Assembly (NCBI RefSeq): GCF_019879105.1
Contig: NZ_CP082249.1
Location: 1,302,001-1,366,000 of the forward strand
Length of the DNA stretch: 64,000 nucleotides
From: Natrinema sp. SYSU A 869
Lineage (GTDB): Archaea; Halobacteriota; Halobacteria; Halobacteriales; Natrialbaceae
Direction: 5' to 3'
The first letter of the stretch is position 1, and each line of letters starts with the position of its first letter. A program made the position numbers and the translations under genes. The notes under the pieces are model-generated. The model was not told the DNA's origin, made no database searches, and worked only from the letters and a program-made list of their open reading frames with translations. Of this stretch, positions 1-64,000 are shown in pieces.

Positions 1-27
1 ACCTGAGTCACGCGCACGGACCGCCGG

Positions 28-153
28 TTAGAACAGCCCTTTGAGAAGCACCAGGGCGACCCCGGAGAGGACGATAAAGCTGAGGAATCCGATGAAGATC
101 AGTCCCGCCTGTCGTCCGGTGAGCGATTCGCCGTCGAGGAATTCGTCGTCCAT
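28..153 (-). CDS. small single-span membrane protein, 41 aa
   Basis: The reading frame starts at an ATG at 153 and ends at TAA at 28. It encodes a short acidic N-terminus (MDDEFLDGESLTGRQ) followed by one hydrophobic segment of about 22 residues (about 18-40), ending in KGLF. This layout suggests a small protein anchored in the membrane by its C-terminal half, with the acidic head in the cytoplasm. I recognise no named family and cannot assign a function. It is too short for most automatic gene calls, but an acidic start followed by a clean hydrophobic span is unlikely by chance. The neighbouring genes give no functional clue. Confidence 0.65.
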   Translation of the reverse strand: MDDEFLDGESLTGRQAGLIFIGFLSFIVLSGVALVLLKGLF

Positions 154-327
154 AGGCGGTGATCGTAATTCGGTCGCTTAAACGTGATGATCCATTCAGC
201 GAGACGGTCACGACGACTGTCGGCTCGAGGACGAGCCGAGTGAGAAACCCGCGGCTGGTCGACCGATCCAAACAGAGACATCAGTTTCGACCGCGGTCGA
301 TCCGCGATCGAGACGATGGGCAGCCGC

Positions 328-519
328 TCACCCGTCCTCGGAACTACCCTCCGGATCGTCGTCGGATTCTTCGACGAGGTCGAACTCGGTCGCTCCGCAC
401 GGACAGCCATCTTGACCGATGATTCGGATCTCGCCAGTGGGCCACTGTCGGGCCGCATAGATCGATCCACACTCCGTGCACGCTGCAAGCACCCGTGTTA
501 CGTCGTCTTTGTGTGCCAT
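328..519 (-). CDS. small zinc-ribbon protein, 63 aa
   Basis: The protein contains two cysteine knuckles, CTECG near residue 14 and CPCG near residue 39, spaced as in a treble-clef or zinc-ribbon fold. An acidic tail rich in Asp, Glu and Ser follows. Starting at 519 gives MAHKDDVTR; the frame extends further upstream, but the extra residues are not acidic and look non-coding. Haloarchaea encode many such CPxCG mini-proteins, and some are known to affect motility, biofilm or stress responses. The exact role of this one cannot be read from sequence. It stands alone between two other small minus-strand genes. Confidence 0.75.
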   Translation of the reverse strand: MAHKDDVTRVLAACTECGSIYAARQWPTGEIRIIGQDGCPCGATEFDLVEESDDDPEGSSEDG

Positions 520-621
520 CCCCACTGGGAATCTAGCAGAAGGTAGAATGAACGTTTCCACTCGCGGAACGTTCACGAGGAACCGAACCCGGAGCCGGCA
601 GCCAAAACGACGGCCCTGAAC

Positions 622-801
622 TCACTCGGGATAGACGACGTACCCGCGCGTCTCGAGTTCCTCGACCACCGCGTCGGGAACTGTCGCGTCCGAACCGCTC
701 GTATCGTCGTACTCGAGTTCGTTGTCACCAACGACCTCGAACGCGTAGTCGGTACCCTCATAGTCGACGACGACCTGGGCGTCTTCAATCGTGAGATCCA
801 T
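622..801 (-). CDS. small acidic hypothetical protein, 59 aa
   Basis: The frame runs from ATG at 801 to TGA at 622. The translation begins MDLTIEDAQVVVDYEGTDYA and ends RGYVVYPE. It is strongly acidic, with alternating hydrophobic residues that suggest a small beta-rich fold, and it has typical haloarchaeal Asp/Glu composition. No cysteines, membrane span or known motif are visible. A longer frame over the same bases (573-884) gives an Arg/Ser-rich translation typical of an antisense artefact, so this shorter acidic frame is preferred. Function unknown. Confidence 0.6.
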   Translation of the reverse strand: MDLTIEDAQVVVDYEGTDYAFEVVGDNELEYDDTSGSDATVPDAVVEELETRGYVVYPE

Positions 802-1053
802 CGGAATCGGTTCGCCCTACACCGATGGCACGGATAAAATTGGGCCGGGAGACGGCCGGGTGGCCGAGCGGGTCGCGATACCATGAGGACGCTGAACCGC
901 CGCAGTCGAATTCGATACCGGTAGAGTCACTGGTCGGATCCAGCCCGAGCGGGAACTGGAGAGCCGGAGAGAGAACAGTCGCAATCTATCGGTGGACTCG
1001 AGTCGAATCGCCCTGACAGTGGAACCGAACGCTGGTCGCGGCCAATGGCCACG

Positions 1054-1446
1054 TTACTCGTTGAGATGACCACGATAGCCCTTGGGTTCGAACCCGCGCC
1101 GGCAGATCACGCGCTTGCGACCGACGGTGATGGCGCTGATCTGATCGTCGTCTTCCATGCGGTCGATGACATCCTCAAGGCGCTCCGTCGACCAGCCGGT
1201 CTCCTCGCGGACGGTCGATTGGTCGACGCGGCCGCCGCGTTTGACAAGCAATCTGAGAACCTTATCTTCGTCGGGGAGGTCGCGTTCGTCGACGCCGTAC
1301 TCGATTTCTTCGGCGTAGCTTAACGTTTCATCCTCGGATTCCTCGCTCGATACCTCGGCGGCTGTCGTGGACTCGTCCGATGGGGAGTCGTCGGTCGACC
1401 CGCTCCAGAGAGACGATAGACGAGCCCAGAGTGTATTGAATACCAT
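1054..1446 (-). CDS. winged-helix DNA-binding protein, 130 aa
   Basis: Residues 1-17 are moderately hydrophobic (MVFNTLWARLSSLWSGS). An acidic linker of about 40 residues follows, and residues 55-125 form a winged helix-turn-helix resembling MarR/PadR-like regulators: an ERDLPDEDKVLRLLVKRGG helix, a helix-turn-helix around QSTVREETGWSTERLEDVIDRM, and a wing with ISAITVGRKRVICRRG. Such haloarchaeal proteins may sit at the membrane through the N-terminal segment and act as sensors or transcription regulators; that is inference. It is monocistronic, and the AT-rich stretch around 1498-1515 lies upstream of its start. Confidence 0.75.
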   Translation of the reverse strand: MVFNTLWARLSSLWSGSTDDSPSDESTTAAEVSSEESEDETLSYAEEIEYGVDERDLPDEDKVLRLLVKRGGRVDQSTVREETGWSTERLEDVIDRMEDDDQISAITVGRKRVICRRGFEPKGYRGHLNE

Positions 1447-1784
1447 CTATGGATCACGCTCCGTTGGGACTACCACAGCTTGAACGCCCACCTACCTTGA
1501 TTTTATGTTTTGAATGTGCCATAACCGATTCCCGTCAATTACGGTATGACTATCGTGACGGTGCCGCTGTCGAATAGCGACCGCCTTGCGACCCGCAAGT
1601 CAGTTATCACTTTCAGCGACCGACAGGCTCGCCGACTAACGCACCCCGAGTGACCGATGGCACGTGCCAGACGGCCGACAGCCCGGTAGCCATCGGTTTC
1701 CACGCCTGCCGACCAGAGAGGCGACACAACCCGTGAGCGGATGGACACCGCGATCGGCCCGCGCTCGCTCGCGATCGACATCGG
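1447..1784. other. intergenic region without a supported gene
   Basis: This 338-base stretch lies between the HTH gene and surE. It contains an AT-rich patch at about 1498-1516 that could hold a promoter. A 36-codon plus-strand frame starts at 1545, but its composition is not haloarchaeal and nothing supports it. Longer frames here are Arg-rich antisense artefacts. Confidence 0.5.
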
Positions 1785-2591
1785 TCAGCGGTCGGTCGGC
1801 ACGACGGCGTCGCGGTAGGCGTCGGCGAGCGCGTCGAGGGCCTCGTGGTGGTTCGTCGTATGGGGTGCGGTCAGCGGCGAAACGCTGATACGGCCCTCGA
1901 CGATGGCGCGGCGGTCGGTTCCCTCGGGATCGGGAAGCGAGTCGGGGTCCATGTCCTCCCAAATGTGGTCGTGAAGCGTGACGTGGCCGCCCTCGCGTTC
2001 GGCGTCCATCTCGTAGCGTTTCGAGGGGCGCGTGATCTCGATCGGCGCGGGCTCGCCGTCCGGCAGCGGGACGTTGACGTTGAGATAGGCCGCGTGATCG
2101 AAGACGCCCGCCTCGAGCGCATTCTCGGCGAGATACGAGGTGATACGCGCGGCTTCGGCGTACTCCTCGGCCGTCACGTCGACGTCCTCGAAGGGCGTGT
2201 CATCGACGGGAACGTACAGCGACGTCGCGATCGCGGGGACATCGAAGAAGGCGGCCTCGACGGCCGCGCTGATCGTTCCCGACCGCCCGAGGACGTACTC
2301 CCCGAGGTTCGCGCCCTTGTTACAGCCCGCGACGACGAGGTCGGGATACGGGCCGAGTTCGGCGAGGCCGGCGACGACGCAGTCGGCCGGCGTCCCGTGG
2401 ACGGCATAGCCCAGCTCGCGTTCGTCGACCTCGACTTCGTGGGAGAGCGACCGGCCGCAGGCGCTCCGGTCGTCGGCCGGAGCGACGACGGTTACGTTGG
2501 CGTGCTCGGAGAGGGCGTCGTACAGCGCCCTGATACCGGTGCTGTCGATCCCGTCGTCGTTGGTCAACAGGATCTCGCAGTCGTCGCTCAT
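1785..2591 (-). CDS. surE: 5'/3'-nucleotidase SurE
   Basis: This is a full-length SurE phosphatase (268 aa), a cytoplasmic metal-dependent enzyme that removes phosphate from nucleoside monophosphates and short polyphosphates. The N-terminal LLTNDDGID contains the two metal-binding aspartates. RSACGRSLS at about residues 43-51 supplies the conserved serine, and AGCNKGANLG at about 88-97 supplies the metal-ligand asparagine. The family is usually about 250-270 residues, so the protein is complete. It lies 51 nt downstream of the Rsm22-type methyltransferase gene on the same strand and may be co-transcribed with it. No unusual residues are seen. Confidence 0.96.
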   Translation of the reverse strand: MSDDCEILLTNDDGIDSTGIRALYDALSEHANVTVVAPADDRSACGRSLSHEVEVDERELGYAVHGTPADCVVAGLAELGPYPDLVVAGCNKGANLGEYVLGRSGTISAAVEAAFFDVPAIATSLYVPVDDTPFEDVDVTAEEYAEAARITSYLAENALEAGVFDHAAYLNVNVPLPDGEPAPIEITRPSKRYEMDAEREGGHVTLHDHIWEDMDPDSLPDPEGTDRRAIVEGRISVSPLTAPHTTNHHEALDALADAYRDAVVPTDR

Positions 2592-2642
2592 GTCACGCCG
2601 GTCGGGCGGCGGTGCGAAAAGCCCACCGTTTCTGAACTCTGC

Positions 2643-4205
2643 TCAGGTGATCCGGTCGACGATCGTCTCCTCGTCGACGACCAGATTGTACGCTTCTTCG
2701 TCGTCGTTCCAGAGCGCGAGGATTCCCTCGAACGAACAGACGTCACCATAGCCGGCCTCGAGCAGCGGTCGGTTGAGCGCGGTCTCCGTGGTAACGACGG
2801 CGTAGTGATCGGTGTCCTCGCTGCCGTCGCTGATCTTGAACAGGGGGTTCGACCGCCCGCTCCCGCGACCACCGTTGCCGTCGCCACCGGAAAGCGATCG
2901 ACTGAGCTTCGCTGCGACGAGGTCGATCCGCTCGGTGACGTGGCGCTCCATCTCGGCCATCTTTGCCCACTCGTTGGTCTCGAGGGCCATGTCGATCCGC
3001 CGCCGGCCGTCGAGCCGTAGTTGCGAGTAGGAGAACTGCACATCGACGTTGACGAACTCACCGGGCGCATGCTCGCCGTCGTCTGGCGCGTTCTCGTCGA
3101 GTCGCCGCTGCACTGCCGGCACGTCTAAATCGGGTCGAACGTCGAACGACCAGCCGCGATCCGACGGCGTTTCGCCGGGCCAGAGCCGGACCGTGGGGCC
3201 GTAGACGGTCACTTCGCCGCGCCGATACCGCTCCGCGTCCCCGGCGGCGCTCGTCTCGAAGTCGACGGCGTCCCGGTCCCAGAGTCGCTCCTCCTCGAGT
3301 TCGCGTTCCACCTCGCGCAGTTGCACGCTGGTGTTCTTGTCCGCAGGTGCCATCGCGAGAAAGGTGCCCTTCGGCGCGAGCGTCTCGAGATACGACTGCA
3401 TGACGTCGACGGGATCGTCGAGTTCGCTCAGGACGTTACAGGCGAGGACGAGATCGAAACCATCGTCGGGCGCGGTTGGATCGAACCCGTCGCTGCTTCC
3501 GTCACCGCTGACGGCCTCGCTCGGATCGAACGCCTCTGCGGTCGTCCGGTGGATCGTTGGGTGGGTATTCCGTCCCGTCTCGGCAAGCAGATCCTTGAGC
3601 ACATCCGCGGCGGCGCTCGGCTCGACTGCGTGGTACTCGAGTAGGGCGTCGTCGGGCAAATAATCGCAGAGGCCGAGCGCGGGACCGCCCACGCCCGCAC
3701 CGAGATCGAGGACACGGAGGGTGCGGTCGAGCAGCCCGCGATCCGCGAGGTCGTCGAGCGCGTACTGGATCGCCGCGTAGTACCCCGGCAGGTGATAGAT
3801 CGCATAGCCCGCCGCAACGTCGTCGTTGTACTCGACCGGCCGGCCGTCGAGGTAGTCGGCTTTGAACCGGCGGACCGTCGACCGGAGCAGGTCCCCGGAC
3901 GCTCCGTCCTCCCAGTTCGGCCCGTAGCGCTCGACGAGCAGGTCCTCGAGGCGGCGCTCGTACTCGGCGGGGAACCGCTCGACCGGTCCTCGACGGGGCG
4001 AAACAGGCTCGTCGTCGGCAGGGACGAACGTGCCGTCATCCTGTTCGATCAGTCTGAGGTCAGCGGCCTCCTCGCGGAGTTGTTGCCTGACGACCGCCGG
4101 ATGCGGGTTCCCCGCGACATACTCACAGATTTCCTCGGGGTCGATCGGCCGGACATTACGCAGATACTTCGCATTCGATCGAATGGATTCGCGTTGGTCG
4201 CTCAC
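2643..4205 (-). CDS. Rsm22-family SAM-dependent methyltransferase, 520 aa
   Basis: The protein resembles the Rsm22 family, which is linked to small ribosomal subunit assembly and has a class I methyltransferase fold. The SAM-binding motif LDLGAGVGGPALGL lies at about residues 166-179. A later strand with VLACNVLSELDDP fits the end of the Rossmann core. The N-terminal 130 residues carry the family YAIYHLPGYYAAIQYAL segment. The C-terminal third includes a beta-rich region and a Gly-rich linker (GGDGNGGRGSGRS). Its start codon lies within the last bases of the upstream TyrA-type gene (ATGA overlap at 4202-4205), so translation is probably coupled. The substrate is inferred from the family only. 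Confidence 0.87.
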   Translation of the reverse strand: MSDQRESIRSNAKYLRNVRPIDPEEICEYVAGNPHPAVVRQQLREEAADLRLIEQDDGTFVPADDEPVSPRRGPVERFPAEYERRLEDLLVERYGPNWEDGASGDLLRSTVRRFKADYLDGRPVEYNDDVAAGYAIYHLPGYYAAIQYALDDLADRGLLDRTLRVLDLGAGVGGPALGLCDYLPDDALLEYHAVEPSAAADVLKDLLAETGRNTHPTIHRTTAEAFDPSEAVSGDGSSDGFDPTAPDDGFDLVLACNVLSELDDPVDVMQSYLETLAPKGTFLAMAPADKNTSVQLREVERELEEERLWDRDAVDFETSAAGDAERYRRGEVTVYGPTVRLWPGETPSDRGWSFDVRPDLDVPAVQRRLDENAPDDGEHAPGEFVNVDVQFSYSQLRLDGRRRIDMALETNEWAKMAEMERHVTERIDLVAAKLSRSLSGGDGNGGRGSGRSNPLFKISDGSEDTDHYAVVTTETALNRPLLEAGYGDVCSFEGILALWNDDEEAYNLVVDEETIVDRIT

Positions 4206-4984
4206 TCGGTGTCACCTCCGGTATCGCTGTCGCGCCCCTCGCCGCGTTGCTCCTGCCAGCCCGCTGCCGCCTCCCGATACAGCGACTCGAGTTCGTCGGC
4301 ATCGGCAGCGGCAATCTCGGCGGCCGCGTCGGCGACCGCGTCCGCACCGTCAAAGGCTTCCTGAATGTCCGCGTAGACCCGCGGCGTGCCGCCGGTCACC
4401 TGCTCGGTGAGTCGCCGCAGCCCCTGGTAGATCGGAGTTTCGAACCCCGCCGGAACCGACTCCGCGGCCAGCGCAAAGGAAAGGACCGCGGCGTGAGCCG
4501 CCGCCTGCACGGACTCCATGGCCTCGTCGTGTTCTATAGCGGTCGTCTCGAGTAGTGCGTTGCCCCGTGACTCGAGGCTCGCGAGGAGGTCATCCGTTAC
4601 GGGTCCTGATCGATTCCGAACGACGGCGATCGATCCGGGTGCCCGATCGGGTGCGAAAAGCGGGTGCAGGCTCACTCGTTCCAAGTCGGGGCCGTGACGC
4701 TCCATCGCCGCGATTGCGGGCTCCATAACGCCGGATACATCGACGATCGCCCGCTCGGCCCGATCGGCCTGTTCGGCGATCGCGTCGGCCACGTGAGTCA
4801 TCGGCACCGCGAGACAGACGACGTCGTACGTCGTCTCGCTCTTGAGGTCGGCGACGGCTCCCCCGATCGAATCGGCTGCGGCCGCCGCCGCGTCTCGGTC
4901 GAGATCGGCGAACGAGACTCGGGCGTCGACGACGTCCCCGAACCACGTCCCCATCGACCCCGCGCCGACGATCAGTACGTCCAT
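4202..4984 (-). CDS. tyrA: prephenate dehydrogenase-type TyrA, 260 aa
   Basis: This predicted NAD(P)-dependent dehydrogenase oxidises prephenate or arogenate in tyrosine synthesis. The N-terminus has a Rossmann nucleotide-binding loop (VGAGSMGTWFGD). VCLAVPMTHV and VDVSGVMEP follow, then the family SLHPLFAP segment, which carries an active-site histidine. The C-terminal half is helical, as in TyrA dimerisation domains. At 260 residues it is a short single-domain form without a fused chorismate mutase, normal for haloarchaea. It is the first gene of a minus-strand pair and overlaps the Rsm22-type gene by 4 nt. No other aromatic-pathway gene is nearby. The choice between prephenate and arogenate cannot be made from sequence. 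Confidence 0.87.
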   Translation of the reverse strand: MDVLIVGAGSMGTWFGDVVDARVSFADLDRDAAAAAADSIGGAVADLKSETTYDVVCLAVPMTHVADAIAEQADRAERAIVDVSGVMEPAIAAMERHGPDLERVSLHPLFAPDRAPGSIAVVRNRSGPVTDDLLASLESRGNALLETTAIEHDEAMESVQAAAHAAVLSFALAAESVPAGFETPIYQGLRRLTEQVTGGTPRVYADIQEAFDGADAVADAAAEIAAADADELESLYREAAAGWQEQRGEGRDSDTGGDTE

Positions 4985-5120
4985 CGGCCGCTTCTACCTC
5001 CCGACGTTGCAAAAGCCGTTCGATCGACTGACTCGAGTGACCTGCCGATCACGGGCCGGCGGTCGAGTGGCCTCGACGCTCTGCCAGAATATACAAGTCA
5101 ATTCCACTGAGACAGAGTGT

Positions 5121-5855
5121 ATGAACTCCGCCCAGTTGATACCAGTGATGCTCGCAACTGGGGCTGTACTCGTCGTCCTGACAACATATCCGTATCTGGC
5201 GACCGGAATCGCCTATCGGGACCGCGATAACGGCCTCTCATATATTGTCTTCCTCATGGGAGTCGCGGTCTGGAACGGCCTGTTTGCCGCACAGGTGATG
5301 GACCCGAGACCGATCGTGAAAGGGTTCTTCTTCAGCATCGCGACATTGGGTGCCGTCTTGGCCGGGGTCGGGTGGTTGTTGTTCGCCAGCACGGCAAGCA
5401 GCACGCCGTCGATCCCCTATCAAGAGACAGTCTATCGGGTCGTCGCGCTGCTGGCCGGACTCGAGATCGCACTCGCGATTACCAACCCGGCACATGCACT
5501 GTACTGGGAGATCGCTAGCAGCTCGTCCGACTCCCTGGCGTTCACCGTCATCGAACCGAACGTCGGCTACTGGATTCACACGGCGTTCCTCGTCGCGTTG
5601 TTTGGGGCGGGCACGATCCTCTTCGGCCTCGCGTGGCGACGCGAGACCGACATCCAGTACACGCGCAGTTACGCCATCGCTGGGGGCGCGACGACCGTGG
5701 CAATCATCGGAAGCAACATCTTCTTCGCCGGAACCGCGTCGGTCGCACCGCTCGTCGCCGGCTCCCTCACGACGATCGGCTGGGTGCAAGCCCAACAGAA
5801 ACGGTATCTCCAGCTCCCGCGGCCGTACCGATGGATCGGCAACTTTCTGCAGTGA
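5121..5855 (+). CDS. orphan 7TM sensor domain (histidine-kinase N-terminal type), 244 aa
   Basis: Seven hydrophobic segments are visible at about residues 6-30, 38-58, 67-90, 102-127, 146-168, 178-198 and 202-220. They match the layout of the 7TM module found at the N-terminus of many haloarchaeal histidine kinases (NPxHALYW after helix 4 is characteristic). Those kinases continue into PAS and kinase domains, but this frame ends at IGNFLQ, 244 residues from the start, and the next gene is unrelated. It is therefore a stand-alone sensor module or the remnant of a larger receptor. The start at 5121 gives a short N-terminus directly before helix 1. The ligand is unknown. Confidence 0.75.
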   Translation: MNSAQLIPVMLATGAVLVVLTTYPYLATGIAYRDRDNGLSYIVFLMGVAVWNGLFAAQVMDPRPIVKGFFFSIATLGAVLAGVGWLLFASTASSTPSIPYQETVYRVVALLAGLEIALAITNPAHALYWEIASSSSDSLAFTVIEPNVGYWIHTAFLVALFGAGTILFGLAWRRETDIQYTRSYAIAGGATTVAIIGSNIFFAGTASVAPLVAGSLTTIGWVQAQQKRYLQLPRPYRWIGNFLQ

Positions 5856-5933
5856 CCGCATGTGTCGGTCACCCGTCGGGCACCGACGGGTTCGGACCAC
5901 TATATTTCATGCCTCGAGTCCGAACCACTGACT

Positions 5934-6993
5934 ATGGTACGAATCGGCATCGTCGGCGCGGGAGCGGCCGCCGCGGCCGCAACCACTGCCCTCGATGAAA
6001 CCGCAATCGAGACGGAGATAACGGTCCTCGAGAAGTCCCGCGGGCTCTGCGGCCGAGCCGCGACGCGACGACGGGACGGGGTCGTCTACGACTACGGCGC
6101 GAACTACGTCACGTCCGACGACGAGCGAGTGGTCGATCTGCTGACCGAGACGCTGGACACCGAGGGACTAGTCGATATCACGGACCCGGTCTGGATCTTT
6201 GACAGCGACGGTGACGTTTCCGAGGGCGACGACCGAAACGAGCACAAGTGGACCTACCGGCAGGGACTGACCCAGATCGCAAAGCGACTGTTCGCCCGGA
6301 CCGACGCGACCGTCGAGCGAGAGACTCGAGTCGAGATAGTGATCCGAAACGACGAGGGTGATAGCAGGAACGGAAACGGTCGCTGGCACCTCGAGGACAC
6401 CGACGGAACCCGGTGGGGCCCCTTCGATGTCCTCCTCTTGAACCCGCCGGCACCGCAGACCGCCGACCTACTGCGGTCGGCCGAGTGGGACGCCGACGCC
6501 TGCGATTCGCTCGCGGACGCCGTTGAGGACGTTCCCTTCCGGACGGTCTGGACCGGGGTCTTTCACTATCCGCTCGAACTCGAGCGGCCCTACTACGCCC
6601 TCGTCAATACGGACAAGGACCACGAAGTGGGCTGGATCGGCCGCGAGGAGTGCAAGCCCGGTCACGTCCCAACGGCGAGTCGCTGCTGATCGTCCAGGCC
6701 AATCACGAGTGGTCAGTCGATCGCTACGACGAGCCCCCCGAAGCGAACTGTGAACGGCTCGCGGCCCTGACCGCCGACTTGCTGGACGACGAGCGACTGC
6801 GCGAACCGGACTGGACCGACTATCAGGGATGGCGATACGCGTTACCCGAGGACGGCGTCGCCCGCGACCCATTCCAACTGGCCGAGGCCGAGGGCTATAC
6901 TGTCTCGGCGACTGGGTCACTGGCGAAGCCAGACTCCATGCAGCGCTCCGGAACGGCCTCGAGGTCGCCGATAGGATAGCGGACGCCGACTGA
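5934..6993 (+). pseudogene. FAD-dependent amine oxidase/renalase-like protein with two frameshifts
   Basis: The product resembles renalase-type NAD(P)/FAD oxidoreductases. The N-terminus has the dinucleotide loop GIVGAGAAAAAA, followed by a second nucleotide-contact region (EKSRGLCGRAATRRR) and DYGANYVTS. The frame breaks near 6668-6670, where one C seems to be missing from GTCCC. Translation resumes as NGESLLIVQANHEWS. It breaks again near 6893-6897, after which the typical C-terminal FAD motif YCLGDWVTGEARLHAALRNG appears in the third frame. With both bases restored the protein would be 353 aa, a normal length. A TATA-like box (about 5909-5916) precedes the ATG at 5934. The gene is either newly broken or damaged by consensus errors. 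Confidence 0.85.
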
Positions 6994-7001
6994 GAGCCGA
7001 C

Positions 7002-8339
7002 TCACAACGCTGCCGTCACCTCGTCCAGCACCATGGTATCGACGAACATGACGACGTGATCGCCGCCCTCGACGACCGTCTCGCCACGCGGCGTGATCAA
7101 CTCCCCCGCGCGGCTGATCGCACCGACGACGACGCCGTCGGGTAGCTTGGCCATCGCGTCCTGAATCCGTCGCTCGAAGAGGGCGCTGTCGGCGTCGATC
7201 TCGATCTCGAGGACCTCCGCGCGGTCGGACTCGAGCATGGCGACGTTTTCCGTCCGCTGCTCGCGAGTGAATCTGGTAATCTCCTCGGAGGTGACGAGCC
7301 GGGGGTTGACGCCGACGTCGATCCCAACCGTCTCGAAGAGGTCGACGTACTCGCCGGACTCGACGATCCCGATGGTGCGCTCGACGCCGATCCGCTTTGC
7401 CAGCAGGGAGACCAGCAGGTTCCGTTCGTCGCCCTCGAGCGCGGCGACGACGATGTCGGACTCGTCGACGTGTTCCCGGACGAGGAAGTCGATGTCGGTC
7501 GCGTCGCTCTCTAAGACCAGCGTCCCCGGGAGCTTCTCGGCTAGTTCCCGTGCCCGCTTGGGATCTTGTTCGACTAGTCGCGGCTCGAGTCCCTCCTCTT
7601 CGAAGAGCCGAGCCGTCTGATAGCCGATCTCGGTTCCGCCGACGATGACGATCTCGTGTGCGTCCTCGAGGGTCGGTCCGGGCGTCAGCGACCCCGCGAA
7701 GGCGCGGACGCTCTCCCGCGAGCCGATAACGACGACGGCGTCTCCCGCTCTGATGACCGTCTCCCCCTGCGGGATAATGACATCGTCGTCGCGCAGCAAC
7801 GCGGCGAAGGTCAACGACTCGAACCGGTCGGCCTCGGAAACCGTCTCGCCGGCGATGGGACTATCCGATCCGATTTCGAACTCGGCCATCTGGATGAGTC
7901 CGCCAGCGAAGGTCTCAACGTCGTGTGCGCCGGGTAAGCCGGCGATTCGGACGATCGTCTCGGCGGTCTGCAGATCCGTACAGACCATGAAATCGATGCC
8001 GAACGCCCCTTTCGACTGCTCCCAGGTCCGAAGGAGGTTCGTTTTCTTGACGCGGGCGATCGTGAACGGATTACCGACGGCCTTCGCAGCCCCACAGATG
8101 ACGATGTTCGTCTCGTCGACGTCGGTACTCGCGATGACCAGATCAGCGTTCTCGATGTCGGCCTCTCGCAGCGTCTCGATCGAGGTCCCGTCGCCCTGAA
8201 TCGCCAACACGTCATAGGAGTAGGTGATCGACTCGACGCGATCGGAGTCCGTGTCGATGACGACCACGTGATGGTCGTCGTCAAGGCTCGCAGCGATGTT
8301 CGATCCGACCTCGCCCGCACCGATGACGATCACACGCAT
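7002..8339 (-). CDS. trkA: Trk potassium uptake regulatory protein TrkA
   Basis: This 445-aa cytoplasmic protein gates Trk-type potassium channels in response to nucleotides. It has the duplicated layout RCK_N, RCK_C, RCK_N, RCK_C. The first Rossmann loop is VIVIGAGEVGSNIA at residues 3-16. A TrkA_C domain lies at about 136-217, a second nucleotide-binding loop (IVIVGGTEIGYQTARL) at about 231-246, and a final TrkA_C domain runs to the end. High intracellular potassium is central to haloarchaeal osmoadaptation. No trkH channel gene is adjacent, so the partner must be encoded elsewhere. The gene is downstream of and convergent with the FAD oxidoreductase, only 8 nt away. Confidence 0.95.
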   Translation of the reverse strand: MRVIVIGAGEVGSNIAASLDDDHHVVVIDTDSDRVESITYSYDVLAIQGDGTSIETLREADIENADLVIASTDVDETNIVICGAAKAVGNPFTIARVKKTNLLRTWEQSKGAFGIDFMVCTDLQTAETIVRIAGLPGAHDVETFAGGLIQMAEFEIGSDSPIAGETVSEADRFESLTFAALLRDDDVIIPQGETVIRAGDAVVVIGSRESVRAFAGSLTPGPTLEDAHEIVIVGGTEIGYQTARLFEEEGLEPRLVEQDPKRARELAEKLPGTLVLESDATDIDFLVREHVDESDIVVAALEGDERNLLVSLLAKRIGVERTIGIVESGEYVDLFETVGIDVGVNPRLVTSEEITRFTREQRTENVAMLESDRAEVLEIEIDADSALFERRIQDAMAKLPDGVVVGAISRAGELITPRGETVVEGGDHVVMFVDTMVLDEVTAAL

Positions 8340-8876
8340 CAGGACCTCACCCGCGGGGATCGCTGTCTCGAGTCGGCACAGATTCCCCTCATGTCAGCAG
8401 TGTCGGCTGCCGAGCAGTAAGTGGGTTTGGCCTGATCAGGACAGTACAGGCCAGGGACTTACCGCAACGGGCATCCGCGAGCGAAGCGAGCGGTTGCTAC
8501 GAGAGAGCGTTGCTCTCTCGGCATCAAGCGAAATCTTCGGGTTCACGGACGGCGAGAGATCTCCGATCCCTCGAGCAGTCGGTGCGAAGTCGCTAGAACG
8601 ACCGAAGATCGTTCGTGATACCGAAAATCTTCGATTTTCGGGCCACGCCGACGACCTCGCGAAGTTTAGCGGGACGTCCGTCCCGCTGACCTCGCGAGAG
8701 TGATTCGAAAGGTGCGTTTGGACCTTTCGTCATCACGAGACGGCGGAGCCGTCTCGAACGACTTCGCTCCCGCTTAGCGTTACTCCGTTCAGGGTCGTGC
8801 GAACGGGCCAATGGTCCGTGAGCAGACGAGCGGTGAGCGAGCACTGCGAGCGAACCCGAGGCGGAAAAAGGGACGT
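8340..8876. other. 537-base intergenic region rich in hairpins
   Basis: No gene is supported. Open frames crossing it are Arg/Ser-rich and have no acidic haloarchaeal signature. Its central part is the hairpin array described separately (8500-8756). The trkA promoter should lie at the left end. Confidence 0.6.
8500..8756. repeat. array of perfect short hairpins
   Basis: At least six inverted repeats follow one another. 8500-8520 has a 9-bp stem with loop GTT. 8596-8614 has a 6-bp stem and 7-nt loop. 8621-8641 has a 9-bp stem with loop TTC. 8668-8687 has an 8-bp stem with a 4-nt loop and is flanked by the direct repeat GACCTCGCGA (8653-8662 and 8688-8697). 8706-8729 has an 8-bp stem and 8-nt loop. 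8736-8756 has a 9-bp stem with loop GGA. The stem sequences all differ, so what is shared is the architecture. A similar string occurs at 30380-30606. Confidence 0.8.
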
Positions 8877-9398
8877 TCACGGCATCTCGTGAATTGTTAA
8901 CTCGACGTCTCGCGGGCGGCCCTCGATGTCTGCAACCAGTCGCTCGACGACCGTCTGAGCCTCGCCGAGCAGTTTGGGTTGGACCTTCTTGACGACCCAG
9001 TCCAGCGAGACGAACCGCGGGAGCGAGATGGCGTTTTTGTCCGCCGAATGCGGATCGTAAACGGCCTCGAAGTAGATCCGGCTCGCCGTCTCCGCGTCCG
9101 GCGGTGCGGACTCGGGCTCCGGTTCGACGCGCCACTCGCCGCGGGCGTCGATGTCGTTGACCAGCTGCCACGTGAGCGACTCGGGGGCCGAAATATCGGT
9201 CACCCGCGAACGAGCGGTGTAGCTGAGCTTCCACCACGCCAACTTGAGGTCGTAGACGGAACCGACGCCATCATCGCCGTTGACTCGAACCTCCTTCAGG
9301 TGGTCCGTGTACCGCGGGTAGTCGGTAAAGGACTGGACGTACGGGAAGACCTCCTCGGGCGACCGATGTGCGAGCGTACTGAGGAGAATTCTGTCCAC
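8877..9398 (-). CDS. SRPBCC (START-like / Coq10-type) lipid-binding family protein, 173 aa
   Basis: The protein has the helix-grip fold signature of polyketide cyclase/Coq10-type proteins. It opens with AHRSPEEVFPYVQSFTDYPRY, characteristic of membrane-quinone or lipid carriers of this superfamily, and continues with alternating beta strands. A long C-terminal amphipathic helix follows (about 130-155, with VVKKVQPKLLGEAQTVVERLV). No membrane span or signal is present, so it is probably cytoplasmic. The ligand is not predictable; the similarity to Coq10-type START proteins makes a quinone or isoprenoid possible. It stands alone beside the hairpin array. Confidence 0.82.
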   Translation of the reverse strand: MDRILLSTLAHRSPEEVFPYVQSFTDYPRYTDHLKEVRVNGDDGVGSVYDLKLAWWKLSYTARSRVTDISAPESLTWQLVNDIDARGEWRVEPEPESAPPDAETASRIYFEAVYDPHSADKNAISLPRFVSLDWVVKKVQPKLLGEAQTVVERLVADIEGRPRDVELTIHEMP

Positions 9399-9550
9399 AC
9401 CGGCCGTACGACGGGTTCGAAAGTAAGGATTGCCATACTATCAGTCGGACTCGAGCGGCATCGACCCGTCAGTGACCGGGCTCGCCCGTGATCAACGATG
9501 GCGGCTCGAGTCGATGGCGACCGCGACACCCCTTCGTGCCATCGAGCGGC

Positions 9551-9609
9551 TCACTCTATAATAAAATTGAAACGAGGTACCACCGATCGCACAGCTGTCG
9601 TGCGATCGG
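9551..9609 (-). terminator. hairpin plus T-rich tract after mtnP
   Basis: Bases 9583-9592 and 9600-9609 form a perfect 10-bp stem with a 7-nt loop, starting 24 nt past the mtnP stop codon. Further along on the minus strand the sequence becomes T/A-rich (TTTCAATTTTATTATAG, about 9556-9572), as expected for an archaeal U-tract terminator. Confidence 0.6.
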
Positions 9610-9633
9610 GTGTGCAGTGACTGTTAGTGGCTA

Positions 9634-10485
9634 CTATAGATAGTCACCGGCCAGCAGTTCGACGCGCTCTCTGGTCTCCTCGGGAATCGCCTCTCGTGGC
9701 GTGTTGATCGTTCCCTCGAGCGCGTTCCAGGCATCGCTCTCGAAGTCGTCGGGCATCGTCCGGATGGCGTGTTCGACGACCGCGTTGATCGCGTCCCGGT
9801 TGGCCGCCGCGTTCTCGAGGACCTCCTCGAGGGAGACCTTGCTATCCGCCTTCCAGACGTCGTAGTCGGTGACGCCGGCGACGGTGGCGTAGCTCAGTTC
9901 GGCCTCGCGAGCGAGTTTGGCCTCCGGAATGGCGGTCATACCGACGACGTCCCAGTCCTGGTCGCGGTAGAACTCGCTTTCGGCCTTCGTTGAGAACTGT
10001 GGTCCTTCAATGCAGACGTAGGTGCCGTCCGCCTCGACGGCCGCATCGGTGGCCTCTCGCGCGGCCGTCGAGAGATGCGAGGACAGCGCCGGACAGTACG
10101 GGTTCGCAAAGCCCATGTGAACGACCATGCCGTCGCCGAAGAACGTGGGGGTGCGGTGTTTGGTTCGGTCGAACGTCTGGTCCGGAATCACGAGCGTCCG
10201 CGGCGGCAGGTCCTCGCGGAGGCTGCCGACCGCGTTAGTGGCGATGATTCGATCGACGTCCAGCGCTTTCAGCGCGTACATGTTCGCGCGATAGGGCGTG
10301 TCCGTCGGCGAGTACTGGTGATCCTCACCGTGACGCGGTAGGAAGACGATCTCGGTCCCCGCGAGGGTCCCGGTCGTCAGGTCGTCGCTGGGCTCGCCGA
10401 AGGGCGTCGACACCGATTCGGTCCGGACCGCCTCGAGCGGCAGTGCGTCGTAGATGCCGCTGCCGCCGATAACGCCGATCGTCAT
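9634..10485 (-). CDS. mtnP: S-methyl-5'-thioadenosine phosphorylase
   Basis: This cytoplasmic enzyme cleaves methylthioadenosine to adenine and methylthioribose-1-phosphate in methionine salvage. The 283-aa protein starts with MTIGVIGGSGIYDALPL, the classic family opening. It has a phosphate-binding segment with RHGEDHQYSPTDTPYRANMYALK, then TNAVGSLREDL, the central CIEGPQFSTKAES, and VVGMTAIPEAKLAREAELSYATVA with the conserved base-binding region. The ATG at 10485 is preferred over a longer frame to 10590 because it matches the family start. Length is normal. The gene is divergent from the MATE gene and followed by a hairpin terminator. Confidence 0.94.
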   Translation of the reverse strand: MTIGVIGGSGIYDALPLEAVRTESVSTPFGEPSDDLTTGTLAGTEIVFLPRHGEDHQYSPTDTPYRANMYALKALDVDRIIATNAVGSLREDLPPRTLVIPDQTFDRTKHRTPTFFGDGMVVHMGFANPYCPALSSHLSTAAREATDAAVEADGTYVCIEGPQFSTKAESEFYRDQDWDVVGMTAIPEAKLAREAELSYATVAGVTDYDVWKADSKVSLEEVLENAAANRDAINAVVEHAIRTMPDDFESDAWNALEGTINTPREAIPEETRERVELLAGDYL

Positions 10486-10632
10486 GACGACGGATGGAAC
10501 GACCAGTGCCGTAAACGGACCGGTTCCCGGCCCGAATGTGCCGCGATGAGACGATCCGTGTCGTGTCATCGGCGTGACTATCGATACCATGACTCACGAG
10601 AACCCAAGTGGAGTCGGCGTGACTGCTCGAGT

Positions 10633-12089
10633 ATGTCGTCCGACGAGGAGTCAGGTGGTGGCCTTACTGACGGCCCTCTTGTTCGGCCGATGATCCGGCT
10701 GGCGTGGCCGCTGGTGGTCATCCAGCTGTTACAGGTCGCCTACAACGTCGGTGATACCTTCTGGCTGGGTGCGCTCTCGCCGGACGCGGTCGGGGCGGTG
10801 AGTCTCGCCTTTCCGCTCCTCTTCTTGCTGATCGCCGTCGGCGGTGGCTTCACGACGGCCGGTGCGATCCTGATCGCCCAACACACTGGTGCGGAGAGCG
10901 GCGAGGCCGGACTGATTGCGGGGCAAACGCTCTCGTTCGTCTCGCTGGTTGCTGTCGGACTGAGTGCGCTCGGATTTCTCGCGACTGAGCCGATGCTCGC
11001 CGCGTTGCCCGCCGACGCTGAGACTCAAGCCGCGATCATCCCGCTTGCCGCCGAGTACCTGCGGGTGTTCTTCCTCGGACTGCCCTTCCTCTTCGGTTTC
11101 TTCGTCTTCGTCGCGCTCATGCGCGGCTACGGCAGCACCCGCGCACCGATGCGCGTCATGCTCGTCAGCGTTGTCATCAACCTCGTGATCGACCCGTTGC
11201 TCATCTTCGGCGTCGGGCCGATTCCGCGCCTCGAGGTCCAGGGAGCCGCCGTCGCGACGCTCATCTCGCGGGGGATCGCGACGGCTATTGGCTTCTACCT
11301 GCTGTACTACACAGATGTGGGCCCGAACATTCGGGCGGCTCACCTCCGGCCGCGACGGGAGTACGTCACGAAGATCACGCGACTGGGGATTCCGACGGCG
11401 CTCGAGCAGTCGATGACGGCGCTGGCGCTGGTCGCGATGACGGCGATGGTCGTCACCTTCCCGCCAGCGGTGGTCGCGGCCTACGGACTCGGGAACCGGC
11501 TGATCTCGCTAGCCTTCCTCCCGGCGCTGGGAATGGGGCAGGCGACGGACACGATCGTCGGCCAGAACCTGGGTGCTGGAAAGCCCAACCGGGCGGCGAG
11601 AGCGGTCCGGATCGCCGCCGGCGTGATCGGTGCGGTCATGCTCACGGCGGGTGTATTCGCCTTCCTCTTCCCGGAGCCGTTCGTCTCGGTGTTCGTCACG
11701 GCCGACGCGGCGGGGACGGCGGCGACGATCGATTACGGCGTGACCTACCTCCGGTTCGCCGCGGTCGGCTTTGCCTTTATGGGCGTGTTACAGGTGATTC
11801 AAGGAGCCTTCCGCGGGGCCGGCAACACGAAACAGCGCTCGCCTTTGCGGTGCTCGGACTCTGGATCGTTCGCGTCCCCGTCACGTACTATCTGCTCTTC
11901 GTCGCCGGCTGGGGAACGACGGGCATCTGGACGGGCGTCGTAATCGGCGATATCGTCGGCGCGATCGCCGCCGTCGCGTGGTTCACGCGCGGCACGTGGA
12001 AGAAGTCGCTGGTCGAACCAGACGAGAGAGACGAGGGGACGGCGGACGGACCGACGGGAACGGCTGAGACCGAGTCGACCGCGGAATGA
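10633..12089 (+). pseudogene. MATE-family efflux transporter, one frameshift
   Basis: This multidrug and toxin extrusion family protein would export organic cations, drugs or metabolites using an ion gradient. About 12 membrane helices are visible, in the usual two six-helix halves, with a conserved GNRLISLAFLPALGMGQATDTIVGQN region opening the second half. The frame breaks at the A-run 11830-11832: expected GNTKTALAF needs AAAACA but AAACA is present. The remaining C-terminus (VLGLWIVRVPVTYYLLF onward) is intact in the next frame and ends at 12089. Restoring one base gives a normal 485-aa protein with an acidic tail. The start at 10633 precedes an acidic cytoplasmic head. Confidence 0.87.
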
Positions 12090-12144
12090 TGGTTGATCGA
12101 GTCAACCACGCGTGATTCCTCGAGAACGGAGCAGACCGCCAGAA

Positions 12145-12873
12145 TCAGAGATTCCGTTCGATCGTCGCTCGCAATCGCTCCTCGAGATCGCCCTCGTCAC
12201 CGGATCGAAGCGAGAGGCGCTCGTATCGCTCGTCGGTGTCGAACTGTTCCGCCAGCAGGCCACCCCGGCGGTCGACCTCGATCACCAGATCGAAGCCGTC
12301 ACCCTCCGGCAGCGTGACGATTTCCAGTTCGTCCAGTTCGCCCGCGAAGGGACCGGACCGGGGGACGAACTCGAACTCCTGGACGAAGCGGTGATCGGAG
12401 AATAGCGACTCCGTCGACTCGCATTGTGCCGTCCGAAGCGTGAATCCGAGCGAGTCGACGGCGTCGAATAACGCCCGGCGGAGTGGATCGGGCTCGATCT
12501 CGAGGGCGTCGCGGTCGTCCGGGTCGACCGCCCAGTCGATGTCAAGACCGGTATCGAGCCAGACGCTCGTCCTCCCCATCGTAACGGGCGTGTGATAGGG
12601 GACGTCGATCGACACGGTTTGGGAGCGCTCCTCGTCGGGCTCGATCGTAAACGAGTCCGCCACGCGGAACGTATCGATCTTCGCCGTTCTCGTGCTCTCG
12701 TCGGTTTCATAGCGCGTCGCGAGTGCGAAGTAGATGCCGTCGATCTCCTGTGTCTCGTTGCCGCCGGTGATGTCGACACGCGCGTCGACTGATTTACCGG
12801 CCGTAAGCGTCGTCGATAGGACCGTATCGACCGTTGCAGCACCGATACCGAGACTCGATAGTACTCGTTTCAT
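12145..12873 (-). CDS. Spo0M-like (sporulation-control / arrestin-fold) protein, 242 aa
   Basis: The protein resembles the SpoOM family, soluble arrestin-like beta-sandwich proteins found in Bacillus and widely in haloarchaea. It starts MKRVLSSLGIGAATVDTVL and continues with beta-strand-rich segments around residues 25-130 that form the arrestin-like core. A second sandwich-like half follows, with FVQEFEFVPRSGPF. Haloarchaea do not sporulate, so the cellular role here is unknown; the fold suggests a scaffold or regulatory binding partner. A TATA-like box sits about 30 nt upstream of the ATG, so the transcript is probably leaderless. It lies between the convergent MATE gene and the same-strand phosphoribosyltransferase gene. 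Confidence 0.85.
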   Translation of the reverse strand: MKRVLSSLGIGAATVDTVLSTTLTAGKSVDARVDITGGNETQEIDGIYFALATRYETDESTRTAKIDTFRVADSFTIEPDEERSQTVSIDVPYHTPVTMGRTSVWLDTGLDIDWAVDPDDRDALEIEPDPLRRALFDAVDSLGFTLRTAQCESTESLFSDHRFVQEFEFVPRSGPFAGELDELEIVTLPEGDGFDLVIEVDRRGGLLAEQFDTDERYERLSLRSGDEGDLEERLRATIERNL

Positions 12874-12899
12874 CCGATGATAGCTGTCTCAGCCGTCGC

Positions 12900-12907
12900 T
12901 TAAATAC
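12900..12907 (-). promoter_or_regulatory. TATA-like box of the Spo0M-like gene
   Basis: On the minus strand the sequence GTATTTAA is centred about 30 nt upstream of the ATG at 12873, the spacing expected for a leaderless haloarchaeal transcript. Confidence 0.5.
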
Positions 12908-13016
12908 TTGTATTGTTGACACCAGCGTGCAGATATCGTTATGACTGCTGATCTCGGATCGATTCGATCGACAGTCGTCTCCATCGGAACGGGACGACCA
13001 AATCGGTCTGCAGGCG

Positions 13017-13714
13017 TTACTCGGCCGCGAGCGCCCACTCGTTGCCATCGACAGACTCGAGCACTTCGCGTCGTTCCATCTCACTCAGGACCTCGGACAG
13101 CCGGTCGGGCTGGGCGATCTCCATCTCGATGCGCTCGATGCCGTGGTGTTCGGTGAGGTAGTGACGAATTTCTTCGATCGTGAAGGTCCCTGCTCCGCTT
13201 TCTCCATTGCACTGGTGATCAGATCGACCATGTCCTCGATGAAGTTCCACGGGTAGACGACCCAGGTCCACTCCTCGAGCTGTTCGCCGACGTAGTCGGG
13301 ATCGAACTCGCTGGTGCCGAGCAACTGAAGGGTTGCCGTGCGGACCTCGCCGGCGTCGCGGTCGTCGACGTACTCGTAGGCGTGCTGGATCGAGCCGCCG
13401 GTATCGGCGATGTCGTCGATGATGAGCACGTCCTTGTCTTCGACGCTCCCCTCGGGCATGGGGTAGCGGACGGTCGGCTCGCCGGACTTCTCGGCGGTGC
13501 CGACGTAGTGTTCCATCTTCAGGCTCGTCAGGTCGTCCATGCCGAGGAAGTCACAGAGACACCGGCCAGCGAACCAGCCGCCCCGGGCCAAGGCGACGAC
13601 GACATCCGGTTCGAACTCGTCGTCGCGCACGTCGTCGGCGACGTCTCGACACAGGCCGTAAATGTACTCCCAGTTAGTTATCGTACAGTCGAAATCGTCC
13701 GGTAGATCGGACAT
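13017..13714 (-). pseudogene. purine phosphoribosyltransferase with C-terminal helical extension, one frameshift
   Basis: The protein is a type I phosphoribosyltransferase of the hypoxanthine/xanthine/guanine class, which recycles purine bases with PRPP. The core has VVVALARGGWFAGR at about residues 32-45 and the PRPP loop VLIIDDIADTGGS. After VDLITSAMEKAEQG the frame shifts at 13188-13190, where one G of a G-run (minus strand) is missing. The family-like tail TFTIEEIRHYLTEHHGIERIEM, ending NEWALAAE, continues in another frame. Restored length is 232 aa. The tail looks like a small winged-helix module, as in other haloarchaeal homologues. Substrate base is inferred. The start at 13714 gives MSDLPDDF. 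Confidence 0.83.
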
Positions 13715-13848
13715 CTGATGGCCACCTACCCGGTGTCTCGAGCGCAGTCCCCTTAAGTTGGCTGAAACGGGTTCCGACAGAGCAGCTGGGAACCTTAACG
13801 AATAGTGAACAGTAATAACGGTATGAACATCCAACGTACTGACCGGAT

Positions 13849-15141
13849 ATGTCCTCCACACAAGCGTACGAGTACCTGCTCGAGTGCAAGAACGTGATCG
13901 GCGTCGACTACGACGAAGACGAAGATCGGGTCACGGTGTTCGTCTCGCAGAAGCGACCGCGAGACTGTCTCAATGACGAGGACGACATCGAAACGCGCGT
14001 GGCCGAGGCCGGCGATGACGTCGACGTCAGCGTCGTCGATTCGGGATACGACGAGAAACGGGAGGGGTTCGACGCGCTGTCGACCCTCGAGCCGATGCCC
14101 GAGGCCGCCGAGGACCGGCAGGGCCGCCACCGGCCCGTTCCCGCCGGCGTCAGTGAGATCAACGCGAACTCGACGGCCGGCACCGGCGGCCCGTATCCGG
14201 CTCGCGTCGAGGATGCGTCCGCCGGAACCGCGACCTGGGACGACGCCGTCGAGGCCGGTGATCTCGTTCGGCTGTCGAACAATCACGTCTACGCCCGCTC
14301 AAACGCGGCCGATTTCGGTGAACCGATTCTCCAGCCGTCACCAGTCGACGGTGGCGACGCCGACGACGAAGTGGGCGACATCGTCGGCTACGTCCCGATC
14401 GAGGACGGCAGCCTCGTCGACGCTGCCGCCCGCTCGGTCGATCCCGACCGGGAATCGGCGACGTACTTCGGGCTCGACGAGGACTGGCCGACCGGCGTGC
14501 GCCGCGAGGGGTACGATGACCTCCGCGGCTCGACTGTCACGAAGACGGGTCGGACGACGGGCGTCACGAGCGCCGTGATCGAAGCGACGAGCGCGAGCGT
14601 CCGCGTGGAGTACCCCGACCAGGGACCTGTCCTCCTCCGCGACCAGCTCGTCGCCGGCCCCATGTCCGAGCCCGGCGACAGCGGCTCGCCGGTCTTCCTC
14701 AAGGACGGAACACTCGTCGGACTGCTCTTCGCTGGTTCCTCTCGGCAGACGATCTGTAACCGAATCGGAAACGTCGAGCGCGAACTGGGCGTCGAGATAC
14801 TCACCGCCGACCCGGGCAGCGACGAAACGGTACCGGTCTACAGGACGACGATGGACCACACGCTCGAGGTCGACCTCGACGAGCCGACGCTGGCCCTCGA
14901 GTCGGTCACCTTCGAGGACGAACTGCAGCCGGGCGAGACCGTCGACGTGTCCGCGACCGTCGCCGGCGACCCGGGCAGGTACTGGCTCGGAATCGACGAC
15001 GACCGGGCGACCGTTTCGATCCCGGATGGTGACGGCTCGCGTGGACGAGCGACGGCGAGACTTCCCGTCTCGGTCCCCGCCGACTCGACCGGGACGCTGA
15101 CCGTTCAGCTTCGAGGCGGCCCGGTCGCCGAACTGAAGTGA
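13849..15141 (+). CDS. NAL1-like trypsin-fold serine protease with C-terminal beta domain, 430 aa
   Basis: The N-terminal 50 residues (LLECKNVIGVDYDEDEDR then VTVFVSQKRP) match the small domain that precedes the protease in NAL1-type proteins. The trypsin-like core follows: LSNNHVYA near residue 142 with the probable catalytic histidine, VTKTGRTTGVTSA, and GDSGSPVFL with the nucleophile serine near 282. Residues 330-430 form an extra beta-sandwich-like domain after LEVDLDEPTLALESVTFEDE. No signal peptide is visible, so it probably acts in the cytoplasm. Target proteins are unknown. The gene is divergent from the phosphoribosyltransferase gene. Confidence 0.8.
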   Translation: MSSTQAYEYLLECKNVIGVDYDEDEDRVTVFVSQKRPRDCLNDEDDIETRVAEAGDDVDVSVVDSGYDEKREGFDALSTLEPMPEAAEDRQGRHRPVPAGVSEINANSTAGTGGPYPARVEDASAGTATWDDAVEAGDLVRLSNNHVYARSNAADFGEPILQPSPVDGGDADDEVGDIVGYVPIEDGSLVDAAARSVDPDRESATYFGLDEDWPTGVRREGYDDLRGSTVTKTGRTTGVTSAVIEATSASVRVEYPDQGPVLLRDQLVAGPMSEPGDSGSPVFLKDGTLVGLLFAGSSRQTICNRIGNVERELGVEILTADPGSDETVPVYRTTMDHTLEVDLDEPTLALESVTFEDELQPGETVDVSATVAGDPGRYWLGIDDDRATVSIPDGDGSRGRATARLPVSVPADSTGTLTVQLRGGPVAELK

Positions 15142-15269
15142 GCGCTCATAGCGGGGTCGCCCTACTCACCGCCACCGCTCACCGTCACCGATCGACGCGA
15201 TAGAATCCGTTTTACGGCCACAAACTCCCTCGAGAGCGATTCGACTGTCCCCTCGAAGCACGAAGGTAG

Positions 15270-15279
15270 TTATTTATAA
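15270..15279 (+). promoter_or_regulatory. TATA box of thiC, leaderless
   Basis: TTATTTATAA is centred about 29 nt upstream of the thiC ATG, so transcription should begin at or next to the start codon. The 162 bases before thiC show no TPP-riboswitch signature. Confidence 0.6.
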
Positions 15280-15303
15280 CTCGATCATACAACCTAGTTA
15301 TCG

Positions 15304-16749
15304 ATGGCGCACACACAGATCCAGGCCGCCCGCGAGGGGACGGTGACACCCGAGATGGAACGCGTCGCCGAGCGAGAGAACCGCGATCCGGACGTCGTCC
15401 GCGAGCAGGTCGCCGAGGGACAGGCCGTCATTCCAGCAAACGTCAACCACGACGCGCTCGACGCGATGATCATCGGGCGAGAGTTCGCGACGAAGGTCAA
15501 CGCCAACATCGGCAACAGCGAGACGACCAGTGACCTCGAGACGGAACTCGAGAAACTCCACACTGCGGTCCACTACGGTGCGGACACGGTGATGGATCTC
15601 GGTACCGGCAGCGATCTCGACGAGATCCGGGAGGCCCATGTCGAGCACTCGCCTGTGCCGTTGGGCACGGTGCCGCTGTACGAGGCTGTCAAGCAGGCCG
15701 GCAGTCCCGAGGACATCACGACAGATCTGCTGCTAGAGATCATCGAGAAGCAGGCGAAACAGGGCGTCGACTACATGACGATCCACGCGGGGATTCTTGC
15801 CGAACATCTGCCGTTGACCGACGGGCGGAAGACGGGGATCGTCTCGCGGGGCGGGTCGATCATGGCCAAGTGGATGGAAGAGAACGGCGAACAGAACCCG
15901 TTCTATCAGGTCTTCTCCGAGATCTGTGAAATCTTCGCCGAGCACGACGTCACCTTCAGCCTCGGAGACAGCCTCCGACCCGGCTGTCTGGCCGACGCCT
16001 GTGACGAGGCCCAGTACGCCGAACTCGATACCCTGGGCGAACTGACCCGCGTCGGCTGGGACCACGGCGTGCAGGTGATGGTCGAGGGGCCGGGCCACGT
16101 CCCGATGCACAAGGTCGCGGAGAACGTCGAGCGCCAGCAGGAGGTCTGCGACGGCGCGCCGTTCTACGTCCTCGGGCCGTTGGTGACCGACATCGCGCCG
16201 GGCTACGACCACATCACCAGCGCCATCGGTGCCGCGATGGCGGCCCAGGCCGGCGCGGCGATGCTGTGTTACGTCACCCCGAAGGAACACCTCGGCCTCC
16301 CCGAGGAGGAAGACGTCCGCGACGGGCTCGCGGCCTACCGGATCGCCGCCCACGCCGGCGACGTGGGCAATGAACGCCCCGGCGCACGCGACTGGGATGA
16401 TGCGCTCTCGGAAGCGCGCTACGAGTTCGACTGGCGCGAACAGTTCGATCTCGCGCTCGATCCCGACCGCGCCCGTTCGTTCCACGACCAGACTCTGCCC
16501 GGAGACAACTACAAGGAGGCCCGGTTCTGCTCGATGTGCGGGGCCGAATTCTGCTCGATGCGGATCGATCAGGATGCACGCGAGGACGGCGAGATGGAAG
16601 CGATCGAGGGCGAGGAACGCACCGACCTCGAGTCCTCGCCGGCCGCGGAGGTCAACCGGCCGCCTGTGGGAACGCACCAGTCGGGCGAGTTACCGCCGAT
16701 GGCTGATCACGAGGGCGGCGACCCACTCGAGGAACCGGGAGATGACTGA
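15304..16749 (+). CDS. thiC: phosphomethylpyrimidine synthase ThiC
   Basis: This radical-SAM enzyme converts aminoimidazole ribotide into HMP phosphate for thiamine synthesis in the cytoplasm. At 481 aa it is a normal archaeal ThiC. Conserved regions include [18 protein letters not shown], the barrel segment [17 protein letters not shown] and [11 protein letters not shown]. The C-terminal iron-sulfur motif [11 protein letters not shown] has the CxxCxxxxC cysteines and lies near residue 409. An acidic, Pro-rich tail follows. No other thiamine gene is adjacent. A TATA box about 29 nt upstream indicates a leaderless mRNA, so a conventional 5' UTR riboswitch is not possible from that promoter. 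Confidence 0.97.
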
Positions 16750-16804
16750 GACCTGAGCCACGATACATATAGCGATCGAATACAGTCACAGAGAAACGAC
16801 CTCA

Positions 16805-16813
16805 TCTTTATCC
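16805..16813 (+). promoter_or_regulatory. TATA-like box of the hydrolase lipoprotein gene
   Basis: TCTTTATCC is centred about 31 nt before the ATG at 16840. This supports the chosen start and a leaderless transcript. Confidence 0.45.
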
Positions 16814-16839
16814 GACAGACCGTGGTCGGTTCGGTATTG

Positions 16840-18180
16840 ATGGCACCCCGACGACGGACCGTACTGGCGGCTGTATCGGCGGCAACGGCGTCGGCAGCGG
16901 CCGGCTGTACCGATATGCTCGCCAACATAACGGGAGACGAAAGTGATCCGGAGGACCAGCGCGACGCGACAACGGCGTTCATCGAGGACCTCGCGAACGA
17001 TCAGTTCGACGCGGCCAGCGATCGATTCGTCGCGGACGAACGAGAGCGACGCGGCGACCCCGGCCGTCTCGAGCGGTTCTGGATGGGGTACGGCGCGGTC
17101 AGTGGGAGTTTCGAGAAGATCGTCGATACGGCCACGAGAACTGGAAATAACGCTACCGCGGTCGACGTGACGCTCTCATTTGCCCGCGGCGAACACGACT
17201 GTCGCGTCGTCATCGACAGGCAGTCGCGACTCGTCGACTGCGGCGTCGCCGACGAGTACGAACGGCCGGCGTACGTCGACTCGAGCGCGGTCGCCACCGA
17301 GGACGTCACCCTCGCGGTCGAGGGCTGTTCGCTCTCCGGCACCGTCACGACGCCCGCGGACGATGGCGGCGACGCTCCCGCGGTCGTCCTCGTCCACGAC
17401 TCCGGGCCAGTGACCCAGGATACCGCCCGCGGCGGGACGCAGGCGTTTACGGATCTAGCCGAGGGACTCGCGACGCAAGGCATCGCGACTCTCAGGTATG
17501 ATAAGCGATTGCCCGCATGTGAGGTCTCCCCCGGCGAATACACGCTCGATGGCGTCACCGTCGACGACGCACTGGTCGCGATCGAGGAGCTTCGGGGGGC
17601 CGAGGGCGTCGATTCGGATCGGATCGTCGTCGTCGGCCACGGCCTCGGCGGCCGAGCGGCACCGAGAATCGCCGCTCGAGACGGCGATCTCGCGGGCGTC
17701 GTCGGTCTCGCCGCGCCGGCGCGTCCGTTTCACGAACTGACCCTCGCACAACTCGAGCACAAGGTATCCATCGGCGACCACGAGTGGGCGGACCTGGTGA
17801 ACGTCTACGAGACATGGACTGACGAGATCGAATCGATTCGATCGGACGAATACGATGCGGACGAAACGCTTCTGAACAAGCCCGGCGCGTTCTGGGACAG
17901 TCTCGCGGCGTACGACCACCTCGAGACTGTGACGGAACTCGACGCGCCGCTCTTGTTCCTGCAGGGGACTCGCGACTTTCAGGTTAGCGTCGCTGACGAC
18001 CTCGAGCAGTGGCAGTCCGAACTCGAGGGGCGGTCAGACACGACATTCGACACCTACGACGGGCTCAACCACCTGTTCATGCCGGGCAAGGGGCCGTCGG
18101 TGGAGTTCGCGTACGCCGTCCAAAACAACGTCGCCGCGGACGTCGTCGACGATCTCACTGGCTGGATCGACGAGCTCTGA
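16840..18180 (+). CDS. lipoprotein with DUF3887-like and alpha/beta-hydrolase domains, nucleophile Ser replaced by Gly, 446 aa
   Basis: The N-terminus has arginines (APRRRT), a hydrophobic stretch and a lipobox ending AAAGC at about residue 22, so the protein is probably anchored outside the membrane. Residues 35-125 look like a DUF3887/NTF2-like domain. From about 140 an alpha/beta-hydrolase fold follows, with AVVLVHDSGP at the oxyanion strand. The nucleophile elbow reads VVGHGLGGRAAP, where relatives have GHSxGG. The acid-loop aspartate (GTRDFQV) and the late histidine (GLNHLF) are still present. It may therefore have lost hydrolase activity. The start at 16840 fits the signal peptide and TATA spacing. 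Confidence 0.83.
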   Translation: MAPRRRTVLAAVSAATASAAAGCTDMLANITGDESDPEDQRDATTAFIEDLANDQFDAASDRFVADERERRGDPGRLERFWMGYGAVSGSFEKIVDTATRTGNNATAVDVTLSFARGEHDCRVVIDRQSRLVDCGVADEYERPAYVDSSAVATEDVTLAVEGCSLSGTVTTPADDGGDAPAVVLVHDSGPVTQDTARGGTQAFTDLAEGLATQGIATLRYDKRLPACEVSPGEYTLDGVTVDDALVAIEELRGAEGVDSDRIVVVGHGLGGRAAPRIAARDGDLAGVVGLAAPARPFHELTLAQLEHKVSIGDHEWADLVNVYETWTDEIESIRSDEYDADETLLNKPGAFWDSLAAYDHLETVTELDAPLLFLQGTRDFQVSVADDLEQWQSELEGRSDTTFDTYDGLNHLFMPGKGPSVEFAYAVQNNVAADVVDDLTGWIDEL

Positions 18181-18250
18181 TGATGTGGTCGAGGTCTGTG
18201 ACGCGCGACACGACCGAGGATTCATACACCGGTCGCCCGACCCACGTCGT

Positions 18251-19150
18251 ATGGAGACGACTCGAATCTTACAGGTCGACGCGTTCACTGACGAACCACA
18301 CACGGGGAACCCGGCGGGCGTCGTCCCGGACGCGGACGGTCTCTCGGCCGATCAGATGCAGGCGATCGCCGCCGAGATGGCCGTCAGCGAAACCGCTTTT
18401 CTCCGATCGAGCGAGACCGCTGACCATCGAATCCGCTACTTCACCCCGACACAGGAGGTCGACCTCTGTGGCCACGCGACGATCGGAACCTTCGCCCACC
18501 TCCGCGACGAGGGCCTCGAGCCCGGTACGACGACCCTCGAGACGAACGTCGGGACGCTCGAGATCGAGGTCGAGGAAGACGGCACGGTCTGGATGACACA
18601 GGACGAGCCGACGATTCGCGAGGTCGACATCGGCTATGACCGCGTGGCCGACGCGCTCGGCGTCGATCGGGCTGCGCTCAAGGGAGCGAGCGACGATATT
18701 CCGCTCGCGGTGGCCTCGACCGGCCTTCCGTTCCTGATCACCCCGATCACGTATCTCTCGGACGTCGGCGACGCCGAACCCGATATGGACGCAGTTGACG
18801 CGCTCACCGACAATGTCGACGCGACGGGCGTCTATCTCTTCACGTTCGATGCGCTCGAAGCCGAGTCGACGGTCCACGGACGGATGTTCGCGCCGGGGGC
18901 CGGCGTCCCGGAGGACCCCGTCACCGGCACCGCGAGCGGGGCCGTCAGCGCGTATCTCGATCGCTTCGGCGCGTTCGACGACGACTTGCCCGAGGAACTC
19001 CGACTCGAGCAGGGCCACTACATCGACCGGCCGGGGATCGTTCGCGCTCGCCTCGACGACGCGGTCCAGGTCGGCGGCCGCGGCGTGACCGTCCTCGACG
19101 GGTCGATCGTCGTTCCTGAGACCGACGAGGACGAAATCCTCGAGGCCTGA
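18251..19150 (+). CDS. PhzF-family isomerase/epimerase, 299 aa
   Basis: This is a PhzF-type protein with the double hotdog-like fold related to diaminopimelate epimerase. Family landmarks are QVDAFTDEPHTGNPAGVV at the N-terminus, AAEMAVSETAFL with the catalytic glutamate near residue 45, and VDLCGHATIGTFAHL. The second half has FAPGAGVPEDPVTGTASGA, the glycine-rich phosphate-like loop. Length is normal. Most genomic PhzF paralogues are of unknown substrate, and no phenazine genes are nearby, so no pathway is proposed. The start at 18251 (METTRILQVDAF) matches the family. It lies 70 nt after the hydrolase lipoprotein gene on the same strand. Confidence 0.9.
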   Translation: METTRILQVDAFTDEPHTGNPAGVVPDADGLSADQMQAIAAEMAVSETAFLRSSETADHRIRYFTPTQEVDLCGHATIGTFAHLRDEGLEPGTTTLETNVGTLEIEVEEDGTVWMTQDEPTIREVDIGYDRVADALGVDRAALKGASDDIPLAVASTGLPFLITPITYLSDVGDAEPDMDAVDALTDNVDATGVYLFTFDALEAESTVHGRMFAPGAGVPEDPVTGTASGAVSAYLDRFGAFDDDLPEELRLEQGHYIDRPGIVRARLDDAVQVGGRGVTVLDGSIVVPETDEDEILEA

Positions 19151-19317
19151 CCGCGCGGTCGTCGTCGGAAAGAGAGTGGATCCCGCCGACCGCCACCATC
19201 AGCACGAGACCTCCGTTCAGTTAGTACGCGAATAGTTCGACTGGAGACTGTCACTCCACAGTCGGCACGATATTTACTCATGTCCGAGTTTCGACTGGGA
19301 GAGCCCGTTCGCAACCT

Positions 19318-19327
19318 TCTTTATTCG
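19318..19327 (+). promoter_or_regulatory. TATA-like box of the PEP synthase gene
   Basis: TCTTTATTCG is centred about 29 nt upstream of the ATG at 19351. This favours that start over the in-frame GTG at 19333. Confidence 0.5.
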
Positions 19328-19350
19328 TTCCAGTGACGGACTCAATAGCA

Positions 19351-21699
19351 ATGGCTGTACTCTGGCTGGACGAGATCAGTGCCGGCGACCTCGAGACGGT
19401 CGGCGGTAAAGGTGCCTCCCTGGGCGAGCTGACGGGCGCGGGGCTGCCCGTCCCACCGGGATTCGTCGTAACCGCCGGGACCTATCGATCGTTTATCGAA
19501 GAGGCTGAAATCGACGAGGAGCTGTTCGCGGCCGTCGACGTCGATGTCGACGACTCGGCTGCGCTGGCCGACGCCGCGGACCGCGCACAAGAACTCATCC
19601 TCGAGACGCCGTTCCCCGACGAGCTTCGGGCGGAGATCCTCGAGAGCTACGGCGAGGTCGGCAACGGTGAGGCGTTCGTCGCCGTTCGATCCTCGGCGAC
19701 GGCCGAGGACCTGCCCGACGCCTCCTTCGCGGGCCAACAGGAGACGTTCCTCAACGTCACCGAGGAAAACCTGCTCGACCGCGTTCGGGAGTGTTGGGCC
19801 TCGCTGTTTACCCAGCGGGCGATCTACTACCGCCAGGAGCAGGGGTTCGATCACTCGGCGGTCAACATCGCGGTCGTCGTCCAGCAGATGGTCGACGCCG
19901 AGAAGTCAGGTGTAATGTTCACGAGCCACCCCTCGACGGGCGATCCCACGATGATCATCGAGGCCGCATGGGGACTAGGCGAAGCCGTCGTCTCCGGTGC
20001 CGTCTCGCCGGATAACTACGTCATCGATCGCGAGGACCGCTCGATGGACGTGACCGTCGCCGAGAAGAAGGTGATGCACGAGAAAGACGAGGCGACCGGC
20101 CAGACCGTCGAGCGCGAGGTCCCCGAAGACAAGCGCAACGCACGGGTCATCTCCGACGACGAGATCGACGATCTCATGGACCTCGGCGAGCGCGTCGAGG
20201 ACCACTACGACGAACCGCAGGACGTCGAGTGGGCCATCGTCGATGGTGATGTCTACATGCTCCAGTCCCGGCCGATCACGACGATCGACGAGGGCACCGA
20301 CGATGCCACGGACGCCACCGGCACCGTTGACGCCACAAAGGGCCTAACTGACGGCAGCGGAAGCGTCCAGACCGCCGAAGGCGGCAGTAGCAGCGCCGAT
20401 ACTGACTCGAGTGGGTCGGGCACCGGGGACGTCATCGTCGACGGCCTGGGCTCGAGCCCGGGGACGGTCAGCGGCCCTGCGAAGATCGTCACCAAGCTCG
20501 ATGACCTGGCCAAGGTCAGTGAGGGAGACATCATCGTTACCGAGATGACGATGCCCGACATGGTGCCCGCGATGAAGCGGGCCTCGGGGATCATCACCGA
20601 TGAGGGCGGCATGACCAGCCACGCCGCCATCGTCTCCCGCGAACTGGGCGTCCCCGCCATCGTCGGCACGACCAACGCCACGACCGTCTTGGAGGACGGC
20701 CAGGTCGTCACGCTCGACGGCGACAAGGGCTCCGTCCTTGAGGGGAGCGAAGTCGAGCCAGAAGAGGAGACCGAACCTGTCGAGGAGGTCCGACCGCAGT
20801 CGCCGGTCAAGCCGATGACCGCGACGGAAGTCAAGGTCAACGTCTCCATTCCCGAAGCCGCCGAACGCGCGGCCGCGACGGGTGCCGACGGCGTTGGCCT
20901 GCTCCGGACCGAGCACATGATCCTCTCGCTGAACCAGACGCCAGAGAAGTTCATCGAGGAAAACGGCGTGGACGACTACATCACGGAACTCGTCGAGGGC
21001 ATCCGCGGCGTCGCCGACGAGTTCTACCCGCGGCCCGTTCGCGTCCGCACCCTCGACGCCCCGAGCGACGAGTTCCGCCAGCTCGAGGGCGGCGAAAACG
21101 AACCCGAGGAGCACAACCCGATGCTCGGCTACCGAGGGATCCGCCGCTCGCTCGATCGCACTGACGTTTTCGCCCACGAACTCGAGGCGTTCCACCGGCT
21201 CTACGAGATGGGCTACGACAACGTCGAGATCATGTTCCCGCTGGTCAACGATGCCGAGGACATCTATCAGGCCAAAGAGTGCATGAAAGAGGCGGGCATC
21301 GACCCCGAGAAGCGAAAGTGGGGGGCGATGATCGAGACGCCGGCCTCGGCGCTGTCGGTCGAGGAAATGGCCAAAGCGGGCATCGACTTCGCCTCCTTCG
21401 GGACCAACGACCTGACCCAGTACACGCTCGCGGTCGACCGCAACAACGAGCACGTCGCCGACCGCTTCGACGAACTCCACCCCGCCGTTCTGCGTCTGAT
21501 CGGTGACGTCATCGAAACCTGCCGCGAACACGACGTCGACACGAGTATCTGCGGACAGGCCGGCTCCAAACCCGAGATGGTCCAGTTCCTCGCCAAGGAA
21601 GGGATCACGTCGATCTCGGCGAACATCGACGCCGTCCGCGACGTCCAACACGAGGTCAAACGCGTCGAGCAGAAGCTCCTCCTCGACTCGGTCAGATAA
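19351..21699 (+). CDS. ppsA: phosphoenolpyruvate synthase
   Basis: This gluconeogenic enzyme makes PEP from pyruvate, ATP and water. The N-terminal ATP-grasp domain opens with GGKGASLGELTGAGLPVPPGF, continues with AVRSSATAEDLPDASFAGQQ and ends with VYMLQSRPIT. The swivelling domain carries the phosphohistidine motif GGMTSHAAIVSRELGVPA. The C-terminal TIM barrel has GVGLLRTEH, NPMLGYRGIRRSL and the CGQAG catalytic segment. A Gly/Ser/Thr-rich linker of about 60 residues (about 315-375) separates the first two domains, longer than in most bacterial enzymes and likely a halophilic insertion. The 782-aa length is typical for haloarchaea. ATG 19351 is chosen from family start and TATA spacing. Confidence 0.95.
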   Translation: MAVLWLDEISAGDLETVGGKGASLGELTGAGLPVPPGFVVTAGTYRSFIEEAEIDEELFAAVDVDVDDSAALADAADRAQELILETPFPDELRAEILESYGEVGNGEAFVAVRSSATAEDLPDASFAGQQETFLNVTEENLLDRVRECWASLFTQRAIYYRQEQGFDHSAVNIAVVVQQMVDAEKSGVMFTSHPSTGDPTMIIEAAWGLGEAVVSGAVSPDNYVIDREDRSMDVTVAEKKVMHEKDEATGQTVEREVPEDKRNARVISDDEIDDLMDLGERVEDHYDEPQDVEWAIVDGDVYMLQSRPITTIDEGTDDATDATGTVDATKGLTDGSGSVQTAEGGSSSADTDSSGSGTGDVIVDGLGSSPGTVSGPAKIVTKLDDLAKVSEGDIIVTEMTMPDMVPAMKRASGIITDEGGMTSHAAIVSRELGVPAIVGTTNATTVLEDGQVVTLDGDKGSVLEGSEVEPEEETEPVEEVRPQSPVKPMTATEVKVNVSIPEAAERAAATGADGVGLLRTEHMILSLNQTPEKFIEENGVDDYITELVEGIRGVADEFYPRPVRVRTLDAPSDEFRQLEGGENEPEEHNPMLGYRGIRRSLDRTDVFAHELEAFHRLYEMGYDNVEIMFPLVNDAEDIYQAKECMKEAGIDPEKRKWGAMIETPASALSVEEMAKAGIDFASFGTNDLTQYTLAVDRNNEHVADRFDELHPAVLRLIGDVIETCREHDVDTSICGQAGSKPEMVQFLAKEGITSISANIDAVRDVQHEVKRVEQKLLLDSVR

Positions 21700-22059
21700 C
21701 CCGCCCCGTCGCATTTTCTGCATCGTCCGTCAGTCGGCTCGAGCGGTGCGTTTCGGGAGAAAATCGAACCGACAGCCCGTCACCACGGTCAGCCTGACCG
21801 GCGGCGACGCGAGAGACGACCCCGACAGCGACTGCACGGATCACGAACCCGAACGGGCACAAGCGTCCGTCATCAGCGTCGGCTACTCGGACTGGGGCTC
21901 GAGGTTCGATGAGCACGGAGACGAATACGGCGATTCCGATGGTACACTGCCCGAACGCGGCAGTTGCGGTCTAGATCACACTCTCGGCGGAACGCCGACT
22001 GCCCGCTCCCCTGCGGCCGCGGGGAAAGGCCCATGGTGCAGGCTGACCTCAGTTAACAT
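21700..22059 (+). other. intergenic region without a supported gene
   Basis: These 360 bases between ppsA and the following membrane-protein gene show no convincing frame on either strand. A 74-codon minus-strand frame has Arg/Val-rich composition and no motif. GC-rich patches near 21985-22030 form only weak inverted repeats. Confidence 0.45.
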
Positions 22060-22695
22060 ATGAGTGACCGCTCGGACGAGGTGACCGAGAGCCGGGACCG
22101 AGACCCTCCCGCCACTGATGACCTCTTAGAGGAGACGGACCACCTACTCTCTGAATCGGGTGCCGACGTCGGCGACGCCTCGCCCGAGTCCGCTGGCTCA
22201 TCCGATCCGTCCGTCGATGCCGATCCTCTGGATGCTCCGACCGGCCTCGATCGTGGACCCACCGGCACGGCCGCCGACGAACCGGCCGACCGGTCCGAGA
22301 GCGATTCATCGCGCTCGTGGCTCTCCCCGCTTACCTCACGGCTCTCGCTCGGGCGATATTTCTCGCCGAAAGGCTACATTGCGCTCGTGGGTGTGCTCAG
22401 CGCCGGCTTACTGGCCGGCGAGACCGCGCTGCCGTTCGCTGGTCGCATGATCGGCATGTTCGCCGTCGCCTTCACGGTCGGGCTCCTCACCTCGAAGCGG
22501 CGTTACCTCGAGATGGGCGTCGCCGGCGTCTCGGTCGGCGGCGTCGCGGCGGTTCTCACCAACGTCGTCATCGCCGCCGTCGGCTCCGGGCAAACGCTGA
22601 TTGCCGTCGGCGCGACCGTTGGCCTCCTCGCGTCCGTCGTGGGCTACTACTTCGGTCGCGATCTCCGCGCCGGGCTCTCACAGGACATCGACTGA
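22060..22695 (+). CDS. membrane protein with acidic N-terminal tail (possibly DUF456-type), 211 aa
   Basis: Residues 1-95 are a disordered, strongly acidic and Ser/Pro-rich tail. The C-terminal 110 residues contain about four closely packed hydrophobic segments: GYIALVGVLSAGLLAGE, RMIGMFAVAFTVGLLTS, YLEMGVAGVSVGGVAAVL then TNVVIAAVG, and LIAVGATVGLLASVVGYYFG. The Gly-rich helices and the SKRRYLE loop resemble small DUF456-like haloarchaeal proteins, but I am not certain of the family. No function is known. The gene faces the ArsR-type regulator across a strong hairpin. Confidence 0.7.
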   Translation: MSDRSDEVTESRDRDPPATDDLLEETDHLLSESGADVGDASPESAGSSDPSVDADPLDAPTGLDRGPTGTAADEPADRSESDSSRSWLSPLTSRLSLGRYFSPKGYIALVGVLSAGLLAGETALPFAGRMIGMFAVAFTVGLLTSKRRYLEMGVAGVSVGGVAAVLTNVVIAAVGSGQTLIAVGATVGLLASVVGYYFGRDLRAGLSQDID

Positions 22696-22714
22696 TACGG
22701 TCTACTGTCAGTCG

Positions 22715-22755
22715 TTGCCGGCGCAACCCCGTCCGCTCTGGGGTTGCGCCGGTAA
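22715..22755. terminator. 13-bp bidirectional terminator hairpin
   Basis: Bases 22718-22730 and 22740-22752 are perfect reverse complements (13 bp, loop GTCCGCTCT). A G-T wobble and two T-A pairs can extend the stem to 16 bp. The stem lies between two convergent genes (stop codons at 22695 and 22798), as expected for a shared terminator. Confidence 0.7.
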
Positions 22756-22797
22756 ATCGTTACAGTAATCCGTATGAGCCGTGTTGCGCCGTCAGCC

Positions 22798-23457
22798 TCA
22801 CGCGTTCGTCGTCAGTTCCCAGCCGCGCTCGGTCCGACGCACGACTCCGTTGTCGGCCATTACCTCGAGCAACTCGGCGACGACCTCGCGGGGCGCGTCG
22901 ATATCCTCGCTGAGTTTGCCGACCGATTTCGGCTCGGCACGGACGCTCGCGAGCAAGTCGGCGTAGATCCGGCTCTCCGGGCCAGCACCGACGGTATCGG
23001 AAATATCATCGAGCACGTCACAGAGCCGCCCCTGAACCCATCGCTGGGCCAGCGAGAGTTCGTTCTCGAGCCGTTCGAGATCTTCTAAGGCGATAAGCAG
23101 GTCGTTGAGATCGTCGGTGTCGTCCCAGGAGACATCGAGCGAGAGGTGTCGACAGGTCGTGATATCGAATGTGTTGTTCGCCGGATAGGCGCTCTTGCTC
23201 GCAAAGCCATAGGGTGAGACGGTCACCTCGAGACGGACGTTCCGGGCGATATGGAAGTATTTTCGCCGCTGGTCGTCGACACGGCTCTCGATCAGCCCCG
23301 CCTCCTCGAGTTTCCGGAGGTGTTCGATAACAGCCTTGGGACTCACGCCGAGGTATTCCGAGATTTCGGTCACGTAACAGGGTTTGCGGGCGAGCAACCG
23401 AAGGATCCGTCTTCGGTTTTCGTTCCCGAGTAAATCCAACAACGCGGCGGAGTCCAT
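22798..23457 (-). CDS. ArsR-type transcriptional regulator with two winged-helix regions, 219 aa
   Basis: Residues 1-90 form an ArsR-like winged helix (LLDLLGNENRRRILRLLARK, then the recognition helix in VSPKAVIEHLRKLEEAGLI, and a wing ending RRKYFHIA). The middle contains VSPYGFASKSAYP and a beta-rich segment that may bind a ligand. Residues 165-219 look like a second HTH (SVGKLSEDIDAPREVVAELL). The cysteine-containing segment FDITTCRHLSL is not a classical ArsR metal site. I remember this architecture as conserved across haloarchaea. The ATG at 23457 is chosen because MDSAALLDLLGNE matches the usual start. The regulon is unknown. Confidence 0.86.
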   Translation of the reverse strand: MDSAALLDLLGNENRRRILRLLARKPCYVTEISEYLGVSPKAVIEHLRKLEEAGLIESRVDDQRRKYFHIARNVRLEVTVSPYGFASKSAYPANNTFDITTCRHLSLDVSWDDTDDLNDLLIALEDLERLENELSLAQRWVQGRLCDVLDDISDTVGAGPESRIYADLLASVRAEPKSVGKLSEDIDAPREVVAELLEVMADNGVVRRTERGWELTTNA

Positions 23458-23543
23458 CGAGAGAGGGTTAGTGATCACCGCTGAAAAGCGTGTCTGCTTA
23501 CTGTACTCGCGGAAGAGCCGGTCCGATCGAGCCGTCTCCGGGA

Positions 23544-24788
23544 CTAGCGGCCGGTATCGTTCCCACTGCCCGTGTCCGCTCCCGGCCCATTGTCCGCCGA
23601 ATCGTCGTTCCGTGAACCGGAGTCAGACGGCGGTCCCGTTGATCGCTCGTCGTCTGCATTGCCGGCGGAGTTCCCGTTCCCGGTTTCGGCTTCCTCGCTG
23701 TCCTCGGAGCCGCTATCGTTTCCTACTCCCTGGTTGCTCTCGGAGCCGCTATCGGTTCCGCTTTTCTCGCTGTTCTCGGAGTTCTTTTCGTTGTCTCCGC
23801 CCTCGTTGTTCTCAGATCCGCTATCGTCTCCGTTCTGCTCGCTGTTTTCGGCCCCGTTCTCGTTTCTGGGTTTCTCACTGCTCGCAGAGCCAGTACTGTC
23901 ATCGCCCGTCTCGCTGTTCTCGGCTCCATTTCCGTTCCCGTTGTCACCTCCCTCGTCGTCCCCGGATTTGTTACGGTTATCTGCACCTTCAGTGTTCTCG
24001 GGCCCGTTCCCATTTCCTGTACTCCCGCTATTTCTCGTGCTCTCGCTATTTCCGGGTGCGCCGCCACTAGCGTCACCGTTGCCTGTTGCTTCGTTATTTC
24101 CGGGACCAGTAGCGTTTCTTGCACTCTCGCTATTTCCGGGTGTACTATCGCCGCTCGAGTCCCCCTTATCGGCGGATGGACCGCGGTCGTCGGGCGGCCC
24201 TGCTCCGACTCCGGGTGAACCGTTCGACTTGGACAGTCCTCGAGCGACCGCGGCGACGTCCGGCCCGGCCTGTTCCGAGACGCTTTGCCGGATCTTCGTC
24301 GCGTTCTCCCGAAGCGTCGCGAGTTCGGTCTCGTTGAGACTGCTGTCGTCAACGGTGCTATTTGTTCGCTCGACCGACCGCTCGAGACTGGCTATTTCGA
24401 CGGTTAATTTCGCCATTCGGGACCGATAGACACCGTGTGAAAGGTCCTCCTGTTGGTCCTGGAGCTCGGCGCGTTCGGCCTCAATGGCGTTCAACTGTGC
24501 GTCGAGTTCGGCCGTCCGATCACCGACGAGAGCCGCCTGGCTCTCGTTGTCCGCGGTTTCATACGCCGCTTCGAACATTCCGCTTTCGACCGTTTCCTCC
24601 GTATCAGCCGCCGTCGCTTGCATCAGCGTTCCGACGGACACGTTTGTCGTTGCCGTCTCGGAGTGGTCGGATTGGGACGCATGGCTGGCCGCCAACGAAC
24701 TCATGGCGGTACCGCTCGCAAGCGGTGCGACCGTAAGTCCGACAACGGTGATGGCCACGAGGAGAGCGACCGACCGAGTGGTTGTCAT
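23544..24788 (-). CDS. secreted coiled-coil protein with long Ser/Gly/Asn/Glu repeat tail, 414 aa
   Basis: A signal peptide is clear (TTTRSVALLVAITVVGLTVAPLASG, residues 2-26). Residues 60-190 are alpha-helical with a likely coiled coil (LDAQLNAIEAERAELQDQQE). From about residue 200 to the end the sequence is a degenerate low-complexity tail. Units such as PGNSES, GNNEATGNGDASG, AENSE and GSESNQG recur, dominated by Gly, Ser, Asn, Asp and Glu. Such tails suggest an extracellular, heavily hydrated or glycosylated stalk; Asn-x-Ser/Thr sequons are frequent. No C-terminal membrane anchor is present, so it is secreted or held by another factor. The ATG at 24788 gives the signal peptide. Confidence 0.78.
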   Translation of the reverse strand: MTTTRSVALLVAITVVGLTVAPLASGTAMSSLAASHASQSDHSETATTNVSVGTLMQATAADTEETVESGMFEAAYETADNESQAALVGDRTAELDAQLNAIEAERAELQDQQEDLSHGVYRSRMAKLTVEIASLERSVERTNSTVDDSSLNETELATLRENATKIRQSVSEQAGPDVAAVARGLSKSNGSPGVGAGPPDDRGPSADKGDSSGDSTPGNSESARNATGPGNNEATGNGDASGGAPGNSESTRNSGSTGNGNGPENTEGADNRNKSGDDEGGDNGNGNGAENSETGDDSTGSASSEKPRNENGAENSEQNGDDSGSENNEGGDNEKNSENSEKSGTDSGSESNQGVGNDSGSEDSEEAETGNGNSAGNADDERSTGPPSDSGSRNDDSADNGPGADTGSGNDTGR

Positions 24789-25186
24789 CAGCTTTGTTGT
24801 TGTCCAGAACATACTAAAAAGACGGACCTTCGTTCGAATCGTTTACTCCGTTCGGTGAGCAGGCCAGAGACGTTTTGAGCGTTCAAGGCGGCAGTAGTTC
24901 CCGTAACTCGGCCGGTTCAATGGGATACTTCGAACCTCAAGTCGGACGACCGTTGCTCACCATTCGAACCGTTTCATGCAGTCGAGAACGAATCAATAAC
25001 GCACTACGAACCGTATAAACAGAACGCGAAACCGTCCGAGGGACAACTGTCCGACAGCTCGACACCGTGTACTTGGATTCCACGACCCGTGATCGATACC
25101 GGGGCTCGAGAGATCGGTCTGATAGCGCGACTGTTTAAACGTATTCGCAAACAGTTATGTCGATTCGGACCATGGTATTAATTAGC
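24789..25186. other. intergenic region, probably two divergent promoters
   Basis: These 398 bases separate two divergent genes. On the minus strand a T-rich TATA-like stretch (about 24811-24822) lies about 28 nt before the ATG at 24788. On the plus strand a TATA-like TTTAAAC occurs at about 25134-25140. No coding frame is supported in between. Confidence 0.5.
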
Positions 25187-25579
25187 ATGTTCGAGGTGTT
25201 TTCCCGAAGCTATTATCTCGGACGTCTCTACGTGACCCCTACCGATGGGGAGCACGCACTCATGCACAGCGAGCAACACGAGCGGATCAACGAGGAAGTG
25301 TATGCGACCGGTGACGGACTCGAGCGCCTCGACACTCCGCTGGTGATGAAATTCGAGTCCCGGCACTTCCCGGTCCACGGGGCAGCGGATGTCCCGACGA
25401 ACACGCTCGCGTTGCCCCAATCGATGCTCGAGGGGACCGACGTTCGGAACCCGCCCTCGCTCCGGGAGGTGTTTCTCGCCCGACGGGAACGGGCCCAGCA
25501 GTTGCTCGAACTCGCCGGCGGCCGGCTGGCATCGGTCGACGGCAACCCGATCGACGATCTGCGAAACGCCGGAACCTAG
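25187..25579 (+). CDS. DUF5802-like haloarchaeal protein, 130 aa
   Basis: The sequence MFEVFSRSYYLGRLYVTP, then QHERINEEVYATG, LVMKFESRHFPVHG and PPSLREVFLARRERAQQLL fits the haloarchaea-specific DUF5802 family as I remember it. It is a small soluble protein with an N-terminal aromatic cluster and a helical C-terminus. No enzymatic motif is visible. The start at 25187 is chosen by family match; an in-frame ATG exists at 25157. It sits 29 nt upstream of the Vms1-like gene on the same strand, which suggests co-transcription and perhaps a shared role in translation quality control (inference). Confidence 0.8.
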   Translation: MFEVFSRSYYLGRLYVTPTDGEHALMHSEQHERINEEVYATGDGLERLDTPLVMKFESRHFPVHGAADVPTNTLALPQSMLEGTDVRNPPSLREVFLARRERAQQLLELAGGRLASVDGNPIDDLRNAGT

Positions 25580-25608
25580 AAGTAGGCTCGCTTCCCGGTT
25601 TCGGCCGG

Positions 25609-26541
25609 ATGCTCGACGAGTTGCTTGGCCGCGCATCGCTCAAGAACCGAATCGACGAACTCGAGGACGAAAACGAGCGGTTACGGAAGCGGTACGAGGC
25701 CGAATCCGAACGCCGGGCCGAAGCCGCCACCGCCAGACAGGACGCCGAAGAACGGATCAACCGGCTCGAGGATCGGATCGCCCAACTCGAGGGCGAACTC
25801 GAACGGGCCGATGAGGAGGAGACCGGGCTGACCGTCCGGCACCGCGACCAACTGCGGGGTACCCGTCTCGAGGCGGTGTTCGACCGCCTCGCGTCGTTTC
25901 GAACGGACCCCGAGGGTGCACTGACCGTCAGCGTGGACGACGACGGGATTACCGAGTCCGTGCGCGCGGAACTGGAACCAGTTCTCGGTGATCAGATCGC
26001 ACTCGTCGAGGACGGTGCGCCCTGCCTATGTTGCATTGACGATGCCGGCCTGCTCGCCGTGACCCTCGAGCCGCCGGCCGTCCCCACTCTCGACGTGACC
26101 TGGCGCGATCGGTTCGCCCTCGATCGCGAGTGGTTTCTGCCGACCGGCCGCCACGCGGTCGCGCTCGTCCGGACCGATCTGTTCGCCCTTGGCATCTACG
26201 AGGGCGACGAGCGCGTCGACTATCGCGGCTTCGAGAGCGACGTCAAGGGCAGCCACTCCAAGGGTGGCTTCTCCCAGGCCCGCTTCGAACGGATTCGGGA
26301 CGGCCAGATCGACGATCACCTCGAGCGCTGCAGGGACGCCCTCGCCGCGTACGAACCGGATGGTGAGGCCGCCGACACGCCGCTCTACCTGGTCGGCCAG
26401 CGCGGCATCGTCGAGACGCTCGTCACGGAATCTGGGCTGGAGCCGACCGCGACGGCTGCCGTCGACGCGACCGGCGATCCGGAGCCGGCGCTCGAGGATG
26501 CCGTTCACTCGTTCTGGATGACGGAGCTGCGGGTACTGTGA
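25609..26541 (+). CDS. Vms1/Ankzf1-type peptidyl-tRNA hydrolase (VLRF1 domain), 310 aa
   Basis: Residues 1-75 form an acidic coiled coil (LKNRIDELEDENERLRKRYE, then heptads to about 72). The C-terminal two thirds resemble the release-factor-like VLRF1 domain. In eukaryotic Vms1/Ankzf1 this domain frees nascent chains from stalled 60S ribosomes. The catalytic loop is visible as SHSKGGFSQARFERIR near residue 211, where the glutamine of GxxQ is the key residue. A later FWMTELRVL closes the domain. The Cys-rich CLCCIDD at about residue 140 is an oddity. Expected substrate is peptidyl-tRNA on split large subunits; no RqcH gene is in the window. It probably shares a transcript with the DUF5802-like gene. 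Confidence 0.87.
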   Translation: MLDELLGRASLKNRIDELEDENERLRKRYEAESERRAEAATARQDAEERINRLEDRIAQLEGELERADEEETGLTVRHRDQLRGTRLEAVFDRLASFRTDPEGALTVSVDDDGITESVRAELEPVLGDQIALVEDGAPCLCCIDDAGLLAVTLEPPAVPTLDVTWRDRFALDREWFLPTGRHAVALVRTDLFALGIYEGDERVDYRGFESDVKGSHSKGGFSQARFERIRDGQIDDHLERCRDALAAYEPDGEAADTPLYLVGQRGIVETLVTESGLEPTATAAVDATGDPEPALEDAVHSFWMTELRVL

Positions 26542-26562
26542 TACCCGGACCCCGACCGATCG

Positions 26563-26757
26563 TCAGTAACTGTCTCCGTCGGTAAAACAGCGACCGCATC
26601 GGATCACGTCGCCATCGCTGACGGCCTGCTCGACGGGAACCAGTCGGAGGTGCTCGTGTGCCACGTGCGACGTTGCTCCACAGGTCGTCTGAAAGTCGGA
26701 CTGCCCGGATTCGTACTTGTGGATCTTGTCCGTCGTCTCGTTCAGGACACCGTTCAT
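26563..26757 (-). CDS. small zinc-ribbon-like protein, 64 aa
   Basis: The protein begins MNGVLNETTDKIHKYESG and has TCGATSHVAHEHLRL and a C-terminal IRCGRCFTDGD. The cysteines and histidines are spaced for one zinc site (C...H...H...CxxC). Similar mini-proteins are common in haloarchaea and their roles are mostly unknown. The start at 26757 rather than 26772 is chosen because a strong TATA box lies about 28 nt upstream. The gene is convergent with the Vms1-like gene, with 21 nt between the stops. Confidence 0.72.
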   Translation of the reverse strand: MNGVLNETTDKIHKYESGQSDFQTTCGATSHVAHEHLRLVPVEQAVSDGDVIRCGRCFTDGDSY

Positions 26758-26781
26758 GCTATGCACTACCACAGTATCTGG

Positions 26782-26789
26782 CTATATAA
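26782..26789 (-). promoter_or_regulatory. TATA box (CTATATAA) of the zinc-ribbon gene
   Basis: A near-palindromic TATATA element is centred about 28 nt upstream of the ATG at 26757, giving a leaderless transcript. Confidence 0.6.
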
Positions 26790-27158
26790 GAGCATCGTCC
26801 GTTGCACAACGAGTACCTGATCGGTCTCGCGGTCGAACGGAACGGACGCGGAACGGGAACCGGATCGAAACCAAACCCGACTGTTTCCAGCGCTGAAACG
26901 ATGCACCGTAGGCAGGCGATTCGCCACCATCGAACCGATTCCAACATGGTTTCATTTTCGAACGGCGAATTCTCGACCGAGTCTGTCTGACTTCGAAACC
27001 GTCACGTGCGAGCAGTGTGGTGACGATTTCGAGGCATATCCGGACGCCGAGACCGCGGAGCGAGGGATTCTGTCGTCCCATGTGTACCCTCGCGGCGAAC
27101 TGATCGGCGACCGGTCTCGAACCCAGTATTTTCGGCTCGTCGAGCCGGCTCGCCTCGA
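26790..27158. other. intergenic region with a possible zinc-finger remnant
   Basis: No intact gene is seen. On the plus strand, about 26983-27081, one frame reads LSDFETVTCEQCGDDFEAYP followed by AETAERGILSSHV. This resembles the start of a small haloarchaeal zinc-finger protein (CxxCxxxFEAYP), but it has no start codon and no second CxxC, and it drifts into the antisense of the siderophore gene. It may be a decayed gene. Confidence 0.35.
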
Positions 27159-29303
27159 TTACCGCCTCGAGTCGGGACCGTCGATTTGCTGGCGACCCGC
27201 CTCGGAGAGCGGGTTCGAAACCTCGCTCGTCACGTACTCGTGGCGCTTGCCCCGCAGCCGCATCACGGTCAGTGCCTTGTGGACCGTCGGCTCCGCGAAC
27301 AGCGCCCGTTCGTCCCGCCGGATCCGCGCTTCGGGGATGTCGCCGTCCGCTCGGAGCCGCTCGAAGGATCGCTCGCAGTGCTCGCGGATCCGCGCCCAAC
27401 AGGCTCGCTCGTCGACGCCCAGTTCGTGACCGATCGTCGCGACGAGTTCCGCGAGGTGATTCTGGAAGAGTGCGTAGTACAGCTTCCAGTGGCAGTCCGC
27501 CTCGCCGTCGGCGTCCAGATCCGACTCCGGATACGGCTCGAGCGAGAAACTGCGTTCCGTAAGCCGGTCGCCGTGAACGCGAATCCCGCCGAGGTCACGA
27601 ACCAGCGTCGCGATCGGGCGCGCGTCGTCAGCGTCGAAGACGATCAGACTGTTCTGGAGGTGGCTCTCGAGGGCGATCCCATAGGTACACAGCAGTCGAA
27701 GCTGGTCGGGGATGACGACGCCGGCGTACTCGGCAACGAACGCGAGCGCCGCGTCCGCGGTGCTCGTCGTGTCCCGGTTCTCCCCGTATTGATCGACGAG
27801 GTCACAGACCAGGGGCCGTCCCGAGGTCGGCGCGTCGGCGACGAGGCTCGCGGCCACCACCGGGTACGTCCCGTCCGTGGCGAGCGGGTGGGCCTCGGGC
27901 GGCGTCCGCACCAGTCCGGAGAGGTGGCGAGCGTCGTCGTACCCCTCGCCGCTGGGGTGGGGACCGCCGGGCGGGTGATAACACGTCGCCGCGGGCTCGG
28001 CCAGCAGTCCCAGCGTCTCGAGCGACTCCTGTTCCTCAATCCCTCGCACGATGTCGGTTACCTGCGGCCCGTTAGTCACGGCCTGTGGTGAGAGCGTCCG
28101 GACGACGTTCGTCGTCTGGACGGGGATCGCGAGCTTCCAGTGCGGGAGCGGGCCGTCGCCGGTTCGGTCGGTCCGATATGGAACTACCGTTCGGAGATTC
28201 AACTGTGGCGTCACCGAATGCGCGTACTCGGGGAGCGGAACGACGCGGTCGTCGGCACGCTGGCCGGCGTAACGGTCCGGAACTGTGCGATGGTACTGGA
28301 ACGGATGGACGGGAACGACGGCGTACTCGTCAGTCGTGCGTCCGTCGGGGAGCGCAGACTCGAGCGCGCCCTCGAGCCCCGCGAACGTCGCGAGCAGCCG
28401 ATCGGTCAGGCCCGCGGAATCGGTCGCTCGCGTCTCGAAGGCGTACTTGCGGTCGATCGCGACGAATCGGAGGTCGATTCGATCCGTGAACTCCGGCGCG
28501 TACGCGAGTCCGTCGCCGGGCGTCATCCCGCGCCGGATCTTGCCGCCGGGATGGAACGGGTGACCGTCGGTGACGATCCGCTCGAACGATGTAGCGGCGT
28601 TGGCGGCGGAAATTCTGGTAGCGACGGCCTCGAGCGGTGACTCCGATTCGGGGTCCGGTTCCGTCCGAGCGTGAACGGCCGCCGCGAGCCGTGCGAGCGC
28701 GAGATTGGCGACGCTCTCAGCCACCTCCGCTCGGATCCGCTCAGCCTGCTCGGCGTCACTGAACGCACCCTCACACTCGAGTAACGGGACGAGATCCACC
28801 GGATGCGAGACGGGATCGATAGCAGCCGAGACCGAGTCTGTCGTCTCGGCTGTCGACCACCGCTGGATCGCGCCGACCAGCCGGAATCGGTCGTAGCCAT
28901 GTCTCGCGGCGATCCCGGCGATCAGGACGGAGCCGGATGCGGGCAGTGGAACGAGTGCGAGTTGCCGGCACTCGTCGGGGAACGATTCGAGAATCAACTG
29001 GAGGTGGTCTCCCTCGAGCGTCGAGAGCGGTTCGGGCTCGTCCGGGACCGTTGGAGCCGTCGACGATCCGAGGGCCACGAACCGGGTGTCGGGCAGTTCG
29101 GCTGGGTCGCCACGCACCACACCGTGGATGAATCGATGCAGGATGTCGCGGCGAGCCCTCTCGAGGGCCTCGAAATAGGCCGTCTCGGCCGGCGTCGCGA
29201 GATCGTGCGCTCGAGCGTATTGCGTCGCGACACCGAACGCGGCCCGTTCCGCGGCCGTAGCGAGTGATCCGCGACTCTCGTTCCGTCGATTCGTCCCGTT
29301 CAT
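27159..29303 (-). CDS. IucA/IucC-family siderophore synthetase (NIS synthetase), 714 aa
   Basis: NRPS-independent siderophore synthetases join citrate or similar acids to amines or hydroxamates using ATP. The ATP-binding signature GHPFHPGGKIRRG lies near residue 245. VPVHPFQYHRTVPDRYAG, TNVVRTLSPQAVTNGPQV, ALESHLQNSLIVFD and RDLGGIRVHGDRL are the expected active-site regions. The C-terminal 120 residues form the helical FhuF/thumb-like domain. Length is slightly above the usual about 600 because of a longer N-terminus. Siderophore clusters normally also contain decarboxylase, monooxygenase and acyltransferase genes; none is nearby, so this is a solitary synthetase. Product unknown. Confidence 0.9.
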   Translation of the reverse strand: MNGTNRRNESRGSLATAAERAAFGVATQYARAHDLATPAETAYFEALERARRDILHRFIHGVVRGDPAELPDTRFVALGSSTAPTVPDEPEPLSTLEGDHLQLILESFPDECRQLALVPLPASGSVLIAGIAARHGYDRFRLVGAIQRWSTAETTDSVSAAIDPVSHPVDLVPLLECEGAFSDAEQAERIRAEVAESVANLALARLAAAVHARTEPDPESESPLEAVATRISAANAATSFERIVTDGHPFHPGGKIRRGMTPGDGLAYAPEFTDRIDLRFVAIDRKYAFETRATDSAGLTDRLLATFAGLEGALESALPDGRTTDEYAVVPVHPFQYHRTVPDRYAGQRADDRVVPLPEYAHSVTPQLNLRTVVPYRTDRTGDGPLPHWKLAIPVQTTNVVRTLSPQAVTNGPQVTDIVRGIEEQESLETLGLLAEPAATCYHPPGGPHPSGEGYDDARHLSGLVRTPPEAHPLATDGTYPVVAASLVADAPTSGRPLVCDLVDQYGENRDTTSTADAALAFVAEYAGVVIPDQLRLLCTYGIALESHLQNSLIVFDADDARPIATLVRDLGGIRVHGDRLTERSFSLEPYPESDLDADGEADCHWKLYYALFQNHLAELVATIGHELGVDERACWARIREHCERSFERLRADGDIPEARIRRDERALFAEPTVHKALTVMRLRGKRHEYVTSEVSNPLSEAGRQQIDGPDSRR

Positions 29304-29425
29304 GGGTCAAAACAGCCAGTACGGGCTTCGGTACGCGCTGTGTTAACTCACGGGGGATGTGGGGGTGTGGGAGGGAGAGTACGACTGATGCGGATTCGAA
29401 CGCCGTGAAAACGCCGGTGTCCCGG

Positions 29426-30163
29426 TCAGTCCCGGTCGACACTCGGATGCATCGTTGGCTCCTCGTCGAGTGGTTCGGCGAACGCCTCCCGGATCGTCTC
29501 CCGTGCCTGCTCGTCACGCTCCCGTCGTTCTTCGTTATCGATCTCCTCACAGCCCGGCGGCACGTCGCGATCGCGGCCGGTAAAGTAGCCCTCGGGGACA
29601 ACCCAGTCCTGATAGAAGGGAACGTCGGCATCGTAGAGGACCGCGAGGGCAACTTTCGCACCGTGGCCGGCCGCAACGATCGCCTGATGCGGTTCGTCCG
29701 CGATCCGGCCCGCGGCGTAGACGCCGTCGACCGCCGTCCGCCCGCCCTCGTCGACGCTCACGAAGTGTTTGCTGCCCCGCTGCATCCGGCCGACGTCCAG
29801 CGGCTCGAGGTAGTCGCTGTTCGGCCACGAGGCGGCGATGACGCGACGCGCCTCGAGGGGCTCGCCGCCCTCGGTTTCGAGGACGAACCCCTCCTCGAGT
29901 GCTCCCTCAGTGACCGGTTCGGCGTGAGTCACGCGCCCGAGTTCGAACTCGGCACCCGCCGTTCGAGCCTGCTCGCGGGTCAACTGGAGGTGCCGGCGGG
30001 CGTCGACCCCGTCCGGGAACCCGGGGAAGTTCTCGAGGCTGGCGTTGCGCGCGAGGATGGACTCCCCGCCGTCGACGACGAGGGTATCCAGTCCTGCGCG
30101 AGCGGTAAAGATCGAGGCGGTGAGGCCGGCGACGCCCCCGCCGACGATGCAAACATCTCGCAT
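29426..30163 (-). CDS. thioredoxin-reductase-like FAD protein lacking CxxC and most of the NAD(P)H domain, 245 aa
   Basis: The N-terminus has an FAD-binding loop (VCIVGGGVAGLTASIFTARAG), followed by LENFPGFPDGVDARR, as in thioredoxin reductases. GVYAAGRIADEPHQAIVAAGHG is the late FAD motif. True thioredoxin reductases are about 310-340 aa with a central NADPH domain and a CxxC. Here the centre is only about 90 residues and no cysteine pair is present. The acidic C-terminal tail (from about 200) is extra. It may be a reduced flavoprotein with another electron partner. It lies 122 nt upstream of the siderophore synthetase, same strand. Enzymatic role unknown. Confidence 0.75.
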   Translation of the reverse strand: MRDVCIVGGGVAGLTASIFTARAGLDTLVVDGGESILARNASLENFPGFPDGVDARRHLQLTREQARTAGAEFELGRVTHAEPVTEGALEEGFVLETEGGEPLEARRVIAASWPNSDYLEPLDVGRMQRGSKHFVSVDEGGRTAVDGVYAAGRIADEPHQAIVAAGHGAKVALAVLYDADVPFYQDWVVPEGYFTGRDRDVPPGCEEIDNEERRERDEQARETIREAFAEPLDEEPTMHPSVDRD

Positions 30164-30770
30164 GGCCCCCGGTTGACCGCCTCGAGTATAGAAGGTTGCC
30201 GTTCACCGCGTTCGCTCGAGGGGATACAGTCTCAGTTCGAAACCGTCAGCATCGAAGCAGTCCATGTCGTTCCGTGCAGCGGTGAATGGGACAGTGGGTT
30301 CTGAGTGGGATCAGTGAAAAAGTGTCCTGCTAGCGCGGCAACAGGGAATCGCCACGCCCTCCCCAGCCGATTTCTGCTCGCGGGCCGACGGCCCGCTCGC
30401 ATGGTTCGCGGAACCTCCGGTTCCGGGCTAACGCTCAGTCACTTCGTTCCTTCGCTCATTCACAGGAAGACGCTTCGCGTCTTCCACGCCTGTGTTCACG
30501 AAGACCTCGCGCAGTGTTGTCGGCCGCTCTCACTCTCGTTCGGCCGGCCCGCTCACGGCTCGCTTCGCTCTCCGTTTGCTTCCGAGGCGCTCTCCGGTCG
30601 CGCCTCGCGGACAGCGCGCACTACCGCATACCGGTTGCACAATCCGAAGTGATACCGTGATCTCCTGAAAATCCCGTCGAGACGTGAGGCGACCGCCGTG
30701 TAGAACGGCTACTACGAGCTGTGACTTCTATCGGCTACTCGAGCCGAGCGACGACAGTCGAGACAATCAC
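30164..30770. other. 607-base intergenic region, hairpin-rich
   Basis: No gene is supported between the flavoprotein gene and the scpA stop codon. The frames crossing it are Ser/Arg/Leu-rich antisense-like sequences. The middle contains a second hairpin string (30380-30606). Codon-like runs such as GCTCGCTTCGCTC are typical of haloarchaeal spacers. Confidence 0.55.
30380..30606. repeat. second array of short hairpins
   Basis: Hairpins seen: 30380-30396 (7-bp stem, loop GAC), 30409-30425 (7-bp stem, loop TCC), 30465-30485 (9-bp stem, loop TTC, nested in an outer CACAG/CTGTG pair at 30461-30465 and 30490-30494) and 30584-30606 (7-bp stem, 9-nt loop). The 9-3-9 geometry is the same as in the array at 8500-8756, although the stem sequences differ. 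Confidence 0.75.
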
Positions 30771-31940
30771 TCAGCTGGCGACTGCTTCGCTCGTGTCCGA
30801 CGCCACTGCGTCGTCTCTGATCCAGAGATCGCCGAACAGTTCGTCCTGCTCGAGGGTCACTCGGCCTCGATGGGCCAGGAAGAGGAGGGCGAGATAGGTC
30901 ATCACACGAGAGCCACCGACGTCGTCGATCTCGGCGTACAGCACCTCGTCGCGCCCGTTCTCGTAGTGGACCTCGAGTTCGGTTTCGACGTCGTCGATAA
31001 CCGCCTCGATGTCCACCTCGTGAGTCGTGTGCGTGACGTCGTCGCTTGTCGGCTCGTCGTCAACCCGGAAGTCGTCGCCGGAGTGGTAGTTCAGCTCCTG
31101 AACGCCGCGGTCGTACCCCTTTGGCGAGTCGCTTGTGTCGTAACTTCGGGACTCCTTCCACCATGTGCCCCGTTCGGCGGACCGGAGCTCTCGAACGAGC
31201 TCGTCCAGCGTCTCCGGTTTCCCGCGGGCGTGCTTGCGCTCGAGGCGGCGCTCCATCTCTTCCTCGAGGTTCTCGACGGGATCGAACCCGGGCGGATACT
31301 CCCGCTCATCGTCGCCCGCCGCGTCCATCGCCCCGTCTTCGGCGAAGGGCGCTTCCCAAGGCGGGAGTTCCTCTTCGTCCGGCTCGTCGGTCGCGAACAA
31401 CTCGTCGCTTTTCATCCGTAAGAGGACGCTCGCGTAGAACAGCGCCCGTCCGGACGTCCGCAGATCCACGTCCTCGATCGCCTCGAGAAACGTGTCCGTA
31501 ACGTCGACGATGTCGATGTCCCACGGGTCGATATCGCCGTCCTTCGCGAGTTGCACGAGCAGTTCGACGGGTTCGACTTCGTCCTCGTCTTCCGCACCGT
31601 CGGCCGTCTCGATGTCCGTGAACTCGAGGATAGACTCACCGGACTCGTCCTCGCGGCCCTTGTCGCTCCCTGCGCTCGCGCCCGACTTCGGCTCGAGAAC
31701 GGAGCCCGGCGATGACTCGCTCGGACGCTCCCGCTCGTCATGGCCGGTGATATCGAGGGGAATGTCGTCGCCGCCGTCGGTTCGTAGGTCGCTGTCGACG
31801 GCTCGCGGCTCACTCCTATCGCCGCTCGCTTTGTTCGAGGGCTCCTGCGTCGCCTCTGGTTCTTCGGAGCCCTCGCTGTCTCGCGGGTCGCTTCGCTCCC
31901 CGCTCGACATATCGGAGCCGCGTAGCGGCTCCCTAGTCAT
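30771..31940 (-). CDS. scpA: segregation and condensation protein A (kleisin ScpA)
   Basis: ScpA is the kleisin that bridges the two SMC heads in the condensin-like complex. Recognisable parts are VELLVQLAKDGDIDPWDIDI near residue 120, LRTSGRALFYASVLLRMKSDEL at about 157-178 and a C-terminal winged helix (VMTYLALLFLAHRGRVTLEQDELFGDLWI). The N-terminal about 100 residues are an unusual acidic, Ser/Pro-rich extension, and a further charged linker sits between the ends. The start at 31940 overlaps the smc stop by 8 nt (ATGACTAG), so the two are translationally coupled. An alternative start is Met at 31910. No scpB is adjacent. Confidence 0.92.
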   Translation of the reverse strand: MTREPLRGSDMSSGERSDPRDSEGSEEPEATQEPSNKASGDRSEPRAVDSDLRTDGGDDIPLDITGHDERERPSESSPGSVLEPKSGASAGSDKGREDESGESILEFTDIETADGAEDEDEVEPVELLVQLAKDGDIDPWDIDIVDVTDTFLEAIEDVDLRTSGRALFYASVLLRMKSDELFATDEPDEEELPPWEAPFAEDGAMDAAGDDEREYPPGFDPVENLEEEMERRLERKHARGKPETLDELVRELRSAERGTWWKESRSYDTSDSPKGYDRGVQELNYHSGDDFRVDDEPTSDDVTHTTHEVDIEAVIDDVETELEVHYENGRDEVLYAEIDDVGGSRVMTYLALLFLAHRGRVTLEQDELFGDLWIRDDAVASDTSEAVAS

Positions 31941-34900
31941 CAGCAGGAACCTCCCCACTACTCAGATCGATCCCGGTCACCGCGCTCACGTTGTCCTGTT
32001 GCATCGTCACGCCGATCGCCCGCTCGGAGCGGTCGAGCATGGCCGAGCGGTGGGAGACGACGACGAACTGGGCGTCGCCGGCGAGTTCCTCGACCATCTC
32101 GCCGACCCGTTCGGCGTTGACCGCGTCGAGGAAGGCATCAATCTCGTCGAGTGCGTAGAACGGGGCCGGGTTGTGCCGCTGGATCGCGAAGATGAAGGCC
32201 AGCGCAGTCAGCGACTTCTCGCCGCCGGACATGGCGTCTAAGCGCTGGATCGGCTTGTCGCCCGGCTGTGCCTTCATCGTCAGCCCGCCGTCGAACGGGT
32301 CCTCCTCGTTCTCGAGGTGCAGCGACCCGGTCCCCTCCGAGAGCTTCTCGAAGATTTCGGTGAAGTGGGAAGCGATTGCATCGTAGGCGTCCATGAACGT
32401 TTGCTTCTTCTGGGACTCGTACTGCTCGATTCGGTCGCGGATGCCGTCGGCCTCCTCGACTAACGTTTCCTTCCCCTCCTCAAGGTCGTCGAGATCGCTG
32501 CGGACCTCGTCGTACTCGTCGATTGCGAGCATGTTCACGGGCTCCATCGCTTCCATGTCCGACTGCAGGTACTCGATCATCTCGAGGACGGTCTCGTGGT
32601 CGGGCACGTCCTCCGGATCGTAGTCGCCGACCTCGGACTCCAGCGATTCGATCTCCCACTCGAGGCTGTTCGCACGTTCGCGTGCGTCCTCGAGTTTGCT
32701 TTCGACGGCGTTGACTCGGTCTTGCTGCTGGTCGCGGTTCGTCCGGGCCTCGGAGAGCTCCTCCTTGAGGTCACTGCGTTCGGCTTTCAGCTCCGTGAGT
32801 TCTTCTTCGAGTTCCGCAACGGCCTCACGTTTCTCCTCGAGCCCCTCGCGTTTCGTCTCGATATCCGCCTCGTACTCCTCGATCCGGTCTTCATGCTCGG
32901 CCGTGCGGTTCTGGGCGGCCTCAATATCGTCGTGGAGGTCCTCGATGGCGTCCTCGGCGTACTCCTTCTCGAGGCTCAACTCGTTGAGTTCGGTGTCGAG
33001 TTCCTGAACCCGGTCTTCGCGTTCGTCGATCTCCGCCTCGAGTTCCTCGATCTGGTCGGTCAACTCAGGGATTTTCGAGTCCGCGAGTTCGGTTTCGAGC
33101 TCGTCGATCTCGCCCTCGAGTTCCTCGACCGTCGCCGTCTTCGCCTCGATCGCCGCGGAAATCTCGTTCATCCGCTCGTCGACGGATTCCCGCTCCTCGC
33201 GGAGTTCCTCCAAGCCCTCTTGCAAGTCCTCAATCTCTGCCTCGATGGCCTCGCGCTCGTCGTCGAGCCCCTCGAGCTCGGACTCGATCGAGCGGACTTC
33301 GTCGGCCGCGTCGCTCTTGCGATCGCGAGCGTCGTCGAGGCGCTCCTCGACGCCGCGGAGTTCCTCGCGGAGGGATTCCCGCTCCTCTTGCAGTTCCGTG
33401 ATCTGTTTGGCGACGCGCTCGAGTTGGCCCTCGCCGCCGCCGGTAAAGGAGTACCGCGAGCCGCCGCCGGAGCCGCCGGTCATCGCACCGCTCTTCTCCA
33501 CGAGGTCGCCATCGACGGTGACCATCCGGTAGTCGCCCATGTACGAACGGGCGGTCTCGATGTCCTCGACGACCAGCGTATCGCCGAGGACGTAGGAGAA
33601 GACGCCAGCGTACTCATCGTCGAAGTCAACAAGGTTGTACGCGAAGCCGACGACGCCCGGATCGCTTGGAGCCGATGACAGCCGGCGCTGGCTCATGTCC
33701 GTCAGCGGCAGGAAGGTCGCTCGGCCCGCGTTGCGCGACTTGAGGTGCTCAATACACTGCTGGCCGATAACGTCGTCGTCGACAACCACGTTGGCCAGCC
33801 GGCCGCCCGCGGCGGTCTCGCAGGCGGTCGCGTACTCGCCGGGGACGGTCCCCAGTTGTGCGACCGCGCCGTGAACGCCGTTGATTCCCGAATTGAGGAT
33901 CGTCGTCACCGCACGACCGAACGAGGAGTCGCCGCTCTCGCCGGCGTTGGCCTCGAGTTCGGCGTACTCCTGTTGTTTCGCCTGGATTTCGTCGTCGAGA
34001 TCGTCGACATCGGACTGGAGCCGGCGCTTCTCGCCTTTCAGGTCGTCGACAACCTCCGCGATGTTCGCGCGGTTCCGCTCGGCCTTCTCCAGTTCTCGCT
34101 CTAAGTCGCTTCGCTGGCTCTCGAGTTCGGGGATCGATTCGCGTTTCTCCTCGATGGTCCCCTCTTTCTCCTCGATGGCGTTCGAGCGCCGTCGAGCCTC
34201 GTCGAGCAGGCGGTCTTGCTCGCGCTGGAGGTCGTTCTTCTCGGTCTTCGCTTCCTCGAGTTCGTCTTTGTGCTCCGCGAGGTCGGCCTTGAGCTCGTCG
34301 AACTCGGTGTCAACAGCCTCGATCTCGGCCTCGAGTTCGTCGCGCTCTCGCTCGCGTTCCTGAATCTCGCTCGTGATCGAGGCCTTCTCGAGTTTGTGCT
34401 CGCGCATTTCGTCCGCGAGGTCGTCAATCGTCTCCTGCTTGCGGTCGATCTGGACGAAGGCTTCGCGGCGCTCGGACTCGGCGTCCTCGATCGCCTCCTC
34501 GCTGGCCTCGATCTTGTCCTCGAACCGCGAGATCTCTCCTTTGATCTCCTCGATTTCGCTTTTGATCCGGAGCTGTTCATCCTCGCCCTTGCGCTCGATC
34601 TCGGCGTTTAAATCCTCGAGATCCTCCTGTAAGCGCACGACTTTGCCTTCGCGCTCGTCGAGTTCGCGCTGGAGCTCCCGAAGTTCGTCTTCGAGGTCAT
34701 CGACCTCGTCTTGGACGGCGTCGAGTTCGGCGCGTTTCTCCTCGAGTTCGCTGGCTTTCTTGTACCCCTCGTACTCCTCTTTCTCGCGGCGGAGCCGCCG
34801 GTACCGCATGGCTTCCCGGCGTTCGTCCGCGAGCTGGTTGAGCCGATCGCGTTTCTCCTCGATGCGGAGTTCGGCCTCGTCGATCCGTTCTTGAACCGTC

Positions 34901-35505
34901 TCGAGTTCCTCGAAGGCGTCTTCTTTCTTGGCGTCGAACTCCGCGACGCCCGCGATTTCGTCGATGATCTCCCGGCGGGCGTAGGGCGTCATATTGATGA
35001 TCTCGGTGACGTCGCCCTGCATGACGACGTTGTACCCCTCCGGCGTGATGCCCGCCTGTGCGAGCAGGTCCTGAATGTCCGAGAGGTTGACCGAGCGGTC
35101 GTTCAGGTAGTAGTAGGAATAGTAATTGTCCTCGGTCTCTTTGACCCGGCGACGGATACGAATCTCGTCGATATCGCCGATGTCCTCACTCCCCGCGGCG
35201 TTGACGACCTGCGAGCGCTCGAGGGTGCCCTCGGAGTTGTCGAGGATGACCTCGACGGTCGCCTCGCGGGGGCCACTCGAGGTGTCCGCATCCTCGTCAC
35301 CGGGGTTGTAGATAAGGTCGGTCAGCTTCTCGGCGCGGATCCCGCGGGTCCGGGCCAGCCCGAGCGCGAAGAGGACGGCGTCGATGATGTTCGACTTGCC
35401 GGAACCGTTCGGGCCCGTTACGACCGTGAAATCCTCGTAAAACGGGATCTTCGTCTTTCGGCCGAAGCTCTTGAAATCGTCGAGGACGATCGCCTTGATA
35501 TACAT
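31933..35505 (-). CDS. smc: chromosome segregation SMC ATPase
   Basis: This 1190-aa protein is a complete structural-maintenance-of-chromosomes ATPase that compacts and organises DNA. Walker A (GPNGSGKSNIIDAVLFALG) is near residue 31. Two long coiled coils, about 165-500 and 690-1020, flank a hinge at about 515-680 (SGINGVHGAVAQLGTV then GGSGGGSRYSF). The C-terminal head has the ABC signature LDAMSGGEKSLTALAFIFA and Walker B FYALDEIDAFLD. The head opens with MYIKAIVLDDFKSFGRKT. It is co-transcribed with scpA, and the small coiled-coil gene at 35593 lies just upstream on the same strand. Nothing is missing. Confidence 0.97.
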   Translation of the reverse strand: MYIKAIVLDDFKSFGRKTKIPFYEDFTVVTGPNGSGKSNIIDAVLFALGLARTRGIRAEKLTDLIYNPGDEDADTSSGPREATVEVILDNSEGTLERSQVVNAAGSEDIGDIDEIRIRRRVKETEDNYYSYYYLNDRSVNLSDIQDLLAQAGITPEGYNVVMQGDVTEIINMTPYARREIIDEIAGVAEFDAKKEDAFEELETVQERIDEAELRIEEKRDRLNQLADERREAMRYRRLRREKEEYEGYKKASELEEKRAELDAVQDEVDDLEDELRELQRELDEREGKVVRLQEDLEDLNAEIERKGEDEQLRIKSEIEEIKGEISRFEDKIEASEEAIEDAESERREAFVQIDRKQETIDDLADEMREHKLEKASITSEIQERERERDELEAEIEAVDTEFDELKADLAEHKDELEEAKTEKNDLQREQDRLLDEARRRSNAIEEKEGTIEEKRESIPELESQRSDLERELEKAERNRANIAEVVDDLKGEKRRLQSDVDDLDDEIQAKQQEYAELEANAGESGDSSFGRAVTTILNSGINGVHGAVAQLGTVPGEYATACETAAGGRLANVVVDDDVIGQQCIEHLKSRNAGRATFLPLTDMSQRRLSSAPSDPGVVGFAYNLVDFDDEYAGVFSYVLGDTLVVEDIETARSYMGDYRMVTVDGDLVEKSGAMTGGSGGGSRYSFTGGGEGQLERVAKQITELQEERESLREELRGVEERLDDARDRKSDAADEVRSIESELEGLDDEREAIEAEIEDLQEGLEELREERESVDERMNEISAAIEAKTATVEELEGEIDELETELADSKIPELTDQIEELEAEIDEREDRVQELDTELNELSLEKEYAEDAIEDLHDDIEAAQNRTAEHEDRIEEYEADIETKREGLEEKREAVAELEEELTELKAERSDLKEELSEARTNRDQQQDRVNAVESKLEDARERANSLEWEIESLESEVGDYDPEDVPDHETVLEMIEYLQSDMEAMEPVNMLAIDEYDEVRSDLDDLEEGKETLVEEADGIRDRIEQYESQKKQTFMDAYDAIASHFTEIFEKLSEGTGSLHLENEEDPFDGGLTMKAQPGDKPIQRLDAMSGGEKSLTALAFIFAIQRHNPAPFYALDEIDAFLDAVNAERVGEMVEELAGDAQFVVVSHRSAMLDRSERAIGVTMQQDNVSAVTGIDLSSGEVPADD

Positions 35506-35592
35506 CTTGTTGCGAGACCTCCGTATAGCCAGCAGCCGTCAATCGGGGTGAAGTTACCATCCGCGTTTCCCCGCTCACGGCGTCATCCGCAG

Positions 35593-35907
35593 TTATGCAA
35601 CAATGATGTCGTCGCTACCTGAGTCTTCCGCTTCGTCGCCAGCAGTCTCCTCTTCGCTCTCGGCGTTGGCCGCTGCCTCGGCAACTTCATTGGGTTCGGC
35701 TTCGGGTGTTTCGTTCTCGTTGACCGTCGTCGTTCCCGTCTCTTCGCCGCGGCGTTCGGGAACGCGCGTCGGCGTGTCGGCATCGAGCTCCGCCTCAAGC
35801 ACGCGGATCCGCTCTTTTGCCTCGATGAGTTCGTCCGTCAGGCCTTCTACCGTCGACTCGAGTTCCGCAACCGTTGATTCGAGCTGCTCGACGCGATTGT
35901 TCGACAT
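35593..35907 (-). CDS. small coiled-coil protein upstream of smc, 104 aa
   Basis: Residues 1-45 form a short coiled coil (NNRVEQLESTVAELESTVEG, then LTDELIEAKERIRVLEAEL). The rest is an acidic, Thr/Glu/Ala-rich tail ending GSDDIIVA. I recall such proteins next to smc in other haloarchaea, but no function is known. Its leading heptads could pair with SMC, ScpA or itself (speculation). The ATG at 35907 is chosen because upstream codons have no haloarchaeal character. It ends 87 nt before smc begins, on the same strand, so co-transcription is likely. Confidence 0.75.
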   Translation of the reverse strand: MSNNRVEQLESTVAELESTVEGLTDELIEAKERIRVLEAELDADTPTRVPERRGEETGTTTVNENETPEAEPNEVAEAAANAESEEETAGDEAEDSGSDDIIVA

Positions 35908-36066
35908 ATCCGCTAGGGGTCCGTCTGGCCACATAAACGTACGTCAGACTAGCATAGGTTATTTATATTTAGTACGTTACCGGCAGTGACCGACTCACTC
36001 GAGACGGGCGGCAGTTTCAGTGTCCGTCAGGCGGGTCCGCGTAGCTAGAAGCCTGTCGTGGTCGTG

Positions 36067-38721
36067 TCACTGCGCGGTGTTCTCCGCTACGGGCAGCGTG
36101 AACGAGAACGTCGCCCCTTCACCCGGTTCGGAGTCGACCCATATTTCTCCGCCGTGGCGTTCGATGATCCGCTGGCAGAGGGCAAGGCCGATCCCGGTAC
36201 CCGAATAGTTCTCCCGACTGTGGAGACGCTGAAAGACTTCGAACACGCGGTCCTGATCCGCGGGATCGATCCCGATGCCCTCGTCGTGGACCGAAATCGT
36301 CCACTGTTGTCCGTGGCGCTCGGCGTCGACGGAAATCCGCGGTGGCTCGTCGCCGTTGTACTCAATCGCGTTACTCAGGAGGTTCTGGAACACCTGCCGC
36401 AACTGGCTGGCGTCACCATCGACGCGGGGCAGGCTCTCGGTCTCGATGTCTGCGTTCGTCTCCTCGATCTGGAGCCGTAAGTCCGCCAACACGCTCTCGA
36501 GGACCGAATCGAGGTCGATGGGTTCGAGCGGGTCTCCTTGCGTCTCGACTCGAGAGTACGCCAGTAGCCCCTCGATCATGTCACGCATCCGGTCGGCACC
36601 GTCGACCGCGAATGCGAGGAACTCCTCACCGTCCTCGTCGAGTTTGTCGGCGTAGCGGTTCTCGATGAGCTGGAGGTAACTCGAGACCATCCGCAAGGGC
36701 TCTTGTAGATCGTGCGACGCCGCGTAGGCGAACTGCTCTAAGCGCTTGTTGGACTCCTCGAGTCGCGAAATCGTCTCCTCGAGTCTGCTCTGGTACTCCT
36801 TCCGTTCGGTGATGTCGTGGGCCATCGTCACCCCGGCGAAGACGTCGCCCCGGTTATCGGTGATCGGGACCGTGTAGATCACCCACTCGCGGTCAGCGTA
36901 CTCGAGTTCGACCGATCGCTCCTCGCCCTCGAGTGCGGCTCGGAGCACCGGTTCGAGCACGTCGCTCGTCTCGTCAGGCCAGACATCGTCGAATTGTTCT
37001 CCCTCGGCTTCCGCCGGGTCCACCGGTATCTTGTCGAAGCCCTGCCCCGCCGCCAGCGTGTACTCGAGGTCGTGGTCGAATAGGGTGACGATCCCGTTCG
37101 GGAAGTGCTCCGCGAGGGTGCGGTAACGCTGTTCGGACTCCTCGAGTTCGCGTTCGCGTTCCCGGCGCTCGGTGACGTCGCGGAAGTACACCGAGATACC
37201 GGTCTCGGAGGGATAGAGGTTCGCCTCGACTCTGAAATCGAGCGTGTCGTAGTAGAGCTCATAGCTGGTCTGCTCCTGTGTTTCCAAGGCCGTGTGGAAG
37301 GCGTCCCAGACCGGGTCGATCTCGTGTAGGTCCGGAAATACGTCCCAAAGTCGCTCCCCGAGGAGTTCCGCCTCGGAGTGCTGGAGGAGTTCCGCAGCGC
37401 GGTCGTTGACGTGCGTGAACCGGTACTCGTCGTCGACCGCGTAGAACGCGTCGGAAATCCGCCCGAGGATACGCTGGAGTTCGCTTTCGAGTTCCTGCTC
37501 GCGCTCCCACCGATCCGTCATATCACGGGTCACTTTCAGATAGCCCTGATGGGTTCCGTCGTCGTCCCGAACCGGCGTGATCGTGACGTTCGCCCAGAAC
37601 CGCGTGCCGTCCTTACGGACGCGCCACCCCTCGTCCTCGACGGAGCCGTTCTCGAGCGCCCGCTCGAGGTTCCGTTCGGGAACGTCCGCCGCTCGATCCG
37701 CGTCGGTGTAAAACGCCGAGAAGTGTTCGCCGATGATCTCCTCGCGGTCGTATCCTTTGATCTTGTGTGCGCCCCTGTTCCAACTGATGACGGTCCCCGC
37801 CGTATCTAACCGGAAGATCGCGTACTCCTCGACGGCGTCGACCAGCGACTGAAACGCATCTTCGCTCTCCTGAAGGTCCGCTTCCGACTGCTTCTGCTCG
37901 GAGATGTCGTAATAGAACTCGACCCGTCCACCAGCGAACTCGCCCGATTCGATTGATTTGCTCTGGTACCTGAGCCAGCGGTCCTCGTAGTCATCCCCGT
38001 CGCCGACGACCCGACACTCGAAGTGGTCGACGTAGCGATCGTCATCGTACGACGACAGGACGGTCGCCGCGAACGAGCCGGGGTCGGCGAACCGGTGTTT
38101 GAGATCATCGTCGACCACCGTATGGTTGTTTCGCCCGATGAGGGCCGCTCGATCGAGGTCGAAATATCGTTCGATCGTCTCGTCGGCCCACTCGATTTCG
38201 TACTCCTCGTCGAGGACGACGACGCCGATGTCGGCCTCGTCGATGATGCTGGTGATCGATTCATAGGATGCCACTGCCGATGTGAGCGTGTCCTGTCGAC
38301 GGTGTTTCTCGGAGCGATCGCGAGCGACGCCGATGGTCCCTTGGAACTCGCCGTCCTCGACCAACAGATTGACGCGCAGTTCGCACGGAATCGTGTCGTC
38401 GTCGACGGTTCGAACGGCGAGATCGAAGGTCGCGATATCGTCGTCGTCGTTCGCCTCGATCTGGCTCGCGACTTCGCGTTTGATACGGTCGATATCGTCG
38501 TCCCCGAGCACGAGCGAGATGTGCTCGCCGAGGAGTTGCTCGCGCGTATAGCCGGTCGTCTCGACGATAACATCATTGACCGCAACGAAGTGCCCGTCGG
38601 CATCGAGCTGGTAGATTCCGTCGTCGATCGTGTTGACGAGCGTCCGATAGCGGTTGAGCGCGACATCGTCGTCGACATCCCCCCAGAATACCGCATTGTC
38701 CGCGTCCGCTCGAGTACTCAT
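36067..38721 (-). CDS. soluble histidine kinase with about five PAS domains, 884 aa
   Basis: About five PAS-like modules are visible, starting near residues 20, 150, 285, 405 and 525; the second and fifth are the most divergent. Typical PAS motifs are GIYQLDADGHFVAVNDVI, FRLDTAGTVISWNRGAHKI, AFYAVDDEYRFTHVNDRAAE and GIVTLFDHDLEYTLA. A HisKA domain follows, with the phosphorylated histidine in YAASHDLQEPLRMV near 672. The HATPase has NLLSNAIEYN, VHDEGIGIDP and GTGIGLALCQRI. There is no membrane span and no receiver domain, so it senses a cytoplasmic signal such as redox or a small ligand. No response-regulator gene is adjacent. It is divergent from the acyl-CoA synthetase gene. Confidence 0.92.
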   Translation of the reverse strand: MSTRADADNAVFWGDVDDDVALNRYRTLVNTIDDGIYQLDADGHFVAVNDVIVETTGYTREQLLGEHISLVLGDDDIDRIKREVASQIEANDDDDIATFDLAVRTVDDDTIPCELRVNLLVEDGEFQGTIGVARDRSEKHRRQDTLTSAVASYESITSIIDEADIGVVVLDEEYEIEWADETIERYFDLDRAALIGRNNHTVVDDDLKHRFADPGSFAATVLSSYDDDRYVDHFECRVVGDGDDYEDRWLRYQSKSIESGEFAGGRVEFYYDISEQKQSEADLQESEDAFQSLVDAVEEYAIFRLDTAGTVISWNRGAHKIKGYDREEIIGEHFSAFYTDADRAADVPERNLERALENGSVEDEGWRVRKDGTRFWANVTITPVRDDDGTHQGYLKVTRDMTDRWEREQELESELQRILGRISDAFYAVDDEYRFTHVNDRAAELLQHSEAELLGERLWDVFPDLHEIDPVWDAFHTALETQEQTSYELYYDTLDFRVEANLYPSETGISVYFRDVTERRERERELEESEQRYRTLAEHFPNGIVTLFDHDLEYTLAAGQGFDKIPVDPAEAEGEQFDDVWPDETSDVLEPVLRAALEGEERSVELEYADREWVIYTVPITDNRGDVFAGVTMAHDITERKEYQSRLEETISRLEESNKRLEQFAYAASHDLQEPLRMVSSYLQLIENRYADKLDEDGEEFLAFAVDGADRMRDMIEGLLAYSRVETQGDPLEPIDLDSVLESVLADLRLQIEETNADIETESLPRVDGDASQLRQVFQNLLSNAIEYNGDEPPRISVDAERHGQQWTISVHDEGIGIDPADQDRVFEVFQRLHSRENYSGTGIGLALCQRIIERHGGEIWVDSEPGEGATFSFTLPVAENTAQ

Positions 38722-39046
38722 GTCGTCTTGATACCCACTGAGTAGCAAAAAACCCTTGCCGCTCGCAAGCAGCGTCTCGCCCGCTCGAGACGGTCGTCAC
38801 CGTTTCTGGACGGCGGCTCGAGCCCTTGGTCGATGGGGGAGACATCAGAGAGGGCGCCAATGACGGTCGAGATCCGTCATTGAGCGAGTCTCAACGAGGC
38901 GACCGTCGGTTGTCTGCTCGGCAGTCTTGTGCGACGGCGCTGTCGGAATCGATCGATGTGGACTCCGTCCGATATCGCCGATCGGGAACGACACCCTGGG
39001 GTGACCTGTTGTTTGATGGTGGCATGTCTCTTACCACCAAGTAAGG
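38722..39046. other. divergent intergenic region
   Basis: These 325 bases separate the kinase and acyl-CoA synthetase genes. They hold the hairpin at 38858-38882 and no supported coding frame. Confidence 0.5.
38858..38882. promoter_or_regulatory. inverted repeat, possible operator
   Basis: CAATGACGG and CCGTCATTG (9-bp arms, 7-nt spacer) form a perfect dyad midway between two divergent starts. It could be a protein-binding operator or a hairpin. No T-tract follows. Confidence 0.4.
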
Positions 39047-41121
39047 ATGGCGAGAAACACTAGTCCTAGTCTCGAGGACATCGACGAGATCGCTCACGAG
39101 CCCAGCCAGGAGTTCGTCGAGTCCACGAACGTCTATGACTTCATGCAGGAGTACGGTATCGACGACTACGAGGAACTGATCGAACGGACGACGACGGATC
39201 TCGAGGGCGAGCCCGACAGCGGCGTCGACTGGTTCTGGGACGAACTGGTCGACTACCTCGGGATCGAGTTCTATGAGGCGTACGACGAGATCCGGGAGGA
39301 TAGCGAGGGGCCGCAGTTCACCGACTGGTACCCTGGCGGTGAACTCAATATCGCCCACAATGTCGTGGATCGCCACGCGGCCGTTGACGAGGAGCGACGA
39401 AACAAGGTCGCGACCATCTGGGAGGGAGAACACGGAGAGATTCGGGAGATAACGTACCACGAACTCCACCGGCAAGCGAATCAGGTCGCGAACGCACTCG
39501 CGGAACGCGGCATCGGAACGGGCGACACCGTCGGGCTCTACATGCCGATGGTACCGGAGGTCGTCTCGATCCTCTATGGCTGTTTCAAGGTCGGCGCGAT
39601 CGCGGTCCCGATCTTCTCGGGCTTCGGCGTCGACGCGGCCGCCACCCGGATCGCGGATTCGGCGTGTTCCGTGCTCTTTACCGGCGACGGCTTCTACCGC
39701 CGCGGCGACCCGATCTTTCTCAAGTCCGCGGCCGACGAGGCGATCGCAGAGGCCGGCCACGTCGAGCAGACGATCGTCTTTGATCGGCTTGGCTCAAGCG
39801 CCAAGACGAGCGAACACGAAATTCCGTGGACAGACGACCGCGACGAGTGGTGGGACGACGCCGTCGAAACGCAGGACGACGAGTACGAGACGAAATCACT
39901 CGACTCGAGCCAGGAGTCGATGCTGCTCTACTCGTCGGGCACGACTGGGAAACCAAAAGGAATCGTTCACACACACGCAGGCATCCAGGTCCAGTGTCCC
40001 AAGGAGGTCTATTTCGGGATGGATCTCAAACCCGCGGATCGCTTTTTCTGGGTCTCGGATATCGGCTGGATGATGGGCCCGTGGAGCCTGATCGGCACCC
40101 ACACGTTCGGCGGGACCGTCTTCATGTACGAGGGCGCGCCCGACTACCCCGAGCCCGATCGGTTCTGGGAGATGATCGACCGCCACAACCTCACCCAGTT
40201 CGGCATCTCACCGACCGCGATTCGTGCGCTCCGAAAGCACGGCAAGCGTCAGACGACGTCTGACGGGCCAGCCGGCTCCGCCGGAGTTGGAAAGGACAAC
40301 TGGCTCGAGGGCCACGACCTCTCCTCGTTGCGGATTCTGGGCTCGACGGGCGAACCCTGGGACCCCGAGTCCTGGCACTGGTTCTACGAGACCATCGGCG
40401 GCGGCGAGTGCCCGATCATCAACATCTCTGGCGGCACCGAAATCTGTGGCTGCTTCCTGATGCCGATGCCGACGGAACCGCTCAAACCCTGTACGCTCGG
40501 CGGTCCCGGTCTCGGGATGGATATCGATATCGTCGATCGCGAGGGAACTCCATCAGAGAGGACAACGAGCGCGGCTACCTCGTCGCTCGAGACTCCTGTC
40601 CGTCGATGACCAAGTCGCTGTGGTCGGGCGACGAGCGCTATCTCAACGAGTACTGGTCGACCTTCGAGGACATGTGGAACCACGGCGACTGGGCCCAGAA
40701 GGACGCGGACGGCTTCTGGTTCCTCCACGGTCGGGCCGACGACACGCTCAACGTCGCCGGGCGTAAGGTCGGTCCGGCGGAGGTCGAAGGCGCGCTCATC
40801 GACCACGAGGCCGTCAACCAGGCCGCCGCCATCGGTGCGCCCGACGACACCACTGGGACTGCCGTCGTCGCCTACGTCGTCCTCAAGGAGGGGGTCGAGG
40901 AAACGGACGATCTCCGCGAGGAACTGCGCGCTCAGGTCGGCGAGGAACTCGGGAAACCGTTCCGCCCGCGCGAGGTGCTGTTCGTCGACGAGTTCCCCAA
41001 AACGCAGTCCGGCAAGATCATTCGGCGGGCCATCCAGGCCACCTATACCAACGAGGACCTCGGTGACATGAGCAGCATCGAGAATCCCAAAGCGCTCGAG
41101 GAACTCGAGGACGCGCGATAG
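39047..41121 (+). pseudogene. AMP-forming acyl-CoA synthetase (acetate/propionate type), one frameshift
   Basis: The enzyme activates a short-chain acid to its CoA thioester with ATP. Family motifs: YSSGTTGKPKGIVHTHAG at about residue 300 (AMP loop), WVSDIGWMMGPW, STGEPWDPESWHWF and ISGGTEICGC. After DIVDREG the frame breaks near 40543-40547, where one A or G is missing. NSIREDNERGYLVARD follows in another frame, then GDWAQKDADGFWFLHGRADD, LNVAGRKVGPAEVE and the C-terminal lysine motif KTQSGKIIRRA. Restored length is 691 aa, normal for an ACS-like enzyme. The N-terminal 80 residues are the usual acidic entry domain. Substrate specificity is inferred. Confidence 0.88.
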
Positions 41122-41658
41122 AACTGGGGTCGCAGGAATTCAACCGCGCCGTAGACACCGGGTCGCCGTCCTGTTGACGGGCTGGTCTCTCCCGACGGTG
41201 TGGGGAATCGTTATACTCTGGGAGGAGGGGGCGTTCTAGTATCTGATTCGGGCTGCCCCGCATTGACCCAGCACTTTTCACGCCCTCGTGCAACGGTCCG
41301 CAATTAGTCTGGTGAGTGAGCATGGCAACTACATCGAAGAAAGGGACTGGAGCGGGTCGAGCCTCGTCGCGGGCTCACCGACGAGCAAGCCGACGATCGA
41401 TCCCAACACGAACGCCGCGCCGATTCGGTAGACGATCGGGACCGAGCGGTATCGTTGCCAGAACAATTAGCGGTGCTTGTTGCCATTTAACACGCCTTCT
41501 CGTCTATCGTATCGCAGTTCAAAAACGGGTGACCGTCGTCGGAAACGCTTCCGATACCGACACCGCTGTGGCGGACGAACGGGATGTGAGTGCCCGAGTA
41601 CGATGACCGAGACGAGCGCAGTGAACCGGGCGCTCCCAGTAGTGAGTTGGACCCGAGA
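41122..41658. other. intergenic region containing a transporter remnant
   Basis: This 537-base stretch has no intact gene. On the minus strand it contains the remnant at 41329-41466. The rest has no acidic frame and no repeat that I can identify. Confidence 0.5.
41329..41466 (-). pseudogene. truncated N-terminus of a dicarboxylate/amino-acid:cation symporter
   Basis: A 45-codon minus-strand frame reads LFWQRYRSVPIVYRIGAAFV then LGSIVGLLVGEPATRLDPLQ, ending SLSSM. This resembles the first transmembrane helix and loop of DAACS/GltP-type symporters (RYRxIPxxYRIGxAFxLGxxxGLxxG). The frame opens with TTG after a stop codon and terminates within the first tenth of such a protein, and no continuation is found downstream. 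It is most likely the remnant of a deleted gene. Confidence 0.55.
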
Positions 41659-42474
41659 TCAGAGACCTGGAACACCGAACAGGAGCGTGAACGCGGCGGC
41701 TCCGAGCAGTACCACGCCCAGAGCAATAGCGACGTCCTCGCCGTCGGGAGCCAGCCGTTCGAGCGAGACGACGAGCGTCAGGCCGACCATCACGAGGGGA
41801 TTCATCGTACCCAGCACAACCATGAGCGCGAATAGCGGCCAGGTACAGGTGACGCAGTTCACAGCGTACTCGAGGCCGTCGCGAGCCATGTGGGTGGCTG
41901 CGGGACGGTGCGGGACGGACCGACAGCAGCCACACCGCTCGAGGACGTCGCGTTTCAGCGACGTGAACTGGTAGCCGCCGGCGAACGCGAGCAGCCCGCC
42001 GACCACGAACGTGCCGACGCTGACGCCCAGTACCGTCGCGGTCAGTAGGCCGTGAATCGAGACGAGGAACTCGATCGCCAGCGGGACTGCGCCGACCAGC
42101 GTCCAGACGAGGCCGTACGCCCCGAGGAACGCGGCGATCGAGGGGAGGAAGACGGACGGCTCGTCGCACAAGACGTCCCGATACCGACGAACGGCGGGGA
42201 CGAGCGCCGGGAGCATCATCGCCAGCATCATCGTCCCCACATGAGGAGGTACGCCGCGACGCCGGCAAATCCGTTCGCCGCGGCCAGCGCCTCGGGAACG
42301 CCGGGAGCGCGCATCGGTGCCTCGAGTCCGGCCGGGGCCGGTCCGAGCCCGGGGAGCCATTCCTCGAAGAGGACGAGCCACAGCAGGGCGGACAGCGAGA
42401 GGACGAGCGTGTCCGCGACCGGGAGGGTGTCGAAATCGATACGATCACTGAACGGGAATGTATTATCGAAATCA
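41659..42474 (-). pseudogene. DUF2182-family membrane protein (predicted metal-binding), frameshifted
   Basis: This multi-span membrane protein resembles DUF2182 proteins, often annotated as metal-binding or copper-related. Family features are LMWGTMMLAMMLPALVPAVR, YQFTSLKRDVLERCGCCRS and CVTCTWPLFALMVVLGTMNP (relatives have CVGCCW at this place). The frame breaks at 42235-42238, where one base of a C-run is missing, inside MWGTMML. The N-terminal part (DRIDFDTLPVADTLVLSLSALLW) lies in the next frame. No ATG in that frame precedes it, so the start is unclear; the coordinate given is approximate. It follows the beta-propeller gene on the same strand. Confidence 0.75.
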
Positions 42475-42567
42475 TCGGGTGCGCAGCGGGACGGTCGACG
42501 GGCTGTCAGTTCGATTCGGAGTCGGCCCCGGAGACGGGGTGTTGGCCGTCGCAATCGCGGTGGCAGG

Positions 42568-43839
42568 TTACGGACTTCTGTCGCTACCGTTCGACCGATC
42601 TCGTCGATCACGCTCGAGGATGGCACCGCCTGCGCCGACGGCGACGTCAACGGAGACGGTCGCCAGCCCGTCATCGACGTCGGCGCTCGAGCGGGCGAGC
42701 GCAAGGTCCAGCAGCGACTGTTCGGTGGGAGCCTCGAGTTCGGTCCAGCGGACGCTCTTCTCGCGTTCGTAGATCCGGCCACCGGTCGCGACCGCAATCG
42801 CGTCCGTTCCGACCGACCGGATCGCCTGAAGCGCCCCCTGCCCGACGTAGAGCGGAGTCCAGTTCTCGCACTTGGGGTCGTACCGGTAGGCGATTCCGTC
42901 GGCACCGGCGATGAACACGGAGCCGTCGTCGGCCCAGATGTCCTGGAAGTCGACCTGTGCGTTTCGGACGCCGATCCGCTCCCACTCGTCTTCCGGATCG
43001 CTGTCCGTGGGTTCAGTATCCGCTGGCTCGCCGTCTCTGGGACCGCTATCCGTCGAGTTGTCAGTTGCGGCGTCGCTGTCCGCCGACTCGTCGTTCCGGG
43101 ATTCGAAGTAGGCCCCACCGCTCGTGTCGACGGCGTAGAACCCGTCCGGCCCCGCCGTCAGGCCGGGGATCGTCGACCCGCCGCCGGGTTTGACTACGTC
43201 ACCCCAGACTGGGCACCCGTCTTCGACGAGACAGTCGAGGACTTCCCCGGAGCCGTTCGCGACCCGTACCCGCTCTTCGCCGGTCGAACCGGTGACGGCG
43301 ATCGCCTCCCAGGTGCTCGTCTTCTCCATCGGCGCGGAGTAGTCGCTGAGGTGGCCGTCGGCCACGTCATAGTAGCCGAGCGCGCCGCTATCGCCGGCGA
43401 ACCAGAGCCGGCAGTCGTCGTCGGTCGTCGCGATAGATCGGAGGGTGTTCTCCGAGACGCCCGGCCCGCGCTCGAGGAGGACGCGCCACCCCTCAGCGGT
43501 CCGGTGGAGCAAGAGCCCACCTTCGCCGCAGGCGTAGGGGCCGTCCTGTCCGTGAGCGACGCCGTGGAGCGTCCGCGATGTCGGCGACTCGACCGCCGAC
43601 CAGCCGCCTCGCTCGTCATCGCTCTCGTCGCCAGCTTCGTTCCCGGTCGGCCGTTCGTCGGCGCGCTCGCGCTCGTCGGAGCGGGGTTCACCCTCGGTCG
43701 CGGACCCACCGTTGGACCGCCGCGTTCCCTCGGCGTCGCCGTTCCCGCTGGGTTCGTCGCCCTCGTCCGCTACCACCGGGCTGACGCGCTGGAGCCAGTC
43801 GATCGCGTCGGACAGTGACTCGTCGAACCGGTCGATCAT
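42568..43839 (-). CDS. beta-propeller-like protein with acidic N-terminus, 423 aa
   Basis: Residues 20-85 are an acidic, disordered linker. Residues 88-415 are a repeat of short beta-strand blades (YACGEGGLLLHR, LWFAGDSGALGYYD, FYAVDTSGGAYFESR, VFIAGADGIAYRYD, AVATGGRIYER, VAVGAGGAILER), as in WD40/YVTN/BNR-like propellers. A second acidic insertion lies at about 265-300. No signal peptide is visible, so it should be cytoplasmic. It is clearly paralogous to the lipoprotein at 54957 (AGDSGALGxYD, SAPxEKTxxWxAIA, WGDVxKPGxGS shared). Its start overlaps the stop of the GDH-like gene by 4 nt (43836-43839), so translation is coupled. Confidence 0.8.
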   Translation of the reverse strand: MIDRFDESLSDAIDWLQRVSPVVADEGDEPSGNGDAEGTRRSNGGSATEGEPRSDERERADERPTGNEAGDESDDERGGWSAVESPTSRTLHGVAHGQDGPYACGEGGLLLHRTAEGWRVLLERGPGVSENTLRSIATTDDDCRLWFAGDSGALGYYDVADGHLSDYSAPMEKTSTWEAIAVTGSTGEERVRVANGSGEVLDCLVEDGCPVWGDVVKPGGGSTIPGLTAGPDGFYAVDTSGGAYFESRNDESADSDAATDNSTDSGPRDGEPADTEPTDSDPEDEWERIGVRNAQVDFQDIWADDGSVFIAGADGIAYRYDPKCENWTPLYVGQGALQAIRSVGTDAIAVATGGRIYEREKSVRWTELEAPTEQSLLDLALARSSADVDDGLATVSVDVAVGAGGAILERDRRDRSNGSDRSP

Positions 43840-45119
43840 TGCACCACCTCGTGTGCCGCTGCGACTCGCGAGACGCCGACGCTGTAGGCGGCCTCTCGCC
43901 AGCTCAGTTCGCACCGCTTGCGGCGGTCTCGAACGTCATCGACCGCGTCCGTGAGCGCGTAGCCGAACTCGTTGCTCACGCGGGCGTCGCTCTGTCGGTC
44001 GCGACCGACGCTCCGGACCCACTCGAGGTGGGCCGCGATCATCGTCCCGGCCGTCGCCAGCACGTCGGGAATGACGGCGATATCGCGGTCTTCAAGGGCG
44101 CGCTGGCCGCCGGGGGTTACACTCCCTGTCGCGCCTTCGACGACGAGATCGGCCTGAATCGCGTCCGCGTTCTTCGCGGTCACCACCGTCGCGGGTGCCG
44201 AAAGGACCAGCGCGTCGACGTTCCGTTCGAGGACGTTCCGGGTACCGATCATCTCTCCGTCGTCGTACTCGGCGAGCGCTCCCGGCCGCTCGAGATAGCT
44301 CGGGGCGAGGTCCGCGTCGAGCCCGTCCTCGTCGTCGGGAGCGGTGAGGCCGGCCTGATCGCTGCACATCGCGACGACGGTGCCACCCCGAAACTCGAGC
44401 AGGCGGGCGGCCGTCGCGCCGAGGGGGCCGGTACCGTAGACGGCGATCGTCGCGTCGGATAGCGACCGGTCGCGGTCCGTCTCGAGGACGTCCTGTGTCA
44501 CGTGGGCGATGCTCTGCCCACTCGCCCGGGTGATCTCTCGGAATCCACCGATTGCCGGCGGTTTGCCGGCGACCGTCGCGTTGCGCGGACCGTCGACACG
44601 GTCGGCGACGGCGTCGGCAAACTGCGCCATCGTGCGCTCGTCGGTCCCAACGTCCGGGACGAAGACGTCGCTGTCGGGACCAACGCCGGTAACGCTGGCC
44701 GCGTAGGATCGGGTGAGGCGGACGCGTTCGTCCCGCGAGAGGGTCGCCGGATCGACCGCGACCCCGCCCGCCGCGCCGCCGAACGGGATTCCTGCGAGCG
44801 CGGCGCTGACGGTCGTTGCGGCCGCGAGCCCGGCGCAATCGTCACCGGTTAGCCCAGGGGTATATCGATGCGGTCCGACGTACGGTCCGCGAACGCCGTC
44901 GTGGCGGACACGGTAGCCATCACAGGTGCCGAGCGTGCCGTCGTCGCGCTCGAACTGGACCGTGATCCGCTGGCGGTGACGCGGATACAGGAGTCGCTGC
45001 TCGATCTCGTCTGGAAGCGAGAGCCGCCGCGCGGCGGTCATCGCGTACGTCCATGGGGCGTCGAGATCGGGATCTGTCCGACTCTGTTCGTCGTTGGCAG
45101 GATCTGTGTCTGTTGTCAT
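43836..45119 (-). CDS. glutamate-dehydrogenase-like protein missing substrate lysines, 427 aa
   Basis: The fold matches Glu/Leu/Phe/Val dehydrogenases: a substrate domain with IPFGGAAGGVAVDPATLSRD, the catalytic-aspartate region VFVPDVGTDERTMAQ, and a Rossmann domain with VYGTGPLGATAARLLEFRGG. In active GDHs the substrate loops read GPxKGGxRYHP and PxGGAKGG. Here they are GPYVGPHRYTP and PFGGAAGG, so both substrate-binding lysines are Val and Ala. The protein is therefore probably not a normal amino-acid dehydrogenase and may be regulatory or act on another ligand. It overlaps the beta-propeller gene by 4 nt. The start at 45119 gives an acidic MTTDTDPAND. Confidence 0.83.
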   Translation of the reverse strand: MTTDTDPANDEQSRTDPDLDAPWTYAMTAARRLSLPDEIEQRLLYPRHRQRITVQFERDDGTLGTCDGYRVRHDGVRGPYVGPHRYTPGLTGDDCAGLAAATTVSAALAGIPFGGAAGGVAVDPATLSRDERVRLTRSYAASVTGVGPDSDVFVPDVGTDERTMAQFADAVADRVDGPRNATVAGKPPAIGGFREITRASGQSIAHVTQDVLETDRDRSLSDATIAVYGTGPLGATAARLLEFRGGTVVAMCSDQAGLTAPDDEDGLDADLAPSYLERPGALAEYDDGEMIGTRNVLERNVDALVLSAPATVVTAKNADAIQADLVVEGATGSVTPGGQRALEDRDIAVIPDVLATAGTMIAAHLEWVRSVGRDRQSDARVSNEFGYALTDAVDDVRDRRKRCELSWREAAYSVGVSRVAAAHEVVQ

Positions 45120-45286
45120 CGTGAATGGATCGGGTCGTCAGTTCGGCCGACCCGTTCGGTCAGTCGACCGAACCCATCGGTCGACCTCGAACCGGTCGGT
45201 TAAGCCGGTTCACACGGTCGAGTTGCGGCGCTGATTCGAGTAGCCGTCCGCGACCGCTACCCGGTGCGAACGCGGACGGCTGACGC

Positions 45287-45700
45287 TCATGGGCAGTCGC
45301 AAAAGAGACAGCGCCGCTCCCACTCGTAGTGTTCCTCGAGGCGCTCGTTGCCGCGCGTACTCGGCCGATAGGCATTGGTTCGGCCGTCGAGAGGATGTTT
45401 CTCGACATACCCTTCTTCGATGAGTTCCGCCAGGTTCTGGTAGAGCCGTCCCTGGGTGATCTCATCGTCGTAGTAGTAGTCGAGTTCGTCCTTGATAACG
45501 AGGCCGTGCGGATTGCGGTCCGCGAGCATCCGAATGACGAACAGCTGATCTCGCTTAAAGCCGGTCAGGTTCGTCAACGGCTGAGGGTCTGTGCCGTCGT
45601 CCGTCGCCGGGTGCTCGCCGTCGTCGGGAAGCGGCTCGTCACTGTCGTTGGGACTCGATTCGTCACCGCCGTCAGTGTTCGGTGGGGTGTGATTGGACAT
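45287..45700 (-). CDS. PadR-like transcription regulator, 137 aa
   Basis: Residues 1-45 are acidic and disordered. Residues 47-130 form a PadR-like winged helix: LTGFKRDQLFVIRMLADR, GLVIKDELDYYYDDEITQGR, LYQNLAELIEEGYVEKHPLD and the wing NAYRPSTRGNERL. The end CLFCDCP is cysteine-rich and could bind metal or sense redox. It is a good candidate for the local regulator, as it lies between the oxidase-type gene and the GDH-like gene. The ATG at 45700 is chosen because codons upstream are not acidic. Targets are not known. Confidence 0.85.
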   Translation of the reverse strand: MSNHTPPNTDGGDESSPNDSDEPLPDDGEHPATDDGTDPQPLTNLTGFKRDQLFVIRMLADRNPHGLVIKDELDYYYDDEITQGRLYQNLAELIEEGYVEKHPLDGRTNAYRPSTRGNERLEEHYEWERRCLFCDCP

Positions 45701-45785
45701 CGGTTCGTCATCGGCGGCGGAACCGCCGAAACTACGCGCGGGGATCGAACCCGCAGCCGGCCAGATCCGAGCGTAGCGAGCGGCG

Positions 45786-46112
45786 TCAGGGGCCGTATTC
45801 CTTCCGGTGTTCTCGGTAGAGAATGGCGAGGAAGGCCCCGAGCGGAAAGAGTCCGATAATGACGAGTAACAGCCCGACAACGACGGTTCCGGGCAGTTGA
45901 ACGCTCGCGACGAAGTAGGCCATGACTGCGATCGCGGCCGCGATCAACAGCGCCACGCTCGAGACCACGAGGCCAAAGCTCAGCTTTCGGAACTGCCACG
46001 TGAGGTTCTCCGAGCGGTTCAGCAATCGAATCAGGACGACGACCGGCGGAATCGTCAGGGCGATCAGTTGCAGGAGCATCAGTGCGACGTCAGTACTGGC
46101 AGTCGTTGACAT
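45786..46112 (-). CDS. small membrane protein, about three TM helices, 108 aa
   Basis: Hydrophobic segments lie at about residues 8-30 (DVALMLLQLIALTIPPVVVL), 44-70 (KLSFGLVVSSVALLIAAAIAV) and 75-97 (TVVVGLLLVIIGLFPLGAFL). The C-terminus is short and charged (YREHRKEYGP). No motif for heme or copper binding is visible. The gene lies just downstream of the oxidase-type gene on the same strand, so it may encode a small accessory subunit (inference). The start at 46112 is the ATG immediately before the first helix. Confidence 0.65.
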   Translation of the reverse strand: MSTTASTDVALMLLQLIALTIPPVVVLIRLLNRSENLTWQFRKLSFGLVVSSVALLIAAAIAVMAYFVASVQLPGTVVVGLLLVIIGLFPLGAFLAILYREHRKEYGP

Positions 46113-46299
46113 GGTTTGACTTTGGGTGCTACGTAGGTGGTCGGATCGCGCGCAACTGCGACAATCAGTGGGCAATACGACTGAGTACGGTCGGCTCTCG
46201 GTGCGATCGAGACGGTCAGCCGTCGATTCGGCTGGTCGATAGTCGGATTCCGTCCACCGGCCGCGCGGGCGGCGAACCCGGCCGTGTCGGAAGCCGGCT

Positions 46300-47841
46300 C
46301 TACCGCCATTCGCGCGTGTGAGAAGGGGCACCCTCGAGGTCCCACGGATCGTCGGGGGCCGGTTCGCCGACCCACAGCGACCGGCCGAGGGCCAAGAGGA
46401 AGACAAGTTGGCCGGCGGCGATGACGTACGCGCCGACGGTCGCGAGTTGGTGGAGGGGCGCGTACGCCGCTGGATAGGTCGCGACGCGCCGGGGGAGCTG
46501 TGCGAGCCCGACGAGCAGGAGCGCACCGAAGGTCACGGCGACGCCGACGACCGTGAGCCAGCCGTGTAAGCGGGCGAGCCCCGGCTCGAGCCGGCGACCG
46601 GTCAGGAGCGGGAACCAGTAGTACGCGCCGGCGACGAGCGCGAGCCCGACGAAGCCGGCGAGCAGCAGGTGGAAGTGGGCGACGACGTAGTAGGTCCCGG
46701 TGTAGCGGATGTTGATCGGCACGGCGGCGAGGAAGACACCGGTGACGCCGCCGACGACGAAGAAGCCGACGGCGGCGAGGGTCGCGAGCATGGGGGCAGT
46801 GTATCGAATTGAGCCGCCCCACAGCGTCACGAGCCAGGTACAGAGTTTCGCCGAACTCGGCAGGGCCACCGCCAGCGTGGAGAGCATGAAGACCGTCCGA
46901 ACGGATGGGCTCATCCCTGTCACGAACAGGTGGTGACCCCAGACGGTGAACGAGACGACGCCGATCGCGAGCGTCGAGTACACCGACGATCGACGGCCGA
47001 ACAGCCGCCGCCCGGCGAAGCGTGGCAGAACGTGGCTGACGATTCCCATCGGCGGCAGTACCAGCACGTACACCAGCGGATGGGCGAAAAACCAGAACAG
47101 GTGTTGCCAGCCCAGCGGCCCGCCACCGCCGACGACGAACGCGGTTCCGAGCGACCGGTCGGCGAGTAACAGCGCGACTGTCACGGCTAGCACCGGGAAC
47201 GCGACCACTGCCATCGCGCTGGCCGTCAGTACCGTCCAGGTGAACGTATCGACGTCGAGCCACCGGATCCCGCGACACTGCAGGACCGTGACGGCGAGGT
47301 TCCCCGCCGTCACCGCGGTCCCGACCGCGACGAGCAGGAGGCCGACGAGCAGCGCGTCGACCGCGGGATTAAGTGACAGAACGCTTAGCGGCGGGTACAG
47401 CGTCCATCCGCTCGCGACCGGCTCGAGCCCCGCCAATCCGAGAATGCCGCCGATGGTACCCGCTCGAATCGCCAGCGCCGCCGGTACCTGCAGCCAGAAC
47501 GCCCAGACACCGAGCATCGGAAACGCGGTCCCCTCGGCCTTGATCAGCGGCGGGACGGCGGCGTACGCGAACCCCCAGATCGCCGGCAGTACGAACAGGA
47601 ACAGCATCGTCAGCCCATGGGTCGTGAAGAACGCGTTGTAGGTCTCAGCCGTCCAGCGGTCTAGTCCCGGCGTGACGAGTGCCGTTCGGAGGAACAGGGC
47701 GTCGAGCCCACCCCACAACCCCATCACCAGCGCGAACACGAGGTGCCAGCGGGCGATCCGCCGATGATCGACGCTCGAGAGGCCCGCAAGCGAGCCGCTC
47801 GCCTCCTCGAGTGCGCGTCTGGGCGTGGACGATCGCGTCAT
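46300..47841 (-). CDS. divergent heme-copper oxidase subunit I, 513 aa
   Basis: This 12-helix membrane protein has the metal ligands of cytochrome c oxidase subunit I. The low-spin heme histidine is in TTHGLTMLFLFVLP (near residue 74). AHPLVYVLVLPPMGIVSH gives the first CuB histidine and the cross-linked tyrosine. HHLFVTGMS gives the CuB His pair, and YYVVAHFHLLLAGF gives the heme ligands. The proton-channel glutamate of HPEVY is leucine, and the HDTYY segment reads YTGTYY. A K-channel-like lysine remains in PSSAKLCTWL. No subunit II or III gene is nearby. It overlaps the MFS-like gene by 4 nt. It may be an oxidase, NO reductase-like, or other redox protein. Confidence 0.88.
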   Translation of the reverse strand: MTRSSTPRRALEEASGSLAGLSSVDHRRIARWHLVFALVMGLWGGLDALFLRTALVTPGLDRWTAETYNAFFTTHGLTMLFLFVLPAIWGFAYAAVPPLIKAEGTAFPMLGVWAFWLQVPAALAIRAGTIGGILGLAGLEPVASGWTLYPPLSVLSLNPAVDALLVGLLLVAVGTAVTAGNLAVTVLQCRGIRWLDVDTFTWTVLTASAMAVVAFPVLAVTVALLLADRSLGTAFVVGGGGPLGWQHLFWFFAHPLVYVLVLPPMGIVSHVLPRFAGRRLFGRRSSVYSTLAIGVVSFTVWGHHLFVTGMSPSVRTVFMLSTLAVALPSSAKLCTWLVTLWGGSIRYTAPMLATLAAVGFFVVGGVTGVFLAAVPINIRYTGTYYVVAHFHLLLAGFVGLALVAGAYYWFPLLTGRRLEPGLARLHGWLTVVGVAVTFGALLLVGLAQLPRRVATYPAAYAPLHQLATVGAYVIAAGQLVFLLALGRSLWVGEPAPDDPWDLEGAPSHTREWR

Positions 47842-49208
47842 CGGTCCCGTCCGAACGAGAACGCGCGACCCAGTTCACGGACGCCGAGCAGGCCGACCGT
47901 CGACGCAAAGGTGAACGCTACGAGGGGATTGATCGCGTACAGCAGCCCACCGACCAGCGGCGCGGGGACGACGGCAATTCGAACCGCCGTCCGGATTTCG
48001 TCAGGGAGCCGCGGGCCGGGGATCGGTGCCGCTTGAGCGCTCGTGCCGACGGTCGGTCGGAGCGGCTCGATCGCGGTGCGACAGCCGAGCAACCCGAACA
48101 GAACGGCGACGACGCCGGCGCTGGCCGGTGCCGCCACGAGCGCTATCGGGAGCAGCGAGACGACCGCGAGGCCAACAGCGAGGAGTGCTCGACGGTCGAC
48201 GCGTGCGGCGAGCGCCGGGAACGAAACCGCGCCGGCGATTGCGCCAACGCCCTCCGCGAGGACGAACAGCCCGAAGACGGCGGCTGGCGCGAGCGAGAGT
48301 CCGCCGATTGAGAGGACGATCGATCGGTACTCGACGACCAGCAGGACCAGAAACGGCGCAATTCCGGCGATTGCAACCCGAACGAGCGCGTCGCCGATGA
48401 CAGCCCATCGACGGCGGTCTGGTAACCGCGAGACGGCGCGCCGGACGACCTCGAGCGACGGATCGTCGTCCGTCGCTGCGCCGTCCGCTCGCCCCTCGCT
48501 CTCCGATCGGTCACCGAGGAGCAGCGATCGATCGCCGAGGGTTCCGCGCGCGACCGCGCCAACGACCGCGACCGCGGCACCGGTGGCAGCGACGAGCGCG
48601 AAGCCCGCATGGACGGTGTCGACGCTCGCGACGGCCGTCGTGGCGAACACCGCTGCAGCGACGACGCCGAGCGCTCCGAGGACGATGTGCGTCCGCCGGT
48701 CGGGAACGACCGCTCGCCGGTTCGATCGATCGGGGTCATCGTCGGCGGCGTTCGAGGGTGGTGGCGTCGCGCGGCTATCGGTGGGCCACAGCTCCCGAGT
48801 AGGACCGCGAACGTGCCACACCTGAAGGAGCACGATACCGACCGTGAGCCAGCCGAGCGCCGACAGGGGGGTCCCCAGCAGCGAATCGATCGTGGGCGCG
48901 CCCGCCCAGGCGAGCAGGCCGACCGCGGCGAGCAGTGCTGACAGCACCGCGACCGCCGCCGTTTCGAGGCCTGACGTCGCGTCGCTATCGATCGAGCCGC
49001 TCGAGTATTCGGAGACGGCGACGGTCAGTCCGAGGCCGAGACTCACCAGAGAGCCGACGACGATTGGCCCGTAGCCGAGCGCGGACAGGAACTCGGGGAG
49101 GTAGCGTTCGGCCAGCCGAACCAGCCCGTGTGTCGACACGAGCGTGGCGAGGCAGATGAGTCGGACTGGATCGCTCCGTTCGACGGTATCTATCGATCGT
49201 GGGGTCAT
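47838..49208 (-). CDS. MFS-like membrane transporter, 456 aa
   Basis: About 10-12 hydrophobic segments are seen, beginning with LICLATLVSTHGLVRLAERY then FLSALGYGPIVVGSLVSLGL. A large charged cytoplasmic loop (about 150-290) separates two halves, as in MFS proteins. The GYGPIVVGSLVSLGLGL segment resembles MFS helix 2, but the usual RxGRR loop is weak. Substrate unknown. Its stop overlaps the oxidase start by 4 nt (47838-47841), so the two proteins are made together. The start at 49208 is the only suitable ATG before the first helix; sequence further upstream looks non-coding. Confidence 0.7.
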   Translation of the reverse strand: MTPRSIDTVERSDPVRLICLATLVSTHGLVRLAERYLPEFLSALGYGPIVVGSLVSLGLGLTVAVSEYSSGSIDSDATSGLETAAVAVLSALLAAVGLLAWAGAPTIDSLLGTPLSALGWLTVGIVLLQVWHVRGPTRELWPTDSRATPPPSNAADDDPDRSNRRAVVPDRRTHIVLGALGVVAAAVFATTAVASVDTVHAGFALVAATGAAVAVVGAVARGTLGDRSLLLGDRSESEGRADGAATDDDPSLEVVRRAVSRLPDRRRWAVIGDALVRVAIAGIAPFLVLLVVEYRSIVLSIGGLSLAPAAVFGLFVLAEGVGAIAGAVSFPALAARVDRRALLAVGLAVVSLLPIALVAAPASAGVVAVLFGLLGCRTAIEPLRPTVGTSAQAAPIPGPRLPDEIRTAVRIAVVPAPLVGGLLYAINPLVAFTFASTVGLLGVRELGRAFSFGRDR

Positions 49209-49414
49209 GGGTACTTGGAACAGGGAATCGGCTGGAGTTGCGGGCGTCTCGAGTCGTCGGTTGGCGGCTGTAATGCGGTCGCCGCGAGTCGTGGGAAGCG
49301 ACGTCTGCAGGAGTGCCCGCGCGGCGACGCATCGCGGGTGATTGCTGTCTTCGGACAGCCACCGCTGGATGGACGGATGGGACGTGATGAGAGTCGGGCT
49401 TGACCGGCGCAAAA

Positions 49415-50917
49415 TCACTTCAGCCCGCGGTCCTCGAGCGCGTAGGCGATCCGCTCGAGGGCCTTGTGGGCGTGATAGAGGACGCCGGCGACGTGGGGTG
49501 CGAGCCGGTTACCGAGTCGGGCACGCTGGTCCGGCTCGAGGGCAACGTAGACCTGCACCGCGAGGATCGGGACGGTGACGGCGTTGAGGAGGGCCGTGTA
49601 CGTCCCGGGGACGGTGCCGCCGGCTGCGCTCACGGGCGGGATGAGCCCGAGCCCGCCGAACAGCAGTTGGACGGCGAGACCGGCAGTCACTGCTGCGAGG
49701 AAGAACGCAACGAAGATCACGGCAGCCATCCGGGCCCCGTAGTAGCGGCGATAGGCCTGAACCAGCGGGAGGATCAGCAGGTCCGCGAAGATGAACGCGA
49801 GGACGCCGCCAAAGGAGACGCCGTTCTGCCAGAGGACGACCCCGAAGGGGACGTTCCCGACCGAACAGAGGAAGGTGACGACGCCGACGACAGCACCCAG
49901 GATGACGTTCGAGACGAGCCAAACGACGCTGCCCTCGGCACCGACGCCGAAGACGGCTGTCCACCAAGCGTTCGGCACCAGCGCGGCCAGCAGGCCGGCG
50001 ATGAGAAAGCCCAGCAGGATGTCCCGCCAGAGCATGTCCCACTCGCGGATCGTATTCGCGGCCGCCGCCTGCCAGCGGTCGCCCGAGAGAAGTTCGGGAC
50101 CGGCGGTGACTGCCTCTCGGTCAGTCGCCGGATCGTACGCGCCCCGACAGCCCTCACAGCAGAAGTACCGCCGTTCGCCATCGACCTCCCGTACGATCGT
50201 GTCCTCGTCGGCCGGATCCGCACGCATGCCACAGGTGGCACACTCGGTCTCCTCGAGCGCCCGGGCGTGCTCTCGTGCGCGTTCGATCCACGCCTCGGGG
50301 ACGAACCGACGGTAGACGATCGCGAGGACGATGATCGCCACGAGGCCGCCGACGATCTCGGCGACGGCGAACTGCCAGCCCAGCAGGAGCAGAACGACCA
50401 AGGCGAGTTCCAGCACGAGATCCGTACTCGCGAACTGGAACGCACCCAGGCTGGCCGCGGCCGAGGCACCCTTCGTGAACAGCGACCGGGTCATCGAGAC
50501 TGCCGAGAACGAGCAGCTCGAGGACGACGCGCCGAAGAACGAGCCGTAGGCGACGGCTCGCCAGCTGTCGTCGCCGAGGTAGCCAGTGATCTGGTCCTCG
50601 GAGAGGAACTCTTGGATCGCGCCGGAGAGCGTGAAGCCGAGCACGAGCGCCCACCACGTCTCCCAGGCCATCTCGAACGCGATGATCGTGCCCTCGACGA
50701 TGGCCAGCAAGAACGCACCGAACAGTCCGACGAGCCGGGCTGCGAGATCGAGTCCGCCGTCGTTCGGGACGACGATCCCGGTGCTAGCTAGCTGCCCTCC
50801 GATCGAGACCGGACGGCCCTGTCCGTGCTCGATCACCGTCAGGGCCAGCGAGGCGAGCGGTCGTCCCTGTAGCGCGAGGCTGGACGCGTCGGTCATGGGG
50901 TGGAACGCTGAGAGCAT
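49415..50917 (-). CDS. two-half permease (DUF318/ArsP-like) with inserted metal-binding TRASH/YHS-like domain, about 500 aa
   Basis: The first half has GFTLSGAIQEFLSEDQITGY, GDDSWRAVAYGSFFGASSSS and SCSFSAVSMTRSLFTKGASA, typical of DUF318 permeases. The second half repeats the pattern with FLIAGLLAALVPNAWW and FLCSVGNVPFGVVLWQNGVS. Between them lies a domain with ECATCGMRAD and RRYFCCEGCRGAYDP: paired cysteines resembling heavy-metal TRASH/YHS modules. Relatives export arsenicals or are linked to copper and mercury, so metal or metalloid transport is likely but not proven. Starts at 50917 and 50896 are both possible. The TATA box at 51074-51087 implies a leader of about 140 nt. Confidence 0.82.
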   Translation of the reverse strand: MLSAFHPMTDASSLALQGRPLASLALTVIEHGQGRPVSIGGQLASTGIVVPNDGGLDLAARLVGLFGAFLLAIVEGTIIAFEMAWETWWALVLGFTLSGAIQEFLSEDQITGYLGDDSWRAVAYGSFFGASSSSCSFSAVSMTRSLFTKGASAAASLGAFQFASTDLVLELALVVLLLLGWQFAVAEIVGGLVAIIVLAIVYRRFVPEAWIERAREHARALEETECATCGMRADPADEDTIVREVDGERRYFCCEGCRGAYDPATDREAVTAGPELLSGDRWQAAAANTIREWDMLWRDILLGFLIAGLLAALVPNAWWTAVFGVGAEGSVVWLVSNVILGAVVGVVTFLCSVGNVPFGVVLWQNGVSFGGVLAFIFADLLILPLVQAYRRYYGARMAAVIFVAFFLAAVTAGLAVQLLFGGLGLIPPVSAAGGTVPGTYTALLNAVTVPILAVQVYVALEPDQRARLGNRLAPHVAGVLYHAHKALERIAYALEDRGLK

Positions 50918-51073
50918 AGTGGGAGCGCGAAGTGATCGTCGAGGACCGAAGGAAGCGGGGCGTCCGACCACGGCCGTCGATCGGACAGTGGCGGCTATGC
51001 TGTCGGGCCGGGAGATCATCCGCGCCGGGGGCGCGTCGTCCGGGCCAGCCAACAGTCATAACCAATAGTCTGT

Positions 51074-51087
51074 ACCCTATAAAATAG
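51074..51087 (-). promoter_or_regulatory. TATA-like box of the permease gene
   Basis: CCTATTTTATAGGG on the minus strand is a strong AT-rich element about 160 nt before the permease start, implying a long leader (or an upstream start I could not support). Confidence 0.4.
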
Positions 51088-51168
51088 GCGAAACCTAGAG
51101 GATGTGGACCGAGTGAGCGACGAGTCGGGGCCGCTTCGTTCACGAGCCGCGGCTCGCCGAATCGGTCT

Positions 51169-51612
51169 TCAGCGGGTCAACAACCCGATCGCACGGTGGC
51201 GATTGTAGAGGTAGGCGATACAGACCGCCACGGTCGACAGGAGAAATGCGAAGACGGCGATCGCAATCGCGATTCCGAATCCGGCCGCCAGCCCGGAGAG
51301 CACACCGAGAAGCAGCGGTGCAGCGACCGCTGCCCCGACGTAGATCTGCCGGTCAGGCGACCATGTGTCGGTTTCGTCCGCGACAAATTCGACGTCGCGC
51401 CAAATCGCGGGGAGCGTGACGGCTCCCGCGGCGGCGATGGCGATCAGGAGAGCGACGCTCCCCAGGCTCGAGGCCAGCACCGAGCCACCGCCGGTGAGGC
51501 GAGCGAGCGAGACGATCCCGAGCAGACTCAGGACGGGATAGCCGATTAGGACGTACCAATACCACGGCGCGCGATCGGTCGGATCGACGGCTGTGAGATC
51601 ACCGCGTGACAT
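51169..51612 (-). CDS. small four-helix membrane protein, 147 aa
   Basis: Four hydrophobic segments are visible: WYWYVLIGYPVLSLLGIVSL, SVLASSLGSVALLIAIAAAG, IYVGAAVAAPLLLGVLSGLA and AIAVFAFLLSTVAVCIAYLY. Two acidic or charged loops lie between them. No motif is recognised. It lies upstream of the permease gene on the same strand, with about 250 nt between them, and divergent from the zinc-ribbon gene at 51823. The start at 51612 (MSRGDLTAVD) is chosen because the TATA-like ATTATATT near 51661-51668 leaves room for a short leader; Met at 51660 is the alternative. Confidence 0.65.
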   Translation of the reverse strand: MSRGDLTAVDPTDRAPWYWYVLIGYPVLSLLGIVSLARLTGGGSVLASSLGSVALLIAIAAAGAVTLPAIWRDVEFVADETDTWSPDRQIYVGAAVAAPLLLGVLSGLAAGFGIAIAIAVFAFLLSTVAVCIAYLYNRHRAIGLLTR

Positions 51613-51822
51613 GACGCATCCGCCGTATGGACTGCCCCTTGATAAGGTGTCTAGATTCATAATATAATCGCACAAAATAACCGAGAAATACGCCTATAGC
51701 AAGCAATGGGTCCGGATCTTTATTCTAAATACTCTCAGTATTGTGTCACCTTATGGCGCTGGCACCGCTATCCCGGTGTACCCGGTCGGACCGCGCTGAC
51801 GGTTCGATCGACCCCCAGACAA

Positions 51823-52389
51823 ATGATCGGTGAACACGCATTCTGTCCGACCAGCGGTGCATCTCTCTCACGAGAGGTTCACTATGACGAACGCGGCCGT
51901 CCGGAACGCGTTCCACAGTCCGACGACCTCTCGCCGAACGCATCCCTCGACGCCCCGCTCACGATGGGGAAACGTCGTTCCTCGAGGCGCGCGCTCACGA
52001 CATACTTCCGGCGGTGTCACCGCCGACACGCCGACGCGAACGACGACCTCTACTGTCACGCCGCGCTCTTGCTCGCCCGACTCAAACGAGCGGCGACGGG
52101 TTGCCAGGAGCGCGACGTCATCGTCTGGTACGCGCTGGGCGAACGGCTGGCCCGCGACGGATTCAGCGTGACCTGGATGACATCCCACGCCGAACCGCGG
52201 TGTCCGGAGTGTGGCGGCCGGTTGACGTACGTCGCGGGGCCCGACGGACCGATCGGTCACTGTGGCGGCTCGTGCCACGGGACCCGTGACGATCGGCTCA
52301 CAACGATCCGGGAGACCGTCTGCTCGCTGTTCGCGCGAACCTTCCCCGACGATCCGACCCCAGACTCCGATGCACTCACACTACTGTGA
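51823..52389 (+). CDS. zinc-ribbon protein, 188 aa
   Basis: Cysteines occur as FCPTSG near the start and as PRCPECGGRLTYVAGP with CGGSCHG near residues 127-153, enough for one zinc ribbon. The middle is helical (ALTTYFRRCHRRHADANDDL, RDVIVWYALGERLARDG) and might bind nucleic acid. It resembles small haloarchaeal Zn proteins of unknown function. The start at 51823 (MIGEHAFCPTSG) fits the first cysteine motif; the frame is open to 51706. It lies immediately upstream of the DUF389 gene on the same strand and may be co-transcribed. Confidence 0.65.
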   Translation: MIGEHAFCPTSGASLSREVHYDERGRPERVPQSDDLSPNASLDAPLTMGKRRSSRRALTTYFRRCHRRHADANDDLYCHAALLLARLKRAATGCQERDVIVWYALGERLARDGFSVTWMTSHAEPRCPECGGRLTYVAGPDGPIGHCGGSCHGTRDDRLTTIRETVCSLFARTFPDDPTPDSDALTLL

Positions 52390-52439
52390 TCGACCGCGAC
52401 GGGTATCGCCGGTCTACCCTTGCAACGGGAACGTCGAAT

Positions 52440-53453
52440 ATGCGACTCCTGACGGTTCTCACCGCCTCGCAGTCGAACACCGACGAGGTCACGGCCATCA
52501 TCGAGCGCCACGATCTCGAGTACAGTCTCACCGACCACACGGACGGCGAATGCAGGACGATCACCGTCCCTGCTCCCGCACACGCGGTCGAACCGCTGGA
52601 GGACGATCTGGCAACGGTCACTGGCGACGTCACTGTTGTCGTCGAGGAACCGATGGCGATCGTCGGGAGCGACTGGGACGACTCACCGCTCGACCGGCGA
52701 CGCGAGTGGCTCTCGTTCGAACGCATCTCGCGGAGCGAGCTGCGATCGAAGGCCCAGTCGCAGTTGCCATCATTCGTCATCTTCGCTGCGATGACGGCGA
52801 TCAGTGGCGTCGTCGCCACGACCGGCGTCCTGCTGGATTCGCTGGCGGTCCTGGTCGGCGCGATGGTGATCGCACCCCTCCTGGGGCCGGCGATGGCCTC
52901 GAGCGCCGCAACTGTCCTCGACGAGCGCCGGCTGTTCGTCCGCGGGGTCAAGCTCCAGCTCGTCGGGATCGGCGTCGCCATGACGAGCTCCCTCGCCTTC
53001 GCGGCGTTCGCGCGGACATCAGCGGTTATCACGGCCGCGGTCGACCTCCAGGCGAGCCTCGGACTCGGCAGCCACGGCCTGCCGCCGTCGCTGCTCGTGA
53101 CCGTCGCGGTCTGCTCGGGCATCGCCGCGGGACTCGGGATGGCGACCACCGGCATCACGGATCTCATCGGCGTGATGATCGCGGCCGCGATCATGCCCCC
53201 AATCGGCGTCGTCGGTGTCGGCGTCGCCTGGACCGAACCCACGGCAGTCCTCGGCTCGCTCGTCGTCGTCGCGGTCAACGTCATCGCGATCAACGTCGGC
53301 GCGATCGCGACCCTGTGGACCGTGGGCTTTCACCCTTCGGACCGCTCGCGCATCCGAACGACCAGAGGTGCCATCCTCCGGCGAGTCGTCCTGCTGACGG
53401 CGCTGCTACTGGTCGCGATTCGACTCCTCGAGGTCGTCTCCGACGGCCTCTGA
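52440..53453 (+). CDS. DUF389 (TIGR00341-type) membrane protein, 337 aa
   Basis: An N-terminal cytosolic domain of about 130 residues (RLLTVLTASQSNTDEVTAII) precedes about six hydrophobic helices with AVLVGAMVIAPLLGPAMASS, GIAAGLGMATTGITDLIGVM and AAAIMPPIGVVGVGVAWTEP. The paired LVGAMVIAPLLGP and AAAIMPPIGVVG motifs are the hallmark of DUF389. The family's role is unknown, though some members are annotated as transporters. An in-frame GTG at 52386 overlaps the previous gene; ATG 52440 fits the family start. It is followed after 22 nt by the next membrane-protein gene. Confidence 0.85.
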   Translation: MRLLTVLTASQSNTDEVTAIIERHDLEYSLTDHTDGECRTITVPAPAHAVEPLEDDLATVTGDVTVVVEEPMAIVGSDWDDSPLDRRREWLSFERISRSELRSKAQSQLPSFVIFAAMTAISGVVATTGVLLDSLAVLVGAMVIAPLLGPAMASSAATVLDERRLFVRGVKLQLVGIGVAMTSSLAFAAFARTSAVITAAVDLQASLGLGSHGLPPSLLVTVAVCSGIAAGLGMATTGITDLIGVMIAAAIMPPIGVVGVGVAWTEPTAVLGSLVVVAVNVIAINVGAIATLWTVGFHPSDRSRIRTTRGAILRRVVLLTALLLVAIRLLEVVSDGL

Positions 53454-53475
53454 CCCATTCCGACACTCAACACTC

Positions 53476-54960
53476 ATGACTGACGACCCCCCACAGTCCG
53501 ATTCCGAACACGGTCACGATTCGTCCCCACCTCCCGAGGCAGGAACTACCCCCGGTTCCGAGGCGGCCGGAGAATCCGGCCGCTCGAGCGATGACTCCGA
53601 CGACCGAGCCAAACGGACCGATAGCGGTCCCTCGAGCGTCACCGAGAACGCCGGTACCGATGTCCCCAGTGACGGCGACGACCGCATTGGTGACGGCCGC
53701 GATAGCGACGACCACGATACCGAGAACGAGTCCTCGCTCGGTCTCTCCCTCGTCGGCTACGTGCTCCGATTGACGGCCGCCGCGCTGGTGGTCAGCGGCC
53801 GCCTCCTCTGGACCGGCGTCCGGATTGGTTTCCAGTACGTCACCGACACGCCGTCGCGTCGCCGGGGCCAGCGATGGCTCCTGCTCGAGGGTGATCGGCG
53901 GGTTATCGTCGGCGGATTCGTCGCCGGCATCTTCGCCATCGCACTCCTCCTCGGCGTGAGCGACGTCATCGGCGTCCGGGAGAGCCGGTTCGTCACGACG
54001 ATGTTCAGTACGATGATCGCGGGGCTGTTCTCGTTCATCCCGATCGTCGTCGCGGTCAACCAATTGATCATCTCCCGGCTGTTCGGGACGCCCGATCGAC
54101 TCACCGACCGCATCGACGGCGTTCAGGAGTTTCGCAGCCGCGTCGAGACCCAGACCGAGGGCGACGGCGTCAGCCCAACCGATCCCGCCCCCTTCCTCGC
54201 TCGGCTTGCCGGTACGCTCGGAAGCCGCGCCGACGAACTCGCGACCGAGTGCGGGGACGCGGATCGGCCGACAGACGACAGTAACGAGCGCAGTCGAACG
54301 GGCGTCGATCGGCCCGACGAGACACCGATTTCCGCCCTCGAGTCGATCTGTGGCTTCGCCGCGCGAACCCGCGAGCACACCCGCGACCTCTCCGCGCGGC
54401 TCACCGGCGAGACGACGTCGGTGTTCGCCGTCGTGCTCCCGACAATCGACCACGACTACGCCGGCGCTGCGAACGAGGCGCGACGGCTCGAGCAGCGGTT
54501 CGACGAGCAGCTATCGGGTCGAGCGGCGTCGCTGCTCTCGGAACTCCGGGAACTGTTCGTCACTGCGGACGCGACGCGACAGTACTTCACGACGATCTAC
54601 CTCCAGCGCGAACTCGCGCGACTATCGCGGCTGATCACCTACAGCGGCACCGCCGCGATCTTGCTCTCGACGCTGGTCATTATGATCTACGCGAGCGGCT
54701 ACCCGCCGGTCGCCTTCGAGGGGTGGCTGCTCGTGCTCGTGAGCCTCGCGCTCGCGGTCGCGTTCAGCCCGCTCGCGGTGCTGTTCGCGTACGTCGTTCG
54801 TATCTCGGCGATCCTCAAACGGACCTCCGCACCGGGTGCATTCACGCCGCCGGGTGAGTACCACCGGACGAACGACGCGCGAGGCACGGTCCGACGGGCC
54901 GATTCCGATCGACCGAACCGGACGAACGACGCCGAATCTCCGGCGCGTGACGACGAATGA
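53476..54960 (+). CDS. acidic multi-span membrane protein, 494 aa
   Basis: Residues 1-85 are acidic and disordered. A first hydrophobic pair lies at about 145-168 (RVIVGGFVAGIFAIALLLGV) and 177-200 (FSTMIAGLFSFIPIVVAVNQ). A charged cytoplasmic region of about 200 residues follows, with several alpha-helices. Two C-terminal helices follow (LITYSGTAAILLSTLVIMIY, GWLLVLVSLALAVAFSPLAV). Another hydrophobic segment near 90-110 may be a further span. I recognise no family. It overlaps the beta-propeller lipoprotein gene by 4 nt and follows DUF389, so the three form one unit. Confidence 0.75.
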   Translation: MTDDPPQSDSEHGHDSSPPPEAGTTPGSEAAGESGRSSDDSDDRAKRTDSGPSSVTENAGTDVPSDGDDRIGDGRDSDDHDTENESSLGLSLVGYVLRLTAAALVVSGRLLWTGVRIGFQYVTDTPSRRRGQRWLLLEGDRRVIVGGFVAGIFAIALLLGVSDVIGVRESRFVTTMFSTMIAGLFSFIPIVVAVNQLIISRLFGTPDRLTDRIDGVQEFRSRVETQTEGDGVSPTDPAPFLARLAGTLGSRADELATECGDADRPTDDSNERSRTGVDRPDETPISALESICGFAARTREHTRDLSARLTGETTSVFAVVLPTIDHDYAGAANEARRLEQRFDEQLSGRAASLLSELRELFVTADATRQYFTTIYLQRELARLSRLITYSGTAAILLSTLVIMIYASGYPPVAFEGWLLVLVSLALAVAFSPLAVLFAYVVRISAILKRTSAPGAFTPPGEYHRTNDARGTVRRADSDRPNRTNDAESPARDDE

Positions 54961-55934
54961 CGACCGACGGCCGCCACACGTCCCGTCGCGCCTTCCTCGC
55001 AATGGTCGGCACCGCAGCCGGGTCGCTGTCGCTCGCGGGCTGCATCGATGCCGACAGCGAGTGGGTCCCCGCCGACGTTCCCACCGACGCGACACTGTAC
55101 GACGTCGTGACGACCGCCGACGGAGCGTACGCCGTCGGCGAAAACGGAACCGTCCTCGCCCGCGATGGCGACGAGTGGACCGTCCGCCTCGAGCACGGCC
55201 TCGGCGGACGGGGCGATGGCCTGCGCTCCACGGCGGTCACGAGTAACGGACGAGCGATGTGGGTCGCCGGCGACAGCGGCGCGCTCGGGCTCTACGACGT
55301 CGTCGCCGACCGCGCCGTCGATTTCTCGGCTCCGAAGGAGAAGACGACCTCCTGGACGGCGATCGCGGCCGCCGGACTGGCCGGCGACGAACGACTCACA
55401 GCGATCAACAGCTCCGGCGAACTCCTTCGAGGTCGGCGCGACGGCGCGGACGTCGCGTGGGGCGACGTGACCAAGCCCGGCAGCGGCTCGAGCGTCACCG
55501 ATATCGACCTCACGCCGCTCGGGTACGGCTACGTCGTCGACACCGACAGCGGTGTCTTCGAGTCTCGAGACGGCGGCGTCTCCTGGACTCGCATCGGGCT
55601 CGAGGGAGCGGGAATCGACTTCGCAACGGTCGCGGCGACGGATAGCGGTCATGTTTCAGTCGCCGGCGGGAACGGCGTCGTCTACGCATACAACGGCGTC
55701 AACTGGTCGCGAACGACCCTCGGCGAGCAGCCGATTGCAGCGCTCGCGCGCGACCGCGACACCGCGTTGGCGGTCTCGTCGGCGGGGGTGATCTACGAAC
55801 GCGGCTTCGACGGCTGGACCGAACCCGTGGCGCTCGAGGCAGGGAACGAACTGCTCGCGGTCGCGCTCGGGACCGCTCGATCGCCGCAACTGGTCGTCGG
55901 CGAGTCGGGGACGGTGTTCGAACGGCGATACTGA
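54957..55934 (+). CDS. Tat lipoprotein beta-propeller, paralogue of the 42568 gene, 325 aa
   Basis: The N-terminus has a twin-arginine signal (HTSRRAFLAMVGTAAGSLSL) and lipobox LAGC near residue 32, so the propeller sits outside the membrane. Blades include AYAVGENGTVLARD, MWVAGDSGALGLYD, GYVVDTDSGVFESR, VSVAGGNGVVYAY and VVGESGTVFERRY. Long stretches match the cytoplasmic protein at 42568 (AGDSGALGxYD, FSAPKEKTTSWTAIA vs YSAPMEKTSTWEAIA, WGDVxKPGxGS). It is the last gene of a unit that also holds DUF389 and an acidic membrane protein (4-nt overlap). Ligand or partner is unknown. Confidence 0.82.
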   Translation: MTTDGRHTSRRAFLAMVGTAAGSLSLAGCIDADSEWVPADVPTDATLYDVVTTADGAYAVGENGTVLARDGDEWTVRLEHGLGGRGDGLRSTAVTSNGRAMWVAGDSGALGLYDVVADRAVDFSAPKEKTTSWTAIAAAGLAGDERLTAINSSGELLRGRRDGADVAWGDVTKPGSGSSVTDIDLTPLGYGYVVDTDSGVFESRDGGVSWTRIGLEGAGIDFATVAATDSGHVSVAGGNGVVYAYNGVNWSRTTLGEQPIAALARDRDTALAVSSAGVIYERGFDGWTEPVALEAGNELLAVALGTARSPQLVVGESGTVFERRY

Positions 55935-56054
55935 CGGACCCCGAGACTCGTCTCGCTCGGCTGTGCGGTCTCTCAATCTGCACCCACTCACCCAGCACCG
56001 GCTCGCAACCGCGTCCCGTTACGTTTTACCCCACCCGGCCCGAATCGAGGTCCA

Positions 56055-57551
56055 ATGACTGCCCAGACCGCCCAGCAGGGCGACCTCGTGACCGTCATCG
56101 GGCTCGAGGTCCACGTCCAGCTGGAGACCGACACGAAGATCTTCTGTGGCTGTTCGACCGAGCCGACCGACGAACCGAACGAGAACGTCTGCCCCGTCTG
56201 TCTCGGGCTGCCGGGGGCGTTGCCCGTGCTCAACGAGGCCGCCGTCGAGGCTGCCGTCAAAATCGGTAAGGCGATCGACGCCAACATCCCCGAAGAGACG
56301 CGGTTCCACCGGAAAAACTACTACTACCCCGATCTGCCCAAGAACTTCCAGATCACCCAGTACGACGAGCCGATCTGTCAGGACGGCGAACTTGAGGTCG
56401 CCGTCGAGGGCCAGCGCCGTTCCGTCGCGATCGAGCGCGCCCATCTCGAGGAAGACCCGGGTAGTCTCCAGCACGTCGGCGGCGGTGGCGGTATCGATTC
56501 GGCGGAGTACACCCTCGTCGACTACAACCGCGCGGGCACGCCCCTGATGGAAATCGTCACGGCACCCGACTTCCGCAGTCCGAGCGAGGTTCGGGCCTTC
56601 CTCGCCGAACTCGAGGAAGTCCTCGAGTACTTGAGCGTCTTCGACGCCGAGCGCGACGGCAGCCTACGCATCGACGCCAACCTCTCGATCATCCCCGAGG
56701 AAGATATCGACGGTGACGATACCGACGAAATCGGGATGGACGCACTCGAGGCCGCGAATCGGACCGAGGTCAAGAACATCTCGAGTCACAAGGGCGCGGA
56801 GAAGGCCCTGGCCTACGAGGAGACCCGCCAGAAGAACGCCATCCAACGCGGGCGCGCGGTCGAACAGGAAACCCGCCACTGGGACGAGTCCCGCGGAATC
56901 ACGGTCTCGATGCGTTCGAAAGAGGAGGAGAAGGACTACCGATACTTCGAGGAGGCCGACTTACCGCCGCTTCGCGTCTCGCATTGGAAAGACGAGATTT
57001 CGATTCCGGAACTCCCCTCCGCCCGCCGCGAGCGGTTCCAGGCCGAATACGGCCTGAGCGAGGAAGCCGCCTCGAAGCTCACCTCGACCAAGCAGGTCGC
57101 GGACTTCTACGAGGACGTCGCAGGCGAGTTCGACCCCGACCTCGCCGCCACGTGGGTCGCGGACAACCTGCTGGGCGAACTCAACTATCGTGACATCGAA
57201 ATCACCGGGATCGAGAGCCGACTCGAGGAGGTCAAACGACTCGTCGAACTCGTCGCCGACGACGAGATCACGGCGAAAAACGCCCGCGAGACCGTCCTGC
57301 GGTCGATGCTCGACGATGGCCGGACGCCAGACGAGGTCGTCAAAGAGGAGGGGCTGGGGAAGACCGACGAAGACGAAGTCCAGCAGGCCGTTGTCGAAGC
57401 GATCGACGAGAACCCCGACGCCGTCGACGACTACGAGAGCGGCGACGACGGCGCAATCAACTTCCTCGTGGGTCAGGTCATGCAGAAGACCGGCGGCAGC
57501 GCGGATCCCGGCGACGTGAACCAGCTTCTTCGGAGCGAACTCGAGAGCTAA
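56055..57551 (+). CDS. gatB: Asp-tRNA(Asn)/Glu-tRNA(Gln) amidotransferase subunit B
   Basis: GatB is the tRNA-binding kinase-like subunit that forms Gln-tRNA(Gln) or Asn-tRNA(Asn) together with GatA and GatC. The opening VIGLEVHVQLETDTKIFCGC, then CPVCLGLPGALPVLN and KNYYYPDLPKNFQITQYDEP, are family hallmarks. The zinc-site cysteines are present (CGC, CPVC). The C-terminal YqeY-like tail has FLVGQVMQKTGGSADPGDVN. The 498-aa length is normal. No gatA or gatC is adjacent. The ATG at 56055 matches the family start. The gene is single, 120 nt after the beta-propeller gene. Confidence 0.96.
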   Translation: MTAQTAQQGDLVTVIGLEVHVQLETDTKIFCGCSTEPTDEPNENVCPVCLGLPGALPVLNEAAVEAAVKIGKAIDANIPEETRFHRKNYYYPDLPKNFQITQYDEPICQDGELEVAVEGQRRSVAIERAHLEEDPGSLQHVGGGGGIDSAEYTLVDYNRAGTPLMEIVTAPDFRSPSEVRAFLAELEEVLEYLSVFDAERDGSLRIDANLSIIPEEDIDGDDTDEIGMDALEAANRTEVKNISSHKGAEKALAYEETRQKNAIQRGRAVEQETRHWDESRGITVSMRSKEEEKDYRYFEEADLPPLRVSHWKDEISIPELPSARRERFQAEYGLSEEAASKLTSTKQVADFYEDVAGEFDPDLAATWVADNLLGELNYRDIEITGIESRLEEVKRLVELVADDEITAKNARETVLRSMLDDGRTPDEVVKEEGLGKTDEDEVQQAVVEAIDENPDAVDDYESGDDGAINFLVGQVMQKTGGSADPGDVNQLLRSELES

Positions 57552-57977
57552 GAGGCACTACATCGGTTTCGATCCTATTTCGTCTCGTTTGGTCCGTGGC
57601 CGATTGCTCGTCTTGCACACTACTCTTGATACTGTCGGCAGACTAGTTGACTATCGATCGCTGACTTCGTCCGTCGACTCTGGAGACGGACGATCTTTCG
57701 CGATCGACTCTGCAATGACTTCTGTCCGACAGTATGAGTCCAACTCGAGCGAGCGCAGCGAGCGAATCGGTTGGGGAGGGCGTGGCAATTCCGTCCGCCA
57801 GTACGAGCAGGACGCTCCACTGTACCGACTCTATTCCTGAATCCGCATCTGTTCGAATCTGTAGTGAGCAGCTAACGCTGCCCGATCAACCCGAACGAAC
57901 GCTGCCACCTACCCCGCTTTCGTTGTCTCGTCCCGGTACCGCGCGAATTATTACCCGGTGGCATGTCGGTAGCCGAT
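57552..57977 (+). other. intergenic region without a supported gene
   Basis: No intact gene is seen in these 426 bases. Two similar 15-mers, TCCGACAGTATGAGT and TCCGCCAGTACGAGC (about 57725-57739 and 57790-57804), form an imperfect direct repeat. The right end carries the MBL-gene promoter. Confidence 0.45.
57946..57953 (+). promoter_or_regulatory. TATA-like box of the MBL-fold gene
   Basis: AATTATTA is centred about 28 nt before ATG 57978, so this ATG is favoured over the one at 57963. Confidence 0.5.
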
Positions 57978-58943
57978 ATGGACCGGATTTCGCTCGGCAA
58001 CGAGGAGTTCGAGGGCCGGAACAACGCCTACGTCCTCGCCGACGACGGCGCGGACGAACTCGCACTCGTCGATACCGGTCTCGCTACTGATTCCGTTCGT
58101 CGAGACCTCCGCGACGGCCTCGCCGAGCGCGGCTACGACTTTGCCGACGTCGACGACATCGTCCTCACACACTTCCACGTCGACCACGCCGGACTGGCCG
58201 GCGAGATTCAGGCCGAAAGCGACGCGACGGTCTATGTCCACGAAGCCGACGCGCCGCTGGTCGCCCAAGAACCGGACGCGATCGCGGCCGTCGAGGACCG
58301 CCGCCGTGAACGCCTCGAGGAGTGGGGCGTTCCCGAGGACGCACGAGACGAACTCCTCGCCTTTCTCGAGTCGGCAGAGATCGACGGCCAGCCGGCCGAC
58401 CCGACGCCGATCGAGGACGGGGACCGGCTCGAGATCGGGGGTCGGACCCTCGGGACGGTTCACGCACCGGGACATGCGGCGGGATTGTGCTGTTTCGAAA
58501 CCAAACGGGGCGACGAAGCGTTCGTCGGTGACGTCATCCTGCCGGTGTATACGCCGAACGTCGGCGGTGCGGACGTCCGGGTCGAACGGCCCCTCCAGAA
58601 GTATGTCGAGACCGTGGATCGACTCGCCGATCGCGACTACGAGCGGGTCTGGCCCGGCCACCGCGACCCAATCGAGGAGCCGACCGATCGCGCACTGACG
58701 ATCCTCGAGCACCACCGCGAGCGGGCCGAATCGATCCTCGAATATCTGGCGGATCACGGACCAGCCGACGCCTGGACGGTCAGTGCCCATTTGTTCGGTG
58801 ACCTCGAGGGGATTCACATCGTCCACGGCCCCGGCGAGGCGTTCGCCCATCTCGATCACCTTCGCCACGAGGACCGTGTGGCGTACGAAAACGGCGAATA
58901 CCGATTACCGGAGGGGCCAGTCGGGCTCGAGGACATCGTCTGA
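57978..58943 (+). CDS. MBL-fold metallo-hydrolase, 321 aa
   Basis: The metal-binding motif THFHVDHAG (HxHxDH) lies near residue 60. Further ligands appear in APGHAAGLCCF (near 163) and in VWPGHRDP (near 226). ALVDTGLATD is the early strand with the conserved Asp. The C-terminal 90 residues add a helical, winged-helix-like region (VSAHLFGDLEG, HLDHLRHEDRVAYENG), as in many MBL hydrolases of the beta-lactamase-like/lactonase type. Substrate unknown. TATA spacing favours the start at 57978 over Met at 57963. Length is normal and the gene is single. Confidence 0.9.
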   Translation: MDRISLGNEEFEGRNNAYVLADDGADELALVDTGLATDSVRRDLRDGLAERGYDFADVDDIVLTHFHVDHAGLAGEIQAESDATVYVHEADAPLVAQEPDAIAAVEDRRRERLEEWGVPEDARDELLAFLESAEIDGQPADPTPIEDGDRLEIGGRTLGTVHAPGHAAGLCCFETKRGDEAFVGDVILPVYTPNVGGADVRVERPLQKYVETVDRLADRDYERVWPGHRDPIEEPTDRALTILEHHRERAESILEYLADHGPADAWTVSAHLFGDLEGIHIVHGPGEAFAHLDHLRHEDRVAYENGEYRLPEGPVGLEDIV

Positions 58944-59047
58944 TCGGACGAGGGGTATCGGACCGAGAAATCCCTCGAGTTGATCGTCAACCAGCGGAAA
59001 CTTTAGAGGTGTGTATAGTTGTCAAGATACTTGCTAGCTTCCCTCAT

Positions 59048-59055
59048 CTTTATTA
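59048..59055 (+). promoter_or_regulatory. TATA-like box of the ABC transporter operon
   Basis: CTTTATTA lies about 53 nt upstream of the ATG at 59105, allowing a leader of about 25 nt. Confidence 0.45.
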
Positions 59056-59104
59056 AGGGTGAATCAAAAGAGGTGGATGAGAATCGGTAACTTAGTGATA
59101 CATA

Positions 59105-60445
59105 ATGGCTAACGAAAATAATAATAATCGCAAATCGGGTAGAACTGGAAACAGCTCTGTGGGACGACGAACGTTCTTGGGGGCTGCGGGTGTCGGTGCA
59201 GCTACGACGGCACTCGCCGGCTGTCTCAGTAGCGGCGGCGGTAACGACGGACTCACGATCGGGCACCTCGCGCCGATGAGCAACCCGCTCGGAATCGGAT
59301 CCAAACGGACAGTCGACATGGCCGTCGAGGAACTCAACGAAGACGGCGGTTTCAACGGCGAGGAAGCCGAAGTCATCACGAAGGACACGCGAACGGACCC
59401 GAGTGAGGCACAGAGCGTGACGGAGGAACTCATCCAACAGGAAGACGTCGACCTCCTCATCGGGACGTTCAACTCCGAGACGACGCAGTCGATTCTGGAT
59501 CTCACTGCCGAGTTCGATGTTCCGTTGATGATCACCGGATCCGCCGCTCCGAGTCTGATCACGGACTCCGTCGGCTCCGACTACGAGAAGCACAAGAATG
59601 TGTTCCGTATCGGCCCGATCAACTCCGATTTCCAGGCCGAGTCGATCGCCGATTACTGTAGCTACCTCAACGATCGACACGGCTGGGACCAGGTCGCGTT
59701 CCTCCGCGATCAGGCCGAGTGGACGGAACCGTTCGGCGATCAGATCCCAGATCTGCTCTCGGAGCGGGACCTGGAGATCGTCTATCAGGATGCCCTCTCG
59801 ATCGAGGGAACCGACTTCGGTCCGGTGATGAGCGACGTCAACGAGTCGAACGCGGACTTCGTCCTGCGGTTCTTCGCACACATCGACGGCGGCGATATGC
59901 TCACGCGGTGGCACGAGGGCCAGTATGACTTCGGTATCGAGGGCGTGCACGTTTCCGGAATGCTCCCGTCGTACAACGCGCTCTACGAAGGCGCGGCGAC
60001 CTACGAGACGACATCGCAGTCCGGCGCTGCCGGCGTCGCACCCATTACGGACCACACACAGCCCTTCGTCGAGGACTACGCCAGCCGGTATCAGGACGCG
60101 GAAGATGCACCGACTCAGGCACCGATGTACATGGGGTTCAACACGTACGACGCCGTCCACATTTTCAAGGAGGTCGTCGACTCGCTGGAGACGACGAACA
60201 CGCGGGACAATCTCGACGACTTCGTCGGCGAGATGCTCGACGTCGAATTCACCGGTGTCGCCGGCCAGGTCAGCTTCTACGGCGAGGACTCCGACTACCC
60301 TCACGACGTCCGAGAGGACCGCGGAGAGGACGGAACGATCATGAACTACCCCATGACACAGTGGGTCGGGCCGGAGGAGGTCGAGTGCGTCTACCCCGAC
60401 CAGCACCGGACTGCAGACCACCAGATGCCGCCGTGGATGCAGTAA
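59105..60445 (+). CDS. branched-chain amino acid-type ABC substrate-binding lipoprotein, 446 aa
   Basis: The N-terminus has a Tat motif and lipobox (VGRRTFLGAAGVGAATTALA then GC), so the protein is exported folded and lipid-anchored. The mature part resembles periplasmic-binding-protein type 1 fold receptors of the LivJ/amide-binding kind: IGHLAPMSNPLGIGSKRTVD, LLIGTFNSETTQSILDLTAE, MITGSAAPSLITD and VFRIGPINSDFQAESIADY. The ligand could be a branched-chain amino acid, an amide or a related compound; pocket residues do not settle it. It is the first gene of a five-gene operon, 3 nt from the first permease. Confidence 0.93.
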   Translation: MANENNNNRKSGRTGNSSVGRRTFLGAAGVGAATTALAGCLSSGGGNDGLTIGHLAPMSNPLGIGSKRTVDMAVEELNEDGGFNGEEAEVITKDTRTDPSEAQSVTEELIQQEDVDLLIGTFNSETTQSILDLTAEFDVPLMITGSAAPSLITDSVGSDYEKHKNVFRIGPINSDFQAESIADYCSYLNDRHGWDQVAFLRDQAEWTEPFGDQIPDLLSERDLEIVYQDALSIEGTDFGPVMSDVNESNADFVLRFFAHIDGGDMLTRWHEGQYDFGIEGVHVSGMLPSYNALYEGAATYETTSQSGAAGVAPITDHTQPFVEDYASRYQDAEDAPTQAPMYMGFNTYDAVHIFKEVVDSLETTNTRDNLDDFVGEMLDVEFTGVAGQVSFYGEDSDYPHDVREDRGEDGTIMNYPMTQWVGPEEVECVYPDQHRTADHQMPPWMQ

Positions 60446-60448
60446 GAA

Positions 60449-61321
60449 ATGCTCGGAGACATCGCTACGCTGGTGTTACAAGGGACGATGATCAGCGCCG
60501 TCTACGCGCTGATCGCCATCGGCTTCACCATGATCTTCGGCGTCGGCGGGACCCTGAACCTCGCTCACGGCGCGCTGATCATGTCCGGAGCCTACGTCTT
60601 TGGCGTCCTCGCACAGAGTACCCACCCCGTCGTCGCGTTCCTGCTCACCATCGGCGTAGTCGCCCTCTTTTCGTGGGGGCTGTATCAGATACTTGTTCGC
60701 TGGGTTGAGGAAAACGTCGTCATCACGTTTCTGTCGACTGTCATCGTCGCGGTCGCGGTGACGAAAGTTATCCTCATTCAGTTTGGTGGTTCGCCGCTGG
60801 GCATGACGCTCGTCAGCGGTGCCGTGAACCTTGAGCCCTACGGGATCAACGCACGGCCGCGTAACGTTCAGTTCCTCGGGTTCGTTATCTCGTGGGTCGC
60901 GATCGGGCTGTTGTGGTACTACATCACGAAGACTGACGACGGACGGTCGATCCTCGCGGCCTCGATGAGCGAACGCGGGGCGCAGTTGACCGGCGTTGAC
61001 CTGCAGTCGGTTCGGTCGAAGACATGGCTCATCGCCGGAGCGCTCGCCGGAGTCGCCGGTATAATCCTCGGCTCGACGAGCGGTGCCACCCCGAACATGT
61101 GGCTTAACCCGCTCGCGCTGGCGTTCATGATCGTCGTCATCGGCGGTATCGGATCGATCAAGGGGTCCGTGGTCGCAGCGTACGTGATCGGATTCCTCGA
61201 ACAGTTCACGGTTACGTTCGTCGGGCACGGGTTCAGAGGGATCCTCTCGCTCGTCGTGCTCGTGATATTCCTGCTGTTCATGCCGCAGGGTCTCTACGGG
61301 AGGGAGTTCGCCCATGATTAG
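60449..61321 (+). CDS. LivH-type ABC permease, 290 aa
   Basis: About eight hydrophobic helices are visible, beginning with LVLQGTMISAVYALIAIGFT. The family motif near the start, GFTMIFGVGGTLNLAHGALI, is diagnostic of branched-chain amino acid permeases (MIFGVxGxLNLAHG). The coupling loop near ERGAQLTGVDLQSVRSKTWL is typical, and GIGSIKGSVVAAYVIGFLEQ marks the late helices. It forms the transmembrane channel together with the next gene. It begins 3 nt after the binding-protein gene and overlaps the next by 8 nt. Confidence 0.93.
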   Translation: MLGDIATLVLQGTMISAVYALIAIGFTMIFGVGGTLNLAHGALIMSGAYVFGVLAQSTHPVVAFLLTIGVVALFSWGLYQILVRWVEENVVITFLSTVIVAVAVTKVILIQFGGSPLGMTLVSGAVNLEPYGINARPRNVQFLGFVISWVAIGLLWYYITKTDDGRSILAASMSERGAQLTGVDLQSVRSKTWLIAGALAGVAGIILGSTSGATPNMWLNPLALAFMIVVIGGIGSIKGSVVAAYVIGFLEQFTVTFVGHGFRGILSLVVLVIFLLFMPQGLYGREFAHD

Positions 61322-62471
61322 TACGATTCTACTCCTCGGAACGGTGCTCTCGACGGTGACAGGGCGGATCGGAAACATCGCCGGGACGGTGCGACGACAG
61401 GTCTTGTTGCCGATCGGTCGCGTACTCGATCGACTCTTCGCGCCGCTCGACCGGGTGCTTGATCCTGGCGCAAGGGCCTACAACCGGTTTCTGGGTCCGT
61501 ACTTCGGAGAGATGACGGGACTGCAATTCGGCGTAATCGCCGTCAGTTTCGTCGCGCTCCTCTCCGCGGGCGTCTGGGCCCCGATAGTCGGGCCGCTCCT
61601 CGGCGGCGGCCTCCTGCGGACGCTGGCGCTGGCCAGTATCTGGGCCATCTTCGCGATGAGCTGGGACATCCAGAGCGGATACACCGGCTACATCAGCTTC
61701 GGTCACTCCGCGCTGTCGGGCGCGGCCGGGTACGCGACGGCCCTCCTGATCGTTCACGTCGATCCGACGCTGTCGATCTGGGTCACGGGATCGGTGTCGG
61801 TGCTGGCCGCCCTCGCGGTCGGACTGTTGATCGCACTGCCGACGCTCCAACTCGAGGGGCCGTACTTCTCGTTGATCACGTTCGTCGCCGTACTCCTGTT
61901 CTACAGGCTGACGACGTCGTTCAGTTCGCTCGGCGGGGTTCCGGGATTCGGACAGCCGGACGTCTTCACCTGGGATCCGGTGATGCGATACTACTACATG
62001 GTGATCCCGATGCTGCTCATCGCGCTCGGGTTGACGTTCATGGCTCGATCAGACCTCGGGATGATCCTGATCGCGATCCGCGAGAACGAAGCGGCGGTGT
62101 CCGCCGCCGGGATCAATCCGACGAAGTTCAAGCTCTGGTCGTTCATGCTCAGTTCGGTCCCGATGGGGATCGGCGGCGTACTCTTGGTCGGCTTTACCGG
62201 GAACGTCGATCCGAGCACCTTCGTCATGGTCGACAACAGCATCGAGATGATCGCGATCGCCGTCATCGGCGGCATGAGTTCGATTCTCGGGCCGCTCGGC
62301 GGCGCGTTCCTCTTCGAGATCCTCAACCACCAGATCCTCCACGGCTACTCGACGCCGGTCCGGTATCTCTTCCTGTGGTTGATCGTCTTGCTGGTGCTCG
62401 TGTTCGCGCGGGACGGGCTGTTCAGAGCGATCTGGCACCGACTCGGTGCCGTTCGAGGTGATTCCGAATGA
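61314..62471 (+). CDS. LivM-type ABC permease, 385 aa
   Basis: This second permease subunit has about 8-10 helices preceded by an extended N-terminal region of about 60 residues. Family motifs are DIQSGYTGYISFGHSALSGA, LQLEGPYFSLITFVAVLLFY, IAIRENEAAVSAAGINPTKF (coupling helix to the ATPase) and AVIGGMSSILGPLGGAFLFE. Its start codon overlaps the end of the first permease (61314-61321) and its stop overlaps the ATPase start by 4 nt, which indicates tight translational coupling. Confidence 0.93.
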   Translation: MISTILLLGTVLSTVTGRIGNIAGTVRRQVLLPIGRVLDRLFAPLDRVLDPGARAYNRFLGPYFGEMTGLQFGVIAVSFVALLSAGVWAPIVGPLLGGGLLRTLALASIWAIFAMSWDIQSGYTGYISFGHSALSGAAGYATALLIVHVDPTLSIWVTGSVSVLAALAVGLLIALPTLQLEGPYFSLITFVAVLLFYRLTTSFSSLGGVPGFGQPDVFTWDPVMRYYYMVIPMLLIALGLTFMARSDLGMILIAIRENEAAVSAAGINPTKFKLWSFMLSSVPMGIGGVLLVGFTGNVDPSTFVMVDNSIEMIAIAVIGGMSSILGPLGGAFLFEILNHQILHGYSTPVRYLFLWLIVLLVLVFARDGLFRAIWHRLGAVRGDSE

Positions 62472-63196
62472 GCGTGCTCGAAGTCGACAGTCTCACGAAG
62501 ACGTTCGGTGGCCTCGTCGCCGTCGACGACTTCTCGTTCGAAGTCAACGAGGGCGAGATCGTCGGTCTGATCGGCCCGAACGGGTCGGGCAAGTCGACGG
62601 TGTTCAACTGCATCATGGGTATATATGACGTGACCGATGGCGAAATCCGGTTCAACGGGGACGACATCACGCCGGATTCGACCCATCAGATCGTCAACAA
62701 GGGGCTCTCGCGGGTCTCACAGGAGTCGAATCCGATCGACCTGTACTCTGTCTCGGGGAATATCAAGCTGTTCACCCTGCCGAACAGTATCCGCTCGCTC
62801 CACGGCGGCGCGAGCGACGAGGAGATCTACGAGTACGCCGCGCGCATCGACATCGAGGACAAGCTCGACGAGATGCCGGGCGAGCTCCCGCACGCGGACG
62901 TCCGCCGGCTCGAGATCGCCAAGTCACTGGCGACCGAGCCCGAGATGATGCTGCTTGACGAGCCCTTCGCCGGGATGAATCAGGCCGAGATCACGGAACT
63001 GGCCGACCAGATCAAGCGCTTCCGCGAAGAAGGGATGACGATGATTGTGGTCGACCACAACATGGGCGGCCTGATGGATCTCGTTGATCGAATCGTCGTG
63101 CTCAACAACGGTGTCAAACTCGCCTCGGGGACGCCCGAGGAGATCGCCGAGAACGAAGCGGTCCAGGAAGCGTACCTCGCTGGGGAGGGATTATAA
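62468..63196 (+). CDS. LivG-type ABC ATPase with altered signature motif, 242 aa
   Basis: This nucleotide-binding subunit powers the transporter. Walker A is GPNGSGKSTVFNCIMG near residue 38, the Q-loop is VSQESNP, Walker B is MMLLDEPFAG and the H-loop is IVVDHNMGG. The ABC signature that normally reads LSGGQ or LSYGEQ is ELPHADVRRLEIAKSLA here, with no glycine pair. I recall similar LPHxDxRR variants in relatives, so it may be a family trait that makes one ATP site weaker. It overlaps both neighbours, 4 nt upstream and 1 nt downstream. Confidence 0.93.
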   Translation: MSVLEVDSLTKTFGGLVAVDDFSFEVNEGEIVGLIGPNGSGKSTVFNCIMGIYDVTDGEIRFNGDDITPDSTHQIVNKGLSRVSQESNPIDLYSVSGNIKLFTLPNSIRSLHGGASDEEIYEYAARIDIEDKLDEMPGELPHADVRRLEIAKSLATEPEMMLLDEPFAGMNQAEITELADQIKRFREEGMTMIVVDHNMGGLMDLVDRIVVLNNGVKLASGTPEEIAENEAVQEAYLAGEGL

Positions 63197-63915
63197 TGTC
63201 CGACACGATCCTCGACATCGAAGACCTCAACGTCTATTACGGCAAATCACACGCACTGAAAGGCGTCTCGCTGTCCATTCAGAAAGGTGAGATCTACGGC
63301 GCTATCGGCCCGAACGGGGCCGGGAAGACGACGATGTTGAACGCCATCGCCGGGTTCATCGACTACGAGGGAACGATTCGCTATAAAGGCCAGGACCTCT
63401 CACAGACCAAACCGAAAGAGATCGTCGAATCGGGACTCATCTACTGCACCGAGGACCGGGACCTGTTCCCGTACTTTTCGGTCCACGAGAACCTCCTGAT
63501 GGGGGCGCAGTTCCGCGACGACCGCGCCGCCGTCGAGGACGACCTCGAGATGGTCTACGACCTGTTCCCGCGGCTAGACGAGCGCCGTGAACAGGAAGCA
63601 GAGACCATGAGCGGCGGCGAACAGCAGATGCTCGCCGTCGGCCGCGCGCTGATGAGCGATCCCGAGATGCTGATGCTGGACGAGCCGACGCTCGGACTCG
63701 CACCGGTCATCATCGAGGACATCGGAAATGCGCTCGCGACGCTCCAACAGGAAGAGGAGCTAACGATCCTGCTGGCCGAACAGAACTCGACGTTCGCGCT
63801 GAACCACGCGGATCGACTCTCGCTGATCGAAACCGGCGAGATCGAGCTGTCGGGCCCACACGACGAGTTCACGGACAACGAGTACGTCCGCGAGGCGTAC
63901 GTCGGCGTCCACTGA
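63196..63915 (+). CDS. LivF-type ABC ATPase, 239 aa
   Basis: Last gene of the operon. Walker A is GPNGAGKTTMLNAIAG near residue 36, and the Q-loop region is IYCTEDRDLFP. The canonical signature MSGGEQQMLAVGRALMSDPE is intact, Walker B is MLMLDEPTLGLAP, and the switch region is ILLAEQNSTFALN. It pairs with the LivG-type subunit, which has a degenerate signature, so one composite ATP site may be less active. The stop codon of the previous gene overlaps the ATG by one base (TAATG). Confidence 0.95.
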   Translation: MSDTILDIEDLNVYYGKSHALKGVSLSIQKGEIYGAIGPNGAGKTTMLNAIAGFIDYEGTIRYKGQDLSQTKPKEIVESGLIYCTEDRDLFPYFSVHENLLMGAQFRDDRAAVEDDLEMVYDLFPRLDERREQEAETMSGGEQQMLAVGRALMSDPEMLMLDEPTLGLAPVIIEDIGNALATLQQEEELTILLAEQNSTFALNHADRLSLIETGEIELSGPHDEFTDNEYVREAYVGVH

Positions 63916-63930
63916 CGGCATTCTCGCGAC

Positions 63931-63936
63931 TTTTTT
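63931..63936 (+). terminator. T-tract terminator after the ABC operon
   Basis: Six consecutive T residues occur 16 nt after the livF stop codon, preceded by CGCGAC. Haloarchaeal terminators are commonly such T-tracts with little secondary structure. Confidence 0.5.
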
Positions 63937-63969
63937 CGCAGTCGTCCCGACGAACCGAGCGCGACGGCA

Positions 63970-64000
63970 TCAGTCGTCGCTTTCGAGGCCACCCTGGAAC
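63970..64000 (-). CDS. possible C-terminus of a gene leaving the window
   Basis: On the minus strand an open frame enters at the right edge and ends at TGA at 63970, with FQGGLESDD as the last residues. The acidic ending and the position just beyond a terminator fit a convergent gene, but ten codons cannot prove it. Confidence 0.35.
   Translation of the reverse strand, partial: FQGGLESDD

Follow-up and report, generated by a model that had tools for sequence, protein, structure and literature searches.

A probable mobile double-hairpin element dispersed among haloarchaeal genomes

The hairpin array next to trkA

In the window, the whole 64 kb stretch of DNA that was analysed, a gap of 537 nt (8340-8876) separates trkA (7002-8339, minus strand) from an SRPBCC/polyketide-cyclase gene (8877-9398, minus strand). 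The first-pass annotation had reported six hairpins, three of them exactly 9-3-9, in this noncoding DNA. This was right in substance, as the gap contains five perfect hairpins with arms of at least 8 and three additional, slightly decayed ones (Table 1). The high hairpin density was confirmed against dinucleotide-shuffled sequence: 500 shuffles of the gap gave a mean of 0.118 hairpins with such arms and a maximum of 2, and in the window, to which this measurement refers, 40 were counted against 16.2 expected. When folded as a single strand, the hairpin stretch had a z of -7.2 as DNA and -6.4 as RNA, relative to shuffles.

The trkA gap is syntenic among the congeners, and the array is missing in the closest relatives. 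In G014 the gap aligned on both sides and represents the empty counterpart of 8488-8812. Most congeners have a short gap with no hairpins; in G021 and G028, different hairpin arrays (L099 and L100), unlike that of the window, are inserted into the same gap. G002, where some 20 kb separate the two flanking genes, was left out of this comparison. Another dispersed repeat, GACGAGCGGTGAGCGAGCACTGCGAGCGAACCCGAGGCGGAAAAAGGG, with a length of about 48 nt, was observed at 8827-8874. Copies with 83-96% identity occur in several congeners, and relatives without the array have related sequence in their syntenic gap as well.

Table 1. Features of the hairpin array, with positions in the window (G, genomes; L, loci)
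Feature	Position	Strand	Comparison
Whole insertion (hairpin array)	8488-8812		Relative to congener G014, syntenic gap collinear on both sides; global alignment with one gap, after GGGCAxCCGCGAGCGAAGC and before CCGTGAGCAG
Perfect 9-3-9 hairpin, first of the long-form array, followed by linker GCATCAAG	8500-8520	+	Counterparts CGAGAGACC-AAA-GGTCTCTCG in L002 and CGAGAGAGC-TCT-GCTCTCTCG in L003
Decayed hairpin GCGAAATC TTC GGGTTCAC	8528-8546	+	Intact relative GCGAAACC-TTC-GGTTTCGC in L011 and L013
9-3-9 hairpin with one A.C mismatch	8553-8573	+	Intact relative CGAGGGATC-TCC-GATCCCTCG in L014
Hairpin GTCGGTGC-GAA-GCGCCGAC split by unit 1	8578-8652	+	Arms 8578-8585 and 8646-8652; uninterrupted GTCGGCGC-GAA-GCGCCGAC in L002 and L003
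Double-hairpin unit 1, reverse orientation, partly decayed	8590-8645	-	Model R1 match at 1310589-1310646 (-), E 6e-9; intact copies in L005 and L006
Slightly decayed hairpin	8595-8615		
Hairpin 1 of unit 1, perfect 9-3-9	8621-8641	-	Plus-strand loop TTC; GAA in L005, GGA in L006
9-2-9 hairpin AGCGGGACG TC CGTCCCGCT of the long-form array, followed by GACCTC	8668-8687	+	Counterpart in L002-L004
Hairpin GCGAGAGC-TTC-GCTCCCGC split by unit 2	8694-8773	+	Arms 8694-8700 and 8762-8773; unit 2 flanks in L002 and L003 join to GCGGGAGC-TTC-GCTCCCGC, 8-3-8
Double-hairpin unit 2, TGATT-hp1-TCATCA-hp2-AACGA	8701-8761	+	Model R1, E 7.7e-15; boundaries from empty sites elsewhere
Hairpin 1 of unit 2, 8-8-8	8706-8729	+	10-4-10 in L002 and L003
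Hairpin 2 of unit 2, perfect 9-3-9	8736-8756	+	Perfect-hairpin scan

Two copies of a double-hairpin unit lie within the array, each of them splitting another hairpin. In L002 and L003 the first split hairpin was seen intact, and the second is predicted there from the joined flanks. The long-form array around the units, with the linkers GCATCAAG, GGACAGG/GGACxGG, TTGCA, GCAGTC, GACCTC and TCAGTCA, recurs elsewhere. When flanks were joined across the unit, a stem of at least 7 bp was formed in 15 of 72 cases, compared with 3.05 (maximum 9) for swapped flanks. Hairpin targeting is a preference and not a rule. Hairpin arrays were also noted beside tRNA genes in L002, L021 and L030, where parts of the tRNA 3' end are duplicated; the tRNA in L002 and L021 is tRNA-Gly-like.

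Structure and distribution of the unit

Comparison of the gap with its own genome revealed many partial copies, which had hairpins with mostly three-base loops, recurring linkers and stems that differ but pair. The minimal recurring unit is TGGTT-[hairpin]-TCATCA-[hairpin]-AACGA with a length of 54-65 nt, or GTGGTT...AACGAC when the flanking bases are included. A first set of units was anchored on the linkers alone, whereas an enlarged set of 112 units also required 5 of 6 outer pairs. TGGTT was conserved in 99, TCATCA in 109 and AACGA in 106 of the 112 units (88-97%), and the base preceding the unit was G in 104. The palindromes sit 5 nt from each end, and the ends TGGTT and AACGA match as an inverted repeat at only 4 of 5 bases. 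The loops were mostly GAA/TTC, GGA/TCC or AAA/TTT, and the closing pair was C-G in 203 of 224 cases; C-GAA-G is an exceptionally stable DNA mini-hairpin.

The 112 units contain 131 distinct hairpins, with Watson-Crick pairs in 1071 of 1122 pair cells (about 95%). In this enlarged set, where the selection somewhat enriches pairing, 7.78 and 7.76 of 8 stem positions were paired, compared with 5.7 and 5.6 when arms of different copies were exchanged (2000 swaps, highest value about 6.1), and pairing at the variable inner four positions dropped from 3.8 to 2.3. In the linker-only set, pairing was 7.4 and 7.1, and about 5.3 after arm swapping. The earlier proposal that pairing is kept without sequence similarity was therefore borne out. 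Among copies with similar flanks, 8 pairs were changed on both sides with the pairing kept and 14 were changed on one side. Their loops differed in 22 of 50 comparisons, 8 of the 22 being exact inversions. The stem mismatches were G.T in 18 and A.C in 14 cases; this absence of a wobble bias gives no sign of one strand being read as RNA.

The distribution was determined with a covariance model (R1) built from ten copies. The own genome had 70 matches at E <=1 and about 32 distinct places at E <=0.01. The unit was detected in 28 of the 29 congeneric genomes searched and in 131 of 145 sampled genomes of Halobacteria, covering 54 of 58 genera, and outside this class weak matches came from just two related genomes among the roughly 101 examined elsewhere in the phylum. 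The exact pattern occurred at 15 places in 84,980 genomes, and the named organisms were all haloarchaea, except for one bin called 'Euryarchaeota archaeon'. Plasmids with a match were also haloarchaeal, among them those of Haloferax mediterranei and Natronomonas pharaonis. A viral or phage origin was rejected, as viral contigs gave no exact pattern match and phages no BLAST match. In G201, a genome from outside Halobacteria, two hairpins joined by the linker CATAT were observed beside an apparent TnpB zinc-finger coding end (L314 and L316), which hints at a connection with the right ends of IS605.

Filled and empty sites

The insertion points were exact and lie mostly between G and C, and no target duplication was detected in any filled/empty case compared, including the tnpB alignments. 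Among the IS605-type tnpB elements, three carry a unit of 56-57 bp at CCGTGG^ACTCGG at the 3' end of tnpB and five are without it. The filled tnpB of L284 and the empty one of L287 differ by 57 bp, and their flanks are identical at 290 of 300 and 63 of 65 nt (about 97%). These tnpB ends adjoin CTCGGCxTAGCCGAG. In the own genome, a relative of the unit with a TGATCA linker (L065, G000:C2:336024-336079) interrupts an IS200 tnpA at CTGTCG^CTCCAC. In two further loci the unit was found in frame within long open frames, at 1501-1561 of L088 (792 codons, with FAD-oxidase C-terminal and 4Fe-4S domains) and at 1478-1538 of L012 (715 codons).

Units were also found in larger repeats. At G000:C3:2135953 the unit is inside a structured multicopy repeat, and congeners without it read AGACCG^CAGAGC. 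In genomes of the genus g20 the unit's host is a repeat present in over 40 copies, and the joined empty 80-mer was found at 98% in G052 and G061. G040 has the unit in its TGATCA form within a host repeat whose flanks, AATCAACG^CCTGTGGAG, recur in L159. Many copies are accounted for by hitch-hiking in a larger host repeat, and for some copies loss instead of gain is conceivable. A structured multicopy repeat, CGGCCGGGAGC...GGGGGAGGGCAGGC...GGAGGAGTGCTTTTGATCGAAATTTTGCC-hairpin-GCAGAGCAAAATTTCG, was seen in L052 (1330-1560) and L184-L194; it occurs in several copies in most congeners, has no Rfam match and hosts many double-hairpin units. The g20 repeat, AGCACCGCAGGGAGCGAACGGAGTGAGCGACC...GGCTGGGGCTTTGGAGG, was seen in L253-L282 (G035, G037, G052 and G061); each genome has over 40 copies, many of which are unit-free.

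Interpretation as a probable mobile element

The class-wide dispersal, the exact ends, the clean insertion, the hairpin preference and the fixed linkers with paired changes in the stems, as read from the sequences, suggest that the array consists of nested copies of a non-coding, non-autonomous haloarchaeal mobile element (probability about 0.82). Movement of the element is deduced from genome comparison, and it probably acts as folded DNA. Among the options of the first-pass annotation, a protein-recognised DNA element came nearest to this, and a structured RNA is not favoured.

In the open-access literature, no prior haloarchaeal description of such a unit was found besides the SMRs and PATEs. 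SMR-A of Haloquadratum walsbyi is about 110 bp long, with prominent inverted ends and more than 95% identity within a type (PMC3119063). It shares with the unit that it is non-coding, has many copies, shows no target duplication and inserts into palindromes of IS605-type elements and PATEs (PMC3119063); for the unit, such insertion was seen in tnpB, tnpA and the stems of joined flanks but not in all copies. Its length of 54-65 nt, the imperfect 5-nt ends, the many distinct but paired stems and the class-wide occurrence set the unit apart from the SMR-A description. The PATEs (palindrome-associated transposable elements) include 52-bp terminal-only forms, and their palindromes resemble IS605 ends in sequence (PMC3119063). 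Like the unit, they are short and haloarchaeal, with two near-terminal palindromes and no target duplication (PMC3119063). The unit may differ from them in that only its linkers are conserved and its stems are arbitrary.

Similar structures are known from other systems. The mitochondrial double-hairpin or repetitive hairpin-forming elements of Allomyces and sponges also have two tandem hairpins, are dispersed and clustered, and occur in genes as well (PMC2800124), and the unit likewise has tandem hairpins, is dispersed and appears mobile by comparison. They differ in residing in an organelle and not in an archaeon, and the sponge elements have conserved stems and variable loops (PMC2800124), whereas here the stems vary and the pairing is kept. 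The REPIN/RAYT system involves short, non-autonomous double palindromes (PMC3116915). This description also fits the unit. In REPINs the palindromes are conserved and associated with a RAYT gene of the Y1 family, whereas the copy number of the unit does not follow Y1 genes: G037, G051 and G096 have 32-34 unit matches each and no PF01797, and PF01797 is present in several genomes with no copy. Y1 transposases act on hairpins without target duplication and are therefore the obvious candidates, but these genomes do not support a Y1 transposase as the sole driver.

Hairpins of a transcript, such as an ncRNA, a guide RNA scaffold or a UTR element, would have their pairs kept by selection on the RNA, and the strong RNA fold, the stem covariation and the overlap of some copies with the 3' end of tnpB, the location of omega RNAs, would fit this. 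We consider a structured RNA improbable, since the mismatches lack a wobble bias, the loops are seen in either orientation, the unit is entirely absent from five tnpB elements and copies are found both ways round in varied contexts, including within genes and within one another. Rfam also gave no family at the gathering score in the window and a single match, at chance level, in five related loci. Even less credit can be given to a purely mutational product, in which template switching makes and keeps the hairpins with neither a mobile unit nor selection. The hairpin excess throughout the window and the loops that invert while the stems stay identical are in line with it, but three fixed linkers across 54 genera and the clean 57-bp filled and empty sites require a shared copied unit. 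Template switching as the whole explanation is thus contradicted; it may nevertheless be how the stems are kept perfect. A regulatory or terminator array would be suitably placed between two co-oriented genes, yet the array is missing in most syntenic congeners and those of G021 and G028 differ, so this reading is hardly credible. A conserved role at trkA is refuted by the synteny, and a local array acting on this gene was not supported, since the array consists of nested copies of a class-wide dispersed element. A strain-specific effect at trkA is possible.

Within the mobile-element reading, the unit might be a stripped pair of IS200/IS605 ends moved by the Y1 transposase of these elements, as a relative of SMR-A and the PATEs. 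The absent target duplication, the palindromes near both ends, the insertion into IS605-type elements and palindromes, all as described for Haloquadratum, and the copies in tnpB and tnpA argue for it, but high-copy genomes without a Y1 match, the lack of a fixed target tetranucleotide and the variable stems, where SMRs are reported to be more than 95% identical, make it rather unlikely. Somewhat better placed, though still tentative, is a class-wide family of minimal elements of about 60 nt that is read by its folded shape and three short linkers and not by its stem sequence, spreads into other hairpins and is moved by an enzyme other than a known Y1 transposase.

For the mobile double-hairpin element we propose that an enzyme would recognise the folded single strand with its two short-loop hairpins and conserved linkers. 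Such recognition would leave the stem sequence free and constrain the pairing and the linkers. Hairpin loops, which expose single-stranded or cruciform DNA, would be the preferred landing sites, and copies would therefore stack up. Intra-strand template switching at the inverted repeats would refresh perfect stems and invert loops. No role of the array for trkA would be expected.

One small mobile unit would explain the clusters of perfect short-loop hairpins that are widespread in haloarchaeal genomes. The mechanism can be tested on the exactly defined filled and empty sites, and the unit is relevant to genome annotation because it breaks or extends genes such as tnpA and tnpB. Since the stems vary and the linkers are constant, hundreds of natural variants would directly reveal what the recognising factor reads.
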